Assembly (NCBI RefSeq): GCF_900177805.1 | Contig: NZ_FXAX01000001.1 | Coordinates: 806,001 to 870,000 of the forward strand | Source: Fibrobacter sp. UWB13 | GTDB taxonomy: Bacteria > Fibrobacterota > Fibrobacteria > Fibrobacterales > Fibrobacteraceae | DNA: 64,000 nucleotides | Direction of reading: 5' to 3' | Shown here: piece by piece, positions 1-64,000 of the stretch | Layout of the letters: every line of letters begins with the position of its first letter | Position numbering within the stretch: position 1 is the first letter of the stretch | Position numbers and translations under genes: made by a program | The notes under the pieces: generated by a model | The model's input: the letters and a program-made list of their open reading frames with translations, nothing else | What the model was told of the DNA's origin: nothing | The model's database searches: none

Positions 1-226
1 TGATGAATGCTTTATTGTTGTTGCCCTGCGGTCCCTGTTCGTCGTGACCCGCAAAAATAAAGAGCGAGTCGTTATGCACGAGGGCTGCGGCATCCGCAGA
101 ATAAAAGTCCGTCGTCAACGGATTTGCGGCAAAAGCCGATTGCGCCCCAAAAGCGCCAAATAGGCAAAAAAGGCAAAAAAAGGCCCATTTCAACGTCGTA
201 AAAAATCCAGAACTCTTCGTTCCCAT
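1..226 (-). CDS. GH43-like secreted glycosidase, N-terminal part
   Basis: Only the first 75 codons lie in the window; the gene continues past the left edge. The N-terminus is a signal peptide: a basic start (TLKW) followed by a hydrophobic run of Phe, Leu, Cys and Ala ending around SAFA. The mature protein begins NPLTTDFYSADAAALVHND and then FAGHDE. This Asp-containing 'ADxA' strand followed by GHDE is the first blade of five-bladed beta-propeller glycosidases of family GH43 (arabinofuranosidases and xylosidases), where that Asp is the catalytic base. I chose the ATG at 226 rather than the one at 232 because GGAG lies six bases upstream of it. A secreted hemicellulase fits a plant-fibre degrader. 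The family call rests on about 40 mature residues. Confidence 0.62.
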   Translation of the reverse strand, partial: MGTKSSGFFTTLKWAFFCLFCLFGAFGAQSAFAANPLTTDFYSADAAALVHNDSLFIFAGHDEQGPQGNNNKAFI

Positions 227-418
227 AAACATCTCCAAATCCACACCAACAACTGCTTTAAATATATATCAAAAATTATAAAAAGTCCACATATTTATTT
301 ATGACATCAAGTATTATTTAGAAGATAATCCACAAACAACACACATTTTCACGAATTAAAAGTCTACAGTTCACAAAAGACTGTTGGACAGCGTTCTTAT
401 TTATGAAAAAAAAGAGAG

Positions 419-483
419 TCCCGATCATTCCCGTCATCCCCGTCAAGCGAGGACAGGCGCGAGGACAGAATCGCAAATGACAT
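419..483. repeat. REP-like dispersed repeat (nested form)
   Basis: It carries the module GTCATCCCCGTCAAGCGAGG followed by ACAGGCG. The same module recurs inside the loop of the REP-like hairpin at 2395-2443. The outer arms (CATTCCCG and the closing AATGACA) belong to the dispersed family seen at 5540, 51496 and 57035. It lies in a gene-free region. Confidence 0.6.
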
Positions 484-504
484 TTTCTTTCGAAAATAAC
501 ATTT

Positions 505-560
505 CTTGTCTAATGACTATTGACCAAAGACCATTGACGAACGAATGATAATTGACCAAC
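505..560. repeat. TGACTATTGACC-type dispersed repeat
   Basis: A degenerate run of units resembling TGACTATTGACCA. Related runs occur just after the MBOAT gene (13811-13855) and just after the sirtuin gene (29368-29458). It is non-coding and its function is unknown. Confidence 0.5.
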
Positions 561-698
561 AACAGACAAAACGTATCATTAAGGTTGCATATGATTCAGC
601 CGACAAAAAATTTCATTTATTTGAAAATTATTCATGGTAAACAAGCATAAAAGTACATATATTTTGTGTTGGATCTATTTGATTTAGGAGAGTGGATT

Positions 699-2378
699 AT
701 GAAAAGATCTTTGTTGGTCGCACTTTGCGCAACGTCAGTCATTTACGCAGGTTCATTCGAAACCTGGGATGCAGCCAAAATTTTTGAAGATTTCTATCTA
801 AACTATCAAATTCATACAGGTCTCGGCAATGGACTCGAAACAGAAGGTTACTGGTATTCTTACAATGACAACAACAATTCGGGATCATCTGTAATCGTTT
901 GGCCTGTATCGACAGATTTGTTTTACTCAAATCAATCTTTAGATCCCGTCATCGAGGAATGCAAAGGCCTTGCTGGCACAGCGATTCTAAGCAAAGAATC
1001 TTATGAACACGATCCGTATGTCGGTGTGGGCTTCAATGTTGTCGGCGAGACCTCAGAAACAAACCCAGCGCCAGATATTGGTGATGCATCAGCCTGGGGC
1101 GGACTCTGCGTGACCTACATGTCAGACACAGATATAGCCTTGGAACTCGGTCTTGGTGAAACCGTCGATTCAACAATCAATTACGCAAATCCAACAGTAA
1201 CACTTCCCGCCGCAAAAGCTCCAAACATTCTATCGCCCAACGGAAAATACGGAAACAAAGTCGTCGTCAACTGGTCCGACTTTAAACAGCCTTCATGGTA
1301 CGATGGAGCCGTTAAAATCGACGGCGAGACGGCAGCAAAACAGCTTGCCGCCGTACACTTTAAAATTCAGGCGGAACCAGGCGAATACAATTTCAACATC
1401 TGTGCCATCGGCCCGAAAGACGGAACATGCCCAGAAAAATGCGGAAAGTCAACATCCGCAGGACCGTTTATCACATGGAACGGAGCCGATGAATATGCTA
1501 ACGACCAAGTTCAAACAGGACTTGGCAACGAAACAGAAACGAGCGGATTCTGGTTCTCCTACGGAGACGATGGTGATGGAGGCGTGTCAGCAGTCCGTTG
1601 GGACACCTATACAGATCCTGAACCACCACATGTACTCGAACCCATCGTCTTGGAGTGCAAAGGAATATGCGGAACAGCCCAACTCAGAAAAGGTATTTTA
1701 ACCTACACACCTTTCATAGGTTTAGGCTTCAGTGTTGTCGGACAAATTTCATATGAAGATTTTTCCTATGCCACAGGCGACGCCTCTTCTTGGGGTGGAC
1801 TCTGCGTAACTTACACTTCCGATGCAGACATACAACTTGAACTCGGCCTTGGTAAAGCAACCGATTCCACAATCAATTACGCAAATCCGGCTGTCAATCT
1901 CCCCGCCTCCAAGACTAGCAATAGAATGGTTTTCAGTTGGTCCGACTTTAAGCAACCTTCGTCATACGACGGGGCCGTCAAAATCGAAGGTGAAGCCGCA
2001 GCAAAGCAACTCGCCATGGTCAAATTCAAGATACAGGCAGAGGATGGCGATTACCGTTTTAACATTTGCGCAGTCGGCCCGAAAGACGGGACATGCCCGG
2101 AACAATGCGGAACGCCAAGTGCAGGGATTCAAATTGCCCACGGAACATCAGCAGTTAAAGCATTTTTAAACGGTCGCACGCTTGGATTCACGGGAATCAA
2201 GTCCACAGCCACCGTCGAAGTTTTGAATTCTCTTGGACAAGTCGTGATGAAGGGCGCCATTAACAACGCCATTAACAACGCAGCCACGCTTAACCTTACA
2301 TCGCTTAACGCAGGCATTTACATGGTGCGTGTGAGCGGGAAAAACGTGAATTTTGCAAAGAAAATAGTACTGAGGTAA
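699..2378 (+). CDS. Secreted two-repeat protein with C-terminal sorting-type domain (paralogue 1)
   Basis: A 559-residue secreted protein. The start at 699 has AGGAG at 686-690 and begins a clear signal peptide (MKRSLLVALC to IYAG). Two homologous units of about 230 residues follow. Each has the order FETW or FITW, TGLGN.TE..G(Y/F)W(Y/F)SY, a Cys pair around ECKG, GDAS(A/S)WGGLCVTY, NWSDFKQPS, AAKQLA..FKIQAE and a Cys-rich close (NICA.GPKDGTCPE.C). The last 85 residues form a beta-rich module with STATVEVLNSLGQVV and GIYMVRVSGK, the pattern of C-terminal sorting domains. The Trp-rich repeats look like carbohydrate-binding beta-sandwich domains, but I cannot assign a family. The genes at 2535 and 3638 encode single-unit versions of the same protein. 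Confidence 0.75.
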   Translation: MKRSLLVALCATSVIYAGSFETWDAAKIFEDFYLNYQIHTGLGNGLETEGYWYSYNDNNNSGSSVIVWPVSTDLFYSNQSLDPVIEECKGLAGTAILSKESYEHDPYVGVGFNVVGETSETNPAPDIGDASAWGGLCVTYMSDTDIALELGLGETVDSTINYANPTVTLPAAKAPNILSPNGKYGNKVVVNWSDFKQPSWYDGAVKIDGETAAKQLAAVHFKIQAEPGEYNFNICAIGPKDGTCPEKCGKSTSAGPFITWNGADEYANDQVQTGLGNETETSGFWFSYGDDGDGGVSAVRWDTYTDPEPPHVLEPIVLECKGICGTAQLRKGILTYTPFIGLGFSVVGQISYEDFSYATGDASSWGGLCVTYTSDADIQLELGLGKATDSTINYANPAVNLPASKTSNRMVFSWSDFKQPSSYDGAVKIEGEAAAKQLAMVKFKIQAEDGDYRFNICAVGPKDGTCPEQCGTPSAGIQIAHGTSAVKAFLNGRTLGFTGIKSTATVEVLNSLGQVVMKGAINNAINNAATLNLTSLNAGIYMVRVSGKNVNFAKKIVLR

Positions 2379-2394
2379 CGCAAATACGAGAAGG

Positions 2395-2443
2395 TGATTC
2401 CCGGTCATCCCCGTCAAGCGAGGACAGGCGCCGGGAATGACAT
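2395..2443. repeat. REP-like repeat between tandem paralogues
   Basis: The arms GATTCCCGG and CCGGGAATGACA form an outer stem. The loop contains the module also present at 419-483 (TCATCCCCGTCAAGCGAGG). The repeat begins 17 bases after the stop codon of the preceding gene and may serve as a transcript end or be a mobile REP-type sequence. Confidence 0.6.
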
Positions 2444-2534
2444 GCAAGGGTATCAAGCGAGAGGTCACTTGTGAACTCGCATTTGATACCCGCAGCAGTC
2501 AAGCCCCGTTAGGGGAATAACATGGGAGTTTACG

Positions 2535-3506
2535 ATGAAAAAATTTTTATTGACAGCACTTTGCGCAGCAACATCAACTTTTGCAGGGCCGTTTATCACA
2601 TGGAACGGAGCAGACGAAAACGTAACCAGCCAAGTTGAGACTGGGCTCCGCAACGAAACAGATATAAGCGGATACTGGGTAGCCTATTCAGACGATAGCG
2701 ATGGTGCCGAGTCCCAAATACTTTGGGACATTGATTTAAGCCCAGAATGGATACCCAATAAATATGACCCAATCATCGATTATTGCAAAGGAATGTGCGG
2801 AACAGCCCATCTCAGAAAAGCAACTTCATCCCACGTTCCTTCCGCAAATGTAGCCTTCTGCGTTGTCGGAACGATTTCAGAACACGATTTCTCTCTAGCC
2901 AAAGGCGACGCCTCTTCTTGGGGTGGACTCTGTGTAACCTACACATCGGATACAGACATAGCCCTAGAACTCGACATTGACGATACCGACGATCCCATAA
3001 TAGATAATGCAAGTCCGGCAGTCAAATTGCCCACCTCCAAGACTGGCAATAGAATGATTTTCAGCTGGTCCGACTTTAAACAGCCTTCGTCGTACGACGG
3101 ATCCATTAAAATCGATGGAGAAGCTGCAGCAAAGCAACTCACCGCGGTCAAATTCAAGATACAAGCAGAAGACGGCGATTACCGTTTTAACATTTGCGCG
3201 GTCGGCCCCAAAGACGGCACATGCCCAGAACAATGCGGAACGCCAAGTACAGGGATTCAAATCGCTCGCGGAACATCCACAGTCAGCGCAATTTTGAACG
3301 GGCGCACGCTCGGATTCACGGGAATCAAGTCCACCGCCACCGTCGAGGTTTTAAATTCTCTTGGGCAGGTCGTGATGAAAGGCTCCATTAACAACGCCAC
3401 GAATAACGCGGCAACGCTTAACCTCACCGCGCTCAATGCGGGAATTTATATGGTGCGCGTGAGCGGGAAAAACGTCCATTTTGCAAAGAAGATTGTACTG
3501 AGGTAA
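2535..3506 (+). CDS. Secreted single-repeat protein with C-terminal sorting-type domain (paralogue 2)
   Basis: A 323-residue paralogue of the gene at 699, with one copy of the Trp/Cys-rich unit instead of two. The signal peptide is MKKFLLTALCAATSTFA. The mature protein starts GPFITWNGADEN and carries GDASSWGGLCVTY, FSWSDFKQPSSYDG and NICAVGPKDGTCPEQC. The last 85 residues (TLGFTGIKSTATVEVLNSLG onward) are almost identical in DNA to those of the other two paralogues. GGGAG lies ten bases before the ATG. The unit is closest to the second repeat of the first gene, which suggests duplication of that half. The biochemical function is unknown; exported and probably surface-attached. Confidence 0.75.
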   Translation: MKKFLLTALCAATSTFAGPFITWNGADENVTSQVETGLRNETDISGYWVAYSDDSDGAESQILWDIDLSPEWIPNKYDPIIDYCKGMCGTAHLRKATSSHVPSANVAFCVVGTISEHDFSLAKGDASSWGGLCVTYTSDTDIALELDIDDTDDPIIDNASPAVKLPTSKTGNRMIFSWSDFKQPSSYDGSIKIDGEAAAKQLTAVKFKIQAEDGDYRFNICAVGPKDGTCPEQCGTPSTGIQIARGTSTVSAILNGRTLGFTGIKSTATVEVLNSLGQVVMKGSINNATNNAATLNLTALNAGIYMVRVSGKNVHFAKKIVLR

Positions 3507-3519
3507 AACTGTTCAAGAC

Positions 3520-3605
3520 GGAGATGCCCTCCCCATACGCGGATCATGCTCACGTAAGTGCTGAAGCACTAAGTGATCAAAGAGCTCAGTGGCGGGCATG
3601 ACATA
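3520..3605. repeat. Long imperfect inverted repeat between paralogues
   Basis: The outer arms GATGCCC (about 3531) and GGGCATGACA (about 3595) match the REP-type family. The 50-base interior contains AAGTGCTGAAGCACTAAG, itself a small hairpin. This resembles a REP sequence enlarged by a second repeat. Confidence 0.5.
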
Positions 3606-3637
3606 GGAGTCGAAGGATTACAACATTTGGAGGGTAA

Positions 3638-4648
3638 ATGATGAAAAAAATTATGTTGGCAGCACTTTGCGCTGCGTCAGCCATTTACGCAGGCACATTC
3701 GAAACCTGGATTGGAGCTGATTACGCCACAAGAGTAGAAACCGGACTAGGCAACGAAACCAATACCTACGGAATTTGGTACGACTTTAATGATTATTACG
3801 AAATAGAAACTTATGGAATAATAGGCGGGGAACTTAGACCAGGCTCCTGGTTATATACCATGTCCGAAGCATGTTATGATCACGAATACAACTGTGTCGA
3901 ATATTTTTTTGATCCTGTCGTAGAATATTGCGCCGCAATTTGTGGAACAGCCCGTTTACGAGAAGGAGCGCCTACCGCACAACCGTTCGTGGGCGTCGCA
4001 TTCAACGTTGTCGGCAAAGTATCAAAAGATAGCCCAATTCTAGCCACGGGTGACGCCTCTGCCTGGGGTGGACTCTGCGTAACCTACTCCTCTGATGCGG
4101 ACATATACCTAGAACTTGGGCTTGGCAACACCATTGATTCAACGATGAATTACGCACTCCCTGCAGTAAAGCTCCCAGCCTCCAAAACGGACAATAGAAT
4201 TATCGCCTCATGGTCCGACTTTAAACAACCTTCAGGGTACGATGGTTCTGTCAAATTTGACGGAGAAACAGCAGCAAAACAATTGGCTTCTATCAAATTT
4301 AAAATTCAGGCGGATTCCGGGGACTACGATTTCAATATTTGCGCGGTAGGTCCGAAAGACGGAACATGCCCAGAAAAATGCATCAAACCTTGGCTCGAAC
4401 AAGAAAACAAGATTGCTCGCGGTGTTTCAGCAATCAAGACTAATTTGAACGGGCGCACGCTTGGATTCACGGGAATCAAGTCCACCGCCACCGTCGAGGT
4501 TTTAAATTCTCTTGGGCAGGTCGTGATGAAAAGAGCTATAGGCAACAGCGCCCAAACGCTCAACCTCGCCGCGCTCAAAGCAGGAGTTTATTTGATACAT
4601 GTTGTTGGAAAATCAACAAACTTAGTTCGTAAAATTTTGTTAAAATAA
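3638..4648 (+). CDS. Secreted single-repeat protein with C-terminal sorting-type domain (paralogue 3)
   Basis: A 336-residue third tandem paralogue with a signal peptide (MMKKIMLAALCAASAIYAG), one Trp/Cys-rich unit and the shared C-terminal module. GGAGGG lies just upstream; ATGs at 3638 and 3641 are adjacent and either could be used. Compared with paralogue 2 it has a longer acidic insert after the FNDYYE segment, with two extra Cys (EACYDHEYNCVEY). Its close differs (VVGKSTNLVRKILLK), but the central part of the C-terminal domain matches paralogue 2 for about 60 bases without a mismatch, suggesting recent gene conversion. Function unknown; likely secreted and envelope-anchored. Confidence 0.75.
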   Translation: MMKKIMLAALCAASAIYAGTFETWIGADYATRVETGLGNETNTYGIWYDFNDYYEIETYGIIGGELRPGSWLYTMSEACYDHEYNCVEYFFDPVVEYCAAICGTARLREGAPTAQPFVGVAFNVVGKVSKDSPILATGDASAWGGLCVTYSSDADIYLELGLGNTIDSTMNYALPAVKLPASKTDNRIIASWSDFKQPSGYDGSVKFDGETAAKQLASIKFKIQADSGDYDFNICAVGPKDGTCPEKCIKPWLEQENKIARGVSAIKTNLNGRTLGFTGIKSTATVEVLNSLGQVVMKRAIGNSAQTLNLAALKAGVYLIHVVGKSTNLVRKILLK

Positions 4649-4711
4649 ATAGACAAAATATTTAATATTTTTTATCATTGGTACAAATCATATCAAACCA
4701 AGGAGAATCTA

Positions 4712-5410
4712 ATGAAAAAAATTTTCTTGATTGCAACAACTGTGTTGGCTTTTGCAGCAAGTTCTTTCGCAACACCTTCCAAACCGTTTACCTCAGGCAT
4801 TTCTCTCTCGGAAACAACAGAATTCGCCCGTGGCAGCGACGCACCTGATTTCGACGCTTTGTTGGGATACAGAATCAACCTTACGCTTGCTTACAACGCC
4901 ATGATTGGAATCATCCCCAATCTTTATGTCCACCCGGCACTCGGCGTGAGCCTCCGCCTCAGCTCTGAATCCGATAATAAGAACAGTGGCAGTGGCTTCA
5001 ACATGTCCGTTTCTTCCAATGATGAAAAAACGGTTTCTGCTTTGGACGTTTTGCTCCCTGTAACAGCTCGTTATTACATCACAAACAATTTCTTCGCTGA
5101 ACTCGGCTTGGAATTCGACTTCAACATTTTGGAATCCTACAACACTGGTAGCCAAAAAGAAGACGATTATTACGAAAGCATGTATGAACCAAGCGCCGTT
5201 AACCTGGGCATCGTAGGTGGCATCGGTGCAACATTCAATTTCGGTCTCGAAATCAGCCTTACCTACACGCACGGTCTCACGGATCTTTACAAAGAAAAGA
5301 AGGTTGTTGATTTAAACATCATGGGCTACTCCATTGCACAGAAAAACGCAAACTGGTCTTACAGCCGCCTCAACTTCAACATTGGTTACTGGTTCGGCTA
5401 CAGAAACTAA
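4712..5410 (+). CDS. Outer-membrane beta-barrel protein
   Basis: A 232-residue protein with a signal peptide (MKKIFLIATTVLAFAASSFA). The body shows alternating aromatic and hydrophobic strands with Gly/Asn/Asp turns (AYNAMIGIIPNLYVHPALGVSL, VTARYYITNNFFAELGLEFD, GGIGATFNFGLEISLTYTHG) and a C-terminal strand INIGYWFGYRN-like. This is the pattern of an eight- to ten-stranded outer-membrane barrel of the OmpA/PorT type. AAGGAG precedes the ATG, and a strong terminator follows directly, so it is probably transcribed alone. The role (porin, adhesin or structural) is not evident. Confidence 0.7.
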   Translation: MKKIFLIATTVLAFAASSFATPSKPFTSGISLSETTEFARGSDAPDFDALLGYRINLTLAYNAMIGIIPNLYVHPALGVSLRLSSESDNKNSGSGFNMSVSSNDEKTVSALDVLLPVTARYYITNNFFAELGLEFDFNILESYNTGSQKEDDYYESMYEPSAVNLGIVGGIGATFNFGLEISLTYTHGLTDLYKEKKVVDLNIMGYSIAQKNANWSYSRLNFNIGYWFGYRN

Positions 5411-5430
5411 TCTTAGTTAAAAGAACTCAA

Positions 5431-5458
5431 AAGCCTCCGATTAATCGGAGGCTTTTTT
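5431..5458 (+). terminator. Rho-independent terminator
   Basis: The arms AAGCCTCCGAT and ATCGGAGGCTT are separated by two bases and followed by a T run. It ends the outer-membrane barrel gene. Confidence 0.9.
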
Positions 5459-5491
5459 GTTTTTGTTTTAATAGAAAGCTTTGAGCACAAA

Positions 5492-5531
5492 ACAAAAACG
5501 CCCACGGGTACTACCCGCGGGCTGTTTTGTT
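5492..5531. terminator. Bidirectional hairpin
   Basis: ACAAAA, then GCCCACGGGT, a three-base loop and ACCCGCGGGC, closing with TTTTGT. It is symmetrical and could stop transcription from either side. Confidence 0.55.
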
Positions 5532-5539
5532 AAGAAGGA

Positions 5540-5567
5540 AATTCCCACTCGGTAGCGGGAATGACAT
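5540..5567. repeat. REP-like dispersed repeat
   Basis: ATTCCCACTCGGTAGCGGGA followed by ATGACATT: a short hairpin of the same family as the repeats at 2395, 51496 and 57035. Confidence 0.55.
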
Positions 5568-5590
5568 TAAATGGAACCCGTGAACAACAA

Positions 5591-5692
5591 ACGCCTCGTA
5601 TTGCGATTTCATCGCATAAACCGGCGCCTCAACAATAGAAACAAGCAAGCTTGTTTCTGCTGTATTCGGCTTGGATTTATTTAACGAGGCGT
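5591..5692. other. Branched inverted-repeat element of unknown function
   Basis: An outer stem pairs ACGCCTCGT (5591-5599) with ACGAGGCGT (5684-5692). Inside it lie two perfect hairpins: TGCGAT-ttc-ATCGCA (5602-5616) and GAAACAAGC-aa-GCTTGTTTC (5638-5657). The three together would form a three-way junction. There is no credible reading frame in this 434-base gap (5411-5844). It may be a structured RNA or an inactive repeat element. Confidence 0.45.
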
Positions 5693-5765
5693 GGTTGCGA
5701 GAGCGAGGCGAAGACGGAGTCCCCGCCATGCATAAGAGCCGAGCGGTCTGATTACGTGTGAGCGA

Positions 5766-5793
5766 GAAACGCCTGGCATTAGCCAGGCGTTTT
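5766..5793 (-). terminator. Probable terminator of mdh
   Basis: AAACGCCTGGC, a four-base loop and GCCAGGCGTTT form a perfect 11-bp stem 50 bases beyond the mdh stop codon. It is followed on the minus strand by a short T-rich run, and could act in both directions. A second inverted repeat, GTGAGCGTCGCTCAC, lies at 5801-5815. Confidence 0.6.
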
Positions 5794-5844
5794 CGCGAGA
5801 GTGAGCGTCGCTCACATATTTCTATTTGATTCTGACGCGAACGG

Positions 5845-6867
<1,023 letters not shown>

Positions 6868-6994
6868 TTATTTCTTTGTCATACGAGAAGGAGTTTCCCG
6901 TTAAAGGCAAGAAGACAATGAGTGCACTGGAAACCGTCATTTTTGTAATAGCCAATAGCGACTAACTAGTAACTTTACTAAATTTGAGCCCACT

Positions 6995-8278
6995 ATGAGT
7001 ATTGCTATTCCTCAACTGCCCAAGGGCACACGCGATTTTTACCCGGAAGCCGAGCGCATCCAGAACTATATTTTTGACACATGGCGCAAAGTCGCCGAAA
7101 GCTTCGCCTACGAAGAATACGAAGGTCCGATGTTTGAGCATCTGGAACTTTACACCGGCAAGTCCGGCGAAGAAATCGTAAGCCAGCTCTACAACTTTAA
7201 GGACAAGGGCGACCGCGAAATCGCACTCCGCCCCGAAATGACGCCGACGCTCGCCCGCCTCGTGATCCAGAAGGCCCGCGAACTCAAGAAGCCGTTCAAG
7301 TGGTTCTCCATGCCGCGCCTGTTCCGTTACGAAAAGGCTCAGAAGGGTCGCCTCCGCGAATTCTTCCAGCTGAACATGGACATCATCGGCACCGAAAGCA
7401 TTTACGCCGAAGCAGACTTGCTCGCTTCTATCGCTACAATGCTCCGCAAATTCGGTCTCAAGGACGCTGACTTTGCCATTGGCGTTTCGAGCCGCAAGCT
7501 CCTCGCCACCTACCTCGAAGAAATTGGCGCCCCGAACCCGGCTCTCGTTTACCCGGTTCTTGACCGTCGCTTGAAAATCGGTCCGGAAGCATTTGCCAAG
7601 GCACTTACCGAAGCAGGCCTCTCCGAAGCACAGATCAAGCAGCTCGACGATTTCATGAGCTGCAAGTCCATCGAAGAAGTGAAAGCGGCCGTCAAGAGCG
7701 AAAACGCAGCAGCAGCTCTCGCTGAAATCGAAAACCTCTTCGCAACGCTTGCCGCAGCAGGCTTTAGCGAATGCGTGAACCTCGACCTGTCCATTGTGCG
7801 TGGCCTTGCCTACTACACAGGCATCGTGTTCGAAGTCTTTGACAAAGGTAAATCCATGCGCGCTATCGCAGGCGGTGGACGTTACGACAGCCTCACCGAA
7901 AAACTCGGTGGCGACCGCATCCCGGGCGTGGGCTTTGGCATGGGCGATGTCGTGCTCGCCGACCTCCTCCGCGAACGTGGACTTCTGCCGAGCCCGAAGC
8001 AGCATGTGGACTTCTACATCGCAAGCTTCACGAACGACATGAAAAAGATCTTCGAAACGGCCCAGGTGTTCCGCGCAAACGGCAACTCTGTTTCTCACCC
8101 GCTCGCCACCATGAAGATGGGCAAGCAGCTGGAACAGGCCAACTACCAGGGCGCAAGCATCGTCGTTTATGTCGATGGTGACAAGGCCCAAGCCGGTCAG
8201 TTCGAATTCAAGGACCTCCGCGACGGCACCATGCACGTTGGCGATGTCGCCGCGATTGTTGAACAGCTGAAAGCTTAA
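6995..8278 (+). CDS. hisS: Histidyl-tRNA synthetase
   Basis: A 427-residue class II aminoacyl-tRNA synthetase that charges tRNA-His. Motif 1 is in KGTRDFYPEAE, motif 2 in ALRPEMTPTLARLV and YEKAQKGRLREFFQ, and motif 3 in GGGRYDSLTEKLGG and VGFGMGD. The histidine-binding signature is GLAYYTGIVFEVF. The C-terminal part (from about VDFYIASF) is the anticodon-binding domain. No good Shine-Dalgarno sequence precedes the ATG. The next gene starts two bases after the stop, so hisS is the first gene of a transcription unit that includes the acyltransferase set, an unusual partnership. Confidence 0.95.
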   Translation: MSIAIPQLPKGTRDFYPEAERIQNYIFDTWRKVAESFAYEEYEGPMFEHLELYTGKSGEEIVSQLYNFKDKGDREIALRPEMTPTLARLVIQKARELKKPFKWFSMPRLFRYEKAQKGRLREFFQLNMDIIGTESIYAEADLLASIATMLRKFGLKDADFAIGVSSRKLLATYLEEIGAPNPALVYPVLDRRLKIGPEAFAKALTEAGLSEAQIKQLDDFMSCKSIEEVKAAVKSENAAAALAEIENLFATLAAAGFSECVNLDLSIVRGLAYYTGIVFEVFDKGKSMRAIAGGGRYDSLTEKLGGDRIPGVGFGMGDVVLADLLRERGLLPSPKQHVDFYIASFTNDMKKIFETAQVFRANGNSVSHPLATMKMGKQLEQANYQGASIVVYVDGDKAQAGQFEFKDLRDGTMHVGDVAAIVEQLKA

Positions 8279-8280
8279 CT

Positions 8281-9897
8281 ATGACTCCAGTAAAAGTATT
8301 ACTCAGCATCATTTCTCTGTACCTCGTTCTCGGGCTGATGGCGCTTGCCTACCCTGAAGACGGAATCCATGTTGGCGATACGACGCTCCGCTACCCGAAG
8401 CTTTCCCAGGTTTTCGAGAAGGCCGAAACGACAACGGACTCCGCTGGAAACACCGTCAAAGTCGAACAGGTCGATCCGGAAGAAGCCATCCGCCAAATGA
8501 TGGAAGAGACCAAGGCAAAGCAATTTGCAGCATACTCGGATTCTCTCAAGTACTACGAAGACTTCTTTAGAGAAGGCCGTACTCGCTTTGACCTGCCAGA
8601 CAACGACCTCACGTGGTTTGATCGTTTCTTCGAAAACCTTCAAAAGGCACAAAAGGATTCTAGCGTTGTTCACATCATCCACTATGGCGACTCGCAGCTC
8701 GAAGAAGACCGCATTTCTTCGGCTATCCGTGAAGACTTGCAAACGGAATTTGGCGGTAATGGTCCGGGCATGCTCCCTGCCGTGATGCACATTCCGTCGC
8801 AGTCGACTTCGCAGTGGAACAATGGCAACATGCAGCGTTACATTGTCTTTGGCCCCAAGGAAGAACAGGCGACACACAACCGCTATGGTCCGTTAGCACA
8901 GGTGGGCGAACTCAATGGTTCTGCCGTCATCGGTGTCAAGAAACGCGAAAACAAAAAGGATATGTTCCCGCACGTCGGTAGCTATTCTACCATTAGGGTT
9001 CTCGCCGCCAAACGTGGCAACTTGAAGCTTCGCCTTACCTACGAACACATGGTAAACGAAGTCGTGGGACAAAATGCAGACGGAAGCCCCAAGTTCAAAA
9101 TCAAGAACAAGAAAGAAACCGCCGCAGATCCGACTTTGGACGAATACACGAAGCTTAGAGTTTATACGTGGAAACTCCCGGACACGACATCGAACATCAA
9201 GCTTTACCTGAGCGGTCGCACGGAAATTTATGCCGTTTCTGTGGACGGTGCTTATGGTGTCGCTGTGGACAACGTAGCTATGCGCGGTAGCTCGGGTACA
9301 GTATTCCACAAGATCGATAGCCAGCTCCTTGCCGAATCTTACAAGGCAATGAATGCGAAGCTCATCATCATGGAATATGGCGGAAACATGGTTCCGAGCA
9401 TGACGCCCAAGACTCTTGACTGGAGCAAAAAGCTCATTACCAGACAAATTCAGGCTGTCAAAAGGGCAAACCCGGATGCAGACATTTTGTTCATTGGTCC
9501 TGCCGACATGGCAAAACAAATTAATGGCAGATGGCAAACTTATCCGGGACTTGGCATTACCATCAAGATGCTTCGTGAAGTGGCTCTTGAAAACGGACTT
9601 GCTTACTGGGATATGCACCGCGTGATGGGTGGCGAAGGCGCCATGATCAAGTGGGTCAAGAAATCTCCGCCACTCGGTTTTACCGACCATGTCCACTTCA
9701 CTCGCAAGGGTGCAGCTTACATGGGCGATCTGTTCTGTTCTTCGCTCCACATGTATTACGATTACTTCCAGTTCCGCGAAAGGCACAAGCTGAACGATTC
9801 GAAGCTTAAGGACATCCGAAAGTTCTCGGATAAAAAACAGGCTAGTGCTGACACGCCCAAAGTAATTGATTTGAACAAAGAAAAGCTAAATCCTTAA
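8281..9897 (+). CDS. SGNH-hydrolase-like envelope protein (acetylation partner 1)
   Basis: A 538-residue protein with one N-terminal membrane segment (residues 5-24, VLLSIISLYLVLGLMALAY). The periplasmic part resembles SGNH/GDSL esterase folds: block I is HIIHYGDSQLEEDRIS, the block III position reads YGGN, and block V is DHVHFTRKG with the Asp-x-x-His pair. In bacterial polysaccharide O-acetylation such proteins act with an MBOAT membrane protein, transferring acyl groups to sugars on the periplasmic side. Here the MBOAT gene lies two genes downstream. The stretch between blocks (about residues 180-330) forms an inserted beta domain. It begins two bases after hisS and ends 19 bases before the second SGNH gene. 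The acceptor glycan is unknown. Confidence 0.75.
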   Translation: MTPVKVLLSIISLYLVLGLMALAYPEDGIHVGDTTLRYPKLSQVFEKAETTTDSAGNTVKVEQVDPEEAIRQMMEETKAKQFAAYSDSLKYYEDFFREGRTRFDLPDNDLTWFDRFFENLQKAQKDSSVVHIIHYGDSQLEEDRISSAIREDLQTEFGGNGPGMLPAVMHIPSQSTSQWNNGNMQRYIVFGPKEEQATHNRYGPLAQVGELNGSAVIGVKKRENKKDMFPHVGSYSTIRVLAAKRGNLKLRLTYEHMVNEVVGQNADGSPKFKIKNKKETAADPTLDEYTKLRVYTWKLPDTTSNIKLYLSGRTEIYAVSVDGAYGVAVDNVAMRGSSGTVFHKIDSQLLAESYKAMNAKLIIMEYGGNMVPSMTPKTLDWSKKLITRQIQAVKRANPDADILFIGPADMAKQINGRWQTYPGLGITIKMLREVALENGLAYWDMHRVMGGEGAMIKWVKKSPPLGFTDHVHFTRKGAAYMGDLFCSSLHMYYDYFQFRERHKLNDSKLKDIRKFSDKKQASADTPKVIDLNKEKLNP

Positions 9898-9916
9898 ATA
9901 CCGGAGGGGGTGTTAA

Positions 9917-11932
9917 GTGAAGAAAAAGCTTGCCGTCATTGCTGCCATACTTGGCATCGTTAGCATGGGATCCATGGTTTCTGCAAAGGACATGGAAATA
10001 ACCCCAGGCTATTATGACGTTGACTTTACGAAATACGATTTTATCGATACGTCTTTGAATACCATCCAGTTCCCGCAAGGGAGCGCTAGTTTCGAGCCGT
10101 TCTTCAAGAAGCTCGACACGCTCGTTTTCGAGAACAGGGGCAAGGTGCGCATCCTCCACATTGGCGGTTCGCACTTGCAGGCAGACGTCATCTCGGGCCG
10201 CATCCGCGAACACTTGGTAAAGGAATATCCGGGTGCATCGGCAGGCCGCGGTTTCGTATTCCCGTATTCGGCAGCTAGGACAAACACCCCTGCAAGTTAC
10301 GCTAGCTATTATAAAGGCATCTGGGACAAGAACAAGAACGTCCAGCACGAAATCACTAAACCGCTCGGACTCCTTGGCATTGCCATCAGCACTCGCGACC
10401 CGCGTGCCGAAATCACGCTCCTTTTGGACAAGTACAATACCGAACCGATTTGGGGCGAAACAAGTTTTAGAGTTTTCGGCTATAGCGACAGCAACGACGT
10501 CGAACCGGTGCTCCGCATCGATTCCATGGACGTCTTTGGAACGTTCGATGCCTCTAGCCAGAGCTACGTTTTCACGAGCCCGCGCCCGATTGACACCATC
10601 CAGATTGCGTTCCGCTGGGCAGATACGACCAAGCAGGCAGAAGTCGCCGCATTCATCACGGACTCGCTCTACAAGGATTCTGTGGCCCGCGCAGACTCGC
10701 TCGCCCGCGTCGCCGATTCTTTGCGCATGGATTCGCTCGGCATTACGCCTCCGGCAAGTTCCGCACAGCAAATGGCACAGGCAGTTGCCGCAGACTCGAT
10801 GTTCCAGGGCGACTGCGAAGACGTTCTCGATACAAACTGCCTGAACCGCGATGAAGACTTGCAAGCCGCACTAGATTCTGCCGCTGCAGATACGGTTCCG
10901 CCTCGCCCGCACTTTACGCTCACGGGCATCTTGGCAGAAAACAATGCACCAGGCATCACGTACACGAACGTCGGCATCAACGGTGCGAAGGTTTCGAACT
11001 ACTTTGAAGAGACATGCCCGCTCTTTGAAAAGGAAATGTCTTATTACAAGCCGGACCTCGTGATTTTCGCCATCGGCATTAACGATGCCAACGTTGACGT
11101 CTTTAACGACAAGGCGTTCCGCGAAGATTACGACATGCTCATCAAGCGCATCCGCAAGGTGAGTCCCAAGACGGCTTTCATTTTCGAAACAAACAACGAC
11201 TCCTACCGCAAGGTCCGCAAGAAAAAATACGTGCAGCACCCGAACGGTGAAGTCGCACGCAAGGCTTTCTTTATGCTCGCCGACAAGCACAAGGCAGGCG
11301 TCTGGGACAAGTTCTCCATCATGGGAGGCTTAGGTTCCATGGCTAAATGGGAAAAGGCGGACCTCGCCAAGAAAGACAAGGTCCACTTCAAGACCGCCGG
11401 TTACCAGTTGCTCGGCGACATGTTCTACAAAGCTTTGATGCAGGCATACTTTGACCACATAGCAAGCCTCCCTGCTGAAGCTCCGGTCGTTGCACAGGCA
11501 AAACCCGCAGCAACCCCGACTCCAGCCCCAACACCAAAGACAATTCCGGCAGCATCGAGCGTAGCCCCAAAGACGCCAACACCGTCTGCCAAAACAGCTT
11601 CGAGCACAGCCACGGCATCTGCTACAGCTCCCGCTGCAGCCCCGGCAAATGCAAAGGCAGCCGCTGCAATTCAAGCTAAGGTCGCAGCCCCCGCTCCAAC
11701 AGCAGCACCGGCAAAAAAAGAAGTAGCAGCCAAACAGCCTGCCGAAAAAACGGTTGCTCCACCGCAAATGCCAAAGCTAGCCGCCGCAGCTCATAAAGAT
11801 GTTCCAATGCCTGAAGTTGTAAAACAAACCGCACAACCCGCGCAACCCAAAATTCAAATTCCGCTGAAACCTCAAGCTCAAGCAGCGGAATCGCCGACAA
11901 CACCAACTCCCAGTGCGACGGACTCCAAATAA
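9917..11932 (+). CDS. SGNH-hydrolase-like envelope protein with Ala/Pro-rich tail (acetylation partner 2)
   Basis: A 671-residue exported protein starting at a GTG behind a strong GGAGGGGG site, with a signal peptide (MKKKLAVIAAILGIVSMGSM to SAK). Its SGNH blocks read ILHIGGSHLQAD (the nucleophile region has GGS rather than GDS), FAIGINDAN (a proper GxND) and DKVHFKTAG (Asp-x-x-His). Blocks I and III are separated by an inserted beta domain and a charged helical stretch rich in ADSLARVADSLR. The last ~165 residues are low-complexity Ala, Pro, Thr and Lys, which may span or bind the wall. It differs from the preceding paralogue in which SGNH blocks are canonical, suggesting division of labour. 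The MBOAT gene follows after 26 bases. Confidence 0.75.
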   Translation: MKKKLAVIAAILGIVSMGSMVSAKDMEITPGYYDVDFTKYDFIDTSLNTIQFPQGSASFEPFFKKLDTLVFENRGKVRILHIGGSHLQADVISGRIREHLVKEYPGASAGRGFVFPYSAARTNTPASYASYYKGIWDKNKNVQHEITKPLGLLGIAISTRDPRAEITLLLDKYNTEPIWGETSFRVFGYSDSNDVEPVLRIDSMDVFGTFDASSQSYVFTSPRPIDTIQIAFRWADTTKQAEVAAFITDSLYKDSVARADSLARVADSLRMDSLGITPPASSAQQMAQAVAADSMFQGDCEDVLDTNCLNRDEDLQAALDSAAADTVPPRPHFTLTGILAENNAPGITYTNVGINGAKVSNYFEETCPLFEKEMSYYKPDLVIFAIGINDANVDVFNDKAFREDYDMLIKRIRKVSPKTAFIFETNNDSYRKVRKKKYVQHPNGEVARKAFFMLADKHKAGVWDKFSIMGGLGSMAKWEKADLAKKDKVHFKTAGYQLLGDMFYKALMQAYFDHIASLPAEAPVVAQAKPAATPTPAPTPKTIPAASSVAPKTPTPSAKTASSTATASATAPAAAPANAKAAAAIQAKVAAPAPTAAPAKKEVAAKQPAEKTVAPPQMPKLAAAAHKDVPMPEVVKQTAQPAQPKIQIPLKPQAQAAESPTTPTPSATDSK

Positions 11933-11958
11933 TTTTCTAATTTACAAGCCCAAAAATC

Positions 11959-13809
11959 ATGCTTGACTATATCATCCCCTACCTGACCCGCACATTCGCG
12001 TTTGACCCGAACTCCCCGTTACTCTTCACCCAGTTCTATTTCTGGGGTTTCTTCGCGGTCGTTTTCGCCATCTTCTCGTTAGTCCACAGCAAGCTTTTGC
12101 TCCGCAACGCATTCCTGTTTGCGACAAGCTTGTTCTTCTACTACAAGACGAGCGGCAGCTACGTGTGCATCCTCATCTTCTGCGTGATAGCAAACTTCTT
12201 CATCGGCAAGTGGATTGAGAAAGCAGAAGAAAAGTGGAAAAAGAAACTCTTGATGATTATAGTCGTGATTATCGACTTGCTGGTGCTCTGCTATTATAAA
12301 TACTCTTACTTCTTCCTGGATGCACTTTACGACTTTACCGGCATCGAGCTCCACGTGTACAACTTCTTTGCCGCCGCAAGCAATGCAATGTTCAACACGC
12401 ACTCGCTCGTCGATACGATTATCCTCCCGGTCGGTATTTCGTTCTTCACGTTCCAGGCGATGAGCTACTGCATCGACATTTACCGCGGTAAGATCAAGGC
12501 CGTAGACAACATCCTGAACTTCGGCTTTTACCTTTCGTTCTTCCCGCAGCTCGTGGCAGGACCGATTGTGCGTGCTGACAAGTTTGTGCCACAGCTTTAC
12601 AAGCCGTATTTCCTCCCCCGTCGCGCCTTCGGCATGGCAGTGTTCTGGATTTTGAACGGTCTTGCCAAAAAGATTATCTTGAGCGACTACCTCGCCACAA
12701 ACTTTGTGGACCGCGTTTTCGATACACCGCTCCTCTTTACCGGCCTTGAAAACCTGATTGCCCTTTTCGCCTATTCTTTACAGGTTTACGCCGACTTCTC
12801 GGGTTACACGGACATTGCTATTGGCGTTGCACTTTTGATGGGCTTCCGTCTGCCGCAAAACTTCAACAGCCCGTACAAGGCCAAGAGCCCGACCGAATTC
12901 TGGCGCCGTTGGCACATCTCGCTTTCTAGCTGGTGGCGCGATTACTTGTACATCCCCCTTGGCGGTAACAGAAACGCAACCGTCGGCACGTTCTTCTGGA
13001 TGGGTTTCTTGAGCCTTGTGGCCATTCTCCTTTCTGGCAGCATGTGGGTCGGCATCGCTCTTGGCGTGTTCTTCCTCTACATTGCGATTTTCGCCTACTT
13101 CAAGCCGGAATCCCGCAAGACGATTACCACGAACATGAACGCTATGGCAACGCAGATTGTCGGCGGTTGGTGGCATGGCGCTAGCTGGAACTTCATCATC
13201 TGGGGCGGTTTGAACGGCTTTGGCCAGGTGTTCAACAAGCTCTGGGTCAAGCGCAGCGCGACTGTCCGCGCATCGATTGCTCTTGGATTCTTTGCACTGA
13301 GCGCGATTCTCTACAAGCACTACACAATTCCTATATGCGCCATTACAGCCGTGTGGTTCGGCGTGCTTTTCGTGGGCATCTACTCGACCATCATTTATCA
13401 CTTGTTCTGCCAAAAACAATTGCCGTGGCTCACGACCGCATGGAATGTGACGCTCACGTTTGTGTTCATCACGTTCACGCGTCTCTTCTTCCGCGCAGGT
13501 TCAAACCTCGACCCGGCTGAAGCAAACGAAGTCGCATGGAACACGGCAAAGAACATGGTGCACCAGATGGGTACCGCCTGGCGCTGGGACACGATTCTCC
13601 CGATTGCATGGGAACACATCAATATCATACTCGTGTTCATCGCTGGTATGCTTATCCACTGGATTCCGAAGCGCGTGAAATCCCGCTACCGCATCACGTT
13701 TGCATCGCTCCCGATTCCGGGAATGGTGGCGGCAACGGCGTTCATCATCTTCGTGATTTACCAGTTCATGAGCGCAGACAGTTGTCCGTTCATTTACTTC
13801 CAATTCTAG
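11959..13809 (+). CDS. MBOAT family O-acyltransferase (AlgI-like)
   Basis: A 616-residue polytopic membrane protein of the membrane-bound O-acyltransferase family. It is expected to carry acyl groups, usually acetyl, across the inner membrane for transfer to an extracellular polymer by the two SGNH proteins encoded just upstream. Signature segments are GISFFTFQAMSYCIDIYRG, FFPQLVAGPIVRA, FWRRWHISLSSWWRDYLYIP with LGGNR, and the catalytic WWHGASWNFIIWG. Between GGNR and the catalytic WHGASW lie about 70 residues, far more than in typical AlgI proteins, with an added hydrophobic segment (WVGIALGVFFLYIAIFAYF) and a basic loop. The start has no clear ribosome site and may depend on coupling. Confidence 0.9.
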   Translation: MLDYIIPYLTRTFAFDPNSPLLFTQFYFWGFFAVVFAIFSLVHSKLLLRNAFLFATSLFFYYKTSGSYVCILIFCVIANFFIGKWIEKAEEKWKKKLLMIIVVIIDLLVLCYYKYSYFFLDALYDFTGIELHVYNFFAAASNAMFNTHSLVDTIILPVGISFFTFQAMSYCIDIYRGKIKAVDNILNFGFYLSFFPQLVAGPIVRADKFVPQLYKPYFLPRRAFGMAVFWILNGLAKKIILSDYLATNFVDRVFDTPLLFTGLENLIALFAYSLQVYADFSGYTDIAIGVALLMGFRLPQNFNSPYKAKSPTEFWRRWHISLSSWWRDYLYIPLGGNRNATVGTFFWMGFLSLVAILLSGSMWVGIALGVFFLYIAIFAYFKPESRKTITTNMNAMATQIVGGWWHGASWNFIIWGGLNGFGQVFNKLWVKRSATVRASIALGFFALSAILYKHYTIPICAITAVWFGVLFVGIYSTIIYHLFCQKQLPWLTTAWNVTLTFVFITFTRLFFRAGSNLDPAEANEVAWNTAKNMVHQMGTAWRWDTILPIAWEHINIILVFIAGMLIHWIPKRVKSRYRITFASLPIPGMVAATAFIIFVIYQFMSADSCPFIYFQF

Positions 13810-13810
13810 T

Positions 13811-13855
13811 TATTGGTCAATGGTTATTAGTCATTAGTCAGTGGTCAATCGTTTG
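13811..13855. repeat. TGACTATTGACC-type dispersed repeat
   Basis: A run of units such as ATTGGTCAATGG and TTAGTCATTAGTCAGTGG begins right after the MBOAT stop codon. It is related to the runs at 505-560 and 29368-29458. Confidence 0.55.
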
Positions 13856-13870
13856 TAGCAATTCAATGTC

Positions 13871-13897
13871 ATCCCGCGAGATTCGCGGGATTTTTTT
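13871..13897 (+). terminator. Rho-independent terminator
   Basis: ATCCCGCGA and TCGCGGGAT form a perfect stem followed by seven T. It ends the hisS-acyltransferase unit. Confidence 0.9.
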
Positions 13898-13932
13898 AAG
13901 ACAAAATCCGACATTTTGACCATATTTATTGC

Positions 13933-13962
13933 AATTTGAGCACACGATAGGTTACTCAAATT
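13933..13962. promoter_or_regulatory. 8-bp perfect inverted repeat, possible operator
   Basis: AATTTGAG and CTCAAATT are separated by 14 bases, about 120 bases upstream of the M23 peptidase gene in AT-rich DNA. A TATATA run at 14062-14067 could be its -10 box. The regulator is unknown. Confidence 0.3.
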
Positions 13963-14081
13963 TACAATAATGTTACACAAAGTTTTCTTGTTAATATCTA
14001 GTGAAAAAATATCCCAAATGTAGTGACAAAACGCAAAAAATTGAGTATTATTGAGTCCATATATATAGACCCCCTATTTTT

Positions 14082-15131
14082 ATGAAAATTAAAACTATAC
14101 TCATTGCAGGAGTCCTGCCACTCGCACTTTTCGCAAAAGATGACGACATGGCGGGAAAAATTGTTCCTCGTCTCGTTGAATCCAGAAGTACAGAATTGAA
14201 CCAGACTATCGATGGTATCAACGACTTCGCCACAGAAGCCGAAGCCCAAACCGTCGGAAAGTTCGTCATCAACGAAAGCAACTTTACTCATAAAAAATCC
14301 AAGTCCCGCAAGGCTAAAGCCGCAGCCAAGGCTGCCCCTGTCGTCAGCGTCAAAGAAGCAGTCACGGCAAATCTCGGGACCGAAGAAGGCATCAATAGCG
14401 ATAGCCTCGACACTGAAGAAGCCGTACGCGAATATGCCGAAGCAGATGCCGATATCAAGGCAACAACAGACTCCGCTTCCACGGGCGCTCCCGAAAAACT
14501 TTTTGTCCTCGACATGACGACTTCCATCATCCCGACGGAAAGTCGCCGCATCGCAGGTCACTATGGTCCGCGCAAGCACCGCATGCATCGCGGTGTAGAC
14601 CTCGGTCTCTGCCACGGCGAAGACCGCACGATCGTCGCTGCATTTGCAGGCAAGGTCGTCAAGGTTCGCAACCAGGGCCGTCGCAAGGGTTATGGTCGCT
14701 ACGTGATTTTGGATCACGGCAATGGTCTTACCACGCTTTACGCTCACCTCGAACGCTGGAAGGTCAAGGTTGGCGATGAACTCCAGGCTGGCGATACGAT
14801 TGGCGTTGGAGGCAACTCAGGCCGCTCGTTCGGCGCCCACTTGCACTTCGAAATGCGCTACAACGGCATCTACATCAATCCTGAAACTGTTTACGATTTC
14901 GCCGAAGGCACATTCAGAGATATTTCCGTCACGCTGGATACAGACAAGCTCCAGGAAATCGAAGCCGCCTACCAGAAGGAAATCGGCAAGAGCAAGTTCT
15001 ATAAAGTTCGTCGTGGCGATTGCCTCGGAAAGATTGCCCACAAGTACGGCACATCTGTCGAACAAATCAAGCGCTTGAACAACCTCAAGTCTGAAAAGAT
15101 CCGTCCGGGACAAGTGCTCCGCTGCTCATAA
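14082..15131 (+). CDS. M23 metallopeptidase with C-terminal LysM
   Basis: A 349-residue exported protein. The N-terminus is a short signal peptide (MKIKTILIAGVLPLALFA). Residues ~20-160 are a charged, low-complexity region. The M23 (LytM/lysostaphin) domain follows, with zinc ligands in HRGVDLG (His169, Asp173) and the HLHFE motif of GAHLHFEMRY, plus YAHLERW. The last ~45 residues form one LysM peptidoglycan-binding domain (YKVRRGDCLGKIAHKYGTSV to KIRPGQVL). It likely cleaves peptide cross-links in the wall, or, as an EnvC/NlpD-like factor, assists division; both HxxxD and HxH are kept, so it is probably active. No Shine-Dalgarno sequence is visible. Confidence 0.9.
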   Translation: MKIKTILIAGVLPLALFAKDDDMAGKIVPRLVESRSTELNQTIDGINDFATEAEAQTVGKFVINESNFTHKKSKSRKAKAAAKAAPVVSVKEAVTANLGTEEGINSDSLDTEEAVREYAEADADIKATTDSASTGAPEKLFVLDMTTSIIPTESRRIAGHYGPRKHRMHRGVDLGLCHGEDRTIVAAFAGKVVKVRNQGRRKGYGRYVILDHGNGLTTLYAHLERWKVKVGDELQAGDTIGVGGNSGRSFGAHLHFEMRYNGIYINPETVYDFAEGTFRDISVTLDTDKLQEIEAAYQKEIGKSKFYKVRRGDCLGKIAHKYGTSVEQIKRLNNLKSEKIRPGQVLRCS

Positions 15132-15150
15132 GGAAGTAGGAAGTAGACAG

Positions 15151-15241
15151 AAAGACAACTGCGTAAGGCGAGTGAAGCGCTTATGCTTGCATAGGCATTT
15201 CCGAGCCTAGCAGTTGGTACTTTAGCGAAGCTAAAGTACAA
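15151..15241. repeat. Structured dispersed repeat, copy A (3' untranslated region)
   Basis: On the plus strand AACTGC (15157-15162) pairs with GCAGTT (15210-15215), AGGC (15166-15169) with GCCT (15205-15208), and TATGC with GCATA around a two-base loop (15182-15193). A second perfect hairpin follows: GTACTTTAGC-gaa-GCTAAAGTAC (15217-15239). Related sequences lie at 41432-41512 and, as an insertion, at 26379-26447. It sits between the peptidase stop codon and its terminator. The preceding AGGAAGTAGGAAGTAG run (15131-15146) is a small tandem repeat. Confidence 0.65.
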
Positions 15242-15242
15242 T

Positions 15243-15267
15243 GTCGCGCGGGATTGCGCGACTTTTC
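15243..15267 (+). terminator. Probable terminator of the M23 peptidase gene
   Basis: GTCGCGC, a short loop and GCGCGAC, followed by TTTTCT, just after repeat copy A. The rest of this gap (to 15370) holds nothing I recognise. Confidence 0.65.
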
Positions 15268-15370
15268 TATTTCATATGGCAACCAGCAAACTGCGCAGCC
15301 GAGAGGGCATCTCCTTTTTAAGCGAAATATTCTTTTCTAATGAGAAGGCTACAACAGCGCACAAGCGGGC

Positions 15371-16789
15371 TTATTCCTTCGCAATCTTGTCGTAAGCTTG
15401 AATCAATTCGCGGTCCATGTCACGACGGTGCGCCGGGGACGCAAACTTGTTAAGCACCTGGCTTTTGTAAATAGTCCAGTTGCGCGAGAACGCAATGTGC
15501 ATCACAGAAGCAATCAAAAGTCCCGGCAACAGGCTGTAGCTACCCGTCATTTCACAGACCATCACAACGCCTGCAATCGGAGCCTTTGCAGCGCCCGCAA
15601 AAAATGACGCCATCCCCACAAGGATGAACATCTCAGGCATGCGAATAACTCCCGGAAACGCAAGTTCGCATATTCCAGCAAACATAGCGCCAATAACGCC
15701 ACCAATAAATAGCGATGGTCCAAAGACACCGCCCGAACCGCCCGAACCGACCGTAAGAGCGGTCGCCACAATCTTTGCAAGCACGATACCGAGCAAGAGC
15801 AAAACGCCCCACAGCGAATGCGGCACAAGCCCCGCCATTAGGTTGTCAATAAAATCAAAGCCGCCACCCGAAACTTCCGGGTACGCAAAAATCAACAGAG
15901 AAATGAACGCGCCACCCAACGCAGGCTTGAGCCAAACGGGGATTTTCCACTTGCTAAAACGGCGTTCCGACTCATAGTAAAAGCGCACATACAAATACGA
16001 GAATGGGAAACAGAGCACGCCAAGAAGCGCACATGCCAAAAGCTCGACGCCACCCGTAAACGGGAATGCAGGCACGCCACCGATCAAAGGAGCAGTCCCC
16101 ACAAACGCGACGTAAATCGCAAACGACACCACCGAGGATACGATAGAAGTTGCAAAAGCGTTCGATTCAAAATCCTCGCGGTAAAGCATTTCGACCGATG
16201 TGAGCGCTCCCGCGAGCGGAGCCTTGAAAATAGCACCAAGCCCAGCCGCCGTGCCCGCCAGCAAGAACTGTCCACGCATCATGCGCGGCATCTTAAAAAA
16301 CTTGCAAATCGTGGATGCAATGCCAGAGCCAATCTGCGAAATCGGTCCCTCGTACCCCGCCGAGCCGCCCGTCGCAAGCGTGATAATACTAGCAAAGAAC
16401 TTGACCGGAGCCACGCGCGCACGAACATTCCCACCTTGATGATGGAAAGAATAAATCATCTTGTCGGTGCCCTGCCCCGCCGTCTCTGGCGCATGCGCCA
16501 CCTTGTGGATGAAAAGCCCGACAACAAGTCCGCCAATCGCAGGCACCACCGCAAAAGCGTACCACGGCAAAATTCCAAGCGTCCACGGCATGCGAACCCA
16601 ATCCACAGCGTGGTCAAGCCCCCAATGGAACGCGACAGCGACAAGCCCCGTCACAAAACCGATTACCGCGGCAAGCCCAAGCTTCGGCAAGTAACCGTTC
16701 ACCACAAGAAGTTTCGCAATTGTACGATGAATCCGCTTCACGCAGCGCAAGATAGAAATTTTAAAAGTGCGCGACAAGGTTTCGCGCAC
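15371..16789 (-). CDS. ClC family chloride channel or transporter
   Basis: A 472-residue polytopic membrane protein of the ClC family, moving chloride or similar anions across the inner membrane. The gating glutamate is in GSAGYEGPISQIGSG (GxEGP) and the filter region reads GSGGSGGVFGPSLFIGG. The first selectivity motif (GSGIP in E. coli ClcA) is replaced by a GQGTDKMI segment. After APLAG the sequence reads ALTSVEML, so the position of the proton glutamate E203 of ClcA is Met. By family knowledge this favours a channel or an unusual exchanger. There are about ten hydrophobic segments and no cytoplasmic CBS domain. The start is uncertain: GTG at 16789, or an in-frame GTG 17 codons later. Confidence 0.9.
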   Translation of the reverse strand: MRETLSRTFKISILRCVKRIHRTIAKLLVVNGYLPKLGLAAVIGFVTGLVAVAFHWGLDHAVDWVRMPWTLGILPWYAFAVVPAIGGLVVGLFIHKVAHAPETAGQGTDKMIYSFHHQGGNVRARVAPVKFFASIITLATGGSAGYEGPISQIGSGIASTICKFFKMPRMMRGQFLLAGTAAGLGAIFKAPLAGALTSVEMLYREDFESNAFATSIVSSVVSFAIYVAFVGTAPLIGGVPAFPFTGGVELLACALLGVLCFPFSYLYVRFYYESERRFSKWKIPVWLKPALGGAFISLLIFAYPEVSGGGFDFIDNLMAGLVPHSLWGVLLLLGIVLAKIVATALTVGSGGSGGVFGPSLFIGGVIGAMFAGICELAFPGVIRMPEMFILVGMASFFAGAAKAPIAGVVMVCEMTGSYSLLPGLLIASVMHIAFSRNWTIYKSQVLNKFASPAHRRDMDRELIQAYDKIAKE

Positions 16790-16811
16790 ATGTCAAAAAC
16801 AACGAAAAATC

Positions 16812-16853
16812 AAGAGATCCTTCGACTCCACGATGTTTCGCTCAGGATGACAA
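16812..16853. repeat. Dispersed repeat of the 'GATCCTTCGACTCC' type
   Basis: AGATCCTTCGACTCCACGAT followed by GTTTCGCTCAGGATGACA. It lies between the PDZ-thioredoxin gene and the ClC gene. The arms ATCCT and AGGAT make a hairpin ending in ATGACA, as in the other REP-like repeats here. Confidence 0.5.
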
Positions 16854-16863
16854 AGCCCCGCAG

Positions 16864-17631
16864 CTATTTTTCGAGAACCTCGAGCACGAGCTTTTCGAGC
16901 ATTTCAAAGCTCGGGGCGCCGCTCCAGACGCGCTTGATGTAGCCGTTTGAATCAAGGAGCATGAGCGTCGGGACCGCATGAATCCCGTAACGGCGCCAGA
17001 GTCCCTGGTCCGCATCGCGGTAAAGCGGATACGGCGAAGCATGCTGCTTCTTGTAGAACGCAAGGAGCGGCTTGGTCTGTTCAGACGAAATGCCGATGAC
17101 TTCGAGCCCTTGGCTAGAATACTTGTTGTAGATCTTTTCGAGCACAGGGAGTGTCTGGCGGCAAGGTCCGCACCAAGTTGCCCAGAAATCGAGAAGCGTT
17201 GCCTTCGGAGCATCCTTTCTCTTTTCGCCGTTCTTGTAGAAGTTCTTGCCGAATTCAGCCATCTTGCTTCCAATTGCAGAACCCGTAAGGCTAGAAATAT
17301 CGTCCGGGCGTTCCGTCAGCGTCACCTTCAGCGGGATGCGCTTTCCATCACGGAAAATTTCAATCGCAACCTTCGAACCGACCTTAGCCTTTTTCAGAAC
17401 GTCCTGTATTTGCGCCACATTGACCAAGTCCTTGCCATCAAAACCGATGACCAAGTCACCCGAAACAATACCGGCCGAGAGGCAGCCCGATTCAGGATGC
17501 ACGCCAGAAACAAGCAGCGCAAGGTGATTTTCATAGAGGGATTTTTTGTAAATGAGTCCAAGCCACGGTCCCGCAAACGCAGAAGCCGACAAAAGTAAGA
17601 GAACACAAATTGCACGAATGATTTTCGACAT
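16864..17631 (-). CDS. Exported PDZ-thioredoxin fusion protein (TlpA-like)
   Basis: A 255-residue exported protein. The signal peptide is MSKIIRAICVLLLLSASAFA. Residues ~22-105 form a PDZ domain (GPWLGLIYKK, GLSAGIVSGDLVIGFDGKDL-like region, VGSKVAIEIFRDGK, LKVTLTERP). Residues ~135-255 are a TlpA/thioredoxin-type disulfide domain with TLLDFWATWCGPCRQTLPVL (active-site Cys154 and Cys157) and the cis-proline loop HAVPTLMLLD. It probably reduces or shuffles disulfides in the periplasm, with the PDZ domain choosing client proteins. It follows the small barrel gene by 24 bases, so a role in barrel or secreted-protein folding is possible. PDZ fused to TlpA is unusual. Confidence 0.85.
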   Translation of the reverse strand: MSKIIRAICVLLLLSASAFAGPWLGLIYKKSLYENHLALLVSGVHPESGCLSAGIVSGDLVIGFDGKDLVNVAQIQDVLKKAKVGSKVAIEIFRDGKRIPLKVTLTERPDDISSLTGSAIGSKMAEFGKNFYKNGEKRKDAPKATLLDFWATWCGPCRQTLPVLEKIYNKYSSQGLEVIGISSEQTKPLLAFYKKQHASPYPLYRDADQGLWRRYGIHAVPTLMLLDSNGYIKRVWSGAPSFEMLEKLVLEVLEK

Positions 17632-17655
17632 TTAATCCATCCTATAAATTACTAT

Positions 17656-18213
17656 TTAAAAGAGATAAAAACCGATATTCAAAGCAGCAGTGAAATGAGT
17701 TTCACGGCTAAAAAGTTCATCATTCTTATCGACTAGCGCACGCCCCAAGATGTAACTTGCATCCAGCTCGATACGGCACAAAAAACTCGTATTCTTGAAG
17801 AACGTAATGTCGCGACCATAACCAAGTGTCAAGCGCGGCGGGAAATAGCTTTTGCCATATCGTTCGAAAGAAATAAACGAAACTCCCAAACGCACAAAAT
17901 CATCTTCGCGAGTTCCACGGAAAAAGAATCGCCAATCCGAGCCGACTTCAAGATAATCACCAGAGAACAAAGCTACACCAAACAAGTCGAGCGAATGGTG
18001 CTTATGGAAGCGATACTCGCCACTCAGCAAAATGCCAGGATGCACGGAGCCCAAGTAATAAACGAGTTCCAGTTCACCCCCAAACGAGAGCGCCGAAAGC
18101 GAATCTGACACCGGAGCATTTTCGTAGGGTTGCTCGATAAAGTATCCAGCGAAAGAATGGACACTCACAAGCAAAAGCGCAACGAGGAATATTTTAACGC
18201 TCCGGAACTTCAA
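17656..18213 (-). CDS. Small outer-membrane beta-barrel protein
   Basis: A 185-residue exported protein. The signal peptide is MKFRSVKIFLVALLLVSVHSFA. Amphipathic strands follow (SFGGELELVYYLGS, PGILLSGEYRFHKHHSLDLFG, FVRLGVSFISF, PPRLTLGYGRDITFF, AALNIGFYLF) and the protein ends in a terminal aromatic strand, typical of an eight-stranded outer-membrane barrel. It begins at a TTG codon six bases after the pyrD stop, so translation is probably coupled. The specific role is unknown. Confidence 0.65.
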   Translation of the reverse strand: MKFRSVKIFLVALLLVSVHSFAGYFIEQPYENAPVSDSLSALSFGGELELVYYLGSVHPGILLSGEYRFHKHHSLDLFGVALFSGDYLEVGSDWRFFFRGTREDDFVRLGVSFISFERYGKSYFPPRLTLGYGRDITFFKNTSFLCRIELDASYILGRALVDKNDELFSRETHFTAALNIGFYLF

Positions 18214-18219
18214 TGTTCG

Positions 18220-19395
18220 TTAGCCCTTCGGGTTCTTAGCGTCGTAATCGGCGAGAGACTTGAAACCGTCTTTCGAGAGAGCTTCTTCAAGTTCCTTGCG
18301 CATCGCATGGGCAGCCATCCAGCGGAAAGCCACCACAGAATAGCACTGCACCGCATCGACACCGAGCTTGATGAGGTCATAAATCTTGTAGCCGTGGTCT
18401 ATGCCACCGCAAGCAATCACGCTCATCTGCGGGTAATGTTCACGAATAAACTTGACATTACGCACCGTATTTTCGTAAAGCGGGCGACCAGACATGCCAC
18501 CGCGATCGTTATCAGCACGGAGCGGCGTCAAATCGTCGTACTTCACATGGACAGGGAGATCCGTAACTTTCTTTGTCGGGTACGTGTTGCCCATGACAAC
18601 GCCGTTCACGCCCACCTTCACCAGCATATCCATGATGGTCGCCGTGTGATTTTCGGGCATATCCGGGCTGAGTTTTGCATAAATGGCCTTGCGGACTGGC
18701 TGTTTATTGCGATAATCCGTGATGGCGGTAAAAATCTTATTGACAAGCGTCATGTCCAAATCGAGGCGGTTCTCCCCCGTATTCGGGCAGCTCAAGTTGA
18801 TTTCAACGTAATCAGCCACGCGGTAAGCGATAGAGAAACTTTCGACGATGTCCTGGAGCTTTTCGTTTTCGTCCGTGATGCCCGGCGTTTCGGCAACAGA
18901 GATGCCCACGCACATGCCTGCCCTGTGAGCTGCAGTAATCTGGGTATCCACGCGACGAGTCACCGCATCGACGCCATCGTTGTTAAGACCCATGCTGTTA
19001 TGAATCGCACGGTCATTCTCGATAAAACCGATACGCGGTCTGTGCGTGTTTCCTTCGCGGACGTGGCGAGTGGCAGTTCCCACTGAGATGCCGCCAAAAC
19101 CCATGTTGGCAAAATCGCAAATGCGCTTCGCCGTCTTGTTTGCACCAGCCGCGAGCATAATTGGGCAACCGAAATGGAGCGGATTCGAACCATCCGCAAA
19201 CGTTACCACGCGATTCAGAGTCTTGCTCAAGTCCGGGCGACCACCCATGAACGGGATAATCGGAGCAAAGCGAGCCACATGCTTCAAGGAATCATGGCGA
19301 AATTCAGGATTGTTGTGAAAAATGCGGCGAATAAGCGCTAGAACACGGTCACTAGGACGCATGTAATATTCGTGGTTGATGCAATTATTACTCAT
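18220..19395 (-). CDS. pyrD: Dihydroorotate dehydrogenase (class 2-like)
   Basis: A 391-residue flavoenzyme that oxidises dihydroorotate to orotate in pyrimidine synthesis. The N-terminal helical extension (about residues 12-60, RPSDRVLALIRRIFHNNPEF) is the membrane-associating part of class 2, quinone-linked enzymes, as is the GFGGISVGTATRHVREGNTH and SMGLNNDGVDAV pattern. FMN phosphate binding uses IACGGIDHGYKIYDLIKLG. However, the active-site segment reads EINLSCPNTGEN: the catalytic base position holds Cys (about residue 203), as in class 1, where class 2 enzymes have Ser. TATTTT lies seven bases before the ATG with no ribosome site, so the message may be leaderless. Confidence 0.88.
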   Translation of the reverse strand: MSNNCINHEYYMRPSDRVLALIRRIFHNNPEFRHDSLKHVARFAPIIPFMGGRPDLSKTLNRVVTFADGSNPLHFGCPIMLAAGANKTAKRICDFANMGFGGISVGTATRHVREGNTHRPRIGFIENDRAIHNSMGLNNDGVDAVTRRVDTQITAAHRAGMCVGISVAETPGITDENEKLQDIVESFSIAYRVADYVEINLSCPNTGENRLDLDMTLVNKIFTAITDYRNKQPVRKAIYAKLSPDMPENHTATIMDMLVKVGVNGVVMGNTYPTKKVTDLPVHVKYDDLTPLRADNDRGGMSGRPLYENTVRNVKFIREHYPQMSVIACGGIDHGYKIYDLIKLGVDAVQCYSVVAFRWMAAHAMRKELEEALSKDGFKSLADYDAKNPKG

Positions 19396-19409
19396 GTGTA
19401 GTAAAATAG

Positions 19410-19438
19410 AAAAAAAAGACTCCCCTGACGAGGAGCCT
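19410..19438 (-). terminator. Terminator downstream of the Rpn fragment
   Basis: Read on the minus strand: GGCTCCTC, a four-base loop, GGGGAGTC (two G-U pairs), then eight T. It lies just upstream of pyrD. Confidence 0.65.
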
Positions 19439-19474
19439 TTAAGCTATAGACTTAATAAGGCTATCTAAACATCG

Positions 19475-19838
19475 CTACTTGAGAGCAAGCATCGTAGCAA
19501 TATTTTCTTCAGAAACACCAATTGAACGAAGATAATCCGCCCTCTTGGCATCAAGAGCCTCGTACTTTTCACGTTCTTTTTTAGCGCCCTCATTAAAAAA
19601 GTGTTCACCAAAGGATTCGTAGCCCTTATTTTTCAAAGCCTCTGGACTATCCATCTTGATTACCTCGCTTTTGTAAGGCCACTTCCAGAAAAAGTACGAA
19701 AGCGACTGTTTAATAAAATCCCTACCTTCGTCGGTATTCTGCAGCCTAAGCAAGTGCGCAGCCGCCTCACGAAAAGATATGGAAAACTTCTCTACATCAA
19801 AAATATACTTCATCGCAGTCAGGGCGACAAGTGTAAAG
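19475..19838 (-). pseudogene. 3' fragment of an Rpn-type nuclease/transposase gene (copy 1)
   Basis: The frame reads FTLVALTAMKYIFDVEKFSI onward to the C-terminus EENIATMLALK. It matches the C-terminal half of the gene at 26020-27092 (Rpn/PD-(D/E)XK transposase-like family) almost perfectly: only about one mismatch in some 240 bases at 19600-19838. The homology stops abruptly at 19838; the first 20 codons of the longer open frame do not belong to the family. The nuclease half with the catalytic residues is missing, so this is a truncated remnant. It lies in the same orientation as the second copy and the two flank the GLUG adhesin gene. Confidence 0.85.
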
Positions 19839-19887
19839 GTATTCCTCAATTGCATTGATTTCGTAAGCGATGTCAAATCATTCACAC

Positions 19888-19914
19888 AAAAAAGGTTCCC
19901 CAAAGGGAACCTTT
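19888..19914 (-). terminator. Terminator of the GLUG adhesin gene
   Basis: On the minus strand AAAGGTTCCC, a four-base loop and GGGAACCTTT, then a T run; it lies 21 bases after the stop codon. Confidence 0.9.
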
Positions 19915-19934
19915 CATAGCTATTTACCTTTCAA

Positions 19935-22900
19935 TTATTTAATTACAACTCGCTGAATCCTATTATCAATTTTCAAGAGGTAATTGCCTGGGCGAGCGAC
20001 AGACATGTTGAAATTCGTCGTGTACACTTGACCTTGCTGCAACACCTTGCCTTGCATATCAAACAGAGCATAAGCGGAACCAACGCGAGCTTTGGAAATC
20101 TGAATATTGTGAGCAATTACCTGAATTGAGAACTGAGGAGTCTTCGTTACAACAATCGCATCCGTTTTTTTGCTGGAAGAAGATTTAGCCTTTGAACTTG
20201 AAGAACTCTTGACAGAACTAGACGATGATTTTGGAGCGCTACTAGAACTAGACTTCACAACAGAACTACTGCTCTTTGCATTGCTAGAAGAACTCTTAAC
20301 AGAACTTGACGAGGACTTCGGAATACTGCTAGAACTAGACTTCACGACAGAACTGCTGCTCTTTGCCGTGCTAGAAGAACTTACTGTCATTGAAGAACAA
20401 GATTCGTCATTGCGAGAACTCGAAGAGCTCGTAGCAATCTCTTTACTTGAAGAACTGGACGAAGAAAGCTGCATGATGCTGGAGCTAGACTCGTCAGCAA
20501 AACTGGAGCTACTACTTATTGCCGTACTATCAAATAAAGCCTTATAAGTAGCATCACCAGAAACCGCTACAACTTCTGGCGTCCAATTTTTGAATGTATA
20601 AGAGTACAAAGAAGTAGACGTTCTCGTCGGAACGCCCTCATACTCCGGAATAGCACCATATTTCAATTCAAATTGGGCATTCTGGGAAACATTAAATTCA
20701 TTAACAAACTTAACTATATATGTATTGACTGTGCTATCAAATATAGCTGTATAGACAGCATCCTTAGTTACCTCGACTACAGCCGGATCCCATGCCTTAA
20801 AAGTATAAGTATATTGAGCAGAAGCCTCTCTTGTCGGGGTCACAGGTTTTACAATCTTTGCTACAGCTGTACCATAAGCATAAGAAGAATCCTTTAGCAC
20901 TGTTTCATCATAATTTTCAAACACGACATTATACTTATTCACAACGCTATCAATAATGGCGTTATAAGTAGCCGGTTCTACAGCAGCGACAATTTCTTTA
21001 TCCCAACCCGTAAAGCTATAAGTAAACTGTGCAGAATTTTCGGGCAAAGTAACCTTCGGCGCAGTCGGGACAGTGCCGTAAGCAACTTCATTAGACTGCA
21101 ATTTCGTTTTGCCATTCATAAATGTGATAACAAAAGTCTTTATATTGTACTTTGCATCAACCACAGTATTTCCAGTTACTGAAATTTTATCACCAGATTT
21201 GCCAATAACCATTGAGCCATTATAGAATCCAGCAAAGTCGTAACCCGTGCTATCTGGAGCCTTAGGCAATGTATAATTCGAACCCTTTTCTAGAGCAACG
21301 CTATCAAGTGTAGTATTCCCTAAATGGATTGCAACGTACACCAAATCAAGAACCTTAACCGGCACCACAATTTCAGCAGAATTCGTATAGTTTTTCGTAT
21401 CAGTCGGAACAAAAACAACCGCATAACCTTCATTTTCTAAAGCAGGCTTTGTCGTAGATGTTTTCCAAACAAATTCGCCATCGACATCTGCTCGACCTCC
21501 ACTAAGTTCAGATGCAGCCAAAGTTAGTCCAAGAACAACATCACTAGCCTTGGGATTCTGGCTAATAACAGGTGTTGCCTTTTCAATCGTAAACGTTTTG
21601 GACGCAGAACCACTATAGTTACCCTTCATCGCTACCGAGACCGTAGCAGTTCCTGCATTTACATTGTTTTTGTATTCAACAGCATAATCTGAGACATCAA
21701 GCAACGCTTCGCCATTATAGACTTTGATTTCAGGAGTCAAGGCTCGACCTGTATAAGTCATGTTATCAATCGCAGCAATCGTTGGTTTTACAGCAACACC
21801 AGCAATTTCAAATTCAACAACTTTACAACCGCCATACGGCTTTATGCCACACACATTGATAGATGCGGTACCTGCGTTAATGTTATCCTTGTAGGTAACA
21901 GTATATTCTGTTTCATATTCCAAAGTTTCACCAAAAAGCGTAACCGAAGTCACTATGGGAAACTTTTCCTTACCATCGTACTTGATTCCTTCAAGTGAAG
22001 CTGTAGCCACAACAGCATTGGTTAAGGAATTGCTGTAAATTTGGAGGAACGGATACGAATCTTTTTGAATTTTCCAAGTATCGATAAAATTCCAATTTAC
22101 ATAAGTTGATTGAGTCTGCATTTCTGCAGTTGTCTTGCTTGGCAATCCCGAAACCGAAGCAGTTTCCTCACCGCCATCGATCCCCAAGCCACATTTCGTC
22201 TTGTCATAATACGATTTAGCAACCGAAAGTGAGCCGTTTACATAGCCCACAATGCAACCCGTATAAACGGGTTCATTTTCAATGCCCTTGACAACACCGC
22301 TAGCGTATATTTCTTCCAGAGTTCCTTTTGCATATCCAACAAGCCCTCCAATATAATAGTTCCCCACTTCATCGGCAGGGTCGCCATAATAACTACCCGT
22401 AATATTTCCATTTGCGTAAGATTGAGAAATTTTAGTACCGTCAAAACGACCAACAAGACCTCCCAATTTCGTGGTTCCCGAAACATCGCCCAAAGCCATG
22501 GATTTGCTTACAGAACCGCTATATTGATAGCCAACTAGCCCACCAAGGTTATCATTTCCTGCAGATGAATGATCTTCATCGCCAATGACATTTCCCATTG
22601 CGTACGAATTAGAAACATTGCCGTAGGCGCTACCAATAAGACCACCAACATTATCATCACCTTTTACATTCGCAGTCGAATAGGAACTATCGACAGCTGA
22701 CTTTGCATACCCCACAAGACCACCGATCTGGTAAATACCTGTAACAGAATCACCTTCAAAATAAGAAACATCTATAGAGTCGCTAGCGTAACCAGCTAAG
22801 CCTCCAACGAAATTTAGACCTTTTACATATTTGGCATCTGCATTGGAATTGCGAATTTTGCCAGAAACAGAACCAGCAACACCACCGACATAGTCCTTAG

Positions 22901-25859
22901 TACCAAGTACTTCACCCTTAGAATACGAATTCGTAATAGAACCAGCAACAAGTCCAACCAAACCGCCAACATAACCATAGCCATTCACACTTCCATCGGC
23001 ATGATATGACGAATCAACTAAAGCTACACAACCTGTTAAAGTACATGAAACATAACCAGCAACACCACCGACATAATTATAGCCGCTCACACTACCTTCA
23101 GTATGATAAGACTTATGAATACGACCACCTTTACCAACCAAACCTCCGACATTGTCAGTTCCAATCACATCTCCTTCAGAATACGAGTTCTTCACCATAT
23201 AATAAGCATATCCAATCAGACCACCAACATAACTACCTTTCCCCGTCACTGTTCCACCAGTATGACTCGATAAATCAACCGAAATACCATTACCAACTAA
23301 ACCTCCAACATAGCCAATTCCAGTCACATTTCCTTCAGAATACGAGTTTTTTACACTTGACGCAGTTTCCCCAATCAAGCCTCCCACGTAATGACCATTT
23401 CCTATTACATTCCCTTCAGAATGCGAATTTTCCACAATTGACGTCGTTTTCCCAACCAAGCCACCGACATAAAGACTACCACTAACATTACCACCGCTAT
23501 GATACGCAGAATCAATAGTTCCTCCTGCATATCCGATAACTCCACCTACATAACTAGAATCACTTGAAACATATCCATTTTTATGATATGACGAAAAAAT
23601 TTGCAAAGAAATATTAGAGTTATACGATGATGATTTATAACCGTAATTGGATTTTCCCAATAAACCTCCAACATATTTATCGCTGCCAACAACATTTCCC
23701 AACGAATAGGAGGCTCTTACGATTTTCACCAACATAGTTGTATTGGATGGCTGCCTATAAATAGAATCCAAGCCAACTAAACCTCCGACATACCCTTTTC
23801 CCTTAACATTTCCTATTGCATATGTATTTGAAGTTGTTATAATAGTAACATCTGACGAACCCGAGTAATAATATTCCGACATACCAATCAATCCACCCAC
23901 ATAATTTCCTGTTCCGACAACATCACCTTCGGAATACGAATTTTTTACACTTAATGAAGCATATCCAATCAAGCCTCCTACGTAACCAAAGCCTTGAACA
24001 TTACCTTTTGTATGGTTCGAAGAATCCACAGAAGTTCCACTACCAACCAAGCCTCCGACACGATTACCAGTTCCCGTCACATTTCCTTCAGAATACGAGT
24101 TTGTCACAGATTTTGCTAATCCAACCAAACCACCAATAAAACCTCTGCCTTTCACATCACCTTTTGTATGATTCGAGGATTTTACAACAGCTGAAGTTCC
24201 TATACCAACTAAGCCACCAACATAATCTCCGGTCCCCGTCACATTTCCTTCAGAATACGAGTTTGTCACATTTGAAGAAACATTACCAATCAAGCCACCA
24301 ACATAATCAGAGCCAAAAACATCCCCTCCAATATGATAAGACGATTCAACCGAAGCCGCACCACCAGCCAAGCCTCCGACAACGGGACCAGTCCCCGTCA
24401 CATTTCCTTCGGCATACGAATTCGTCACAGAACCATCGGTATGTCCAACTAGACCGCCAACACCATTATAGCCCTTGACAAAACCACCAACATGATAGCT
24501 GAAATTTATTGAGCTATATACGGACCCCGCAACACCACCTACATGACCAGAAGATCCAATCACATCCCCTCCCTCGTGGTACGAAGACGTTATATATCCG
24601 TAAAAATTGGTATTGTATGTAGAAGAATAGGCTCCATAATTAGATAGACCTACAACACCTCCTACATACGACTTTCCATTTACATTTCCTTGAGAATGTG
24701 ATTTTTTTATATATCGACCAACACTGTATTTATTATCCACACTTCTATATACAGAATCTTGTCCTATAAGCCCCCCAATACGATTTACACCGGTCACATT
24801 ACCAATGAAATAAGAATTATTCAAAGTTGTTGTGGTAACACTCGTAGAACCGCTATAACGATAAAAAGACAAACCAATCAATCCACCGACACAATCTCCT
24901 TTTCCCGTCACATTTCCTTCAGCATACGAATTTGTCACAGAATCAGATACGTACCCAACAAGTCCACCAACATAACCATAACCATTAACATCTCCATTTA
25001 CATGATATATTGAATTAATCGTTCCGTTAGCAAAACCAGCAACGCCACCAATATAGTTTGAATCACCTTTTACGGAACCTTCCGCATAACTCTTGGATAT
25101 AGCAGAACCATAACCAACCAAACCACCTACATATTTTCGACCTTTTATATCACCAACAAAATAACTATTTGATTTATCCGTTCCAGAAATAGAACCTGTC
25201 GTGAAACCGATCAAGCCACCAACAGAATCTTGTCCGGCAACATTTTCCTTCACTGAACTTGTAGAAAGGCTACCTGTAAAATAACCCACAAGACCACCAA
25301 CATGATTATTGCCAGTCACTCTAATTTCACTATGCACATTCGTAACAGAACCTCCTACTGCATAGCCAACAAGAGCCCCCACATTATCCTTTGCAATAAT
25401 TCGACCCACTAAAACATCAAGATTACTTATCTTAACATTACTTGTATATCCCAAAAGACCCGCATAATCTTTAGTAGCATCGCTAATGTACAATCCATAA
25501 ATTTTACGATTCTTTTTACCAGCAATACCATCGAATTCACCCTTGAACGGTCGAGATTTCGTTCCAATAGGAGTCCATTCAGCATGAGGAACACTAGCCC
25601 ATGTTCCCGCCCCAGCACCGGCAGTATCATTCAGGAAAATATCCGCACCCAAAGTGATTGTTTTTCCGCTAAAATTAGAGGTTCCTTCATTTACCAACTT
25701 GGCAAGACCGGCAAGCTGTTCAGCTGTTGTCAAGTTGTAAGCTTGAGCACTCGACTCATACCATGAGACATCTGCAGTTCCATCCCAAATCTTAGGAGCT
25801 GCAATAACGAAACTAACCCAAGCAGCACAAAAAGCAATTATTTTGCTAAACGAATTCAT
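19935..25859 (-). CDS. Giant GLUG-repeat surface adhesin
   Basis: A 1974-residue secreted protein, probably a surface adhesin. The start at 25859 has AAGGAG ten bases upstream and opens a signal peptide (MNSFSKIIAFCAAWVSFVIA). From about residue 30 to 1290 it consists of several dozen GLUG-type repeats of the form YVGGLVGY....VTNSYAEGNVTG, predicted to build a long beta-solenoid. Next come MBG/YDG-like domains (about 1300-1500, KPTIAAIDNMTYTG), then three InlB/Flg_new-like beta repeats (about 1500-1775; FVNEFNVSQNAQF, YTAIFDSTVNTY), a Ser-rich linker (about 1780-1895), and a C-terminal sorting-type domain (YALFDMQGKVLQQGQ, RPGNYLLKI). It is flanked by direct copies of Rpn gene fragments. The ligand is unknown, perhaps plant cell walls or other cells. 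Confidence 0.88.
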   Translation of the reverse strand: MNSFSKIIAFCAAWVSFVIAAPKIWDGTADVSWYESSAQAYNLTTAEQLAGLAKLVNEGTSNFSGKTITLGADIFLNDTAGAGAGTWASVPHAEWTPIGTKSRPFKGEFDGIAGKKNRKIYGLYISDATKDYAGLLGYTSNVKISNLDVLVGRIIAKDNVGALVGYAVGGSVTNVHSEIRVTGNNHVGGLVGYFTGSLSTSSVKENVAGQDSVGGLIGFTTGSISGTDKSNSYFVGDIKGRKYVGGLVGYGSAISKSYAEGSVKGDSNYIGGVAGFANGTINSIYHVNGDVNGYGYVGGLVGYVSDSVTNSYAEGNVTGKGDCVGGLIGLSFYRYSGSTSVTTTTLNNSYFIGNVTGVNRIGGLIGQDSVYRSVDNKYSVGRYIKKSHSQGNVNGKSYVGGVVGLSNYGAYSSTYNTNFYGYITSSYHEGGDVIGSSGHVGGVAGSVYSSINFSYHVGGFVKGYNGVGGLVGHTDGSVTNSYAEGNVTGTGPVVGGLAGGAASVESSYHIGGDVFGSDYVGGLIGNVSSNVTNSYSEGNVTGTGDYVGGLVGIGTSAVVKSSNHTKGDVKGRGFIGGLVGLAKSVTNSYSEGNVTGTGNRVGGLVGSGTSVDSSNHTKGNVQGFGYVGGLIGYASLSVKNSYSEGDVVGTGNYVGGLIGMSEYYYSGSSDVTIITTSNTYAIGNVKGKGYVGGLVGLDSIYRQPSNTTMLVKIVRASYSLGNVVGSDKYVGGLLGKSNYGYKSSSYNSNISLQIFSSYHKNGYVSSDSSYVGGVIGYAGGTIDSAYHSGGNVSGSLYVGGLVGKTTSIVENSHSEGNVIGNGHYVGGLIGETASSVKNSYSEGNVTGIGYVGGLVGNGISVDLSSHTGGTVTGKGSYVGGLIGYAYYMVKNSYSEGDVIGTDNVGGLVGKGGRIHKSYHTEGSVSGYNYVGGVAGYVSCTLTGCVALVDSSYHADGSVNGYGYVGGLVGLVAGSITNSYSKGEVLGTKDYVGGVAGSVSGKIRNSNADAKYVKGLNFVGGLAGYASDSIDVSYFEGDSVTGIYQIGGLVGYAKSAVDSSYSTANVKGDDNVGGLIGSAYGNVSNSYAMGNVIGDEDHSSAGNDNLGGLVGYQYSGSVSKSMALGDVSGTTKLGGLVGRFDGTKISQSYANGNITGSYYGDPADEVGNYYIGGLVGYAKGTLEEIYASGVVKGIENEPVYTGCIVGYVNGSLSVAKSYYDKTKCGLGIDGGEETASVSGLPSKTTAEMQTQSTYVNWNFIDTWKIQKDSYPFLQIYSNSLTNAVVATASLEGIKYDGKEKFPIVTSVTLFGETLEYETEYTVTYKDNINAGTASINVCGIKPYGGCKVVEFEIAGVAVKPTIAAIDNMTYTGRALTPEIKVYNGEALLDVSDYAVEYKNNVNAGTATVSVAMKGNYSGSASKTFTIEKATPVISQNPKASDVVLGLTLAASELSGGRADVDGEFVWKTSTTKPALENEGYAVVFVPTDTKNYTNSAEIVVPVKVLDLVYVAIHLGNTTLDSVALEKGSNYTLPKAPDSTGYDFAGFYNGSMVIGKSGDKISVTGNTVVDAKYNIKTFVITFMNGKTKLQSNEVAYGTVPTAPKVTLPENSAQFTYSFTGWDKEIVAAVEPATYNAIIDSVVNKYNVVFENYDETVLKDSSYAYGTAVAKIVKPVTPTREASAQYTYTFKAWDPAVVEVTKDAVYTAIFDSTVNTYIVKFVNEFNVSQNAQFELKYGAIPEYEGVPTRTSTSLYSYTFKNWTPEVVAVSGDATYKALFDSTAISSSSSFADESSSSIMQLSSSSSSSKEIATSSSSSRNDESCSSMTVSSSSTAKSSSSVVKSSSSSIPKSSSSSVKSSSSNAKSSSSVVKSSSSSAPKSSSSSVKSSSSSKAKSSSSKKTDAIVVTKTPQFSIQVIAHNIQISKARVGSAYALFDMQGKVLQQGQVYTTNFNMSVARPGNYLLKIDNRIQRVVIK

Positions 25860-25966
25860 TGATTCGAATCTCCTTAAAAAGCTCACTCAAACATAAAAAA
25901 TTACGATACATTGTCAAGTTTTTTGTAATTTTGAGAACTTTTTCGGTCTGAAATGCGACGTAGACG

Positions 25967-25995
25967 ACAAAAACCGACCCATGAGGACCGGTTTT
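25967..25995 (-). terminator. Terminator downstream of Rpn copy 2
   Basis: On the minus strand AAACCGGTCC, loop TCAT, GGGTCGGTTT (two G-U pairs), then T-rich. It lies 24 bases past the Rpn stop codon and upstream of the adhesin gene. Confidence 0.7.
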
Positions 25996-26019
25996 ATCAA
26001 TTAAACGAGCTATAGAAGC

Positions 26020-27092
26020 TTACTTGAGAGCAAGCATCGTAGCAATATTTTCTTCAGAAACACCAATTGAACGAAGATAATCCGCCCTCTTGGCGTCAAG
26101 AGCCTCTTTTTCCGCTTCATTCCTTTCGCGTTCCCGTTCAACCCCTTTACGAACACCTTCATTAAAAAAGTGTTCACCAAAGGATTCGTAGCCCTTATTT
26201 TTCAAAGCCTCTGGACTATCCATCTTGATTACCTCGCTTTTGTAAGGCCACTTCCAGAAAAAGTACGAAAGCGACTGTTTAATAAAATCCCTACCTTCAT
26301 CGGTATTCTGCAGCCTAAGCAAGTGCGCAGCCGCCTCACGAAAAGATATGGAAAACTTCTCTACATCAAAAATATACTAAACCGAGTGTCGCAGCGCAAG
26401 CTTGCTTGCTGCTATGACCGAGGTGCCGTATATTGCGCTTTAGCGCCAATATACTTCATCGCAGTCAGGGCGACAAGTGTGAACGGTGAAAATTCCTTCA
26501 GTTCAGCATCATCAATGGCATGTCCAACATCTAAAAATACAGCCTTGAAAGGATAGCCGATATCATGATAGAACTTGGGATATTCAGCATAATGAGTTTT
26601 CGCCAACGGATTCCATTCATCTTCACCATTATAGACAATGAAGGCAACCACAGGAACATCCTTCTTGCGTTCCAAGAACAAATGATGATAATATTCAGAA
26701 ATTTGAAGAAGCACCTTATCCTTACTTGTAGACTTATGCTCTGCAATAATCCCTACATAGAGTCCCGTAACACCGCCATCCTTAAGATTGACCTCAAAAA
26801 CTAGGTCTGCAGAGCCCGTATGCTTGTCGCTTGAAAAGTTTTCAGGAGTTCCACGAAGGGTTTTGAGATCTATGGTGTCCAAGAACTCTCTAAGCGAAGC
26901 GTTTCGCCGCGAAAAAAGCTTCAGCAGTTCAGCCATTCGCTCAGGATCCGCAAAAGCAAATCTAAAGTACCTATCATGAATAAAGTCGCTCTGTTCATCA
27001 ACAGAATCCACGATTGCATTGAATTCGTGGGCAATGTCACGCGTCACAGAATCTGGAATTTCATTTTTAACCTGTTCATTTTCCAATGCCAT
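26020..27092 (-). pseudogene. Rpn-type PD-(D/E)XK nuclease/transposase gene, interrupted by an insertion (copy 2)
   Basis: The intact gene would encode roughly 300 residues of the Rpn (recombination-promoting nuclease, PD-(D/E)XK transposase-like) family. The N-terminal half (from MALENEQVKNE at 27092) has FIHDRYFRFAFADPERMAEL and the nuclease core GSADLVFEV..GIIAEHKS, with Asp and the ExK motif preserved. After ALTAMKYI a 77-base insertion (69-base element plus one 8-base target copy) shifts the frame and stops it at 26412. The C-terminal half then continues in another frame (26020-26370) to TMLALK. The ribosome site AAGGAC precedes the ATG. Copy 1 at 19475 shows the uninterrupted sequence. 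Confidence 0.88.
26379..26447. mobile_element. Short structured repeat element inserted in the Rpn gene, with 8-bp target duplication
   Basis: Comparison with copy 1 of the gene shows 69 extra bases bounded by AATATACT at 26371-26378 and again at 26448-26455. The insert contains CAGCGCAAGCTTGCTTGCTG (inverted repeat) and ATTGCGCTTTAGCGCCAAT at the right edge (imperfect palindrome). It aligns with repeat copy B: CGAG, GTCGC or GCCGC, CAAG.TTGCTTG, ATG.CCGAG occur in the same order. It has no coding capacity for a transposase, so it must be moved in trans. Confidence 0.75.
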
Positions 27093-27294
27093 AGCATGTC
27101 CTTTTTACGGTCGAGAACATCTCAAACCGCTTTATTAACACGCTTTTTTCGCAATTTTATTCCAGGTTTATTTCGTAAAATCTTTTAAACAATGCAAGAA
27201 ATTATTTAAAGGCAGTATCTGTAGAAAGCCAACAAACCACCTATTGCCATGATACGAAAAATTTTATAATTCTTACTAGACAAGAGAGTAAATT

Positions 27295-28668
27295 ATGCAA
27301 AACAAAATCAAGAAAGATATTCACGAAAACATGCCGCGCTATATCGACATGCTTTCGAGCCTGGTTGCCATTCCGTCCATCAGTTTTGACAATTTCGACC
27401 AGAAGTACGTTTTGGACAGCGCGAACGCCGTAAAGGCGATGTTTGAAAAAGCGGGACTCACGAACATCCAGTTTTTGACGCCGCCAAGCGGGCGTCCGAG
27501 CGTTTACGCCGAAAGCCTTACAAGCCCCAACAAGCCGACCATCCTTTTGTACGCTCATCACGACGTGCAGCCGCCCATGCGAGAAACTTTGTGGGACACG
27601 CCGCCGTTTACGGCCACGCAGAAAGGCGACCGTCTCTTTGGACGCGGCACCGCTGATGACAAGGCCGGCATCATCACGCATCTCGCCGCACTTGAACAGG
27701 TTCGCCGCGAACTCAAGGGCAACGGTCCAAACCTCAAGTTCATCATAGAAGGTGAAGAAGAATCCGGGAGCGCAGGCTTCGAAAAGATTCTCACGAAACA
27801 TGCAGAACTCTTGAAAAGCGACGCCGTCATTATCGCAGACCTCGGAAACTTCGCGAAGGGAACGCCGTCCATCACGACGACGCTCCGCGGCATGAGCGCC
27901 ATCAACGTGACGCTCCGCGCGACAAAGGCCCCGCTCCATTCCGGTTCGTGGTCCGGCCCGATTCCCGACCCCGCCCAGGCGCTTTGCCGCATGATTGCAA
28001 GCCTCACCGACAAGGACGGCAAGATTCTCATCCCGCATTACGAAGACGACATTATCCCGCCGACAAAGGAAGAGCTTGAATCTTACAAGTCGCTCGGCAT
28101 GACCGAAGAAATTTTCCGCAACGACGGCGGCGTTCTCGAGCAAGTGAAGTTGAACGTGCCCGAAGACGAAATTCTGCTTTCACTGTGGCGCCGCCCGAGC
28201 ATCATCGTAAGCACAATTGAATCCGGTTCCCGCGTGAACGCTGGCAACGTGCTACAAGACAGCGCCTATGCCCGAATCGGCATCCGCCTTGCACCCGGCA
28301 TGGACGCCGTGAAATGCACCGACATGCTCGCCGACTTCCTCAAGGCACAAGTTCCGAACAACATGGAAATCACCATCGACAAGGAAGACGGCGCCAATCC
28401 ATTCACGACCGACACGAATCACCCGTTCTTCAAAAAGATGAGCGAAGCCATGGCAGACGCTTACGCCTCCCCCACCAAATTCATAGGCTGCGGCGCAAGC
28501 ATCCCAGGTGCAGAGCTTTTCCGTAACACGCTCGGTAACATCCCGATTTTGCTCACGGGCCTCGAAGACCCGGAATGCAACGCCCATGGCGAAAACGAAA
28601 GCCTTTACCTGCCCGATTTCGAAAGCGGAATCGTTGCAGAAGCGCTTTTCTTTGCATCCATTTCGTAA
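27295..28668 (+). CDS. M20 family metallopeptidase (dipeptidase-like)
   Basis: A 457-residue cytoplasmic zinc peptidase of the M20 family, likely a dipeptidase or deacylase. Zinc-site motifs are YAHHDVQPP (His, and Asp), GRGTADDKAG (bridging Asp) and IIEGEEESGS (Glu-Glu base and ligand); the dimerisation (lid) domain occupies about residues 190-340, and the last zinc His lies in NAHGENESLYL. There is no signal peptide. GAGAG lies nine bases before the ATG. The sirtuin gene follows after nine bases, so the two are co-transcribed. The substrate cannot be read from the sequence; carnosinase-like dipeptidases are the nearest pattern. Confidence 0.9.
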   Translation: MQNKIKKDIHENMPRYIDMLSSLVAIPSISFDNFDQKYVLDSANAVKAMFEKAGLTNIQFLTPPSGRPSVYAESLTSPNKPTILLYAHHDVQPPMRETLWDTPPFTATQKGDRLFGRGTADDKAGIITHLAALEQVRRELKGNGPNLKFIIEGEEESGSAGFEKILTKHAELLKSDAVIIADLGNFAKGTPSITTTLRGMSAINVTLRATKAPLHSGSWSGPIPDPAQALCRMIASLTDKDGKILIPHYEDDIIPPTKEELESYKSLGMTEEIFRNDGGVLEQVKLNVPEDEILLSLWRRPSIIVSTIESGSRVNAGNVLQDSAYARIGIRLAPGMDAVKCTDMLADFLKAQVPNNMEITIDKEDGANPFTTDTNHPFFKKMSEAMADAYASPTKFIGCGASIPGAELFRNTLGNIPILLTGLEDPECNAHGENESLYLPDFESGIVAEALFFASIS

Positions 28669-28677
28669 GGAGGATCT

Positions 28678-29367
28678 ATGAAACGTAAAAGACTCGTCGT
28701 ACTGACTGGCGCTGGAATCAGCGCAGAATCTGGTCTCCGCACATTCCGCGGAAACGATGGCATGTGGGAACACGAAAACATCGAAGACGTCTGCACACCG
28801 GACGCCCTCCGTCGTGACCCGAAGCGCGTCAAGGACTTTTACAACTTCTTGCGAAAGGGACTCCCCGAGCACGCTCCGAATGCGGCACACATCGCGCTTG
28901 CCAAGCTCGAAGAGCGCCTCGGCGATGCATTCTTGCTTGTAACGCAGAATGTCGACGACCTCCACGAACGCGGAGGAAGCAAGCGCGTTTTGCACATGCA
29001 CGGCGACTTGATGAAACTCCGTTGCACAAAGAACGAGCACGAATTCGAATTCACGGGCGAAGAAACATTGGACACAAAATGCCCGATTTGCGGAAGCCCC
29101 GTGCGCCCGGACATCGTGTTCTTTGGAGAAACGCCTTTGTACATGGACGAAATTCAAGAAGCTCTGATGAATTGCGACGAATTCGCCTACATCGGCACTA
29201 GCAGCGTCGTGTATCCGGCAGCAGGGTTCAAGAGCTTTGCGAAATCCTACGGAGCAAAAGTCACTTGCTTAAATCTTGAAGCACCCTATGGCGACCCGTA
29301 CACGGACGTCGTCATTCAAGGAAAAGCGACCGAAGTCGTTCCCAAGTGGTGCGAAGAATTTAAGTAG
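28678..29367 (+). CDS. cobB: NAD-dependent protein deacylase (sirtuin)
   Basis: A 229-residue sirtuin that removes acyl groups from lysines using NAD. NAD-binding motifs are LTGAGISAESGLRTFRGNDG and TQNVDDLHERGG; the catalytic His is in LHMHGDL. A zinc module is suggested by LRCTKN and KCPICGSPVRPDIVFFGE. In E. coli CobB the segment FYNxRR supplies the Tyr and Arg that select acidic acyl groups. Here it reads FYNFLRKG, with the Arg shifted one place, so acyl preference may differ. AAGGAGG precedes the ATG. It is the second gene after the M20 peptidase and is followed by a dispersed repeat run. Confidence 0.93.
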   Translation: MKRKRLVVLTGAGISAESGLRTFRGNDGMWEHENIEDVCTPDALRRDPKRVKDFYNFLRKGLPEHAPNAAHIALAKLEERLGDAFLLVTQNVDDLHERGGSKRVLHMHGDLMKLRCTKNEHEFEFTGEETLDTKCPICGSPVRPDIVFFGETPLYMDEIQEALMNCDEFAYIGTSSVVYPAAGFKSFAKSYGAKVTCLNLEAPYGDPYTDVVIQGKATEVVPKWCEEFK

Positions 29368-29458
29368 TCATTAGTTTTTAGTCATTAGTTTTTAGTTAAT
29401 AGTTTGACGAATTTCACGATTATAATTCTATCGACTATTGACCAATGACTATTGACTA
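29368..29458. repeat. TGACTATTGACC-type dispersed repeat
   Basis: It starts at the sirtuin stop codon with two tandem TAGTCATTAGTTTT units, and ends with GACTATTGACCAATGACTAT followed by TGACTA. Related to 505-560 and 13811-13855. No terminator hairpin is evident here. Confidence 0.6.
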
Positions 29459-29461
29459 TTT

Positions 29462-29806
29462 TTATTCAGCACAAAGTTTGCCGAGTTCATCTCGCTTTTC
29501 GAGAAGCTTCGCCAAGAGTTCGCTATAATCCATTTGCGTGCGATTACGCAAAAGTTCAGTAATCTCGACCGCAATCGTATAAAGCGGCGTCAGCGAGAGA
29601 TTTCCGAGAACGCCCTTCAGCGCATGAGCGGCATCAAACGCACCATCCAGATTTTTAGCATCGAGACCCTGCTTAAGTCTGTCAAACACAGCATCATCGG
29701 GAATGGTCATCACGAGCTTCAAGAAGAGCGCTTCGTTTCCAAAGCAACGAGCAAGCCCTTCAGCGGTATTTGCACCAAACGAATTGAGTTTTTCAATAGT
29801 AATCAC
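29462..29806 (-). CDS. Histidine phosphotransfer (Hpt) protein
   Basis: A 114-residue helical protein with the Hpt motif AAHALKGVLGNLSL; His61 is the phosphate acceptor. In multi-step phosphorelays such proteins pass phosphate between receiver domains. It starts at a GTG three bases after the stop codon of the EAL response-regulator gene, and the AGGAAG ribosome site lies within that gene's last codons, so the two are translated together. The hybrid kinase encoded divergently nearby has two receiver domains and no Hpt domain of its own, making this protein the natural link from kinase to the EAL regulator or beyond. Confidence 0.88.
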   Translation of the reverse strand: MITIEKLNSFGANTAEGLARCFGNEALFLKLVMTIPDDAVFDRLKQGLDAKNLDGAFDAAHALKGVLGNLSLTPLYTIAVEITELLRNRTQMDYSELLAKLLEKRDELGKLCAE

Positions 29807-29809
29807 GAT

Positions 29810-31507
29810 TTACTTCCTAGTTACGGCTTCACCTTCGAAGAACGAGACAAAGTCTTTGGGTGGAACGGGTTTTGAGAAATAAAAACCTTGAATAATTTCA
29901 CATCCCATTTTTTTCAAAGTTTCTAATTGCGATTCTGTTTCAACACCTTCAGCAATCGAAGGCACATTCAGGAATTTTGCAATATCAATAATGAGCTTGA
30001 CGAGCTTGAGATTACGTTCATCCTTTTCCATGTTACGGATAAAGGACATATCGATTTTCAAGATATCCACAGGAATCGACGTAATCATATTCAGCGAGGA
30101 ATACCCTGCGCCAAAGTCATCAATTTCTATGCGGAAGCCCTTCCGACGCAGGTTTTCGACAACTTCAATAAGCCTTCCCGTATTTTCGGAATAAGCGCTT
30201 TCCGTCACTTCGAGCATCAATTCTTCTGGCGAAAGACCATTTTCAGCGCGAATGTTTTCTAGCTTGCTTTCCAGTTCTGGATCGAGAATATTGATGCGAG
30301 AAACATTCACAGATACGGGAATCGATGTTCCATGTTCTTCTTTCCAGCGACGGATTTGCGCGGCAGCTTCGTGCCATACATAATTATCAACCTTTTGAAT
30401 GAGGCCATTTGATTCAAACAAAGGAATAAAATCACCCGGACTGATAAAACCTAACTTCGGGTGGATCCAACGCACAAGCGCTTCGGCACTTGCAAGGCGT
30501 GGCGTCGAGCCCACAACATTGTACTTCGGTTGGTAATAAACTTTCAAGTCCTTATTGGCGATAGCATCATCTAAATCATGAATGAGAGTTTCTTCGAACA
30601 GATACCTTGCATGCAATTCGTTATTATAATGGGCAAAAGATTTTGTAAAATCGCCACGATTTGTATTGCATGCTATTTTTGCACGGTCAAACCAGTCTTC
30701 AATTTCGTATTCACGGCTGACATTTTCCCAAATTCCATAGCGGAGGCGGATATTATTCATCTGGAAGAACTTGGAAATCACAGCATCGAGTTCTTCACGG
30801 AATTTTGAGTAATCTTCTTGGTGAGTGGCGAACACATAGAACGTATCGGCATCGGCGCGGCAAGCAATCGCATTCATCGGAGCCAGCAGCGCTTTCATGG
30901 TTTTACCAATTTTCGAAAGAACAAAGTTACCATAGGGGCGGCCACAAAACTCGTTTACCAAATGGAATTGTTCGATATCAATGACAAGGGCATCTCGAGG
31001 AATCAGCTTGCCCCAGCGTTCCATTTGACGGATGTATTCAAAGAAGTAGTCCTTGACAAAAAGCCCCGAGACACCATCGCGTTCCGTATGACGAATAAGA
31101 TTTTTATCTTCGAAGAGCTCGACAATTCTTTCGCAGCGAGCAATCACAACTTCGGGAAGGCTGAAAGGTTTCTTAATAAAATCTGCGGCACCTAGCTTAA
31201 GACATCTTATTTCATAATCATTTTCCGATGTCATCACCACAACAGGGATTCGCTTTAACCGGTCACTAACAACTCGGCGTTCCAAAAACTCAATCCCGCC
31301 CATCACCGGCATCATCAAGTCGAGAAGTACAAGCGAATAGACCGCGTCGGGTTCCATCAGCTTATCTAGGGCAATCTGCGCATTTTCCGCGTAATCAACG
31401 GCATAAGCCTTTGAAAGCATATTGCCCAGTATTTCTCGGTTAATGAATTCGTCATCTACTACAAGTACACGACGTCTAATAGCTTCATCCTCTCTTATGG
31501 TATTCAT
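29810..31507 (-). CDS. Response regulator with degenerate GGDEF and EAL domains (c-di-GMP phosphodiesterase)
   Basis: A 565-residue cytoplasmic protein. Residues ~12-130 form a receiver domain (VLVVDDEFINREI; phospho-acceptor near Asp63 in LVLLDLMMP; Thr in VVMTS; Lys in IKKPF). Residues ~140-300 are a GGDEF fold whose signature reads RADADTFYVF instead of GGDEF, so it should not make c-di-GMP. Residues ~310-560 form an EAL domain with ASAEALVRW, SVNVSR, LEVTES, EIDDFGAGYSSL, DILKID and AEGVETESQ, all consistent with active phosphodiesterase. The start at 31507 is chosen over a GTG four codons upstream. Coupled to the Hpt gene and divergent from the hybrid kinase. Confidence 0.92.
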   Translation of the reverse strand: MNTIREDEAIRRRVLVVDDEFINREILGNMLSKAYAVDYAENAQIALDKLMEPDAVYSLVLLDLMMPVMGGIEFLERRVVSDRLKRIPVVVMTSENDYEIRCLKLGAADFIKKPFSLPEVVIARCERIVELFEDKNLIRHTERDGVSGLFVKDYFFEYIRQMERWGKLIPRDALVIDIEQFHLVNEFCGRPYGNFVLSKIGKTMKALLAPMNAIACRADADTFYVFATHQEDYSKFREELDAVISKFFQMNNIRLRYGIWENVSREYEIEDWFDRAKIACNTNRGDFTKSFAHYNNELHARYLFEETLIHDLDDAIANKDLKVYYQPKYNVVGSTPRLASAEALVRWIHPKLGFISPGDFIPLFESNGLIQKVDNYVWHEAAAQIRRWKEEHGTSIPVSVNVSRINILDPELESKLENIRAENGLSPEELMLEVTESAYSENTGRLIEVVENLRRKGFRIEIDDFGAGYSSLNMITSIPVDILKIDMSFIRNMEKDERNLKLVKLIIDIAKFLNVPSIAEGVETESQLETLKKMGCEIIQGFYFSKPVPPKDFVSFFEGEAVTRK

Positions 31508-31599
31508 TTGTAACCACACTCCATTTTTTTATTGTCAAATTTAAACAATAGTTGACTAAATTCAATACGTTATTTTCATTACATTTGTAATTATTACAC

Positions 31600-31616
31600 A
31601 TGACATATTGTGTCAT
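31600..31616. promoter_or_regulatory. Inverted repeat in the divergent signalling promoter region
   Basis: ATGACA, a five-base spacer and TGTCAT, centred between the EAL regulator and the hybrid kinase. The 237-base region 31508-31744 is AT-rich and must hold promoters for both; TTGACT at 31552 is a possible -35. The binding protein is unknown. Confidence 0.35.
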
Positions 31617-31744
31617 CGATATTTTTTTTGTTACAATTTAATGCTTTTGCTGACTTTTTTCTTACTACGCCAGTTTTCGTCACAACCTTATTTATATTTG
31701 CCGCGTGTTGGGATGAAAAATCTGCAAAGCGCAGAGAGGATAAT

Positions 31745-34700
31745 ATGGTGTGGAAAAAAAGAAATGGAGTCAAGGAAACAGCCATTGGCAACATCGCCAT
31801 GGCACTAGCCGTAATCGCAGGGTTCATAGCCTTAGCCTATATTGCGGTACAAAATATCAGCTCAATGTTCATGGAGGAACTTGCCGGTCGTCGTGAACAG
31901 TTTGTGGAGTCCAAACTTACAGACTATGTAAACAGTCTAAACTTCGCCGTCAACCACCTTACCCCAGAAGATCTCGCCAGCGAAGCGAATTTCCAGTCCT
32001 ACCAATACCGCTTAAAGCATGTGTATGGACTTGAGAGATTCGCCTTTGTCGATTCCAGAGGCGTTATTTACACCTCGAATGGCACACGCGACGACATCGA
32101 CCTTTACAAATTCGACTATAAGACTCTTTCCAAACCTGAAATTTCACTCAAGAAAGTTGAAGGCGAACACAAGACAATCATTGTAGCCATTCCCATCAAC
32201 AAGCTTCATTACAACGGTCAAACACTTGTCGTTTCCTTCATGGAAATCAATATCAGCCGTTTGCTCGAAGGCGTCTCTCTACAGCTTGATACGAACAGTG
32301 CAGTATCTTGCAACATCTACACAAAAGACGGTCAGTCGCTTTTAAGCATGGTGCTTGGCGGATTCGCAAGTGACGAGAATCTTTTTACAGCCATGGAGAA
32401 GGCAGCATTCGACGAAGGCTACTCCGTTGAAACAATTCGCACAGATTTTTCAGCACATCAAGAAGGAACGGCAACATTCACACTCAACGGAATACGAGAA
32501 ACGGTCCACTACATCCCAGTAAAGTCAACCGACTGGATGTTAGCATACCTTGTTCGTGACAATGTTTTCTCGGAACAGTTTACCGCATTCTCCGAAGGCA
32601 TTGTTGAGCGTAACTTGATTATTTCCGTCATCGTCCTCTTCGCTATCGTTCTGCTTTCAATCTTTTTTATCGTGCAAACACGCCGAAATGCAAAATACAG
32701 AATCGAGCAAGAAATCATCGAAGCCGAAAACCGCGTAAAACAGAAAAAACTCGAAGAACAGCTAAAGCTCCAGGAAAAGCTTGTAGAACAGGAACGCCAG
32801 AGGAGCGAGCAAAGCTACATGATTAACGCGCTTTCTTCGGAATACAAGAGCGTGTTCTACGTAGACTTGGAAAATGACACATCCATTTGCTACCGCAAAG
32901 TCATGGACGAAGACATTCCGTTTGATATCGGCGAAAAAATCCAGTACTGGAAAATATTCTCGACATACGCCAAGATGTTCATTTTGCCGGAATACCAAGA
33001 AAAATTCATTGAATTTATCAAACCAGAACACATCCGCGAAGCCCTTCAGAAAGAAACGCTCATCTCATTGCGTTACAAATCCATGCACAAAGGAAAAGAA
33101 ACCTATGAAATGGTCCGCATGGCAACCGCTAATACAAATGAAGACGGGACCATCCGCATTGTGGGTGTCGGTTTTTCGAACATCGACGAAGAAATGCGCG
33201 AATCCATGGCCAAGAACCAAACGCTCATCGACGCTTTGAAAGCCGCCGAAGAAGCGAACAAGGCAAAGACAGTGTTCCTCTCGAACATGAGCCATGAAAT
33301 TCGCACCCCGATGAACGCCATTATCGGCCTTGACAACCTTGCGCTCCATGAAAAAGATATTTCGCCCAAGATGCGTGAATATCTTGAAAAGATAGGATCC
33401 TCAGCCGAGCACCTGTTGAGCCTTATCAACGAAATTCTGGACATGAGCCGAATCGAAAGCGGACGCATGACTATCCATAGCGAAGAATTCTCGTCGGCAA
33501 AGATGCTCGAACAAGTGAATACGATTTTCAACGGGCAGTGCAGTGAAAGAGGCTTGAATTACGTTTGCAATATTTCCGACAACATAGATGACTACTACAT
33601 TGGCGACGACATGAAAATCCGCCAGGTGCTCATCAACATTCTCGGAAACGCCGTCAAGTTCACCCCGCAAGGAGGATCAGTCACATTCAGCATCAATAAA
33701 GCAACGACGTACGACAACAAGTCTACTCTCGTCTTTAAGATTAGCGATACCGGCATCGGCATGAGCAAGGAATACTTGCCGAAACTCTTTGAACCGTTCA
33801 GCCAAGAAGATCCAAACACAACGATTAAGTACGGCAGCAGCGGCCTTGGACTTGCCATTACCAAGGGTATTGTCGACATGATGAACGGAAAGATTGAAGT
33901 CGAAAGCGAAAAGGGCAAGGGAACGACATTTACCATTTCGCTAACGCTTTTGAACTCCGACCGCTCCGACAAGGATACAAGCGATATCCAGATTCAGACA
34001 AGCGAAATGAGCGTCCTCGTGGTGGACGATGACGAAGTCGCCATGAACCACGCCAAGCTCGTTCTCGAGAAGTCTGGAATTTCAACAGAAGTCGCCAATT
34101 CTGGAAAAGAAGCTGTCGAGATGGTGAAGCTCCGCCACGCCAGATGCAATCCATACAGCCTCATCGTTTTGGACTGGCAGATGCACGAAATGGACGGCGT
34201 GGAAACCGCAAGGCAAATCCGCGCAGTCACCGGCGACGATACCGCCATCATCGTGCTCACTGCCTACAACTGGGACGACGTTCTGGACGAAGCGCTTGCC
34301 GCTGGTGTGGATTGCTTTATCGCAAAACCAATCTTCACAAAGAACATCTTGGATGAACTCAAGAATATTCTCAAGAAGAAACGTCAACATATTGCGCCGA
34401 TGAAAAAGAAGGCAGAACTTTCAGGCCGTCAGTTGCTCCTTGCTGAAGACATGGAAGTGAACGCCCAAATCATGATTGAAATCTTGAAGATGCGCAATAT
34501 CCAGACGGATCACGCCGAGAACGGAAAGATTGCTCTCGAGATGTTCAGCAAGAGTCCTATCGGGTACTACGACGCCATTCTCATGGACATGCGTATGCCC
34601 GAGATGGACGGCTTGGAAGCAACGGCTGCCATCCGCAAGCTCGACCGCCCCGATGCAAAGGTCATCCCGATTATTGCACTCACGGCAAACGCCTTTGACG

Positions 34701-34798
34701 AAGACGTACAGCGCAGCTTACAAGCAGGCCTTAACGCTCACTTGAGCAAGCCGGTACAACCCGACGTGTTGTTCGAAACGCTCGAAGGAATGCTGTAA
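31745..34798 (+). CDS. Hybrid sensor histidine kinase with two receiver domains
   Basis: A 1017-residue membrane sensor. I use the ATG at 31745 (AGAGAGGA upstream) because the 45 codons before it look like untranslated AT-rich leader. Membrane segments lie at about residues 17-40 and 290-315 and enclose a ~250-residue periplasmic sensor domain. A coiled coil (about 318-360) and a PAS-like domain follow. The kinase core has NMSHEIRTPMNAIIGL (His near 517), NILGNAVKFTP, DTGIGMS and GSSGLGLAI. Two receivers follow: VLVVDDDEVAMNH with LDWQMHEMDGVE, and LLLAEDMEVNAQ with LMDMRMPEMDGLE. It should feed the Hpt protein and EAL regulator encoded divergently. The ligand is unknown. Confidence 0.93.
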   Translation: MVWKKRNGVKETAIGNIAMALAVIAGFIALAYIAVQNISSMFMEELAGRREQFVESKLTDYVNSLNFAVNHLTPEDLASEANFQSYQYRLKHVYGLERFAFVDSRGVIYTSNGTRDDIDLYKFDYKTLSKPEISLKKVEGEHKTIIVAIPINKLHYNGQTLVVSFMEINISRLLEGVSLQLDTNSAVSCNIYTKDGQSLLSMVLGGFASDENLFTAMEKAAFDEGYSVETIRTDFSAHQEGTATFTLNGIRETVHYIPVKSTDWMLAYLVRDNVFSEQFTAFSEGIVERNLIISVIVLFAIVLLSIFFIVQTRRNAKYRIEQEIIEAENRVKQKKLEEQLKLQEKLVEQERQRSEQSYMINALSSEYKSVFYVDLENDTSICYRKVMDEDIPFDIGEKIQYWKIFSTYAKMFILPEYQEKFIEFIKPEHIREALQKETLISLRYKSMHKGKETYEMVRMATANTNEDGTIRIVGVGFSNIDEEMRESMAKNQTLIDALKAAEEANKAKTVFLSNMSHEIRTPMNAIIGLDNLALHEKDISPKMREYLEKIGSSAEHLLSLINEILDMSRIESGRMTIHSEEFSSAKMLEQVNTIFNGQCSERGLNYVCNISDNIDDYYIGDDMKIRQVLINILGNAVKFTPQGGSVTFSINKATTYDNKSTLVFKISDTGIGMSKEYLPKLFEPFSQEDPNTTIKYGSSGLGLAITKGIVDMMNGKIEVESEKGKGTTFTISLTLLNSDRSDKDTSDIQIQTSEMSVLVVDDDEVAMNHAKLVLEKSGISTEVANSGKEAVEMVKLRHARCNPYSLIVLDWQMHEMDGVETARQIRAVTGDDTAIIVLTAYNWDDVLDEALAAGVDCFIAKPIFTKNILDELKNILKKKRQHIAPMKKKAELSGRQLLLAEDMEVNAQIMIEILKMRNIQTDHAENGKIALEMFSKSPIGYYDAILMDMRMPEMDGLEATAAIRKLDRPDAKVIPIIALTANAFDEDVQRSLQAGLNAHLSKPVQPDVLFETLEGML

Positions 34799-34820
34799 TA
34801 ACTATTCTATCTCTAAAAGG

Positions 34821-34850
34821 AAGGCTGCTCGTTTTGAGCAGCCTTTTTCT
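34821..34850. terminator. Bidirectional terminator
   Basis: AAGGCTGCTC, loop GTTTT, GAGCAGCCTTTTT. It lies between the convergent hybrid kinase and FISUMP genes. Confidence 0.88.
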
Positions 34851-35786
34851 TTACTTTTCAATTTTTGTTTCGGCAGTATCATCTTTTATCAATCGGACAA
34901 AAGACTGCGAATGCGTACTGAAAGTCACACGGCCGGGGAAAATTTCAAAACAGAATTTATCCTCAGATGTCCAGAAATGACTAAAGAAATTATTGCTGAT
35001 GCCAGTGCTGCATTTGACCGGAGTCGCCTCAAAACCCAGATTATCGGTCGGGGTCACGTTGCATTTTTCCCAACCCTTACGAGACATGAGCACGCTCGAC
35101 GGATCACCAAGCCCTAAATTTGTAGCGGTCTTGATCAAGGTTTCAAAATCCTTTTTGCTAGGAACGCGCCAGCCCCTTACGGCACAGTACTTGTTCACGG
35201 AATTCCATTCGTACAGCCCCTCGCCCGTATAGCCCACGCACTTGTACTTTAAGGGTTCCTTCATCCACACTTGTTCGCCAATCCTTACGGTCTTGTAAAC
35301 CTGACCATCGCGAGGGTCGACAAACTGCGATTCAAAAAGATTCGGGGAAAGCGAGAATCTTTTTTGCCAAATGTATTCCTGCATGATATCGAGCATTTGC
35401 GCGCACGGTTCAAAAGACAACCCCAACTCCACGCAAAGCCGTCTTTGGCAAGCTTCCAAAACTTCCTGCTGTTCGCCATCCGAAAAACTTCTGACCTCGT
35501 ACATGCTTGACGGGATTTTCTTTAAAACAAGCAGGAACAAACGATCCTTGGCATCTGCAAATTCGGGGGCATCCAAATCGCGCAGTTCTTTTTCTAAAGT
35601 CGATTCGTTTGCGAAAATAGAATCACCGACTTTTTGTACAAGAACCTCACATAAAGCCTTAACATCTTTTTGCGCTACCTTGACTGCGGGGCGCACCAAT
35701 TTGGCGCCGCAGAACGGGCAATTTTCCATTTTATCCATTAAAGCATCAAAATCTTTTAGATTCTTATGACACTCTTTACAGAACAT
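34851..35786 (-). CDS. Cytoplasmic zinc-ribbon protein with FISUMP domain
   Basis: A 311-residue protein. Residues 1-30 form a zinc ribbon with two CxxC pairs (FCKECHK and CPFCGAK). Residues ~40-165 are helical. From about 170 there is a FISUMP domain (Fibrobacter succinogenes major paralogous domain): FVDPRDGQVYKTVRIGEQVW, then WNSVNKYCAVRGWRVPSKKD and ending FSTHSQSFVRLIKD. FISUMP domains usually sit in exported lipoproteins with the text 'D.RDG..YKTV.IG.Q.WM..NL'. This protein has no signal peptide or lipobox, so it appears cytoplasmic. Four extra Cys lie within the domain. Its job is unknown; the ribbon could bind nucleic acid or protein. Confidence 0.75.
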   Translation of the reverse strand: MFCKECHKNLKDFDALMDKMENCPFCGAKLVRPAVKVAQKDVKALCEVLVQKVGDSIFANESTLEKELRDLDAPEFADAKDRLFLLVLKKIPSSMYEVRSFSDGEQQEVLEACQRRLCVELGLSFEPCAQMLDIMQEYIWQKRFSLSPNLFESQFVDPRDGQVYKTVRIGEQVWMKEPLKYKCVGYTGEGLYEWNSVNKYCAVRGWRVPSKKDFETLIKTATNLGLGDPSSVLMSRKGWEKCNVTPTDNLGFEATPVKCSTGISNNFFSHFWTSEDKFCFEIFPGRVTFSTHSQSFVRLIKDDTAETKIEK

Positions 35787-35887
35787 AGTGTTCTCCCCGA
35801 AAAAATTCTCGAATTTTCAATGTTAATATTAAAAATTGAGAAAGAAAGGGATGTAAAACTTATGCAAAAAACGATTGCAAAGCAGAG

Positions 35888-37012
35888 TTACTTGGCGCAA
35901 AAGCAATAGGCGAAATGGTCCGCTTCGGCAATTTTCGTCGGGAGTTCGGCGGAAAGGCATTTTTCGCGAACATCGGCGGAAGCCTTGGCACATTTGCAGC
36001 AGCGGTCAGCAAAGCGACAACCCTTTGCAAAGTCCTTGGGATGCGGCACAGAGCCCGGAATAGACGCAAGCGTGCGCAAGTCGCTATGGCTTTCTGGAAT
36101 CGCGGCAAGGAGCCCTTGCGTGTACGGGTGCATCGGATGATTGATGACTTCGCGGACAGGACCTTCTTCAACAATGCGACCAGCATACATCACGGCAACA
36201 CGGTGGGCATACTGCGAAACGATACCCATGTTGTGCGTAATGAGGAGAACAGCTGTTCCCGTTTTTTCCGCCATTTCCTTGAGTACGGCAAGAACTTGAG
36301 CTTGCACGGTAACATCCAAAGCGGTTGTCGGTTCATCGGCAATGATCAATTTGGGCTTTGGCAAAAGCGCCATCACAATGCACACGCGCTGGAGCATGCC
36401 ACCCGAAAGTTCATGCGGATAGGAATTCAAAACGCGATCGGGATCGGTGAAACCGGCCAAGCGAAGCTGCTCGCGAATAAGGTCGAGGGGATCGTTCTGC
36501 GCATTTTGAGACTGCGCATTCCGAGATGTCGCGGGATCTTGTTTAGACTGCGCGCTTTTCAAAGTAGCACCCTTCGAGATTGCGCTAAACTTAAAAACTT
36601 CAAGGAGTTGCTTTTTGATGGTGACGACAGGGTTCAGCGCTTGCATCGGTTCCTGGAAAATGCACGCGATTTCGGAACCACGAACAGATTGCAAATCCTT
36701 GAACGGGAGTTTCACGAGGTCGTGGGCATCTTGAGATTGCGCATCATTCGCCCCCACATCGAACAAAATCTCGCCGTTCACAATCTTTGCACTCGGCCAC
36801 GGCAGCAGGCGCAAGATACTCATGGCTGTCACGCTCTTTCCGCAACCAGACTCGCCCACCAACGCAAAAAATTCGCCTGGGAAAATGTCAAACGAGACGC
36901 GGTCCGTCACTTGCAACGGTTGCTTGCCATCACGCGAGTTGCCGTTTTTATCAAATCCGAACGCCACCGAAACGTCTTTTACACGCAAAACGGGAAAAGC
37001 AGTATTAGACAT
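35888..37012 (-). CDS. Peptide ABC transporter ATPase (OppD/DppD-like)
   Basis: A 374-residue ABC ATPase that would power peptide uptake with the permease encoded upstream. The Walker A is VGESGCGKSV, the Q-loop is in CIFQEPMQALNP, the signature is LSGGMLQRV, the Walker B is LIIADEPTTALDV, and the switch His is in LLITHNMG. The C-terminal oligopeptide extension has GCRFADRCCKCAKASADVRE with several Cys. Two loops carry unusual Gln/Ser/Asn-rich text (GANDAQSQDAHD; SAQSKQDPATSRNAQSQNAQ) encoded by a repeated 13-base motif. I take the ATG at 37012, where MSNTAF begins; the open frame continues to 37144 only because it crosses a duplicated junction. Confidence 0.88.
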   Translation of the reverse strand: MSNTAFPVLRVKDVSVAFGFDKNGNSRDGKQPLQVTDRVSFDIFPGEFFALVGESGCGKSVTAMSILRLLPWPSAKIVNGEILFDVGANDAQSQDAHDLVKLPFKDLQSVRGSEIACIFQEPMQALNPVVTIKKQLLEVFKFSAISKGATLKSAQSKQDPATSRNAQSQNAQNDPLDLIREQLRLAGFTDPDRVLNSYPHELSGGMLQRVCIVMALLPKPKLIIADEPTTALDVTVQAQVLAVLKEMAEKTGTAVLLITHNMGIVSQYAHRVAVMYAGRIVEEGPVREVINHPMHPYTQGLLAAIPESHSDLRTLASIPGSVPHPKDFAKGCRFADRCCKCAKASADVREKCLSAELPTKIAEADHFAYCFCAK

Positions 37013-37166
37013 AGCGATCCCCCGACTTCGGATCGGTTGACGACTCCGCAATCGACTTAACAACGCTACCAGAACTTCTGAAGTCGATCGCTCCGCGCTC
37101 CCACGGCTCGTTAATACGAGCCGTTCCCGCTTGGCATGGACCACTCAGTCGTATTGCATTAGACAT
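37005..37166 (-). CDS. Small ORF created by a junction duplication (doubtful gene)
   Basis: A 53-codon frame beginning MSNAIRLSGPC and ending SSTDPKSGDRYV. Its ATG overlaps the permease stop codon (ATGTCTAA), exactly as the ATPase ATG overlaps this frame's stop. The end repeats the last nine residues of the permease (DPKSGDRYV). It therefore looks like a by-product of a 154-base duplication or insertion between permease and ATPase rather than an old gene. It would be translated by coupling if the mRNA is as drawn. Confidence 0.3.
   Translation of the reverse strand: MSNAIRLSGPCQAGTARINEPWERGAIDFRSSGSVVKSIAESSTDPKSGDRYV
37013..37166. repeat. 154-base insertion with duplicated permease/ATPase junction
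   Basis: A 31-base segment at 37004-37034 recurs at 37158-37188 with four mismatches. The segment holds the permease C-terminus (DPKSGDRYV, stop) and the overlapping MSN start. The DNA between contains a perfect hairpin (ACGGCTCG-ttaata-CGAGCCGT at about 37103-37124, slightly asymmetric) and ATCGACTT paired with AAGTCGAT (37051-37086). This suggests a repeat element that inserted and duplicated its target. Confidence 0.6.
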
Positions 37167-38238
37167 ATCTATCTCCCGACTTCGGGTCCATTGCATCTCG
37201 CACGCCTTCGCCGACAAACGTCGTAAGGAGGAGCGTCACAAACAACGCAGCAACAGTGCTCACGGAAATCCACGGAGCGTAGAGGTTGTTGAGTCCCTGG
37301 CTCATCAGTTCACCCCAGCTCGGCGTCGGCGGCTGGAGTCCAAAGCCCAAGAAGTCAAGCGACGTGAGGCTTCCGATTCCACCAATCAACGTGAACGGGA
37401 AAAGCGTCACCACGGGAGTCATTGCATTCGGCAAGATTTCCTTGAAAAAGATATGGCGATGCCCAAGTCCAAGCACCTTCGCAGACATCACGTACGTCAT
37501 GCTGCGGAGCTTCAGGAATTCCGCACGCATGTAATAGCTGAGCGAAAGCCAGTTGAACGCCGCCATAATCAAAATCAAAAGCCAGAAACTGCGGCCGTAA
37601 ATACTGCCGATGAGAATCACCACGTAAAGCATCGGGAGCGACGACCAGATTTCAATCATACGCTGCATGCCCGTATCCCAGAACTTCCCGAGATAGCCCT
37701 GGATACCGCCAATGACAATGCCGAGGAACGTCCCAAGCACAGTCAAGAGCAAACTAAAGCTGATGCAAATGCGGAACCCGTGAATCAAGCGCGAAAGAAC
37801 ATCGCGCCCATTGCTATCGGTCCCGAGCCAGTGCTTTGCGCTCGGCGCAAATGGAGGGGTTCCCTCCTCGCTCAGATCCGCCTTCAGCGGATCGTGCGGC
37901 ACTGGCGGCATGATCGTCCACATCTCGGGGCAGCCACCAGCACGCGGGAATCCGTCTTCTTCATCCTGCTTACATTCTTCGACATCTGCAAAAAGCTTTG
38001 CGTAATCCTGATCCGTCTTGTATTCACCACCAAAGTCCGCTTCGCTGTAACGCGCAAACGCCGGGAAATAGCTCTTGCCGTTATAACGCAAATAGAACGG
38101 TTCATCGTTCACCGTCCACGGACTCGTGAGAGAAAGCAAGTACGCCACCACCAAAATCACAAGCGACCAAAAGGCGCGCTTGTTCTTGCGGAAGCGCTTC
38201 AGGCGGTTCAAAGTTTCTGTCGAAAGTCTAAGTTTCAT
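37159..38238 (-). CDS. Peptide ABC transporter permease (YejE/OppC-like)
   Basis: A 359-residue inner-membrane permease. The N-terminal helix (about 22-40, FWSLVILVVAYLLSL) is followed by a ~110-residue periplasmic insert starting NDEPFYLRYNGKSYFPAFA, the form seen in YejE-type permeases of the microcin C/peptide importer. Then come AKHWLGTDSNGRDVLSRLIHG and five more membrane segments, and the ATPase-contact loop AKVLGLGHRHIFFKEILPNA. It ends GVRDAMDPKSGDRYV. No partner permease (YejB-like) or binding protein gene is adjacent, so the rest of the transporter must be elsewhere. It lies in a minus-strand run with the DUF1343, radical SAM and lipoprotein genes upstream. Confidence 0.87.
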   Translation of the reverse strand: MKLRLSTETLNRLKRFRKNKRAFWSLVILVVAYLLSLTSPWTVNDEPFYLRYNGKSYFPAFARYSEADFGGEYKTDQDYAKLFADVEECKQDEEDGFPRAGGCPEMWTIMPPVPHDPLKADLSEEGTPPFAPSAKHWLGTDSNGRDVLSRLIHGFRICISFSLLLTVLGTFLGIVIGGIQGYLGKFWDTGMQRMIEIWSSLPMLYVVILIGSIYGRSFWLLILIMAAFNWLSLSYYMRAEFLKLRSMTYVMSAKVLGLGHRHIFFKEILPNAMTPVVTLFPFTLIGGIGSLTSLDFLGFGLQPPTPSWGELMSQGLNNLYAPWISVSTVAALFVTLLLTTFVGEGVRDAMDPKSGDRYV

Positions 38239-38292
38239 AGATTAAACAAGGCTCGGCGCATTTTCGCATTTTCGCGGCAGTTCCAACAACCA

Positions 38293-39390
38293 TTAAATAC
38301 TCGACTCGATAAATTCCTTGCGGAACGTTCCATTACCAAGCAAAATATCAATCGGCAGCTTGTGGAACTCGTACTCGTACGGAGGCTGTTTCCACGCAAA
38401 ATCCTTCGGGTACTCGTTGAAAATATACTGCAACAACTTCACCGCCATTTCAAAACTGCGGAACTTGTTGCGGTCCGTCACATGAATCTGCGCACCGCCA
38501 CAAATCTGCCCAGCGCCCTTGTGAAACGTCGGCTGGAAGTAGTTTTCGCGGAAATACACGCCTGGAAGCTTGAGGCCATTCATGTACTTGCAAAGCTTGA
38601 CTGCATCGATAAACGGAGCACCGAAAATTTCGAACGGGCGCGTCGTGCCACGGCCTTCACTCACATTCGTTGCTTCAAACAGACACATACCCGGATAAAC
38701 AATTGCAGTATCGAGCGTCGGCATGTTCGGGCTCGGCAAAATCCACGGGAGTCCCGTTTCGTCAAACCACATGCGCTTATCATAGCCGTCCATGTGCATC
38801 ACATAAAGTTCGCATTTCGGGAATCGTTCTGCCTTGAACTGTTCGGCAAGTTCGCCAATCGTCTTTGCGTGCCTCGTGCGGATGCTATGGAGCCCAACAA
38901 AGCTCGTGTAATTGAGGTCAAGCACCGGACCTTCCTCGTCCACGCAGTTAATCGGATTCGGGCGATCCACCACGACCACCGGGATTCCCGCCTTTTCGCA
39001 TGCCTTCATGCAGAGGAACAGCGTCCAGATGAACGTATAGTAACGGGCGCCCACATCCTGCAAATCGACAAGCATCGCATCCACATGCGAAAGCATTTCT
39101 GCGGTCGGTTCACGATGTTCACCGTAAAGGCTGTAAACCGGAATATGCAATTCCGGATCTTCGTAGCCTTCCCATTCAATCATGTTGTCTTGCGTGTGCC
39201 CCTTGATGCCGTGCTGCGGACCAAACAAAGCCGAAAGCTTAAAGAGCTTGCCGTCCAAATCCTTGAGCAAGTCAAGCGTATAACTCAAATCGGCACAGAC
39301 CGAAGCCGGATGGAGAACCGCACCCAGGCGCTTACCACGAAGCGCTGCCGGGAAACTTTTTTCAAAATGAGAAAGAGCTAACGTAACCAT
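38293..39390 (-). CDS. DUF1343 protein (NamZ-like exo-N-acetylmuramidase, GH171)
   Basis: A 365-residue protein of the DUF1343 family. Characterised members (NamZ of Bacillus subtilis, GH171) release N-acetylmuramic acid from the non-reducing end of peptidoglycan fragments. Conserved text includes LFGPQHGIKG, VDAMLVDLQDVGARYYTF, VVVDRPNPIN, PNMPTLDTAIVYPGMCLFE and SEGRGTTRPFEIFGAP. I see no signal peptide, so it would act in the cytoplasm on imported wall fragments. That would fit the peptide permease and ATPase genes that follow. The start is uncertain; the ATG at 39390 lies 25 bases after the radical SAM stop codon and has no strong ribosome site. Confidence 0.82.
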   Translation of the reverse strand: MVTLALSHFEKSFPAALRGKRLGAVLHPASVCADLSYTLDLLKDLDGKLFKLSALFGPQHGIKGHTQDNMIEWEGYEDPELHIPVYSLYGEHREPTAEMLSHVDAMLVDLQDVGARYYTFIWTLFLCMKACEKAGIPVVVVDRPNPINCVDEEGPVLDLNYTSFVGLHSIRTRHAKTIGELAEQFKAERFPKCELYVMHMDGYDKRMWFDETGLPWILPSPNMPTLDTAIVYPGMCLFEATNVSEGRGTTRPFEIFGAPFIDAVKLCKYMNGLKLPGVYFRENYFQPTFHKGAGQICGGAQIHVTDRNKFRSFEMAVKLLQYIFNEYPKDFAWKQPPYEYEFHKLPIDILLGNGTFRKEFIESSI

Positions 39391-39415
39391 GGATTTAAAG
39401 GTAGTAAAACCACCT

Positions 39416-40495
39416 TTAAACGCCAGCCGCTTCAAGCCGTTTCACATGGCAATAGGCGAGTTCTTTTGTCCGCTCGTCACGCAAATGCAGGCTGGAGCCC
39501 TCGCAATAGCGCCAATACTTGCAAGTTTTGCAGTCACCAATTTTCGCCCAGCTGCGGTCGCGCATCACCTGATAGCGGTTCTGCCATACATCCCACAAGT
39601 CATCCTTGTAGATATTCCCTTGAATGTAATCCCCACGCAAGCTCGGGCATGCCGAAATGCTTCCATCGCACAGCACCGACGCAATATTGACGCCCGCCCA
39701 GCAAAAGAACGGATTATCTCGAACCACCTTTTCATAACTTCCGAGGAATCCTTCGCAATCGTAATTCACGTTGATGATTTTCTTTGTTTTCGCTTCACGA
39801 ATAAATTCAAAGACCTGTCGAAATTTCTCATTCGAAAGTTGAAATAGCGGATTATCTTTCGCGCGACCTTTCGGGAACACGTTCGAAACGCGCCAACGCT
39901 TCACGCCAAGATTTACAAGCAAATTAAAAATCTGAGGCAATTCCTTGAGATTCTTGCGATTCACGCAAGTCATCACGTCAAACGTCAAACCATCCGTATG
40001 CGCAGCCATGTTGATGGCTCGCACAGCACGTTCAAAGCTATGTGGATTTCCACGAAAATGATTGTGATTCTCTTCAAGCCCATCCAAGCTAATCGTAAGC
40101 GATTTGAGCCCAGCGTTCATAAGCCGAGCGAACCGATCAGGCGTCAAAGCGAGTGCATTCGTCACCATGCCCCATGCATATCCGCGCTTCTTAATTTCCT
40201 TACCGCATTCCTCAAGATCAGGGCGCATCAAAGGCTCGCCACCCGTAATCACCACCGCAAAATCATTCGGATCAATGTGCGGAGCAAGCCCATCCAAAAC
40301 ACGCAAAAAATCTTCACGCGGCATATCTGGAATCGCCTCCACCAAGCAATCACTACCGCAATGCAAGCAGTGCAGATTACAACGCAAAGTACATTCCCAG
40401 AACAAGTATGTCAACTTGTGGGATTTTATTTCACTATGGCGGTAAAGACGGTGCGCCTCAAGCGCTAAGGTTTTCTTAAAACCTAGATAATTCAT
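39416..40495 (-). CDS. Radical SAM/SPASM enzyme of the lipoprotein-associated family
   Basis: A 359-residue enzyme. The radical SAM cluster motif is C39-x3-C43-x2-C46 in ECTLRCNLHCLHCGSDC. ITGGEPLMRPD (SAM-binding GGE), LTISLDGLEENHN and the C-terminal SPASM region (ISACPSLRG; GDCKTCKYWRYCEGSS; AYCH) support a peptide-modifying maturase with auxiliary Fe-S clusters. The text closely resembles the radical SAM family that NCBI pairs with a small lipoprotein in Bacteroidetes (I recall TIGR04133; not checked). Here a lipoprotein gene ends nine bases upstream, so substrate and enzyme are co-transcribed. The nature of the modification is not established for the family as far as I know. Confidence 0.88.
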   Translation of the reverse strand: MNYLGFKKTLALEAHRLYRHSEIKSHKLTYLFWECTLRCNLHCLHCGSDCLVEAIPDMPREDFLRVLDGLAPHIDPNDFAVVITGGEPLMRPDLEECGKEIKKRGYAWGMVTNALALTPDRFARLMNAGLKSLTISLDGLEENHNHFRGNPHSFERAVRAINMAAHTDGLTFDVMTCVNRKNLKELPQIFNLLVNLGVKRWRVSNVFPKGRAKDNPLFQLSNEKFRQVFEFIREAKTKKIINVNYDCEGFLGSYEKVVRDNPFFCWAGVNIASVLCDGSISACPSLRGDYIQGNIYKDDLWDVWQNRYQVMRDRSWAKIGDCKTCKYWRYCEGSSLHLRDERTKELAYCHVKRLEAAGV

Positions 40496-40504
40496 CGTTC
40501 AAAA

Positions 40505-41242
40505 TTACTTTTCCTCGCCGCAAGAATTATTGAACACGCAAGGAGGACCATAAAGAGCTATCGCTCGTTCCAAAAGCATGTACTTATCAAAAAATTCATC
40601 TTCGCTCAGATTAGCTTGTCCATTGCTATATACAGTATTTCCTTTATCATCAGTACTTACAACAAAGGACTGACCATCCTCGCACTCAAATGAATTATCA
40701 TCCACTCGTTCACAGGGAATTTTTTCATCAGGCTTCACTTCGGTAAAAACATTATAATGAGCCATAAAATCAGCTTCGTTATAGACCTTGCCATCATCAC
40801 ATGTATAAGTCTTATCTCTCACAATAACAACGCCGTATTTGGCAGTAACCTCAGGACGATTACGTATAGAAACTGGTTCTTCATCAACGATAGATTCAAC
40901 ACAGGTCACGCCATCAGAGCAAGTAAGTTTCGAATCACCCTCGATTCTGGTGCAGACATCCCCCATAAAAACACCATACAATGGCTGAGGAACAACATCC
41001 ATGCTGCTAGAACTTTGAACAACAGGATTTGAGCTAGACGATTGAGCTTCAGAACTTGAAGAATTTACCTCAGAACTAGAGCTTGCAATTTCAGCCGACG
41101 AACTGGAACTATTGCTATTTGAAGTTGCACTTGAACTGGAATCCGAGCCCTCAAACGTCGGAGATGTAGAACTATTATCGCAAGCATTCCAGAAGAACGT
41201 TGTCAACGCCAGCAAAAGCTTTTTCCAGTGATTGTACATCAT
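40505..41242 (-). CDS. Ser-rich lipoprotein with YG motifs, putative radical SAM substrate
   Basis: A 245-residue lipoprotein. The start is at 41242 (AGGGA upstream); the signal ends at lipobox WNAC with Cys21. Residues 24-80 are a Ser-rich linker. The globular part has three YG motifs at residues 89-90 (PLYGV), 136-137 (AKYGV) and 231-232 (LYGPPC). It also has three acidic CxDG motifs (TCSDGVTC, TCDDGK, ECEDGQ), with eight Cys after the linker. The downstream gene is a SPASM maturase of the family that pairs with lipoproteins; YG-P motifs recur in those partners as I recall. The protein is probably modified, then displayed on the cell surface. Function unknown. Confidence 0.8.
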   Translation of the reverse strand: MMYNHWKKLLLALTTFFWNACDNSSTSPTFEGSDSSSSATSNSNSSSSSAEIASSSSEVNSSSSEAQSSSSNPVVQSSSSMDVVPQPLYGVFMGDVCTRIEGDSKLTCSDGVTCVESIVDEEPVSIRNRPEVTAKYGVVIVRDKTYTCDDGKVYNEADFMAHYNVFTEVKPDEKIPCERVDDNSFECEDGQSFVVSTDDKGNTVYSNGQANLSEDEFFDKYMLLERAIALYGPPCVFNNSCGEEK

Positions 41243-41401
41243 ATCAAATTCCCTAAAAATGTTGCCCCATACACATCTAATATAAACAAACCAAGAAAAA
41301 ATCACAATCTTGGAAAAGCTCGTTTCAAGAGTTTTTCAACGTTTTTCAAAAGCAAATTCCACTTTTTCACGACAAACGTATTATATGCGACTTTTGAGCA
41401 A

Positions 41402-41431
41402 CAAAAAAAGACTGCCGTTAAGCAGTCTTCT
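41402..41431 (-). terminator. Terminator of the V-ATPase operon
   Basis: On the minus strand AAGACTGC, a short loop and GGCAGTCTTTTTTT. It lies beyond repeat copy B, about 110 bases after the last stop codon. The remainder of the 41243-41537 gap, apart from the repeat, is AT-rich and without a gene. Confidence 0.85.
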
Positions 41432-41512
41432 TTCGTCTTTGTACAAGTTCCAAATGCTCGGCTCGGCCATGTTCAAGCAAACTTGACCGCGGCGCTCGCC
41501 TTACGCATTTGT
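41432..41512. repeat. Structured dispersed repeat, copy B (3' untranslated region)
   Basis: AAATGC (41452-41457) pairs with GCATTT (41505-41510), GGC (41460-41462) with GCC (41498-41500), and TCAAG (41473-41477) with CTTGA (41482-41486). CTTTGTACAAG (41437-41447) is a further near-palindrome. The stems occupy the same places as in copy A but with different, compensating bases. It lies between the last V-ATPase gene and its terminator, in the same orientation relative to transcription as copy A. Confidence 0.65.
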
Positions 41513-41537
41513 CGTCTGTAGCGGAGCGTTCTTTCGT

Positions 41538-41993
41538 CTAGCTCACGAGCATCATCGAGAACACCATAACGAACAGCGCGACCGTTTCGCCGACACCGAG
41601 CACCATGAGGTAGTTCACGAGGCCCTTGCCCGTTTCGCCAAGAGCGTTGCAAGCGTCAGCAGCGGACTTACCCACGTACCAGGCGCTAGCCATCATGCCG
41701 ATGCCACCGAAGATGCCTACGCCAAGGTAAGCAGCCCAGTTGCCCGGAGCAGCCTGCGACTTGTTCAAGATGTACATCATCAGGAGCATGCCGTAAATCG
41801 TCTGCGCAATCGGCGCACCCACGAAGATGAGCAGCGTAAAGAGCGCGTTCTTACCCTTGAGATACGCCTTCTTCCAGGCACCGATGGCCGCCATGCCGGC
41901 AGTCCCGCAGCCCAGCGCAGAGCCCACCGCGGCAAGGCCAAGAGCCGCCACCGCACCGAGCTTTGCGAGCGTTAAAAGTTGTGATTGATCCAT
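41538..41993 (-). CDS. atpK: V-type ATPase subunit K (proteolipid), second copy
   Basis: A 151-residue membrane rotor subunit made of two helical hairpins (four membrane helices). The ion-binding Glu of helix 4 is present (GVGETVALF, Glu136), as is helix 2 Gln64 in GAPIAQTIYG. However, position 63 is Ala and position 107 (AWYVGKSAA) is Val. The other copy has Ser and Gln at the equivalents, and the sodium-binding NtpK of Enterococcus has Thr64 and Gln110. It is the last gene of the operon, 18 bases after the first copy, with AGAGG before its ATG. It could join a mixed ring or form a ring of different ion preference. Confidence 0.9.
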   Translation of the reverse strand: MDQSQLLTLAKLGAVAALGLAAVGSALGCGTAGMAAIGAWKKAYLKGKNALFTLLIFVGAPIAQTIYGMLLMMYILNKSQAAPGNWAAYLGVGIFGGIGMMASAWYVGKSAADACNALGETGKGLVNYLMVLGVGETVALFVMVFSMMLVS

Positions 41994-42011
41994 AAGTGCG
42001 ACCTCTTTCGA

Positions 42012-42467
42012 TTAAAGCACCATCATGGAGAACACAAGCACGAACAAAGCGACGGTTTCGACGATACCGAGAACCATCAAGTAGTTCACCATGCCCTTGC
42101 CGGTTTCACCGAGAGCATCGCAAGCCACTGCAGCAGACTTGCCCTGGTACCAAGCAGAAGCCATCATGCCGAGGCCACCGAAGATACCAGCACCGAGGCA
42201 GCCGCCCCAGTTCGTAAAGCCCTGTTCAGCAGCCTTGCTCAAGATGAAGTTCATGAGCAACATGCCGTAAATCGTCTGGGAAATCGGAGCACCGACGAAC
42301 ACGAGAAGAGTGAAGAGAGCAGACTTACCCTGAGCGTAAGCCTTCTTCCACATCGTGATAGCAGACATACCGGCCGTTCCGCAACCAAGGGCAGAGCCCA
42401 TAGCCGCAATGCCAAGCGCAGCTGCAGCACCCATTTTAGCGAGAGTCACCATTGTATTCGGTTCCAT
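42012..42467 (-). CDS. atpK: V-type ATPase subunit K (proteolipid), first copy
   Basis: A 151-residue four-helix proteolipid that forms the rotating ring of the V-ATPase. Its predicted ion site has Ser63 and Gln64 (GAPISQTIYG), Gln108 (AWYQGKSAA) and Glu137 (GIVETVALF). These line up with Thr64, Gln65, Gln110 and Glu139, side-chain sodium ligands of Enterococcus hirae NtpK. That set suggests sodium coupling. GAGG lies eight bases before the ATG. The following gene is a second proteolipid with two of these ligands replaced. Confidence 0.92.
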   Translation of the reverse strand: MEPNTMVTLAKMGAAAALGIAAMGSALGCGTAGMSAITMWKKAYAQGKSALFTLLVFVGAPISQTIYGMLLMNFILSKAAEQGFTNWGGCLGAGIFGGLGMMASAWYQGKSAAVACDALGETGKGMVNYLMVLGIVETVALFVLVFSMMVL

Positions 42468-42506
42468 TATATTATCCTCATTAAGTAGCGGGATTTAACC
42501 CTTGGT

Positions 42507-44438
42507 TTAATTTTTTTGCTTGGCGAAGGGGCTGAATGCAAATCCGCTCCATTCAAGACCAAGTCCATTTGAAAATTCGAGTGTGTTAAGACGTACGGCA
42601 TGCACTGCAACGCCCATCACGGCAAGTGCAATGTTCAGGCCATGAACGCCCAAAAGAACTAGAGCTGCACCGGCAACCCCCACGGCAGAGCCAAACAGCG
42701 GCGAGAGCATTCCATTGAACGCTTCGGCGATGGCGGCACCAGACATACCCACAGCAAAGAGACGGATATAGCTGATAACGTCGGTGAAGCTGTTCACGAT
42801 GTCGAGCACGAGCATCGGGATGCTGATGAAGTCCTGTTTGAGGCGGCTAGGCGGCACCGTAAAGAGCACGAGAAGCACGACTTCCACGATGAACATCGGG
42901 ATGACGAACTTCGGCATGTCGATTCCAAGCACCATGTTGCATGCAAGGAAGAACATGACCCAAGCGCCCATGAGCCAGCCCACCTGCGCCATGAACGTCG
43001 AAGACTTGCGCTTGAGACGCACAACGACATTCCACGCATGAGCAATGCTCAAGTGCACAACGGCAATGCAGAAGCAGAACAGCTGGATATGCTGCATCTG
43101 GGATGCCCCAGCGGCCTTCGGCACAAAGCTAGCAGGCAAGAACGTAAACGTCTCGCAGAACTGCTTGTATGCTTCGAAGCGCGTCGGATCCGTCGGAGCA
43201 GAGCTGCGAATCCAATAGAGTACGTTGCGCACGCCTTCCGGGATAAAGTTGTAGTTAGCGATATCAAGGTAGTAGCTCCACCCTGCAAGTTCCGGCGTAA
43301 GGCCAAGGAAGTTTGCATTGATGGCGCCCCAGATGATAGTCGCCCAGCTCATCAAATACACAAAGTGGAATCCTGCACTACTTGCCTTCGGCATTTTCGA
43401 GCGAGCAAACATCGCAAGACCGAGGAACAACAGGCCATAAGCCATATCGCCCACAATCATCGCAAAGAAAAGGCTAAAGAAGCAGAGGAACACAGAGCTC
43501 ACGTCAACTTCGTTGTAACCCGGCGAGATGCCAATGATGTCATAGAGGCACTGCATCGGGCGTGAAAGCTTGTTGTAGCCGAGAAGCGTCGGGATGTTAT
43601 CTTCGTCCGTCGGATCTTCAACGCGGATGCCCCAGCCGTTTGCCTTCGCTGCCGCACTGATTTCAGCAACGCGCGGTTCCGGGCAGAATCCCTGAAGTGC
43701 AGCCAAGCCCTTGTTCTGGAGCATGCTTGCAGAAGCTTCCACGAGATTGTAACGGTCCGTCACTTCCAAGAGGCGGTCTTCGAGATCGTCCTTCACGGAA
43801 GCAAGCTGGGCAAAGCGTTCGTCCACAGCAGAAATCGTCGTGTTCGATTCCTCTTCGATCATTCGATATTCTTCGAGCGACTTGAGAGGCATGGCGAGTT
43901 CCGTAAACGCACCCTTCACAGATGCAGGAGCATCGCCCTTCGTGAACACGGCAATGTACGTGCCATTTTCATCCTTGCCAAAAACATGCTTGTAAGCGTT
44001 ATCGCCTTCGACTTCAAAAGGATCCTTGGAAAGATCGACGAGATAAAGGCGGACAAAGATGCCCTTTGCGGCGAGTTCCTTGACCGTACGCGGATCGAGA
44101 TTTCCAAAAGCGTGGAGCTTTTCAAGTTCTTCCTTGGCTTGTTCCAGCTGAATTTCGGCATTTTTCTTGTCCGAAATGAGCGTCTGGATTTCTTCGACGA
44201 GCGTTACACCGCTTGCACCTTTCGCTGCAGGCGTCACACCCTTGCGGAGCTTATCCGGAACGACTTCCATAGCCTTCTGCACGCGGGCCACAGCACCCTT
44301 TGCACCGTTCACAGATGCACCAACGGCATTCTGGAGCGGAGTCAAATGGATAATTTCCATTTCGCGCAGAGCCTTAAGGGTTTCTTCCTTATGGCTTGCA
44401 AGCGTAAGAATGGTCACCTTCTTCATAGGAGTAATCAT
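42507..44438 (-). CDS. atpI: V-type ATPase subunit I (a-subunit)
   Basis: A 643-residue stator subunit. The first ~320 residues are cytoplasmic with two coiled coils (AEIQLEQAKEELEKLHAFG; FAQLASVKDDLEDRLLEV). The rest holds about seven membrane helices, including the ion-channel helix FTDVISYIRLFAVGMSGAAI with its essential Arg, and LVLLGVHGLNIALAVMGVAVHAVRL. It translocates ions against the proteolipid ring. The ATG at 44438 follows AAGGAGG and overlaps the stop of the subunit D gene by four bases (ATGA), a coupled start. Confidence 0.95.
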   Translation of the reverse strand: MITPMKKVTILTLASHKEETLKALREMEIIHLTPLQNAVGASVNGAKGAVARVQKAMEVVPDKLRKGVTPAAKGASGVTLVEEIQTLISDKKNAEIQLEQAKEELEKLHAFGNLDPRTVKELAAKGIFVRLYLVDLSKDPFEVEGDNAYKHVFGKDENGTYIAVFTKGDAPASVKGAFTELAMPLKSLEEYRMIEEESNTTISAVDERFAQLASVKDDLEDRLLEVTDRYNLVEASASMLQNKGLAALQGFCPEPRVAEISAAAKANGWGIRVEDPTDEDNIPTLLGYNKLSRPMQCLYDIIGISPGYNEVDVSSVFLCFFSLFFAMIVGDMAYGLLFLGLAMFARSKMPKASSAGFHFVYLMSWATIIWGAINANFLGLTPELAGWSYYLDIANYNFIPEGVRNVLYWIRSSAPTDPTRFEAYKQFCETFTFLPASFVPKAAGASQMQHIQLFCFCIAVVHLSIAHAWNVVVRLKRKSSTFMAQVGWLMGAWVMFFLACNMVLGIDMPKFVIPMFIVEVVLLVLFTVPPSRLKQDFISIPMLVLDIVNSFTDVISYIRLFAVGMSGAAIAEAFNGMLSPLFGSAVGVAGAALVLLGVHGLNIALAVMGVAVHAVRLNTLEFSNGLGLEWSGFAFSPFAKQKN

Positions 44439-45067
44439 GCGGCAACCTCCTTACTCTGGGCGTCAAGTGCAAGCGCCTTAGCCGTAGCCTTGCCCTTTGC
44501 AAGCTTACTACGGGCCACACCGCTTGTCTGCTGGTCACCCAAGAAGATATTGATTTTGCGGATGTTATCCTTAGACTCGGGAATTTTCACCTTTTCGAAC
44601 AGGTTCACACGCTGGCTCGTGGTACGCAGTTCCTTCGAAAGGAGTTCGTACTGCTTTTCGAGCACACGGCGTTCCAGGCGCAAGGAAATCAAACCTTGCA
44701 AGCTGCGGATACCATCGTCGAGCCACACCGGAGTCGTAAAGAAGTCCGGAATGTTCACGTTGAATTCCACACCGCTAAACGTCGGAATCTTCACGCCGGC
44801 AATGTTACCCTCGCCCTGTTCGACACTTTTCACCGAGAGATACTTTTTCCACTCAATGGGTTCGGCAAAAAGCGAAATCCACGAAGCCATACTCTTGCGG
44901 AGCTTATCCTCTTCTTCGCGTTTCGCCATCACCTTCTCCTGGAGCGTACGCATTTCCATCTGCAGCTGCTGCTTTTTCAAAAGCAACGTCGGCAGATAGC
45001 GCTGGAAGCGCTTCAGTGCGTCACGTTCCGCCTTGAGGGCGTTTTTAGTTAACTTGACCTTAGCCAT
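44435..45067 (-). CDS. atpD: V-type ATPase subunit D (central shaft)
   Basis: A 210-residue, mostly alpha-helical central stalk subunit. The N-terminal coiled helix (VKLTKNALKAERDALKRFQR with YLPTLLLKKQQLQ) and C-terminal helix (LEKQYELLSKELRTTSQRVN followed by LFEKVKIP) form the shaft that turns in the A3B3 head. KIPESKDNIRKINIFLGDQQ is the typical ending. It starts one base after the stop codon of subunit B and overlaps the subunit I start. Confidence 0.95.
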   Translation of the reverse strand: MAKVKLTKNALKAERDALKRFQRYLPTLLLKKQQLQMEMRTLQEKVMAKREEEDKLRKSMASWISLFAEPIEWKKYLSVKSVEQGEGNIAGVKIPTFSGVEFNVNIPDFFTTPVWLDDGIRSLQGLISLRLERRVLEKQYELLSKELRTTSQRVNLFEKVKIPESKDNIRKINIFLGDQQTSGVARSKLAKGKATAKALALDAQSKEVAA

Positions 45068-45068
45068 A

Positions 45069-46370
45069 TTACCACTTCTTCGGCCAGTACTGATTGATCA
45101 TCTTGGTGGGGATACCGGTTTCTTCAGGAGTGAAGCAATCGGCGAGGATTTCCCATCCGAGATCCAAAGCCTTTTCAAGAGGGATGTTCACAGAAAGGTC
45201 CATCATTTCCTTTTCGAAGCGTACACCGTACTTCAACAGCTTCTGGTCCCAGTTGCTCATGTTGAAGCCCATGGATTGCTTTTCCAAGGTTTCCTTGTAG
45301 CTTGCGTACAGCTGAATCATGGTGTTCATGATGGTACGGTGGTCGCTACGGGTCTTGCCGTTCACCTGCTGCTTCAAGCGGCTCAAAGAACCGAACGGTT
45401 CGATACGGCCCTTGCGCAAGTAGAACTGACCTTCGGTAATGTAACCCGTGTTGTCCGGAACCGGGTGCGTCACGTCGTCGCCCGGCATGGTGGTCACAGC
45501 CAAAATCGTGATAGAACCAGCGTCGCTGAAGTCCACAGCCTTTTCGTAGCGGCTTGCGAGCTGAGAGTAAAGGTCGCCTGGATAACCACGGTTCGACGGA
45601 ATCTGTTCCATCGTAATAGCAATTTCCTTCATGGCGTCGGCAAAGTTCGTCATGTCCGTGAGGAGCACGAGCACGTTCTTGCCTTCGGTTGCAAACTTTT
45701 CAGCAACAGCGAGGGATGCATCCGGAACAAGCAAGCATTCCACAATCGGGTCAGATGCGGTATGCATGAACATCACCGTACGGGAAAGAGCACCGTTCTT
45801 TTCGAGGTAATCCTTGAGATAGAGGTAGTCATCGTGCTTGAGGCCCATGCCGCCGAGGATAATCACATCGACTTCAGCCTGCAAGGCGATACGTGCCAAA
45901 AGTTCGTTGTAGGGTTCACCTGCAATCGAGAAAATCGGGAGCTTCTGCGAAACGACGAGCGTGTTGAACACGTCAATCATCGGGATACCCGTACGCACCA
46001 TCGTCTTCGGGATGATTCGCTTAGCAGGGTTCACAGACGGGCCGCCAATCGTGATGCGTTCGCCATCGACTTCCGGGCCGTTGTCACGCGGCTTGCCGGC
46101 ACCGTTAAACACGCGGCCAAGCAAAGCATCGCTGTACGGGACCTTCATCGGTTCACCGAGGAATCGCACTTCGGAGTCCGTAGAAATACCACGAGCACCA
46201 GCAAAGACCTGCAAGTCCACGAGGTCACCGTCAATGCGGATCACACGGGCAAGAGAAGTACCGAAAGAGCTCGTCACCTGAGCCAGTTCCTGGTTTGCAA
46301 CGCCTTCGGCTCTCAAAGTAATCACAGAACCGGCAATGCGTTCAATACGATGGTAAGCAACATTATGCAT
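45069..46370 (-). CDS. atpB: V-type ATPase subunit B
   Basis: A 433-residue non-catalytic nucleotide-binding subunit of the A3B3 head. It has the F1/V1 fold with [20 protein letters not shown]-type text in place of a P-loop, [20 protein letters not shown], and [20 protein letters not shown] with [10 protein letters not shown]. It lacks GKT, as expected for the B subunit. GGAGG lies nine bases upstream, and the start overlaps the end of the A gene by eight bases. Confidence 0.96.
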
Positions 46371-48120
46371 TAGCAGAAACCTCCTTTACGGAAGCAAAAA
46401 TACTGGATTCGAGATCCTTGAATTCCTGAGAGTCAAACGCCACGCGGTTCCAGTCCTTGGTAGCCTGCGTGAGCTTGAGGAAGAACGTACGGGCGACATC
46501 CTTTTCGGTAAACGTCATCGGCGTCATGAGGATGGTGTAAATCTTGTCGAACACGTACTTTTGACGTTCTGCAGAGCAAGCGGCGTCGATTTCGTTATAG
46601 GCGTCCTGCTGCAGATAAACGGCATCAAGATATTCAGATTTCAGATAAACAATGAAGTCTTCGATCGAAGTACCTTCTTCGCCCACAACCTTCATCATGT
46701 TGTTCACATCCACACCGTTAGCGAGGATAGAACGAGCCTGAGCGACCTTCTTGGAATCGATGATACCTTCGTACTTAGACCAGGAATCCAACGGGTGGAT
46801 AGCCGGGAAGCGGCGCTGGTCAGAACGTTCACGGGAAAGGCCAAGGAATGCGCCCACCACCTTCAAGGTTGCCTGGGTCACCGGTTCTTCGAAGTTACCA
46901 CCTGCAGGAGACACGGAACCACAAATCGTCACAGAGCCGGTTGAACCGTCCTTGAGGCGGACAACGCCACCGCGTTCGTAGAAAGAAGCGATCACAGATT
47001 CGAGGTAAGCCGGGAATGCTTCTTCGCCCGGAATTTCTTCCAAACGGCCACTCATTTCACGGAGAGCCTGAGCCCAACGGGAAGTGGAGTCTGCGAGGAG
47101 GAGCACGTTGAGGCCCATCTGGCGATAGTATTCAGCGAGCGTCACGCCGGTATAAACGGAAGCTTCACGAGCAGCCACCGGCATCGAAGACGTGTTACAA
47201 ATGATAAGCGTACGTTCCATCAAGGACTTGCCCGTACGCGGGTCAATCAATTCCGGGAATTCGCGAAGGGTTTCCACCACTTCACCAGCACGTTCACCGC
47301 AAGCAGCCAAAATCACGATGTCCACATCGGCATAACGGCTCATGAGCTGCTGGAGCACAGTCTTACCGGCACCGAATGGACCCGGCGTACAGAACGTACC
47401 GCCCTGCATCACAGGGAAGAACGTATCGATAATGCGCTGCTGCATGGTAAGCGGCTTGGACGGGCGGAGGCGTTCTTCATAAGCCTTGATCGGCATCTTG
47501 ACCGGCCAGGTCTGCACCATCGTCACGTCAACAGATTCGCCCTTATCGTTCTTGAGCTTTGCGACAACATCTTCGACAACGCGGTCACCGGCAGTCGTAA
47601 TGTAATCCACAGTCCACTTGCCGAGGAGCTTGAACGGCACCATGATGCGATGCGAGAAAACACCTTCCGGAACCGTACCGAGCGTATCACCAGCGACAAC
47701 CACATCGCCAGCCTTAGCGACCGGAGTAAAAGCCCACTTCTTGTCACGCGGGAGAGCCTTCAAGTACTTACCGCGCTGGAGGAAGAAGCCGCATTCGTCA
47801 GCGAGCTTCGGCAGCGGGTTCTGAAGACCATCAAAAACTTGAGTAAGGAGACCCGGACCAAGTTCAACAGAAAGAAGTTCACCCGTAAATTCGACTTCGT
47901 CGCCAGCCTTGAGGCCAGTCGTATCTTCGAACACCTGGAGTTCAGCGTAATCACCACGGATACGAATCACTTCGCTCTTAAGGGGGATGATTTCTGTCTT
48001 ACCTGCTTCGTTCTTCGAAATGAGCTTTGCATAAGCCACTTCGTTCTGGGAAACGGCGCTTTCAAACTTGACACGAATCAGGTTTCCGTTCACGCCGGTT
48101 ATTTTTCCGATACTAGCCAT
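46363..48120 (-). CDS. atpA: V-type ATPase catalytic subunit A
   Basis: A 585-residue catalytic subunit that hydrolyses or makes ATP. The P-loop is GPFGAGKTV (near residue 240), with the catalytic Glu in [10 protein letters not shown], and [20 protein letters not shown] and GEEAFPAYL downstream. The non-homologous region typical of A subunits precedes the P-loop. I chose the ATG at 48120 with GGAGG ten bases upstream; an ATG at 48141 overlaps the DUF2764 stop but lacks such a site. It is the third gene of the operon. Confidence 0.96.
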
Positions 48121-48137
48121 TGAAAATGGACCTCCAC

Positions 48138-48674
48138 TCATTCCTGCCTGTATGCAGGATCGTTTTCATTAATAATATTGATGACGGCCTTGTCGCCTGC
48201 GATATCGTTCAAGCGAGCCCAACGCTCGCAGATTCTAAGCTTAATCGCATAGGCGTAGACGTGCTTGATGGTCCCCTCGCCTACACCGGCAAGGCTATCC
48301 ACAAGCCAAAAACGGGCGCGGTCGATATCCTGTTCCTTTTCAAGCGGATTTGACTTCATGAACGCGTCCTGGATCATCTTCGCAAAGGTGACGTCATAAC
48401 CAGAGAATGAACGTTCCGCAAAACGCACTTCAGGGCCCCACGCCTGGGCGCGGAGCCTACCTGAAACATTTCTCATCTGGGTTTCGCGGGACTGGTATTC
48501 CCTAACAAATTCATCATCGCTCTCTTCGCCCGCTAAGAGGGCGTCGAGCGCTTCGAGTTCTGGGGCATCCAGCACACCTTCGCAACGGCCACGGAACTCG
48601 GCCATGCTAAGGGGCGGAACGTCGCCCAGTTCTAGCATCGGAAGCGATGCCATCAAATATGCTGGACTGCTCAT
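48138..48674 (-). CDS. DUF2764 protein of V-ATPase operons
   Basis: A 178-residue protein encoded between V-ATPase subunits E and A. Its N-terminus (AYLMASLPMLELGDVPPLSM) and the segments FAKMIQDAFMKSNPLEKEQD and ARFWLVDSLAGVG are those of DUF2764, which occupies this position in V-ATPase operons of Chlamydiae, spirochaetes and Bacteroidetes. These operons lack recognisable subunits C, F and G, so DUF2764 may do the work of subunit C; that is inference. No membrane segment is visible, so a peripheral stalk or socket role is likely. It lies nine bases after the E gene. Confidence 0.85.
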   Translation of the reverse strand: MSSPAYLMASLPMLELGDVPPLSMAEFRGRCEGVLDAPELEALDALLAGEESDDEFVREYQSRETQMRNVSGRLRAQAWGPEVRFAERSFSGYDVTFAKMIQDAFMKSNPLEKEQDIDRARFWLVDSLAGVGEGTIKHVYAYAIKLRICERWARLNDIAGDKAVINIINENDPAYRQE

Positions 48675-48683
48675 TGGACCGCC

Positions 48684-49286
48684 TTATTTGCCCTGGGCGG
48701 CCTTGTTTACAATCTTTGCAAGTTGCGGTCTGAGCAAGGCAGAAAGAGATTCCGCCATTGCCTGTTCTGTAAATTCGTGGCTGACCTTGCCGCCGTCGAG
48801 CTTCACGCGGAAACCAAACTTGACGCCCTTGTCGCTTTCGACCTTGACGCCAGCCTTGAGCTGCTTTGCAAACTCGCCCATCACAAAGCTCGTGAGGGCC
48901 TTGGCATCGGCTTCGGAGAAGTTGATTTCGATGTCGGAGGTGTAGCTCTTTGCAACCGTAAGGAGCATGTTCTTCACGGTCGATTCATCGAGAGACTTGT
49001 CAATCTGGAGGCTGAGAAGATCAAGAATCATCTTTTCGAGGTTCTTGCCCACCGAGAGGAGCAAATCGCGAGCGGACTGTTCCAACGTGCGTTCGCTGCG
49101 TTCTGTAAATGCTTGTGCTTCCTTATCGGCGTTTTCGAGTTTTGCTTTGGCTTCGTCTTCGGCTGCCCTGACAATTTCGGCCGCCTTGTCCTTTGCCTTA
49201 GAAATAATATCTGCTGCTGCGAGTTCTGCCTTTTCGACAGCATCCTTCTGGATGCGTTCCATAAGGGCTTGCAAATCTTCTGCCAT
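48684..49286 (-). CDS. atpE: V-type ATPase subunit E (peripheral stalk)
   Basis: A 200-residue stator subunit and the first gene of the operon. The first ~100 residues form a long charged helix rich in Ala, Lys and Glu (ADIISKAKDKAAEIVRAAED), and the C-terminal part is a globular domain (SYTSDIEINFSEADAKAL, KFGFRVKLDGGKVSHEFT). It holds the head fixed against the membrane part. A partner G/H subunit is not encoded here. GGAG lies seven bases before the ATG, and a TATATT box lies about 60 bases upstream. Confidence 0.92.
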   Translation of the reverse strand: MAEDLQALMERIQKDAVEKAELAAADIISKAKDKAAEIVRAAEDEAKAKLENADKEAQAFTERSERTLEQSARDLLLSVGKNLEKMILDLLSLQIDKSLDESTVKNMLLTVAKSYTSDIEINFSEADAKALTSFVMGEFAKQLKAGVKVESDKGVKFGFRVKLDGGKVSHEFTEQAMAESLSALLRPQLAKIVNKAAQGK

Positions 49287-49348
49287 TTAAATCTCCAAAT
49301 TGAACCAAAACACCCCTTTTAAGGGCATTTTTATTAAACACAGAAAAG

Positions 49349-49354
49349 AATATA
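49349..49354 (-). promoter_or_regulatory. Possible -10 box for the V-ATPase operon
   Basis: TATATT read on the minus strand, 63 bases before the subunit E start. A hairpin GCCC-ttaaaa-GGGG lies in the leader. No convincing -35 box is present. Confidence 0.3.
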
Positions 49355-49421
49355 CTAGGAAAATTTGGAAAAAGACAAGAAAATCGACAAAAAATTGCGA
49401 AAATATTGTTTACTTACACAA

Positions 49422-49552
49422 ATGGAGGATAAAAAGACCAAAAGGAGCGACAAAAGGCGTAAAACCTCGACAGAAAATGGAAAGCGCTTTACAAAATTTG
49501 GGAGGAAACGATGAATCTATTCAAAAAGACTTTTTCAAAAACAAGCAATTAA
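49422..49552 (+). other. Two tiny overlapping frames in the aspS leader (doubtful)
   Basis: A 30-codon frame (49422-49514), very rich in Lys and Arg (MEDKKTKRSDKRRKTSTENG onward), ends in TGA. That TGA overlaps the ATG of a 13-codon frame (49511-49552, MNLFKKTFSKTSN). The second has a textbook GGGAGG site five bases before its ATG. They fill most of the 322-base gap between the V-ATPase operon and aspS. They may be leader peptides or chance. Confidence 0.25.
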
Positions 49553-49608
49553 CAACTAGGAAGTTTTTCTATATTTCACCGCGAAAAATTATCTTCAAGG
49601 ATACAACC

Positions 49609-51402
49609 ATGAAACGTACACATAACTGCGGCCAGCTTCGCAAGGAAGATGTTGGCCAGACCGTAACACTCGCCGGTTGGGTGGATCGCCGCCGTGACCA
49701 TGGTGGTGTGATTTTCGTTGACCTCCGCGACAAGTATGGCAAGACCCAGATCGTTTTCAATCCGGATTACAATGCCGATGTTTTGAAGACTGCCGAACAG
49801 CTCCGTAACGAATACGTTATTTACGTGACTGGTAAGGTCTACGCCCGCGAAGAAGGCAACACGAACGAAAAGCTCGCTACGGGTGAAATCGAAGTCAAGG
49901 CTGACAAGCTCGAAATTTTGAACGCCGCCCTCACCTCTCCGCTCGCCATTAACGACCCGAACGAAGAATGCAAGGAAAACGACGACCTCCGCTTGCAGTA
50001 CCGCTACCTGGACCTCCGCCGTCCGTGGATCCAGAAGAAGCTCCTCCTCAAGAGCCGCTTCCTCAAGGCCGTGTACGACTTCTTCTATTCTAACGGTTTT
50101 GAAAACATTGAAACTCCGTGCCTTTGCAAGTCCACTCCGGAAGGCGCACGTGACTACCTCGTGCCGTCCCGCGTGAACCCGGGCAAGTTCTACGCCCTCC
50201 CGCAGTCTCCGCAGCAGTACAAGCAGCTCTTGATGATTGCAGGCATGGACCGCTACTTCCAGATCGCCAAGTGCTTCCGCGACGAAGACCTCCGCGCTGA
50301 CCGTCAGCCGGAATTCACGCAGATCGACGTTGAAATGTCTTTCGTCAATCAGGACGAAGTCATGGAAATGTTCGACAAGTTCGTGACTGAAGTTTTGGGC
50401 AAGGTTTGGAACTTCGAACCGCCGCGTCACATCCGCCGTATGAAGTGGGCAGAAGCTATGCTCAAGTACGGTTCCGATAAGCCGGACCTCCGCTTCGACC
50501 TCGAAATTCACGACGTGTCTGAAATCGGTGCAAAGTCCAACTTTGGCGTGTTCAAGAACTGCGTTGCCGCTGGTGGCAAGATCCGCGGTATCGCTGCTAA
50601 GGGTTGCGTTGACTTTACTCGTAAGCAGATCGATGAACTCACGGCTTACGTTGCCAAGTACGGTTCCAAGGGCCTCGTGTGGATGCGCGTCAAGGAAAAT
50701 GACGAAGTTGAAACTCAGGTCGGCAAGTTCTTCACGACCGAACAACTTAACGAACTCCGCGACGCTGTTGGCGCTAAGTGCGGCGACATGATGTTCTTCA
50801 TCGCAGGTCCGGAAAAGATTGCAGCTACGGCTATGGGTCAGCTCCGCTTGGAAGTCGCCCGTATCAAGGGTCTCCGCGATCCGAAGAAGCGTGAATTTGT
50901 GTGGATTACCGAATTCCCGATGTTCGAATACAGCGATACCGAAGGCCGCTACATGGCTATGCACCACCCGTTCACGAACCCGCTTCCGGAACATTTGGAC
51001 ATGATGCTCAGCGGCAACCTCAAGGATTGCAACGCTGAAGCTTATGACCTTGTTCTTAACGGTGTGGAAATCGGCGGTGGTTCTATCCGTATTCACAACC
51101 CAGAAGTTCAGGAAAAGGTGTTCCGCTTGCTCGGCCTCTCCGAAGAACAGGTGAAGACCAAGTTCGGCTTCTTCGTCGATGCATTCAAGTACGGTGCTCC
51201 TCCGCACGGTGGTTTGGCCTTCGGTCTCGACCGCGTTGTTGCTACTATGGAAGGTGAAGAATCTATCCGTGACTACATCGCATTCCCGAAGAACACGAGT
51301 GCTTCTAGCCCGATGGACCAGTGCCCGAGTGAAGTGGACCTCCAGCAGTTGCAGGACATCCACATTTCTGTGCAGTTGCCTAAGGGTAACGAGAAAAAGT
51401 AA
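49609..51402 (+). CDS. aspS: Aspartyl-tRNA synthetase
   Basis: A 597-residue class II synthetase of the bacterial type that charges tRNA-Asp. The N-terminal OB-fold anticodon domain is residues ~1-110 (GQTVTLAGWVDRRRDHGGVI). Motif 2 is KCFRDEDLRADRQPEFTQID, motif 3 is GGLAFGLDRVVATMEG, and the bacterial GAD insertion lies at about residues 290-420. The ATG at 49609 aligns with the family start (MKRTHNCGQL); upstream in-frame codons to 49300 are leader. TATATT at 49570-49575 could be the -10 box. Transcribed alone and ended by the terminator at 51456. Confidence 0.95.
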   Translation: MKRTHNCGQLRKEDVGQTVTLAGWVDRRRDHGGVIFVDLRDKYGKTQIVFNPDYNADVLKTAEQLRNEYVIYVTGKVYAREEGNTNEKLATGEIEVKADKLEILNAALTSPLAINDPNEECKENDDLRLQYRYLDLRRPWIQKKLLLKSRFLKAVYDFFYSNGFENIETPCLCKSTPEGARDYLVPSRVNPGKFYALPQSPQQYKQLLMIAGMDRYFQIAKCFRDEDLRADRQPEFTQIDVEMSFVNQDEVMEMFDKFVTEVLGKVWNFEPPRHIRRMKWAEAMLKYGSDKPDLRFDLEIHDVSEIGAKSNFGVFKNCVAAGGKIRGIAAKGCVDFTRKQIDELTAYVAKYGSKGLVWMRVKENDEVETQVGKFFTTEQLNELRDAVGAKCGDMMFFIAGPEKIAATAMGQLRLEVARIKGLRDPKKREFVWITEFPMFEYSDTEGRYMAMHHPFTNPLPEHLDMMLSGNLKDCNAEAYDLVLNGVEIGGGSIRIHNPEVQEKVFRLLGLSEEQVKTKFGFFVDAFKYGAPPHGGLAFGLDRVVATMEGEESIRDYIAFPKNTSASSPMDQCPSEVDLQQLQDIHISVQLPKGNEKK

Positions 51403-51409
51403 TAGTGGT

Positions 51410-51432
51410 TGTCATGCCCGCGAAGGCGGGCA
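51410..51432. repeat. REP-like dispersed repeat
   Basis: TGTCATGCCCGCGAAGGCGG followed by GCAT, a hairpin of the same family as 51496-51522, starting eight bases after the aspS stop. Confidence 0.6.
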
Positions 51433-51455
51433 TCACCCTTTCACTAAAGCTTTTG

Positions 51456-51486
51456 AAAATGGCGGGTTTCGACCCGCCATTTTTGT
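51456..51486 (+). terminator. Rho-independent terminator of aspS
   Basis: AAAATGGCGGGT, loop TTCG, ACCCGCCATTTTT. A perfect 12-bp stem with a stable UUCG loop. Confidence 0.92.
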
Positions 51487-51495
51487 ATGAATGGT

Positions 51496-51522
51496 GATTC
51501 CGGCTCGGAGGCCGGAATGACA
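51496..51522. repeat. REP-like dispersed repeat
   Basis: GATTCCGGCTCGGAGGCCGG followed by AATGACAG. Same family as 5540 and 57035. Confidence 0.65.
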
Positions 51523-51555
51523 GCTTCCGCGAGAGTCGCGAAACAAAAGAAATGA

Positions 51556-51589
51556 AAAGAGCCGTCGGTATTGCTACCGGCGGTTCTTT
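51556..51589 (-). terminator. Terminator of the acetolactate synthase unit
   Basis: On the minus strand AAGAACCGCCGGTA, loop GCAA, TACCGACGGCTCTTTT, with one G-U pair. It lies 28 bases beyond the stop codon of the small ORF at 51618. Confidence 0.75.
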
Positions 51590-51617
51590 GATTGTTGGAT
51601 GGAGGAGGAGTCTTTTT

Positions 51618-51791
51618 TTATAAGTTCTTTTTCTGCTGTTTATGTTCATCGACATTGCCGCAGGGTTTCAGATGGCGATAAACGGCAGGATGCCCCGAGA
51701 TGCTGTCAATGGAAAGAAAATGTGAGGATTCGGATACGGCTACACCGAATGAATCCGTCTGCCCTGTAAATAGGCTATTGATGTATCCCAT
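51618..51791 (-). CDS. Small 57-residue protein co-transcribed with acetolactate synthase
   Basis: A short frame directly after the acetolactate synthase gene, nine bases from its stop codon, with AGGAG five bases before the ATG and a terminator after its own stop. It begins MGYINSLFTGQTDSFGVAVS and ends in a Lys/Gln-rich tail (EHKQQKKNL). It has one Cys (LKPCGN) and no membrane segment or signal. It is too short for an ACT-type IlvN regulatory subunit and I do not recognise the family. Context suggests a role tied to the synthase, perhaps regulation or stability; it may also be unrelated. Confidence 0.55.
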   Translation of the reverse strand: MGYINSLFTGQTDSFGVAVSESSHFLSIDSISGHPAVYRHLKPCGNVDEHKQQKKNL

Positions 51792-51800
51792 GTCGTTCTC

Positions 51801-53441
51801 CTATATTTTCAAATTCTTCAGGTATTGCGAGAGTTCCATGTTCGCGGAGTAATCCACCGGGCACTCGATGATGCTCGGCACGTCCTGGCGGAAGGCTTCG
51901 CGCAAGGTGCTCGGCAAGTCTTCGGTGCGCTCAATGCGGTAGCCCTTCAGGTGCAAGGATTCGGCGTACTTGACGTAATCCGGGTTCGTGAATTCGACCG
52001 CATAGCTGTCACCGTAGCGTTCTTCCTGTTTCCACTTGATGAGGCCGTAGCCGCCATCGGTAAAAATCAGCGTCACGAACGGGATGTGTTCACGGTAAGC
52101 CGTCTCGAGTTCCTGGCTGTTCATCATAAAGCCGCCGTCACCCGTGACCGCCAAGACCTTTTTCTTGGGGTTCAAAAGCTTTGCCGCAATCGCGCCAGGC
52201 ACCGCAATACCCATGGTCGCAAAACCGTTAGAAATAATGCAGGTGTTCGGGTGGTCGCAATTGTACTGGCGGGCAATCCACATCTTGTGCGCACCCACGT
52301 CCGAAATCAGGATGTCTTCTTCATCCAGAACGAGACGGATGTCATGAAGCACCTTCTGCGGTGTCGGCGGGAAACTCGTGTCGTGATCGTAACGCGAATG
52401 CTCGGCCACCATCATCGCACGGATTTGCATAGCCCATTCCGGTTCCCAGGAGTTCGGACAAACGCTGCAGAGCGCATCGAGAGATGCGGAGATGTCGCCA
52501 ATGATTTCTTCGTCGGGCTGATAGAATTTGTTCACATGGTTCGGCGTTTCGTCGATGTGAATAATCATCTTGTTGCCATTCGGGTTCCACTTGGCAGGCG
52601 CATATTCCACGACGTCATAGCCAACAGCAATCACGAGGTCTGCCTGTTCCATGACGATGTTCGGATAATCCCTTTGCGGTAGTCCGATGCAGCCCATAAA
52701 ATACTTTTCGCAAGTCGGGATTACACCCTTTGCCATCATGGTGCAAACGACTGGAATCTTGGACGAGGACACAAATGCACGCAAAGCCTCGGAAGCGTGG
52801 TTACGCACAGCGGAATGCCCCACAAGAACCACCGGGCGCTTTGCATTTGCAAAGACCCCGCCCGCCGCGAGAATCGCATCGGTGCTAGCGTACACGGTGT
52901 TTTCGCGATGGTGCTTCAGCGGAGTTTGAGCGACCTCGCCTTCCACTTCCATAGCGGCAATGTTGCACGGCAAGTCGATGTGGCATGCACCGGGCTTTTC
53001 CATTTCGGCGTACTTGAATGCAATACGGACAATTTCATTCACCGTATCCGGGCGAACGACCTGCTTACTGCGCTTGGTAATCGGCGTAAACATGTTCACC
53101 AAGTCCAAATATTGATGGCTCGTCAAATGCATACGCTCTGTACCCACCTGCCCCGTAATCGCAATCAGCGGAGCGCCATCGGAGTTTGCATCGGCAACAC
53201 CCGTAACAAGGTTTGTAGCGCCAGGGCCAAGGGTCGAAAGGCAGACGCCCGCCTTCCCCGTCAAACGCCCATAGACATCAGCCATGAAGGCCGCGCCCTG
53301 TTCGTGACGCACCGTAATGAACTTGATGGACGACTTTTTAATCGCTTCCATCAGTTCGAGAGTTTCTTCTCCAGGGATTCCAAAAATATACTTGACGCCT
53401 TCACTTTCTAAGGACTTGATCAAAACTTCAGCAGTGTTCAT
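51801..53441 (-). CDS. Acetolactate synthase-like thiamine diphosphate enzyme
   Basis: A 546-residue ThDP-dependent enzyme that would condense two pyruvates into acetolactate for branched-chain amino acid or acetoin formation. The catalytic Glu is in TVRHEQGAAFMAD. The segment GPGATNLVTGVADANSDGAP, with ITGQVGTERMHLTSHQ, is typical of the acetolactate synthase large subunit. The ThDP/Mg motif begins VTGDGGFMMN and ends IFTDGGYGLIKWKQ, where the usual Asn metal ligand (as in WNDxxY) is Thr. No small-subunit gene is adjacent, so it may be of the catabolic (AlsS) type. An 11-base tandem repeat (TTAAATGTCTC twice, 53446-53467) lies just before the start. Confidence 0.85.
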   Translation of the reverse strand: MNTAEVLIKSLESEGVKYIFGIPGEETLELMEAIKKSSIKFITVRHEQGAAFMADVYGRLTGKAGVCLSTLGPGATNLVTGVADANSDGAPLIAITGQVGTERMHLTSHQYLDLVNMFTPITKRSKQVVRPDTVNEIVRIAFKYAEMEKPGACHIDLPCNIAAMEVEGEVAQTPLKHHRENTVYASTDAILAAGGVFANAKRPVVLVGHSAVRNHASEALRAFVSSSKIPVVCTMMAKGVIPTCEKYFMGCIGLPQRDYPNIVMEQADLVIAVGYDVVEYAPAKWNPNGNKMIIHIDETPNHVNKFYQPDEEIIGDISASLDALCSVCPNSWEPEWAMQIRAMMVAEHSRYDHDTSFPPTPQKVLHDIRLVLDEEDILISDVGAHKMWIARQYNCDHPNTCIISNGFATMGIAVPGAIAAKLLNPKKKVLAVTGDGGFMMNSQELETAYREHIPFVTLIFTDGGYGLIKWKQEERYGDSYAVEFTNPDYVKYAESLHLKGYRIERTEDLPSTLREAFRQDVPSIIECPVDYSANMELSQYLKNLKI

Positions 53442-53702
53442 AATTTTAAATGTCTCTTAAATGTCTCCGCGAAAAGGTTTGCAAAAACCGTGCCAAAAAG
53501 TGGTTTTGCCGTAAAAAAGACAAATTTTGAAAGAAACAGGGCTCTGGAGAGCATTTTTTAGGGCATTTTGGGAGTTTTGCCGATTACAAAGCTAAAGGTT
53601 ATACAAATAATGGAACGCGCTTTTACACAACAAATTCCGTAATAGTTACAAGAAACGTAATGAATATATTATAAAAACACGCGATTTTAAGCCATATTGG
53701 CC

Positions 53703-53718
53703 TTGGCACATTTTTTGC
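53703..53718 (+). promoter_or_regulatory. Sigma-54-type promoter for the ATP-grasp cluster
   Basis: TTGGCAC, five bases, TTGC matches the -24/-12 consensus TGGCAC-N5-TTGC with exact spacing. The predicted transcription start (12 bases after the -12 GC) falls at about 53730, at or one base before the ATG at 53731. The rest of the gap 53442-53730 is AT-rich without another recognisable feature. Confidence 0.5.
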
Positions 53719-53730
53719 GATTAAACGAGC

Positions 53731-56133
53731 ATGGAATGTGTAGAGACAGAAGATACTTTTATCCGGTCCATTTCGGCATTGTCGAAAGTGGAATTCGAGC
53801 ACCGCTGCAGGCGTTTGCATAACGTTCTCGATGAGAACGATCTTTCGTCGAGCATGGGAGGCAACCACAAGGGTACAGACCCCATCCCTCTCGTGATTAC
53901 GGCCGAAGAATGGAAAACGCTGGAAGCGGGCGTTGCACAAAGGGCAAAGCTTTTTAACGCGCTCGCGAAAGACATTTATGGCGAACAAAGTCTTTGGAAA
54001 AAAGGGAAATTGCCCGCCGCGCTGTTGTTTGCGAACCCGGATTTTTTGCAGGTTGTATGGAAGGTACACCCGGTTGGCGATGTATTTGTGAACTTGACAT
54101 CAACCGATGTCGCAAGGCTCAAAGACGGAACGTTTGTGGCAGTATCGGACCATTTGCAAGTACCCGATGGATTAGGGCGTGCACTGGAGAACCGCATTGG
54201 CGTAAGCCGTGCATTCCCGGAGCTTTTCCGCAGCATGCAAACGGAACGATTGGCAGGATTTTTCAAGAAGCTGATGGATGGCCTAGACGCCATGCACAAG
54301 AACATAGGAGGTGAAGGTGAAACCAGCAAGGTGGTACTTTTGGCATCGAGCCCGGACAATCCGCGTCGAGCAGAAGACGCAGTAATCGCCCGTTACCTGG
54401 GGATCCCACTTGTCGAAAACGATGACCTCGCGATTCGCAACATGCAGGTGTACATGAAGACGCTTATGGGACTCAAGAAAATTGGGACCATATTCCGCCG
54501 AGTGGAAGACGGCATGTGCGACCCGCTGGAATTGCGAATTGACAGTGGCGAAGGTGCTGTCGGCTTAATCAGTTCCGTCCGCGCAGGGAACGTCGCGATA
54601 GCAAACTTCCTCGGGACTGGCGTTCTGGAAACGCCCGTATTCAAGCCGTTTTTGCCGGAGATTTGCCGCGAGCTTTTGGGCGAAGAACTGCTGTTGCGCG
54701 ATGTGGAAACGCTTTGGCTCGGGAACGCAGATGATGCGGAACGCGTGTTGGCTGAACCCGAAAAATGGATTTTCAAAAAGGCGTTCCGCGACGAAGGAAG
54801 TTTCAAGGAGGCAGAACCCAAGACTTATGTAACCATGACGACGACAGCACAGCTCGCCTTGCTGCAAACGGTCGAGAATGCACCCGAGCAATGGGTGGCA
54901 GAAAGATCGATGGAGGTTTCGACAGTTTACGCTTACCGAGGAGAGTTCACTCCAGCAGTTTCGCTGATGCGGTTCTTTGCGGTGAACACAGCGAAGGAAA
55001 CTTCGGTGATGCCGGGCGGCCTCGGAATTTTGGAGAATGGACTTGGAGAAAAAGACATTTGGGTGCTTTCGGAAAATCCTGTGGCGAACTTTTCATTGCT
55101 CGCGCCAGCAAGTCAGGCGATTACGCCGTCGAGAGCTGGAGGCGACCTGCCTAGCCGTGCGGCCGAGAACTTGTTCCGGCTGGGGCGAGCATTGTCGGCT
55201 TCGAACATGATGGCGCGTATCGCAAGAGGTATCGCGGTGAGGCTCTCGGACGAATCCTGGATGGACATGCCGGAGCTACCGTGGATACTGAAGGCTGGGC
55301 TTACTGATGAAACGCAGTCGAGGCTCGCGCAAGATCCCGAAAACGCACTCCGTTACTTTATCTTGCGTAAGGACAACAAGAACGGCATGCAATGTGTGCT
55401 GACGGAAATTAGAGAGCACGGCATGCAGTTGCGAGACCGCATTTCGGAGGATTTATGGCTTTACTTGAACGGATTTGGCATTGCAGAAGTGCCGGCAGGA
55501 ACAGGTGCGGCAGCGCTGTTGCCATACCTAAAGGAGGTCCTGTCGGACAGCGCTGCAGTGGCAGGGCTTGCAGCCGACTCCATGACGCGAGGCCACGAAT
55601 GGCGCTTTTTGGAACTCGGTCGTGAAATCGAATGCGCCATCCGCACCTTGCAATTGGTCAAAAGTTTGCTGTACACCGCCCCCACTGACGAGATGACAAA
55701 CTTGCGCTTATTGCAAGCAGTTCTTGAAATCGGCGATGGACTTATGACATACCACCGCCGCTATGGAGGCCGTTTGCAAGTTGTCCCCGTCATCGACTTG
55801 CTTTTGTCGGACGAATCCAACCCGCGAAGCGTCGCCTACCAGGTGGCAAAATTGCGGAAAGCAGCAAAGTACTTGCCCGGCAACGACCAAAGCGAAGCGA
55901 CATTCTCGCCACTAGACCGTGAACTGATGCGCGTGCTTGCCGAGCTCCGTCTCGCAAACATCGAACAGCTTGCAGAAACTGTAGATAACAAAAGGGAGAA
56001 CCTCATAAAACTTGTAGAAACACAGATAAATTCCATTGAACGAATTGCAGAAATCGTAAACAGGCTCTACTTAAGCCACGCCCCACGCGCTGGAGTATTC
56101 CACGCGACAACCACGGATGTGTCGGAGGTTTAA
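53731..56133 (+). CDS. Circularly permuted ATP-grasp protein fused to an alpha-E domain
   Basis: An 800-residue fusion. Residues ~20-470 form a circularly permuted ATP-grasp domain (WKTLEAGVAQRAKLFNALAKD; VSDHLQVPDGLGRALENR; IFRRVEDGMCDPLEL; WIFKKAFRDEGSF). Residues ~490-790 are an alpha-E domain (RAAENLFRLGRALSASNMMA). Such enzymes were predicted by comparative genomics to be amidoligases that build peptides, working with transglutaminase-like proteins; the reaction is unproven. The motif that reads LEDNxRxPSG in the separate paralogue at 57105 is VSDHLQVPDG here, so this ATP site may be altered. The first of four same-strand genes; the next begins one base after its stop. Confidence 0.85.
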   Translation: MECVETEDTFIRSISALSKVEFEHRCRRLHNVLDENDLSSSMGGNHKGTDPIPLVITAEEWKTLEAGVAQRAKLFNALAKDIYGEQSLWKKGKLPAALLFANPDFLQVVWKVHPVGDVFVNLTSTDVARLKDGTFVAVSDHLQVPDGLGRALENRIGVSRAFPELFRSMQTERLAGFFKKLMDGLDAMHKNIGGEGETSKVVLLASSPDNPRRAEDAVIARYLGIPLVENDDLAIRNMQVYMKTLMGLKKIGTIFRRVEDGMCDPLELRIDSGEGAVGLISSVRAGNVAIANFLGTGVLETPVFKPFLPEICRELLGEELLLRDVETLWLGNADDAERVLAEPEKWIFKKAFRDEGSFKEAEPKTYVTMTTTAQLALLQTVENAPEQWVAERSMEVSTVYAYRGEFTPAVSLMRFFAVNTAKETSVMPGGLGILENGLGEKDIWVLSENPVANFSLLAPASQAITPSRAGGDLPSRAAENLFRLGRALSASNMMARIARGIAVRLSDESWMDMPELPWILKAGLTDETQSRLAQDPENALRYFILRKDNKNGMQCVLTEIREHGMQLRDRISEDLWLYLNGFGIAEVPAGTGAAALLPYLKEVLSDSAAVAGLAADSMTRGHEWRFLELGREIECAIRTLQLVKSLLYTAPTDEMTNLRLLQAVLEIGDGLMTYHRRYGGRLQVVPVIDLLLSDESNPRSVAYQVAKLRKAAKYLPGNDQSEATFSPLDRELMRVLAELRLANIEQLAETVDNKRENLIKLVETQINSIERIAEIVNRLYLSHAPRAGVFHATTTDVSEV

Positions 56134-56134
56134 G

Positions 56135-57013
56135 ATGCCCATTTATCAAGTTGACCATGAGACCGTCTACGACTACCGCCTCCCCGTTCTTTACAGCAAC
56201 CACCTCGCCCACATGCTCCCGCGAGCAGTCAGCCGACAGAATTGGATTAGCCACAACATCGAAGTGGAACCGAACCCGACAATTCGGCAGGAACGCATCG
56301 ACATTTTCGGGAACAGGGTATTGGCATTCAGCATCGAGCAGGAGCACACGCACTTTAGATTCAAGACGACTGGCATTGTAGATGTTCAGGGAGAAGAACC
56401 GCCAAAACAAGGTGAAACGATGAAATGGGAAGATGTCGCAAAGCTTTTGGAACGCCCGACAAGCGACGAGACGCTAGACGCCGCGATGTACGCCTACGCC
56501 TCCCCTTTCGCCAAGTTTGACGAATCCGTCCGCAATTACGCGCTCGAAAGCTTTGAGCAGGGCCGCCCCATTTTTGACGCCGCCTACGAGCTCATGAAGC
56601 GAATCTACACGGATTGCAAGTACACGCCGGGAGCCACAAGAATCGGGGCGCAGCCACAGGAAATCTTGCGCGGGCGAAAAGGCGTCTGCCAAGACTTTGC
56701 ACACTTGATGATAGGCTGCTTGCGTTCACTGCATTTGCCCTGCCGTTACGTGAGCGGTTACCTCCGCACGCACCCCTGCGAAGGCCAACCCAAACTCGTC
56801 GGAGCCGACGCGACCCATGCCTGGGTCAGCACCTACATTCCCGGCCACGGCTGGGTAGAACTGGACCCCACCAACAATGTGCTTGGAGGTAACGAGCACA
56901 TTATACTCGCCTGGGGCAGAGATTTCGGGGACGTGAGCCCGTTAAAGGGCGTCATCACCGGAGGTGGCGAGCATACCTTGAAAGTGTCCGTGAACGTGGA
57001 CATGAAGGAATAA
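56135..57013 (+). CDS. Transglutaminase-like cysteine peptidase
   Basis: A 292-residue cytoplasmic protein. The N-terminal part (about 1-85, YQVDHETVYDYRLPVLYSNH) is the bacterial transglutaminase-like N domain. The core has the catalytic Cys in RKGVCQDFAHLMIGCLRSLH, the His in ADATHAWVSTYIPGHGWVEL and the Asp in DPTNN. In genome neighbourhoods like this one, such proteins are predicted to cut or link peptides made by the ATP-grasp enzymes. There is no signal peptide. The start at 56135 follows the preceding stop by one base. It is followed by a REP-like repeat, then the second ATP-grasp gene. Confidence 0.9.
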   Translation: MPIYQVDHETVYDYRLPVLYSNHLAHMLPRAVSRQNWISHNIEVEPNPTIRQERIDIFGNRVLAFSIEQEHTHFRFKTTGIVDVQGEEPPKQGETMKWEDVAKLLERPTSDETLDAAMYAYASPFAKFDESVRNYALESFEQGRPIFDAAYELMKRIYTDCKYTPGATRIGAQPQEILRGRKGVCQDFAHLMIGCLRSLHLPCRYVSGYLRTHPCEGQPKLVGADATHAWVSTYIPGHGWVELDPTNNVLGGNEHIILAWGRDFGDVSPLKGVITGGGEHTLKVSVNVDMKE

Positions 57014-57062
57014 GTGACCCCGGCAGGGAAAGGCGATCCCGGCACGTAGGCCGGGATGACAG
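57014..57062. repeat. REP-like dispersed repeat
   Basis: GACCCCGGCAGGG and then GATCCCGGCACGTAGGCCGG with GATGACAG. The stem-forming part is 57035-57061. It sits inside the presumed ATP-grasp operon. Confidence 0.6.
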
Positions 57063-57104
57063 TAAAGGAACATTTAACATAAAAGCATAAGGAAACACAA
57101 CAAC

Positions 57105-58598
57105 ATGCGATTTGGAAATTACGACACCGAAGGCTTTTACGATGAGCTTTGCTTACCGGATGGGACTCCCCGCCCGGCTGCAGAGCCGTTGTTTACGAAG
57201 ATTAACGAGCTTCCCGAAGGAGAACTGCAACGCCGCCAAACCATTGCGGAATCTGCGTTTTACGATAACGGAATTACATTCGCGGTTTACGGCAACAAGG
57301 ACGGTAAGGACAAAATCATCCCCTTTGACGTCATCCCGCGTATTGTAAGCGCAACCGACTGGAAGCACCTCGAAGCAGGCCTCAAACAGCGTACAGAAGC
57401 GCTGAACTGCTTTTTGACGGACATCTACAACGATCGAAAGATTTTGCGTGACAAGGTCGTCCCCGAAAGCCTCATCAACACCTGCACCGCTTACCGCCCG
57501 CAGATGGAAGGTTTTGTGCCGCCCAAGGGAATCTGGGCGCACATTACAGGCACAGACCTTGTGCGCGATACCGACGGCACATTCTATGTACTTGAAGACA
57601 ACATGCGTTGCCCGAGTGGAGTCTCGTATGTGTTGCAGAACCGCCAAATTCTCAAGAGGACCTTCCCGCAGGTTTTCTCCAACTGTTCCATTCGCCCTGT
57701 AGACGAATACTGCACCCGTCTGCGCCATGCGCTGGAATACTTGGCAGATTCTACTGCGTCGCCGAAAGTCGTGGTGCTGACACCCGGCATCTACAATTCG
57801 GCGTACTACGAACATTCCTATTTGGCACAGCAGATGGGCGTGGACCTCGTGACCGGAGACGACCTCGTGGTGCAAGACAAGAAGGTTTATGCCCGCACAA
57901 CGCGCGGTCTCAAGCAGGTTCACGTGATTTATCGCCGTGTCGATGACGAGTTCTTGGATCCGAAGGTTTTCCGCCCGGATTCTTGCCTCGGCGTGCCCGG
58001 ACTGATTGAAGCTTACAAGGCAGGTAACGTAGCGCTTGCGAATGCGCCCGGTTGCGGCGTTGCCGACGACAAGGCGATTTACACCTATGTGCCGCAGATT
58101 ATCAAGTACTATCTCGGCGAAGAGGCGATCATCCCGAATGTGCCGACTTTTGTCTGCGAAAACCCGAAGCACATGCAGCATGTTCTGGACCACATCGAAA
58201 ACATGGTCGTCAAGGCAGCCAGCGAATCTGGTGGCTACGGCATGCTCGTCGGTCCAAAATCGACAAAGGAGGAATGTGAGGCGTTCAAGAGCAAGATTAT
58301 CGCGAACCCGCGTAACTACATTGCGCAGCCCATGATTTCGCTCAGCCGCGTGCCTTGCATTGTCGATGGCGGTTTTGAAGGTCGCCATGTGGACTTGCGC
58401 CCCTACATTGTGCAAGGGCGAGAGACTTACATTCTCCCCGGTGGCCTCACTCGCGTAGCACTCCGCAAGGGTTCTATCGTGGTGAATAGCTCGCAGGGCG
58501 GCGGATGCAAGGACACTTGGGTCATTGCCGAAAACGAAAAGGCTCCGGAACTCGGACAAGCCAAACTTTGGATGGAACAACAACAGCAACAACAATAG
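57105..58598 (+). CDS. Circularly permuted ATP-grasp protein
   Basis: A 497-residue stand-alone circularly permuted ATP-grasp enzyme (DUF404/DUF407 type). It starts with the standard YDELCLPDGTPRPAAEPL and carries GTDLVRDTDGTFYVLEDNMR with CPSGVSYVLQNR, VIYRRVDDEFLDP, SCLGVPGLIEAYKAGNVALA, VVKAASESGGYGMLVGP and GGLTRVALRKGSIVVNSSQG. These are the expected nucleotide and metal residues, so it should be active, unlike its fused relative at 53731. It ends in a run of Gln (seven) encoded by CAA/CAG repeats. The alpha-E gene follows after 24 bases. Confidence 0.92.
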   Translation: MRFGNYDTEGFYDELCLPDGTPRPAAEPLFTKINELPEGELQRRQTIAESAFYDNGITFAVYGNKDGKDKIIPFDVIPRIVSATDWKHLEAGLKQRTEALNCFLTDIYNDRKILRDKVVPESLINTCTAYRPQMEGFVPPKGIWAHITGTDLVRDTDGTFYVLEDNMRCPSGVSYVLQNRQILKRTFPQVFSNCSIRPVDEYCTRLRHALEYLADSTASPKVVVLTPGIYNSAYYEHSYLAQQMGVDLVTGDDLVVQDKKVYARTTRGLKQVHVIYRRVDDEFLDPKVFRPDSCLGVPGLIEAYKAGNVALANAPGCGVADDKAIYTYVPQIIKYYLGEEAIIPNVPTFVCENPKHMQHVLDHIENMVVKAASESGGYGMLVGPKSTKEECEAFKSKIIANPRNYIAQPMISLSRVPCIVDGGFEGRHVDLRPYIVQGRETYILPGGLTRVALRKGSIVVNSSQGGGCKDTWVIAENEKAPELGQAKLWMEQQQQQQ

Positions 58599-58622
58599 GA
58601 ATTTAGAAGTAGGAAGTGTAAT

Positions 58623-59552
58623 ATGTTAAGTAGAGTCGCAAATTCCATTTATTGGCTCGCCCGCTATATCGAACGCGCCGAAAACGTCGCGCGAAGCATC
58701 GATGTGAACCTCCAGCTGCAACTGGACTTGCCCGGCGAAGAACGCCCTTGGGAACCGGTGATTCAGATTGCCGGCAATGCCGATGACTTCTTCAAAAAAT
58801 ACGCGCATGTTTCCATTGAAAACGCGCTCATGTTCTTGACGTTCGATAAGGAAAATCCGAACAGCATCATTTCGTGCGTCGGGGCCGCCCGTGAAAACGC
58901 CCGCTGCGTCCGCGAAAGAATTTCTTCGGAACTGTGGATTGCCATCAACCAGTTTTACTTGAAACTAAACGACCCCGAAATGCCTAAAGAAGCATTGGCT
59001 GGTCCGCACGCCTTTTACAACAGCGTCAAGGAATTCAGCCAGCTCACCGCAGGCATCATTCAAGGCACGATGAATCACGATGTCGCCTGGAACTTCACGC
59101 ATCTCGGCACATTGCTCGAACGCGCCGACCAGACTTCGCGTATTCTGGACGTCAAGTATTACATCTTGCTTCCAGATGTGAGCATGGTGGGCATGGCGCT
59201 CGATACCGTGCAGTGGAACGCCGTTCTCAAGAGCGTCGGTGCGTACGAAATGTTCCACCGCCGCAATTCGAATGTGACACCGCACAACGTCGCGGAATTT
59301 CTTTTGCTCTCCGAAGATTTTCCGCGTTCCTTGCGCTATTGCCTCGAAAAAGCGGAACAGTGTCTCAAGAACATCGCCTACCCTGTCAAGAGCAAGGCAG
59401 AATCCATCCGCCTCTTGGGAAAGCTGCGTTCCGACATTGCGTTCACCACCATCGAAGAAATCATCGACGAAGGGCTTCACGAACAAATTGAAAAAGTCCA
59501 GATTCGCCTAAACGAACTCGGCAATCAAATCTGGAAAGATTTCTTCTGCTAA
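58623..59552 (+). CDS. Alpha-E domain protein
   Basis: A 309-residue all-helical protein of the alpha-E (DUF403) family. It has the signature start MLSRVANSIYWLARYIERAE with NVARSIDVN, then TFDKENPNSIISCVGAAREN with ARCVRERISSELW, and TLLERADQTSRILDVKYY. It is the regular partner of circularly permuted ATP-grasp and transglutaminase-like proteins, with unknown biochemical role. Here the operon has both a fused copy (in the gene at 53731) and this free one. It follows the free ATP-grasp gene, with GAAGTAGGAAGTG in the short spacer. Confidence 0.92.
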   Translation: MLSRVANSIYWLARYIERAENVARSIDVNLQLQLDLPGEERPWEPVIQIAGNADDFFKKYAHVSIENALMFLTFDKENPNSIISCVGAARENARCVRERISSELWIAINQFYLKLNDPEMPKEALAGPHAFYNSVKEFSQLTAGIIQGTMNHDVAWNFTHLGTLLERADQTSRILDVKYYILLPDVSMVGMALDTVQWNAVLKSVGAYEMFHRRNSNVTPHNVAEFLLLSEDFPRSLRYCLEKAEQCLKNIAYPVKSKAESIRLLGKLRSDIAFTTIEEIIDEGLHEQIEKVQIRLNELGNQIWKDFFC

Positions 59553-59626
59553 AAAAAATTCCATTACACTCAAATAAAATCACAATGACGGGTTTCGGCA
59601 CGTCATTTCTTTTGTATATTCCGAAC

Positions 59627-60154
59627 ATGGCGTTTTCTAAGGAATATCTCAAAGATTACGAACGCAAGATTCGTGAGCTCCCTGTCGAGGAGCTCTACGA
59701 TATTTTAAGCCAAATTCGCGATCATGCATTTCAGGCAGATGATTCTCCAGAACGGATCCGAATTGTCGAAAAACGCATAATCGAACTCACCGGCAACAAA
59801 GATGACATTTTGCCATTGCCACAGTATACACAAAGTCTCAATGAAAAATATCAAAACAGAATGACGCCAGGCTCTATTGTATTTAAAGTCATTGGCATAA
59901 CCTTAATCTTTGCGGGCTTCTGCTTTTTCGATAATCAGACAAAGCAATACACATCTTTTAACTTTATTATAAGCGGACTAGGATTTTTAACATTTGTAAT
60001 AGGCTGTACATTTGATGGCCAAATAAGACTGTGCTTAAAAGAATTTACCGTCATCAGAACAAGAAAAGATCACCCAAAAGAATTTAAACGCATTACAGGC
60101 ATTCTAGACATTATCGGCTATGGACTGATCATTTACGGTCTTTTTGCTTTTTAA
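59627..60154 (+). CDS. Membrane protein of unknown function
   Basis: A 175-residue protein with a cytoplasmic, charged helical N-terminal half (KEYLKDYERKIRELPVEELY; DILSQIRDHAFQADDSPERI) and three hydrophobic segments (about 88-105, 115-130 and 155-172: VFKVIGITLIFAGFCFF, FIISGLGFLTFVIGCTF, IIGYGLIIYGLFAF). I do not recognise the family. I use the ATG at 59627; the upstream extension (MTGFGTSF) overlaps a hairpin. There is no ribosome site; TATATT lies six bases before the ATG, hinting at a leaderless message. Lower GC than its neighbours. Confidence 0.65.
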   Translation: MAFSKEYLKDYERKIRELPVEELYDILSQIRDHAFQADDSPERIRIVEKRIIELTGNKDDILPLPQYTQSLNEKYQNRMTPGSIVFKVIGITLIFAGFCFFDNQTKQYTSFNFIISGLGFLTFVIGCTFDGQIRLCLKEFTVIRTRKDHPKEFKRITGILDIIGYGLIIYGLFAF

Positions 60155-60168
60155 ATTTCTATTTTTGC

Positions 60169-60193
60169 AAAGCGAGCCTTTAACTCGCTTTTT
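60169..60193 (+). terminator. Terminator abutting the next ribosome site
   Basis: AAGCGAG, loop CCTTTAA, CTCGCTTTTT. Its T run is immediately followed by GGAGCATTTATG, the start region of the methyltransferase gene. Confidence 0.7.
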
Positions 60194-60202
60194 GGAGCAT
60201 TT

Positions 60203-61039
60203 ATGAAAACTTGCAGAATTTGTGGCAAAACATTCGAAGCGAAATCTTACTTTGCAAAAGAAATGATGTATTTAAACGCAGGGCGTTTTGAATACTTTGA
60301 ATGCCCGCACTGCAAGTGTCTGCAAATCGATAGCGTTCCTGAAAACTTAAGCGAATACTATGGTCCCAATTACTATAGCTACAACAAGCCCGCCGACACA
60401 GTCACTCGCGCAAAGACACAACACAACAAACGCATACTCGACGTGGGTTGTGGCGCAGGCGCATTGCTCTGCAGTATGGCAGCAACTTCAGGAATTGAGA
60501 GCCTTACCGGTTGCGATCCGTTCATCGAAAAAGATATCTCGTACGAAAACGGCGTTCAGATTTTCAAGAAGACGGTCCACGAAATGACCGGCGAATTCGA
60601 CATCATCATGCTCAACGATTCATTCGAGCACATGACCGATCCGCACGAAACCATGGACAGCCTCAAACGACTTTTGGCAAATGGCGGAACCATCAAGATG
60701 ACGCTCCCCATCTACCCCAACATTGCGTTTGATAAGTACAAGGAAAACTGGTATCAGCTCGACGCCCCCCGTCATATCTTTTTGCATTCCATCAACAGCC
60801 TAAAACTCCTTGCCGACCAACACGGTTTCAAAATTGCGCAGATGATTTTCGACTCCAACAACTCCGCCATTTTGAGGAGTTACCTGTACACCAAGGGAAT
60901 CACATTCTGGAAGCAAGACCCGAAAGACATTTTCAAGTATTTTACCAAAAGCGAAATTATCGACATCGATAAGAAAATAGCTGAAGCCAACAAAAAAGGT
61001 TATGGCGACCACGCCACAGTCTACTTCATGCATAAATAA
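60203..61039 (+). CDS. Class I SAM-dependent methyltransferase with N-terminal zinc module
   Basis: A 278-residue cytoplasmic enzyme. The N-terminus holds paired Cys (TCRICGK and CPHCKC), a likely zinc site. The methyltransferase core has the SAM motif ILDVGCGAGALLCSM, an acidic second-strand residue in LTGCDPFIEKD, and IIMLNDSFEHMTDP with LLANGGTIKMTLP. The layout (zinc module, then methyltransferase, then NWYQLDAPRHIFLHS) is that of enzymes acting on sugars or small molecules in cell-surface glycan synthesis, but the substrate is unknown. GGAG lies five bases before the ATG. Confidence 0.85.
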   Translation: MKTCRICGKTFEAKSYFAKEMMYLNAGRFEYFECPHCKCLQIDSVPENLSEYYGPNYYSYNKPADTVTRAKTQHNKRILDVGCGAGALLCSMAATSGIESLTGCDPFIEKDISYENGVQIFKKTVHEMTGEFDIIMLNDSFEHMTDPHETMDSLKRLLANGGTIKMTLPIYPNIAFDKYKENWYQLDAPRHIFLHSINSLKLLADQHGFKIAQMIFDSNNSAILRSYLYTKGITFWKQDPKDIFKYFTKSEIIDIDKKIAEANKKGYGDHATVYFMHK

Positions 61040-61236
61040 TTGACAGAAAAATAACAGCACAAATTAGTCATAATCTCCTTTTTTTGAGCATTTTTGTCTC
61101 ATTTCATTGAAAAACTTCTCAACGTTTACAACAGTTAATAAAAAAAAACAATAAAAACGGTCTATTGAATAGAAAACCGCTATATATTCCATTATAGAAC
61201 GTGTGGGTTTAGTTTTTTCAAGGGATGAGATTAATA

Positions 61237-63549
61237 ATGAAAAAACTGTTGGTTTGGTCACTCGCTGTTGCGGGTACATGTTTTTACGGGTGTGCAGACG
61301 AAAACGCAGCTGCATTTGGTAGCATTGCGCCAGAAATTGGTGAAGTTTCATCTTCATCTGTTGAAGAAGATGATCCAGATAATCAAACTCTTCCGCCATC
61401 AACAGAAGAGTCTTCGTCGTCCAGCGTACTCGAAGGCGTTTCTAGTTCACAAAATAATTCTCAAGAAGCTCCTGCTCCGAGCTCATCTAGCGCGGGCTCT
61501 AACACGGATTCTAGCGCAGACGCTCTCGAAAGCTCTTCCTCGCCCGTCCTAAATTCCAGTTCTGCAATAGCACCAGCAAGCAGCTCTTCTCCAGCTCAAA
61601 TTCAGATTCCATTATCCTCAAGCTCCATTGCAAGTGTAATTTCAAGTTCTTCAGCAATTGTGGCATCATCGTCTAGCGGACTCCAGGAATACGATGATAA
61701 TCATAAGCCCAAAGATTCTTTCCTCCCGAAAGCAGGCTTCTACAAGAGTTTAACCATTGAACCGCTCACACCGCAAAAGGGTGGCGAAATCCGTTGCTCA
61801 TTTGACGGGTCTTTCCCGACCGCAGCTTCCGAACAAATTACAGTCTCAACCCCGATTACCGAAAACACAGTTATACGTTGTTCTGAATTCGTAAACGGAG
61901 TCGCTGCAGATACGGCAACGCAAACATATTTCATTAACGAAAGTGTCTCGATGCCAGTGGTTGCACTTACGGTCAATCACCACGACATGTTCGATTCTAC
62001 CGATGGTCTCTACGCTACCGGAAACCTCACTGGCGGTGGCATGGGTGGCGGAATTGGCGGAATGTGGGGTGGCGGCAACGCAAACGTTACCGACAACAAC
62101 AACCCGAAATGCGCAGAACCCTGCAAGGCAGCAAACTTCTGGAGAGACGATGAACTCCCCGTCCACGTGGAATACTTCGAAAAAGGAAGTTCCACCACAG
62201 AAAAGACATGGGAAATCGACGCAGGCATTTCGATTATCGGTAACTACAGCCGATACAAGCCCAAAAAGAGTGTCGCCATCAAAATGGATAACGACACCTA
62301 CGGCGACAAAACAATCAAATATTCTTTGTTCAAAACGCGCCCTGAAGCCAAGAAATTCAAGAGTTTCAATTTGCGCAACAACGGCAACCGTTTCTGGACG
62401 GACTATGTTGGCGATGCCATGATGACCTCACTTATGGAAGGCACAGAAGTCGATTACCAGCGCAGCCGACAAGTCGTCGTATTCTATAACGGTGAATACT
62501 TCGGCATCCACGATATGCGCGAACGCTTGAACAGACACTTCGTCGAAACAAACTACGGCATCGATTCCAAGTCGATCAACATGATCAAGATTACCGGTTC
62601 TGGCTACGAAGCTAGCGGAACAAATGGAGCATCAACAGAAGATTACAAACAACTCGTAAATAGTATTTCTAGTGCAAATTTTGCAGGCGAAAACAACACA
62701 CAGTACGAACAGATTAAGAGCAAACTCAATGTCAACAGTTTTGCCCAATACATGTTCGCCGAAATGTACTACCACAATGGTGACTGGCCAAACAATAACG
62801 TGCGCGCCTGGGGCGGCAACGGATATCCGTTCAAGTTTGTCGCATTCGACACCGACCACGGTTTTGGCTTTACACCGGGCATCAGCGGTTTTGACGAAGA
62901 AAATCAAAACATGTTCGACTGGGTTCTTGGTGCAAAACAGACAAGCAATCAAGGCGGAAATGGCGGCATGTGGGGCGGCTTCGGTGGAGGCATGGGCGGC
63001 GGTTTTGGCACATCGGTCGACAGCAGGGCTCCGGGAGGAATGCTCAAGAAGCTCCTCGAAAATCCAGACTTCAAGCGCCTTTTCATCAACAACGCATGCA
63101 TTCTCCTCAACAGCTACTTGACTTACGAAAAGGTGCAGAGCACGGTCCAGTCTATGATGGCAACGATTCCATCTTCGGAACAGCAGCGCGACGAACAGCG
63201 TTGGCCGCGTAACCAGGCAAACTTCAAGTGGGATCCGAGTGGTAACACGCTTATCGCCTACGCCAAGAATCGCGGAGAAAAAATCAAGCAAGAAATGGTC
63301 GAACGTTTTGACCTTGAAAGTGAAGTAACGGTCAAAATCGGAGTAAGTGGTAACGGCTCCGTGCTTGTAGACGGCATGAAACTTCCGAGCAACAATTATC
63401 AATGCAAATTCTTCACAAATAATGAACTGCAATTGACAGCAGTAGCAGGTGCCGGAGCGGTATTCACAGGATGGTCTGACGGATCAACTGAAAACCCACA
63501 TAAAGTTACCCCCACAGCAGGCATGACTATCACAGCGCAATTCAGATAA
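61237..63549 (+). CDS. CotH-kinase family lipoprotein
   Basis: A 770-residue surface lipoprotein. Signal MKKLLVWSLAVAGTCFYGC ends at lipobox Cys19. Residues ~40-155 are Ser-rich. A CHB_HEX-like beta domain follows (FYKSLTIEPLTPQKGGEIRC). The CotH domain has AGISIIGNYSRYKPKKSVAI, FNLRNNGNRFWTDYVGDAMM, YFGIHDMRERLNRHF and FDTDHGFGF, the last with metal-binding Asp. Two Gly-rich runs interrupt it: GGGMGGGIGGMWGGGN and GGMWGGFGGGMGGGFG. The C-terminus is a beta repeat (VFTGWSDGSTENPHKVTP). CotH of Bacillus phosphorylates coat proteins; here secreted-protein phosphorylation or cellulosome-like roles are possible. TATATA/TATATT at 61181-61188 may be the promoter. Confidence 0.85.
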   Translation: MKKLLVWSLAVAGTCFYGCADENAAAFGSIAPEIGEVSSSSVEEDDPDNQTLPPSTEESSSSSVLEGVSSSQNNSQEAPAPSSSSAGSNTDSSADALESSSSPVLNSSSAIAPASSSSPAQIQIPLSSSSIASVISSSSAIVASSSSGLQEYDDNHKPKDSFLPKAGFYKSLTIEPLTPQKGGEIRCSFDGSFPTAASEQITVSTPITENTVIRCSEFVNGVAADTATQTYFINESVSMPVVALTVNHHDMFDSTDGLYATGNLTGGGMGGGIGGMWGGGNANVTDNNNPKCAEPCKAANFWRDDELPVHVEYFEKGSSTTEKTWEIDAGISIIGNYSRYKPKKSVAIKMDNDTYGDKTIKYSLFKTRPEAKKFKSFNLRNNGNRFWTDYVGDAMMTSLMEGTEVDYQRSRQVVVFYNGEYFGIHDMRERLNRHFVETNYGIDSKSINMIKITGSGYEASGTNGASTEDYKQLVNSISSANFAGENNTQYEQIKSKLNVNSFAQYMFAEMYYHNGDWPNNNVRAWGGNGYPFKFVAFDTDHGFGFTPGISGFDEENQNMFDWVLGAKQTSNQGGNGGMWGGFGGGMGGGFGTSVDSRAPGGMLKKLLENPDFKRLFINNACILLNSYLTYEKVQSTVQSMMATIPSSEQQRDEQRWPRNQANFKWDPSGNTLIAYAKNRGEKIKQEMVERFDLESEVTVKIGVSGNGSVLVDGMKLPSNNYQCKFFTNNELQLTAVAGAGAVFTGWSDGSTENPHKVTPTAGMTITAQFR

Positions 63550-63572
63550 ACACATTTTATTCTAGTCTCCTT

Positions 63573-63599
63573 TCCCCGCGGATAACGCGGGGATTTTTT
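63573..63599 (+). terminator. Rho-independent terminator of the CotH gene
   Basis: CCCCGCG, loop GATAA, CGCGGGG, then six T. Confidence 0.92.
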
Positions 63600-63610
63600 A
63601 TATTGGGACT

Positions 63611-64000
63611 ATGTCCAGAGCAGCCAAAAGACGCAGAAAACTCATGATGATGGAGAACCAAATGATGGAGAATCAACCTCTCCCACCCTCCAATGTCAAG
63701 CTGACAAGTTCTACTAAAAAGCTGTCACCAAGAAACAAGATTCTAATTATTTTATTCATATTAGAAGTATGTTTCACTGCAGTGTTTTTCCTTCTAAGAG
63801 CAAAAACACATTCGTTTGATCTCGGCTATATCATCGACGATATATTTTTGAACAAACTTGCTGAACGTGAACTATACAGAACATTGCTTAAAATTTCATT
63901 AGCTTTCTCTTTAAGCTTTGCAATTGGCATTACTTTCCACATCCTTAAAATATTGCCAGCAAGAAAAGACAACAAAGAACCATCTACAAAAAATTTTATT
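63611..64000 (+). CDS. Membrane protein, N-terminal part (runs off the window)
   Basis: An open frame of 130 codons from ATG 63611 to the right edge, with no stop. It begins MSRAAKRRRKLMMMENQMME, then a basic linker, a first membrane segment (ILIILFILEVCFTAVFFLL, about residues 49-67) and a second (LKISLAFSLSFAIGITFHIL, about 100-118), ending with a Lys-rich stretch. The N-terminus is cytoplasmic by the positive-inside rule. TATATT ends six bases before the ATG and there is no ribosome site. I do not recognise the family. Confidence 0.6.
   Translation, partial: MSRAAKRRRKLMMMENQMMENQPLPPSNVKLTSSTKKLSPRNKILIILFILEVCFTAVFFLLRAKTHSFDLGYIIDDIFLNKLAERELYRTLLKISLAFSLSFAIGITFHILKILPARKDNKEPSTKNFI

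What the first reader, a model, noticed from the sequence alone, without database searches (positions are those of the whole stretch)
15151..15241. Repeat copies A and B share the same stems with compensating base changes
In copy A AACTGC pairs with GCAGTT; in copy B (41452-41510) AAATGC pairs with GCATTT at the same place. The inner hairpin is TATGC/GCATA in A and TCAAG/CTTGA in B. Changes on both sides of two stems suggest selection for RNA or DNA structure. Both copies lie between a stop codon and a terminator, in the same orientation relative to the gene, so they would be part of the 3' end of mRNAs for a wall peptidase and the V-ATPase.
Basis: seen in the sequence. Interest (0 to 1): 0.62.

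Follow-up and report, generated by a model that had tools for sequence, protein, structure and literature searches.

The report
Mobile two-hairpin repeat in Fibrobacter
The two "copies" belong to a family of roughly 80-110-letter DNA repeats that have jumped around Fibrobacter genomes and keep an exact folded shape while their letters change, which points to an unknown enzyme that moves DNA by reading its fold rather than to an RNA tail on messages.

Summary
Copies A (15156-15239 +) and B (41440-41511 -) share the same stems with compensating changes, and a third copy lies at 26368-26446 (+). They belong to a family found in every Fibrobacter-type genome tested (5 to about 126 copies each) and in some sister genera. 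Covariation over 129 distinct copies is far above both controls. The interpretation as a 3'-UTR RNA element is not supported: orientation relative to genes is random (33 same, 29 opposite between co-directional genes), and gaps are used in proportion to their length. Stem pairs show no excess of G-U over A-C (10 v 9 of 1147; tRNA control 10 v 1). Loops are mostly C-TT-G, T-TT-A or C-GNA-G. Orthologous empty sites, dispersed near-identical copies and nested insertions show a mobile DNA element: an imperfect hairpin H1 followed by a perfect hairpin H2, inserted after "GA" with no clear target duplication. No transposase is linked; Y1/RAYT genes are missing from 41 of 61 genomes. Best reading: a non-autonomous repeat mobilised as folded single-stranded DNA by an unidentified enzyme acting in trans, like cyanobacterial SDRs, Haloquadratum SMRs and PATEs, or REPINs.

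The parts
15156..15239 (+). Copy A, whole element (H1 + H2), 84 bp; a following A may belong to it
   Evidence: absent from the orthologous gap in 12 relatives
15156..15162 (+). Copy A, H1 outer stem, 5' arm CAACTGC
   Evidence: perfect inverted repeat with 15210-15216
15210..15216 (+). Copy A, H1 outer stem, 3' arm GCAGTTG
   Evidence: arm varies with compensation across copies
15165..15207 (+). Copy A, conserved core AAGGCGAG-N-G-NN-GCR-hairpin-YAT-NN-CCGAGCC: GGC/GCC stem, tandem G.A (15170-15171 with 15203-15204), bulged base 15173, conserved G.T and C.A mismatches (15177-15178 with 15197-15198)
   Evidence: alignments of 66 and 129 copies
15179..15196 (+). Copy A, variable inner hairpin of H1, CTTG loop
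15217..15239 (+). Copy A, second hairpin H2, GTACTTTAGC-GAA-GCTAAAGTAC
   Evidence: 10-bp perfect inverted repeat, 3-nt loop; H2 follows H1 directly in most copies
41440..41511 (-). Copy B, whole element (CAAATGC...GTACA), 72 bp
   Evidence: removing it gives the sequence of the orthologous gap in L402/L403
41505..41511 (-). Copy B, H1 outer stem, 5' arm CAAATGC
41451..41457 (-). Copy B, H1 outer stem, 3' arm GCATTTG
41441..41450 (-). Copy B, short imperfect H2, GAACTTGTAC
   Evidence: read from sequence
26368..26435 (+). Third, diverged H1 copy; core stem is ACC/GGT instead of GGC/GCC; antisense to both neighbouring genes and overlapping the end of a PF04754 (YhgA-like) gene
   Evidence: cmsearch 40.9 bits
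26435..26446 (+). H2 of the third copy, GCGCTTTAGCGC
   Evidence: read from sequence
15243..15262 (+). Terminator-like hairpin downstream of copy A (host sequence, not part of the element)
   Evidence: a similar hairpin occurs at the empty site in L366 and L367
41408..41429 (-). Terminator-like hairpin downstream of copy B (host sequence)
   Evidence: sequence shows a T run on the minus strand; also present in relatives without the element, L393-L397

Best explanation
The copies are members of a family of small, transposase-free, mobile palindromic repeats confined to Fibrobacter and close relatives. One strand folds into H1 (outer stem, GGC/GCC, tandem G.A, single bulged base, short variable stem, conserved G.T and C.A mismatches, variable inner stem with a C-TT-G-type loop) followed by H2 (perfect stem, C-TT-G or C-GNA-G loop). 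An enzyme supplied in trans probably reads this folded single strand, using the G.A tandem, bulge and mismatches to tell the strands apart, and inserts it after a short 'GA' without a clear target duplication, often into short tandem repeats or into other palindromic repeats. Shown here: mobility, structure conservation, insertion sites, random orientation to genes. Inferred: the single-stranded DNA substrate, the trans-acting enzyme and its identity.
For: Family in 61/61 genomes of the genus, 5 to about 126 copies, and in some sister genera but not in other families. Covariation far above both controls. Orientation and gap use random relative to genes. Empty sites: B against L402/L403, L297 against L365, L281 against the hairpin loop in L296, L153 against window 51380-51408. 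Near-identical copies at many places in one genome, e.g. G013, G047, G063. Nested insertion of one copy into another, L279. G-U not in excess, 10 v 9, against 10 v 1 in a tRNA control. Strand asymmetry: 57 G.A/A.G mismatches against 1 C.T/T.C. Inner loops CTTG 57, TTTA 13, CTCG 12 of 118; H2 loops mostly C-TT-G and C-GNA-G; that these are exceptionally stable in DNA is own knowledge. The CGAG strand folds better than its complement in 72 of 80 elements with DNA parameters. The left flank base at -1 is A in 93%.
Against: No mobilising gene was found; no gene family stands out next to copies. No significant bias to one replication strand, which Y1-type transposition would often give (60 v 45, p 0.17; weak test). 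CTTG loops and tandem G.A are also good in RNA, and the CGAG strand also folds better as RNA (73 of 80). Low G-U could partly come from hairpin-templated correction rather than selection. Insertion into tandem repeats leaves the exact ends uncertain by 1-2 bases.
Confidence: 0.62

Rival explanations
1. A cis-acting RNA element in mRNA 3' ends (stabiliser, processing site or terminator).
For: Copies A and B lie in sense between a stop codon and a terminator. Real covariation. CUUG loops and tandem G.A are stable in RNA (own knowledge).
Against: Random orientation and gap use over 121 copies; copies missing at orthologous sites whose terminators remain; no G-U excess; no Rfam match at the element.
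Confidence: 0.1
2. A REP/REPIN-type element moved by a Y1 REP-associated tyrosine transposase, or an IS200/IS605 derivative (PATE) moved by IS200 TnpA.
For: Two near-terminal hairpins, no clear target duplication, insertion after a short fixed left flank, imperfect stems that set polarity: same architecture as described for PATEs and IS605-type ends (PMC3119063). A Y1 gene, IS200-like where examined, is present in 20/61 genomes.
Against: 41/61 genomes lack any Y1 gene, including G061 with 101 copies and 9 contigs. The Y1 genes found sit in IS200 elements of about 720 bp with other ends, and only two of 27 Y1 loci, from one genome, have a copy nearby.
Confidence: 0.2
3. Spread by an RNA intermediate (reverse transcription or reverse splicing), as suggested for cyanobacterial SDRs.
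For: Small size, nesting, insertion without clear duplication, compensatory changes, no transposase.
Against: No G-U excess; DNA-type loops. Reverse transcriptases were not searched for.
Confidence: 0.12
4. Inert palindromic debris copied by slippage, template switching and recombination between short tandem repeats, with palindromes kept perfect by hairpin-templated repair.
For: Targets are often heptad-like arrays and loops of other palindromes; stems are nearly all Watson-Crick.
Against: Fixed G.T, C.A, tandem G.A and bulge positions persist in over 95% of copies, which such correction would erase; near-identical copies are dispersed with defined ends.
Confidence: 0.1

Closest known systems
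Small dispersed repeats SDR4/5/6 of Nostoc (Elhai et al. 2008; paper not held, recalled; cited in PMC3116915 and PMC3733652)
   Same: Short, structured, with compensatory changes, embedded in tandem heptads and nested in each other, no transposase
   Different: 21-27 nt and cyanobacterial; here 70-110 bp, two hairpins, Fibrobacter
Small mobile repeats (SMR) of Haloquadratum (PMC3119063)
   Same: 80-110 bp, no target duplication, insert into palindromes of other elements, mobilisation enigmatic
   Different: SMRs have terminal inverted repeats and commonly over 95% identity; here H1 and H2 are separate hairpins with strongly diverged stems
PATEs / IS200-IS605 ends (PMC3119063)
   Same: Two near-terminal palindromes, no terminal inverted repeats, no target duplication, non-coding
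   Different: No related IS200/IS605 ends or TnpA linked here
REP/REPIN with RAYT (PMC3116915, PMC2817692); CGTC-tagged REPs without a dedicated transposase (PMC3733652)
   Same: Dispersed intergenic hairpins with preserved pairing; CGTC-type repeats appear to be hosts of one subclass here
   Different: No GTAG tag, no RAYT, two unlike hairpins instead of an inverted REP pair
Integron attC sites (PMC2727003)
   Same: Recognised by fold: variable stems, conserved extrahelical base, unpaired spacer and variable end
   Different: No AAC/GTT boxes; no cassette genes; two hairpins

Membership tests
REP/REPIN moved by RAYT | Y1 (RAYT) gene in the genome | tested here: not met
   PF01797 in 20/61 genomes only; absent in G061 with 101 copies
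REP/REPIN moved by RAYT | Transposase gene flanked by the repeat in inverted orientation | tested here: not met
   R1 finds copies in 2 of 27 Y1 loci, both in one genome, on one side
REP/REPIN moved by RAYT | GTAG or CGTC tag at one end | tested here: not met
   Left flank consensus is GA before CAA; no fixed tetranucleotide tag
PATE (IS200/IS605 derivative) | Near-terminal palindromes, no target duplication, non-coding | tested here: met
   Two hairpins reach the ends; empty sites
PATE (IS200/IS605 derivative) | Ends related to an IS200/IS605 element | tested here: inconclusive
   Local IS200 copies of about 720 bp show no H1 ends by R1 except in one genome; TnpB-only elements not searched
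Cyanobacterial SDR | Compensatory changes, nesting, insertion into tandem repeats, no linked transposase | tested here: met
Cyanobacterial SDR | Sequence of a described SDR family | not tested
Integron attC site | AAC and GTT boxes at the ends | tested here: not met
   Ends are CAA...C(A)
Integron attC site | Integron integrase in the genome | not tested
Known structured RNA family | Match to an Rfam 15 model | tested here: not met
   No match at the element at gathering score or at E up to 5
3'-UTR RNA element | Consistent orientation relative to the upstream gene | tested here: not met
   33 same v 29 opposite between co-directional genes; upstream gene same 65, opposite 56

The most novel reading that the evidence does not exclude
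The family is moved by a previously undescribed recombinase that recognises folded single-stranded DNA by shape (tandem G.A, one bulged base, fixed G.T and C.A mismatches) and not by sequence, without Y1 transposase or integron integrase, making a new kind of mobile system in a whole bacterial family.
Probability: 0.22. Interest if true: 0.85.

Novelty: new variant of a known kind. Interest (0 to 1): 0.6.

Why it matters
Transposase-free small repeats are common in bacteria, and how they move is mostly unknown. This family offers many recent insertions, clear empty sites and hundreds of natural stem variants with a few fixed non-Watson-Crick features, which together define what the mobilising enzyme must read. 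It also shows that covariation alone does not prove an RNA: here it comes with no G-U excess and random orientation, and points to selection on folded DNA.

Tried and rejected
Rfam scans: nothing at the element. Viral contigs gave 37 pattern hits that were not examined. Plasmids and phages: no match. RAYT/Y1 as mover: not supported. Recurrent neighbouring gene family as mover: none specific. Replication-strand bias: not significant. Whether the outer stem or the core alone is the mobile unit: core-free short-loop hairpins with the same outer arms were not found, which favours the whole H1+H2 unit, but nested cases such as L284 v L303 leave it open. A first tRNA control was misregistered and redone.

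Full report
What was checked. The two copies exist as described. A spans 15156-15239 on the plus strand, B 41440-41511 on the minus strand. Both fold far better than shuffled sequence. The genes upstream are a LysM/M23 peptidase and an ATP-synthase subunit C-like (V-ATPase K) gene, and both copies lie between the stop codon and a terminator-like hairpin.

The family. The window lies in a 3.8-Mb genome of the genus called g1 here; the named contigs that carry the element are from Fibrobacter, so I take g1 to be Fibrobacter (inference). A covariance model built from 66 copies finds 55 copies at E below 0.001 in the own genome, 43 to 126 in three other well-assembled genomes, and copies in 61 of 61 genomes of the genus. 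Counts are lower bounds because candidates are capped. In the class, five sister genera of the same family have copies, and no listed match lies outside that family. No plasmid or phage match.

Structure. H1: outer stem of about 7 pairs, fully variable; a small internal loop; GGC/GCC, mostly fixed but replaced by ACC/GGT, GGCC/GGCC or GGT-type pairs in some copies; tandem GA opposite GA in over 95%; a single bulged base that is almost never G; a G-C pair, two freely covarying pairs (TC/GA, CC/GG, AA/TT, TT/AA, CA/TG, AT/AT), then an almost invariant G.T and C.A, an R-Y pair, a second pair that is G.A or A.G in about a third of copies, and a nearly perfect variable stem ending in CTTG, TTTA or CTCG. 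H2 is a mostly perfect hairpin, commonly with C-TT-G, C-GAA-G or C-GTA-G loops.

RNA or DNA. Three tests speak against an RNA role. First, orientation relative to genes is random and the gaps used match gap lengths. Second, in 1147 pairs from 118 non-redundant copies, G-T plus T-G is 10 and A-C plus C-A is 9, whereas acceptor stems of 29 tRNAs found in the fetched DNA give 10 and 1 of 203. Third, loops are of kinds known to be very stable in DNA, with hardly any GNRA or UUCG (loop stability is own knowledge). Yet the strands are not equivalent: 57 G.A/A.G against 1 C.T/T.C, so the strand reading CGAG is the folded one.

Mobility. Copy B is missing from the orthologous gap in 11 relatives and copy A in 12 (two searches gave the loci). 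Removing B gives CTACAGACGA|AAGACGAAAGAA, the sequence in L402 and L403. L297 against L365, L153 against window 51380-51408, and L254/L262/L281 against a hairpin loop in L296 and L253 are further empty sites. A copy sits inside another copy in L279. Genomes G013, G047 and G063 hold several near-identical copies at different places, inside GTAGGAAGTAGACAG arrays. Within genomes, copies share about 90-174 bp and then diverge. The base before the element is A in 93%, and G or A before that in 86%. No target duplication could be recognised, but tandem-repeat targets blur the ends.

Mechanism. Two hairpins at the ends, no clear duplication, a fixed left flank, and polarity set by bulge and mismatches are what single-strand transposition (IS200/IS605, PATEs) or structure-reading recombination (attC) would need. 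But Y1 genes are absent from 41 of 61 genomes, including one with 101 copies, and those present belong to IS200 elements with other ends. No neighbouring gene family stands out. I therefore commit to mobilisation in trans as folded single-stranded DNA by an unidentified enzyme, with the enzyme and the single-strand step inferred.

Comparison. The nearest described kinds are cyanobacterial SDRs (recalled; paper not held), Haloquadratum SMRs and PATEs (PMC3119063), REPINs (PMC3116915) and CGTC-tagged REPs, which also lack a dedicated transposase (PMC3733652). The searches of the open literature done here found no Fibrobacter repeat of this type. Limits: many genomes are draft assemblies; genes were called with a simple script; copies sampled for context are mostly from three genomes and are not independent of shared descent.

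Noticed in passing
window 26412-27092 (-) with 26368-26446: The third copy overlaps the 3' end of a YhgA-like/Rpn gene (PF04754), which may have a new stop from the insertion.
   Followed up: partly
L424, L430, L433, L435, L448, L458, L461: A second palindromic repeat (CTATACGAAACTTGGCAATTTATTGCCTTAGTTGAGTTATCCTCTATGAGGA) is inserted into the loop of H2 in several relatives.
   Followed up: no
window 15135-15150, L084, L422-L441: Short tandem arrays (GTAGGAAGTAGACAG, GACGAGAGACGA, TTAGTGG) fill Fibrobacter gaps and serve as insertion targets.
   Followed up: partly
L288-L296, L312-L323: One subclass is embedded in a CGTCATCCTGA...ATCCAGT repeat resembling the CGTC-tagged REP superfamily.
   Followed up: partly
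L080, L081, L258, L299, L303, L326: In the AAATTTAG subclass the outer arm, its complement and a second copy of the arm after H2 change together, so the middle arm could pair with either neighbour.
   Followed up: no
L456 1460-1560: In a sister genus a copy interrupts sequence matching carB of the own genome (L269); it is unclear whether the gene is intact elsewhere.
   Followed up: no
L335 1943-2005: A copy replaces or abuts one end of an IS200 element in G021.
   Followed up: no
window 41538-41993 and 42012-42467: The V-ATPase K-subunit gene is present twice in tandem.
   Followed up: no
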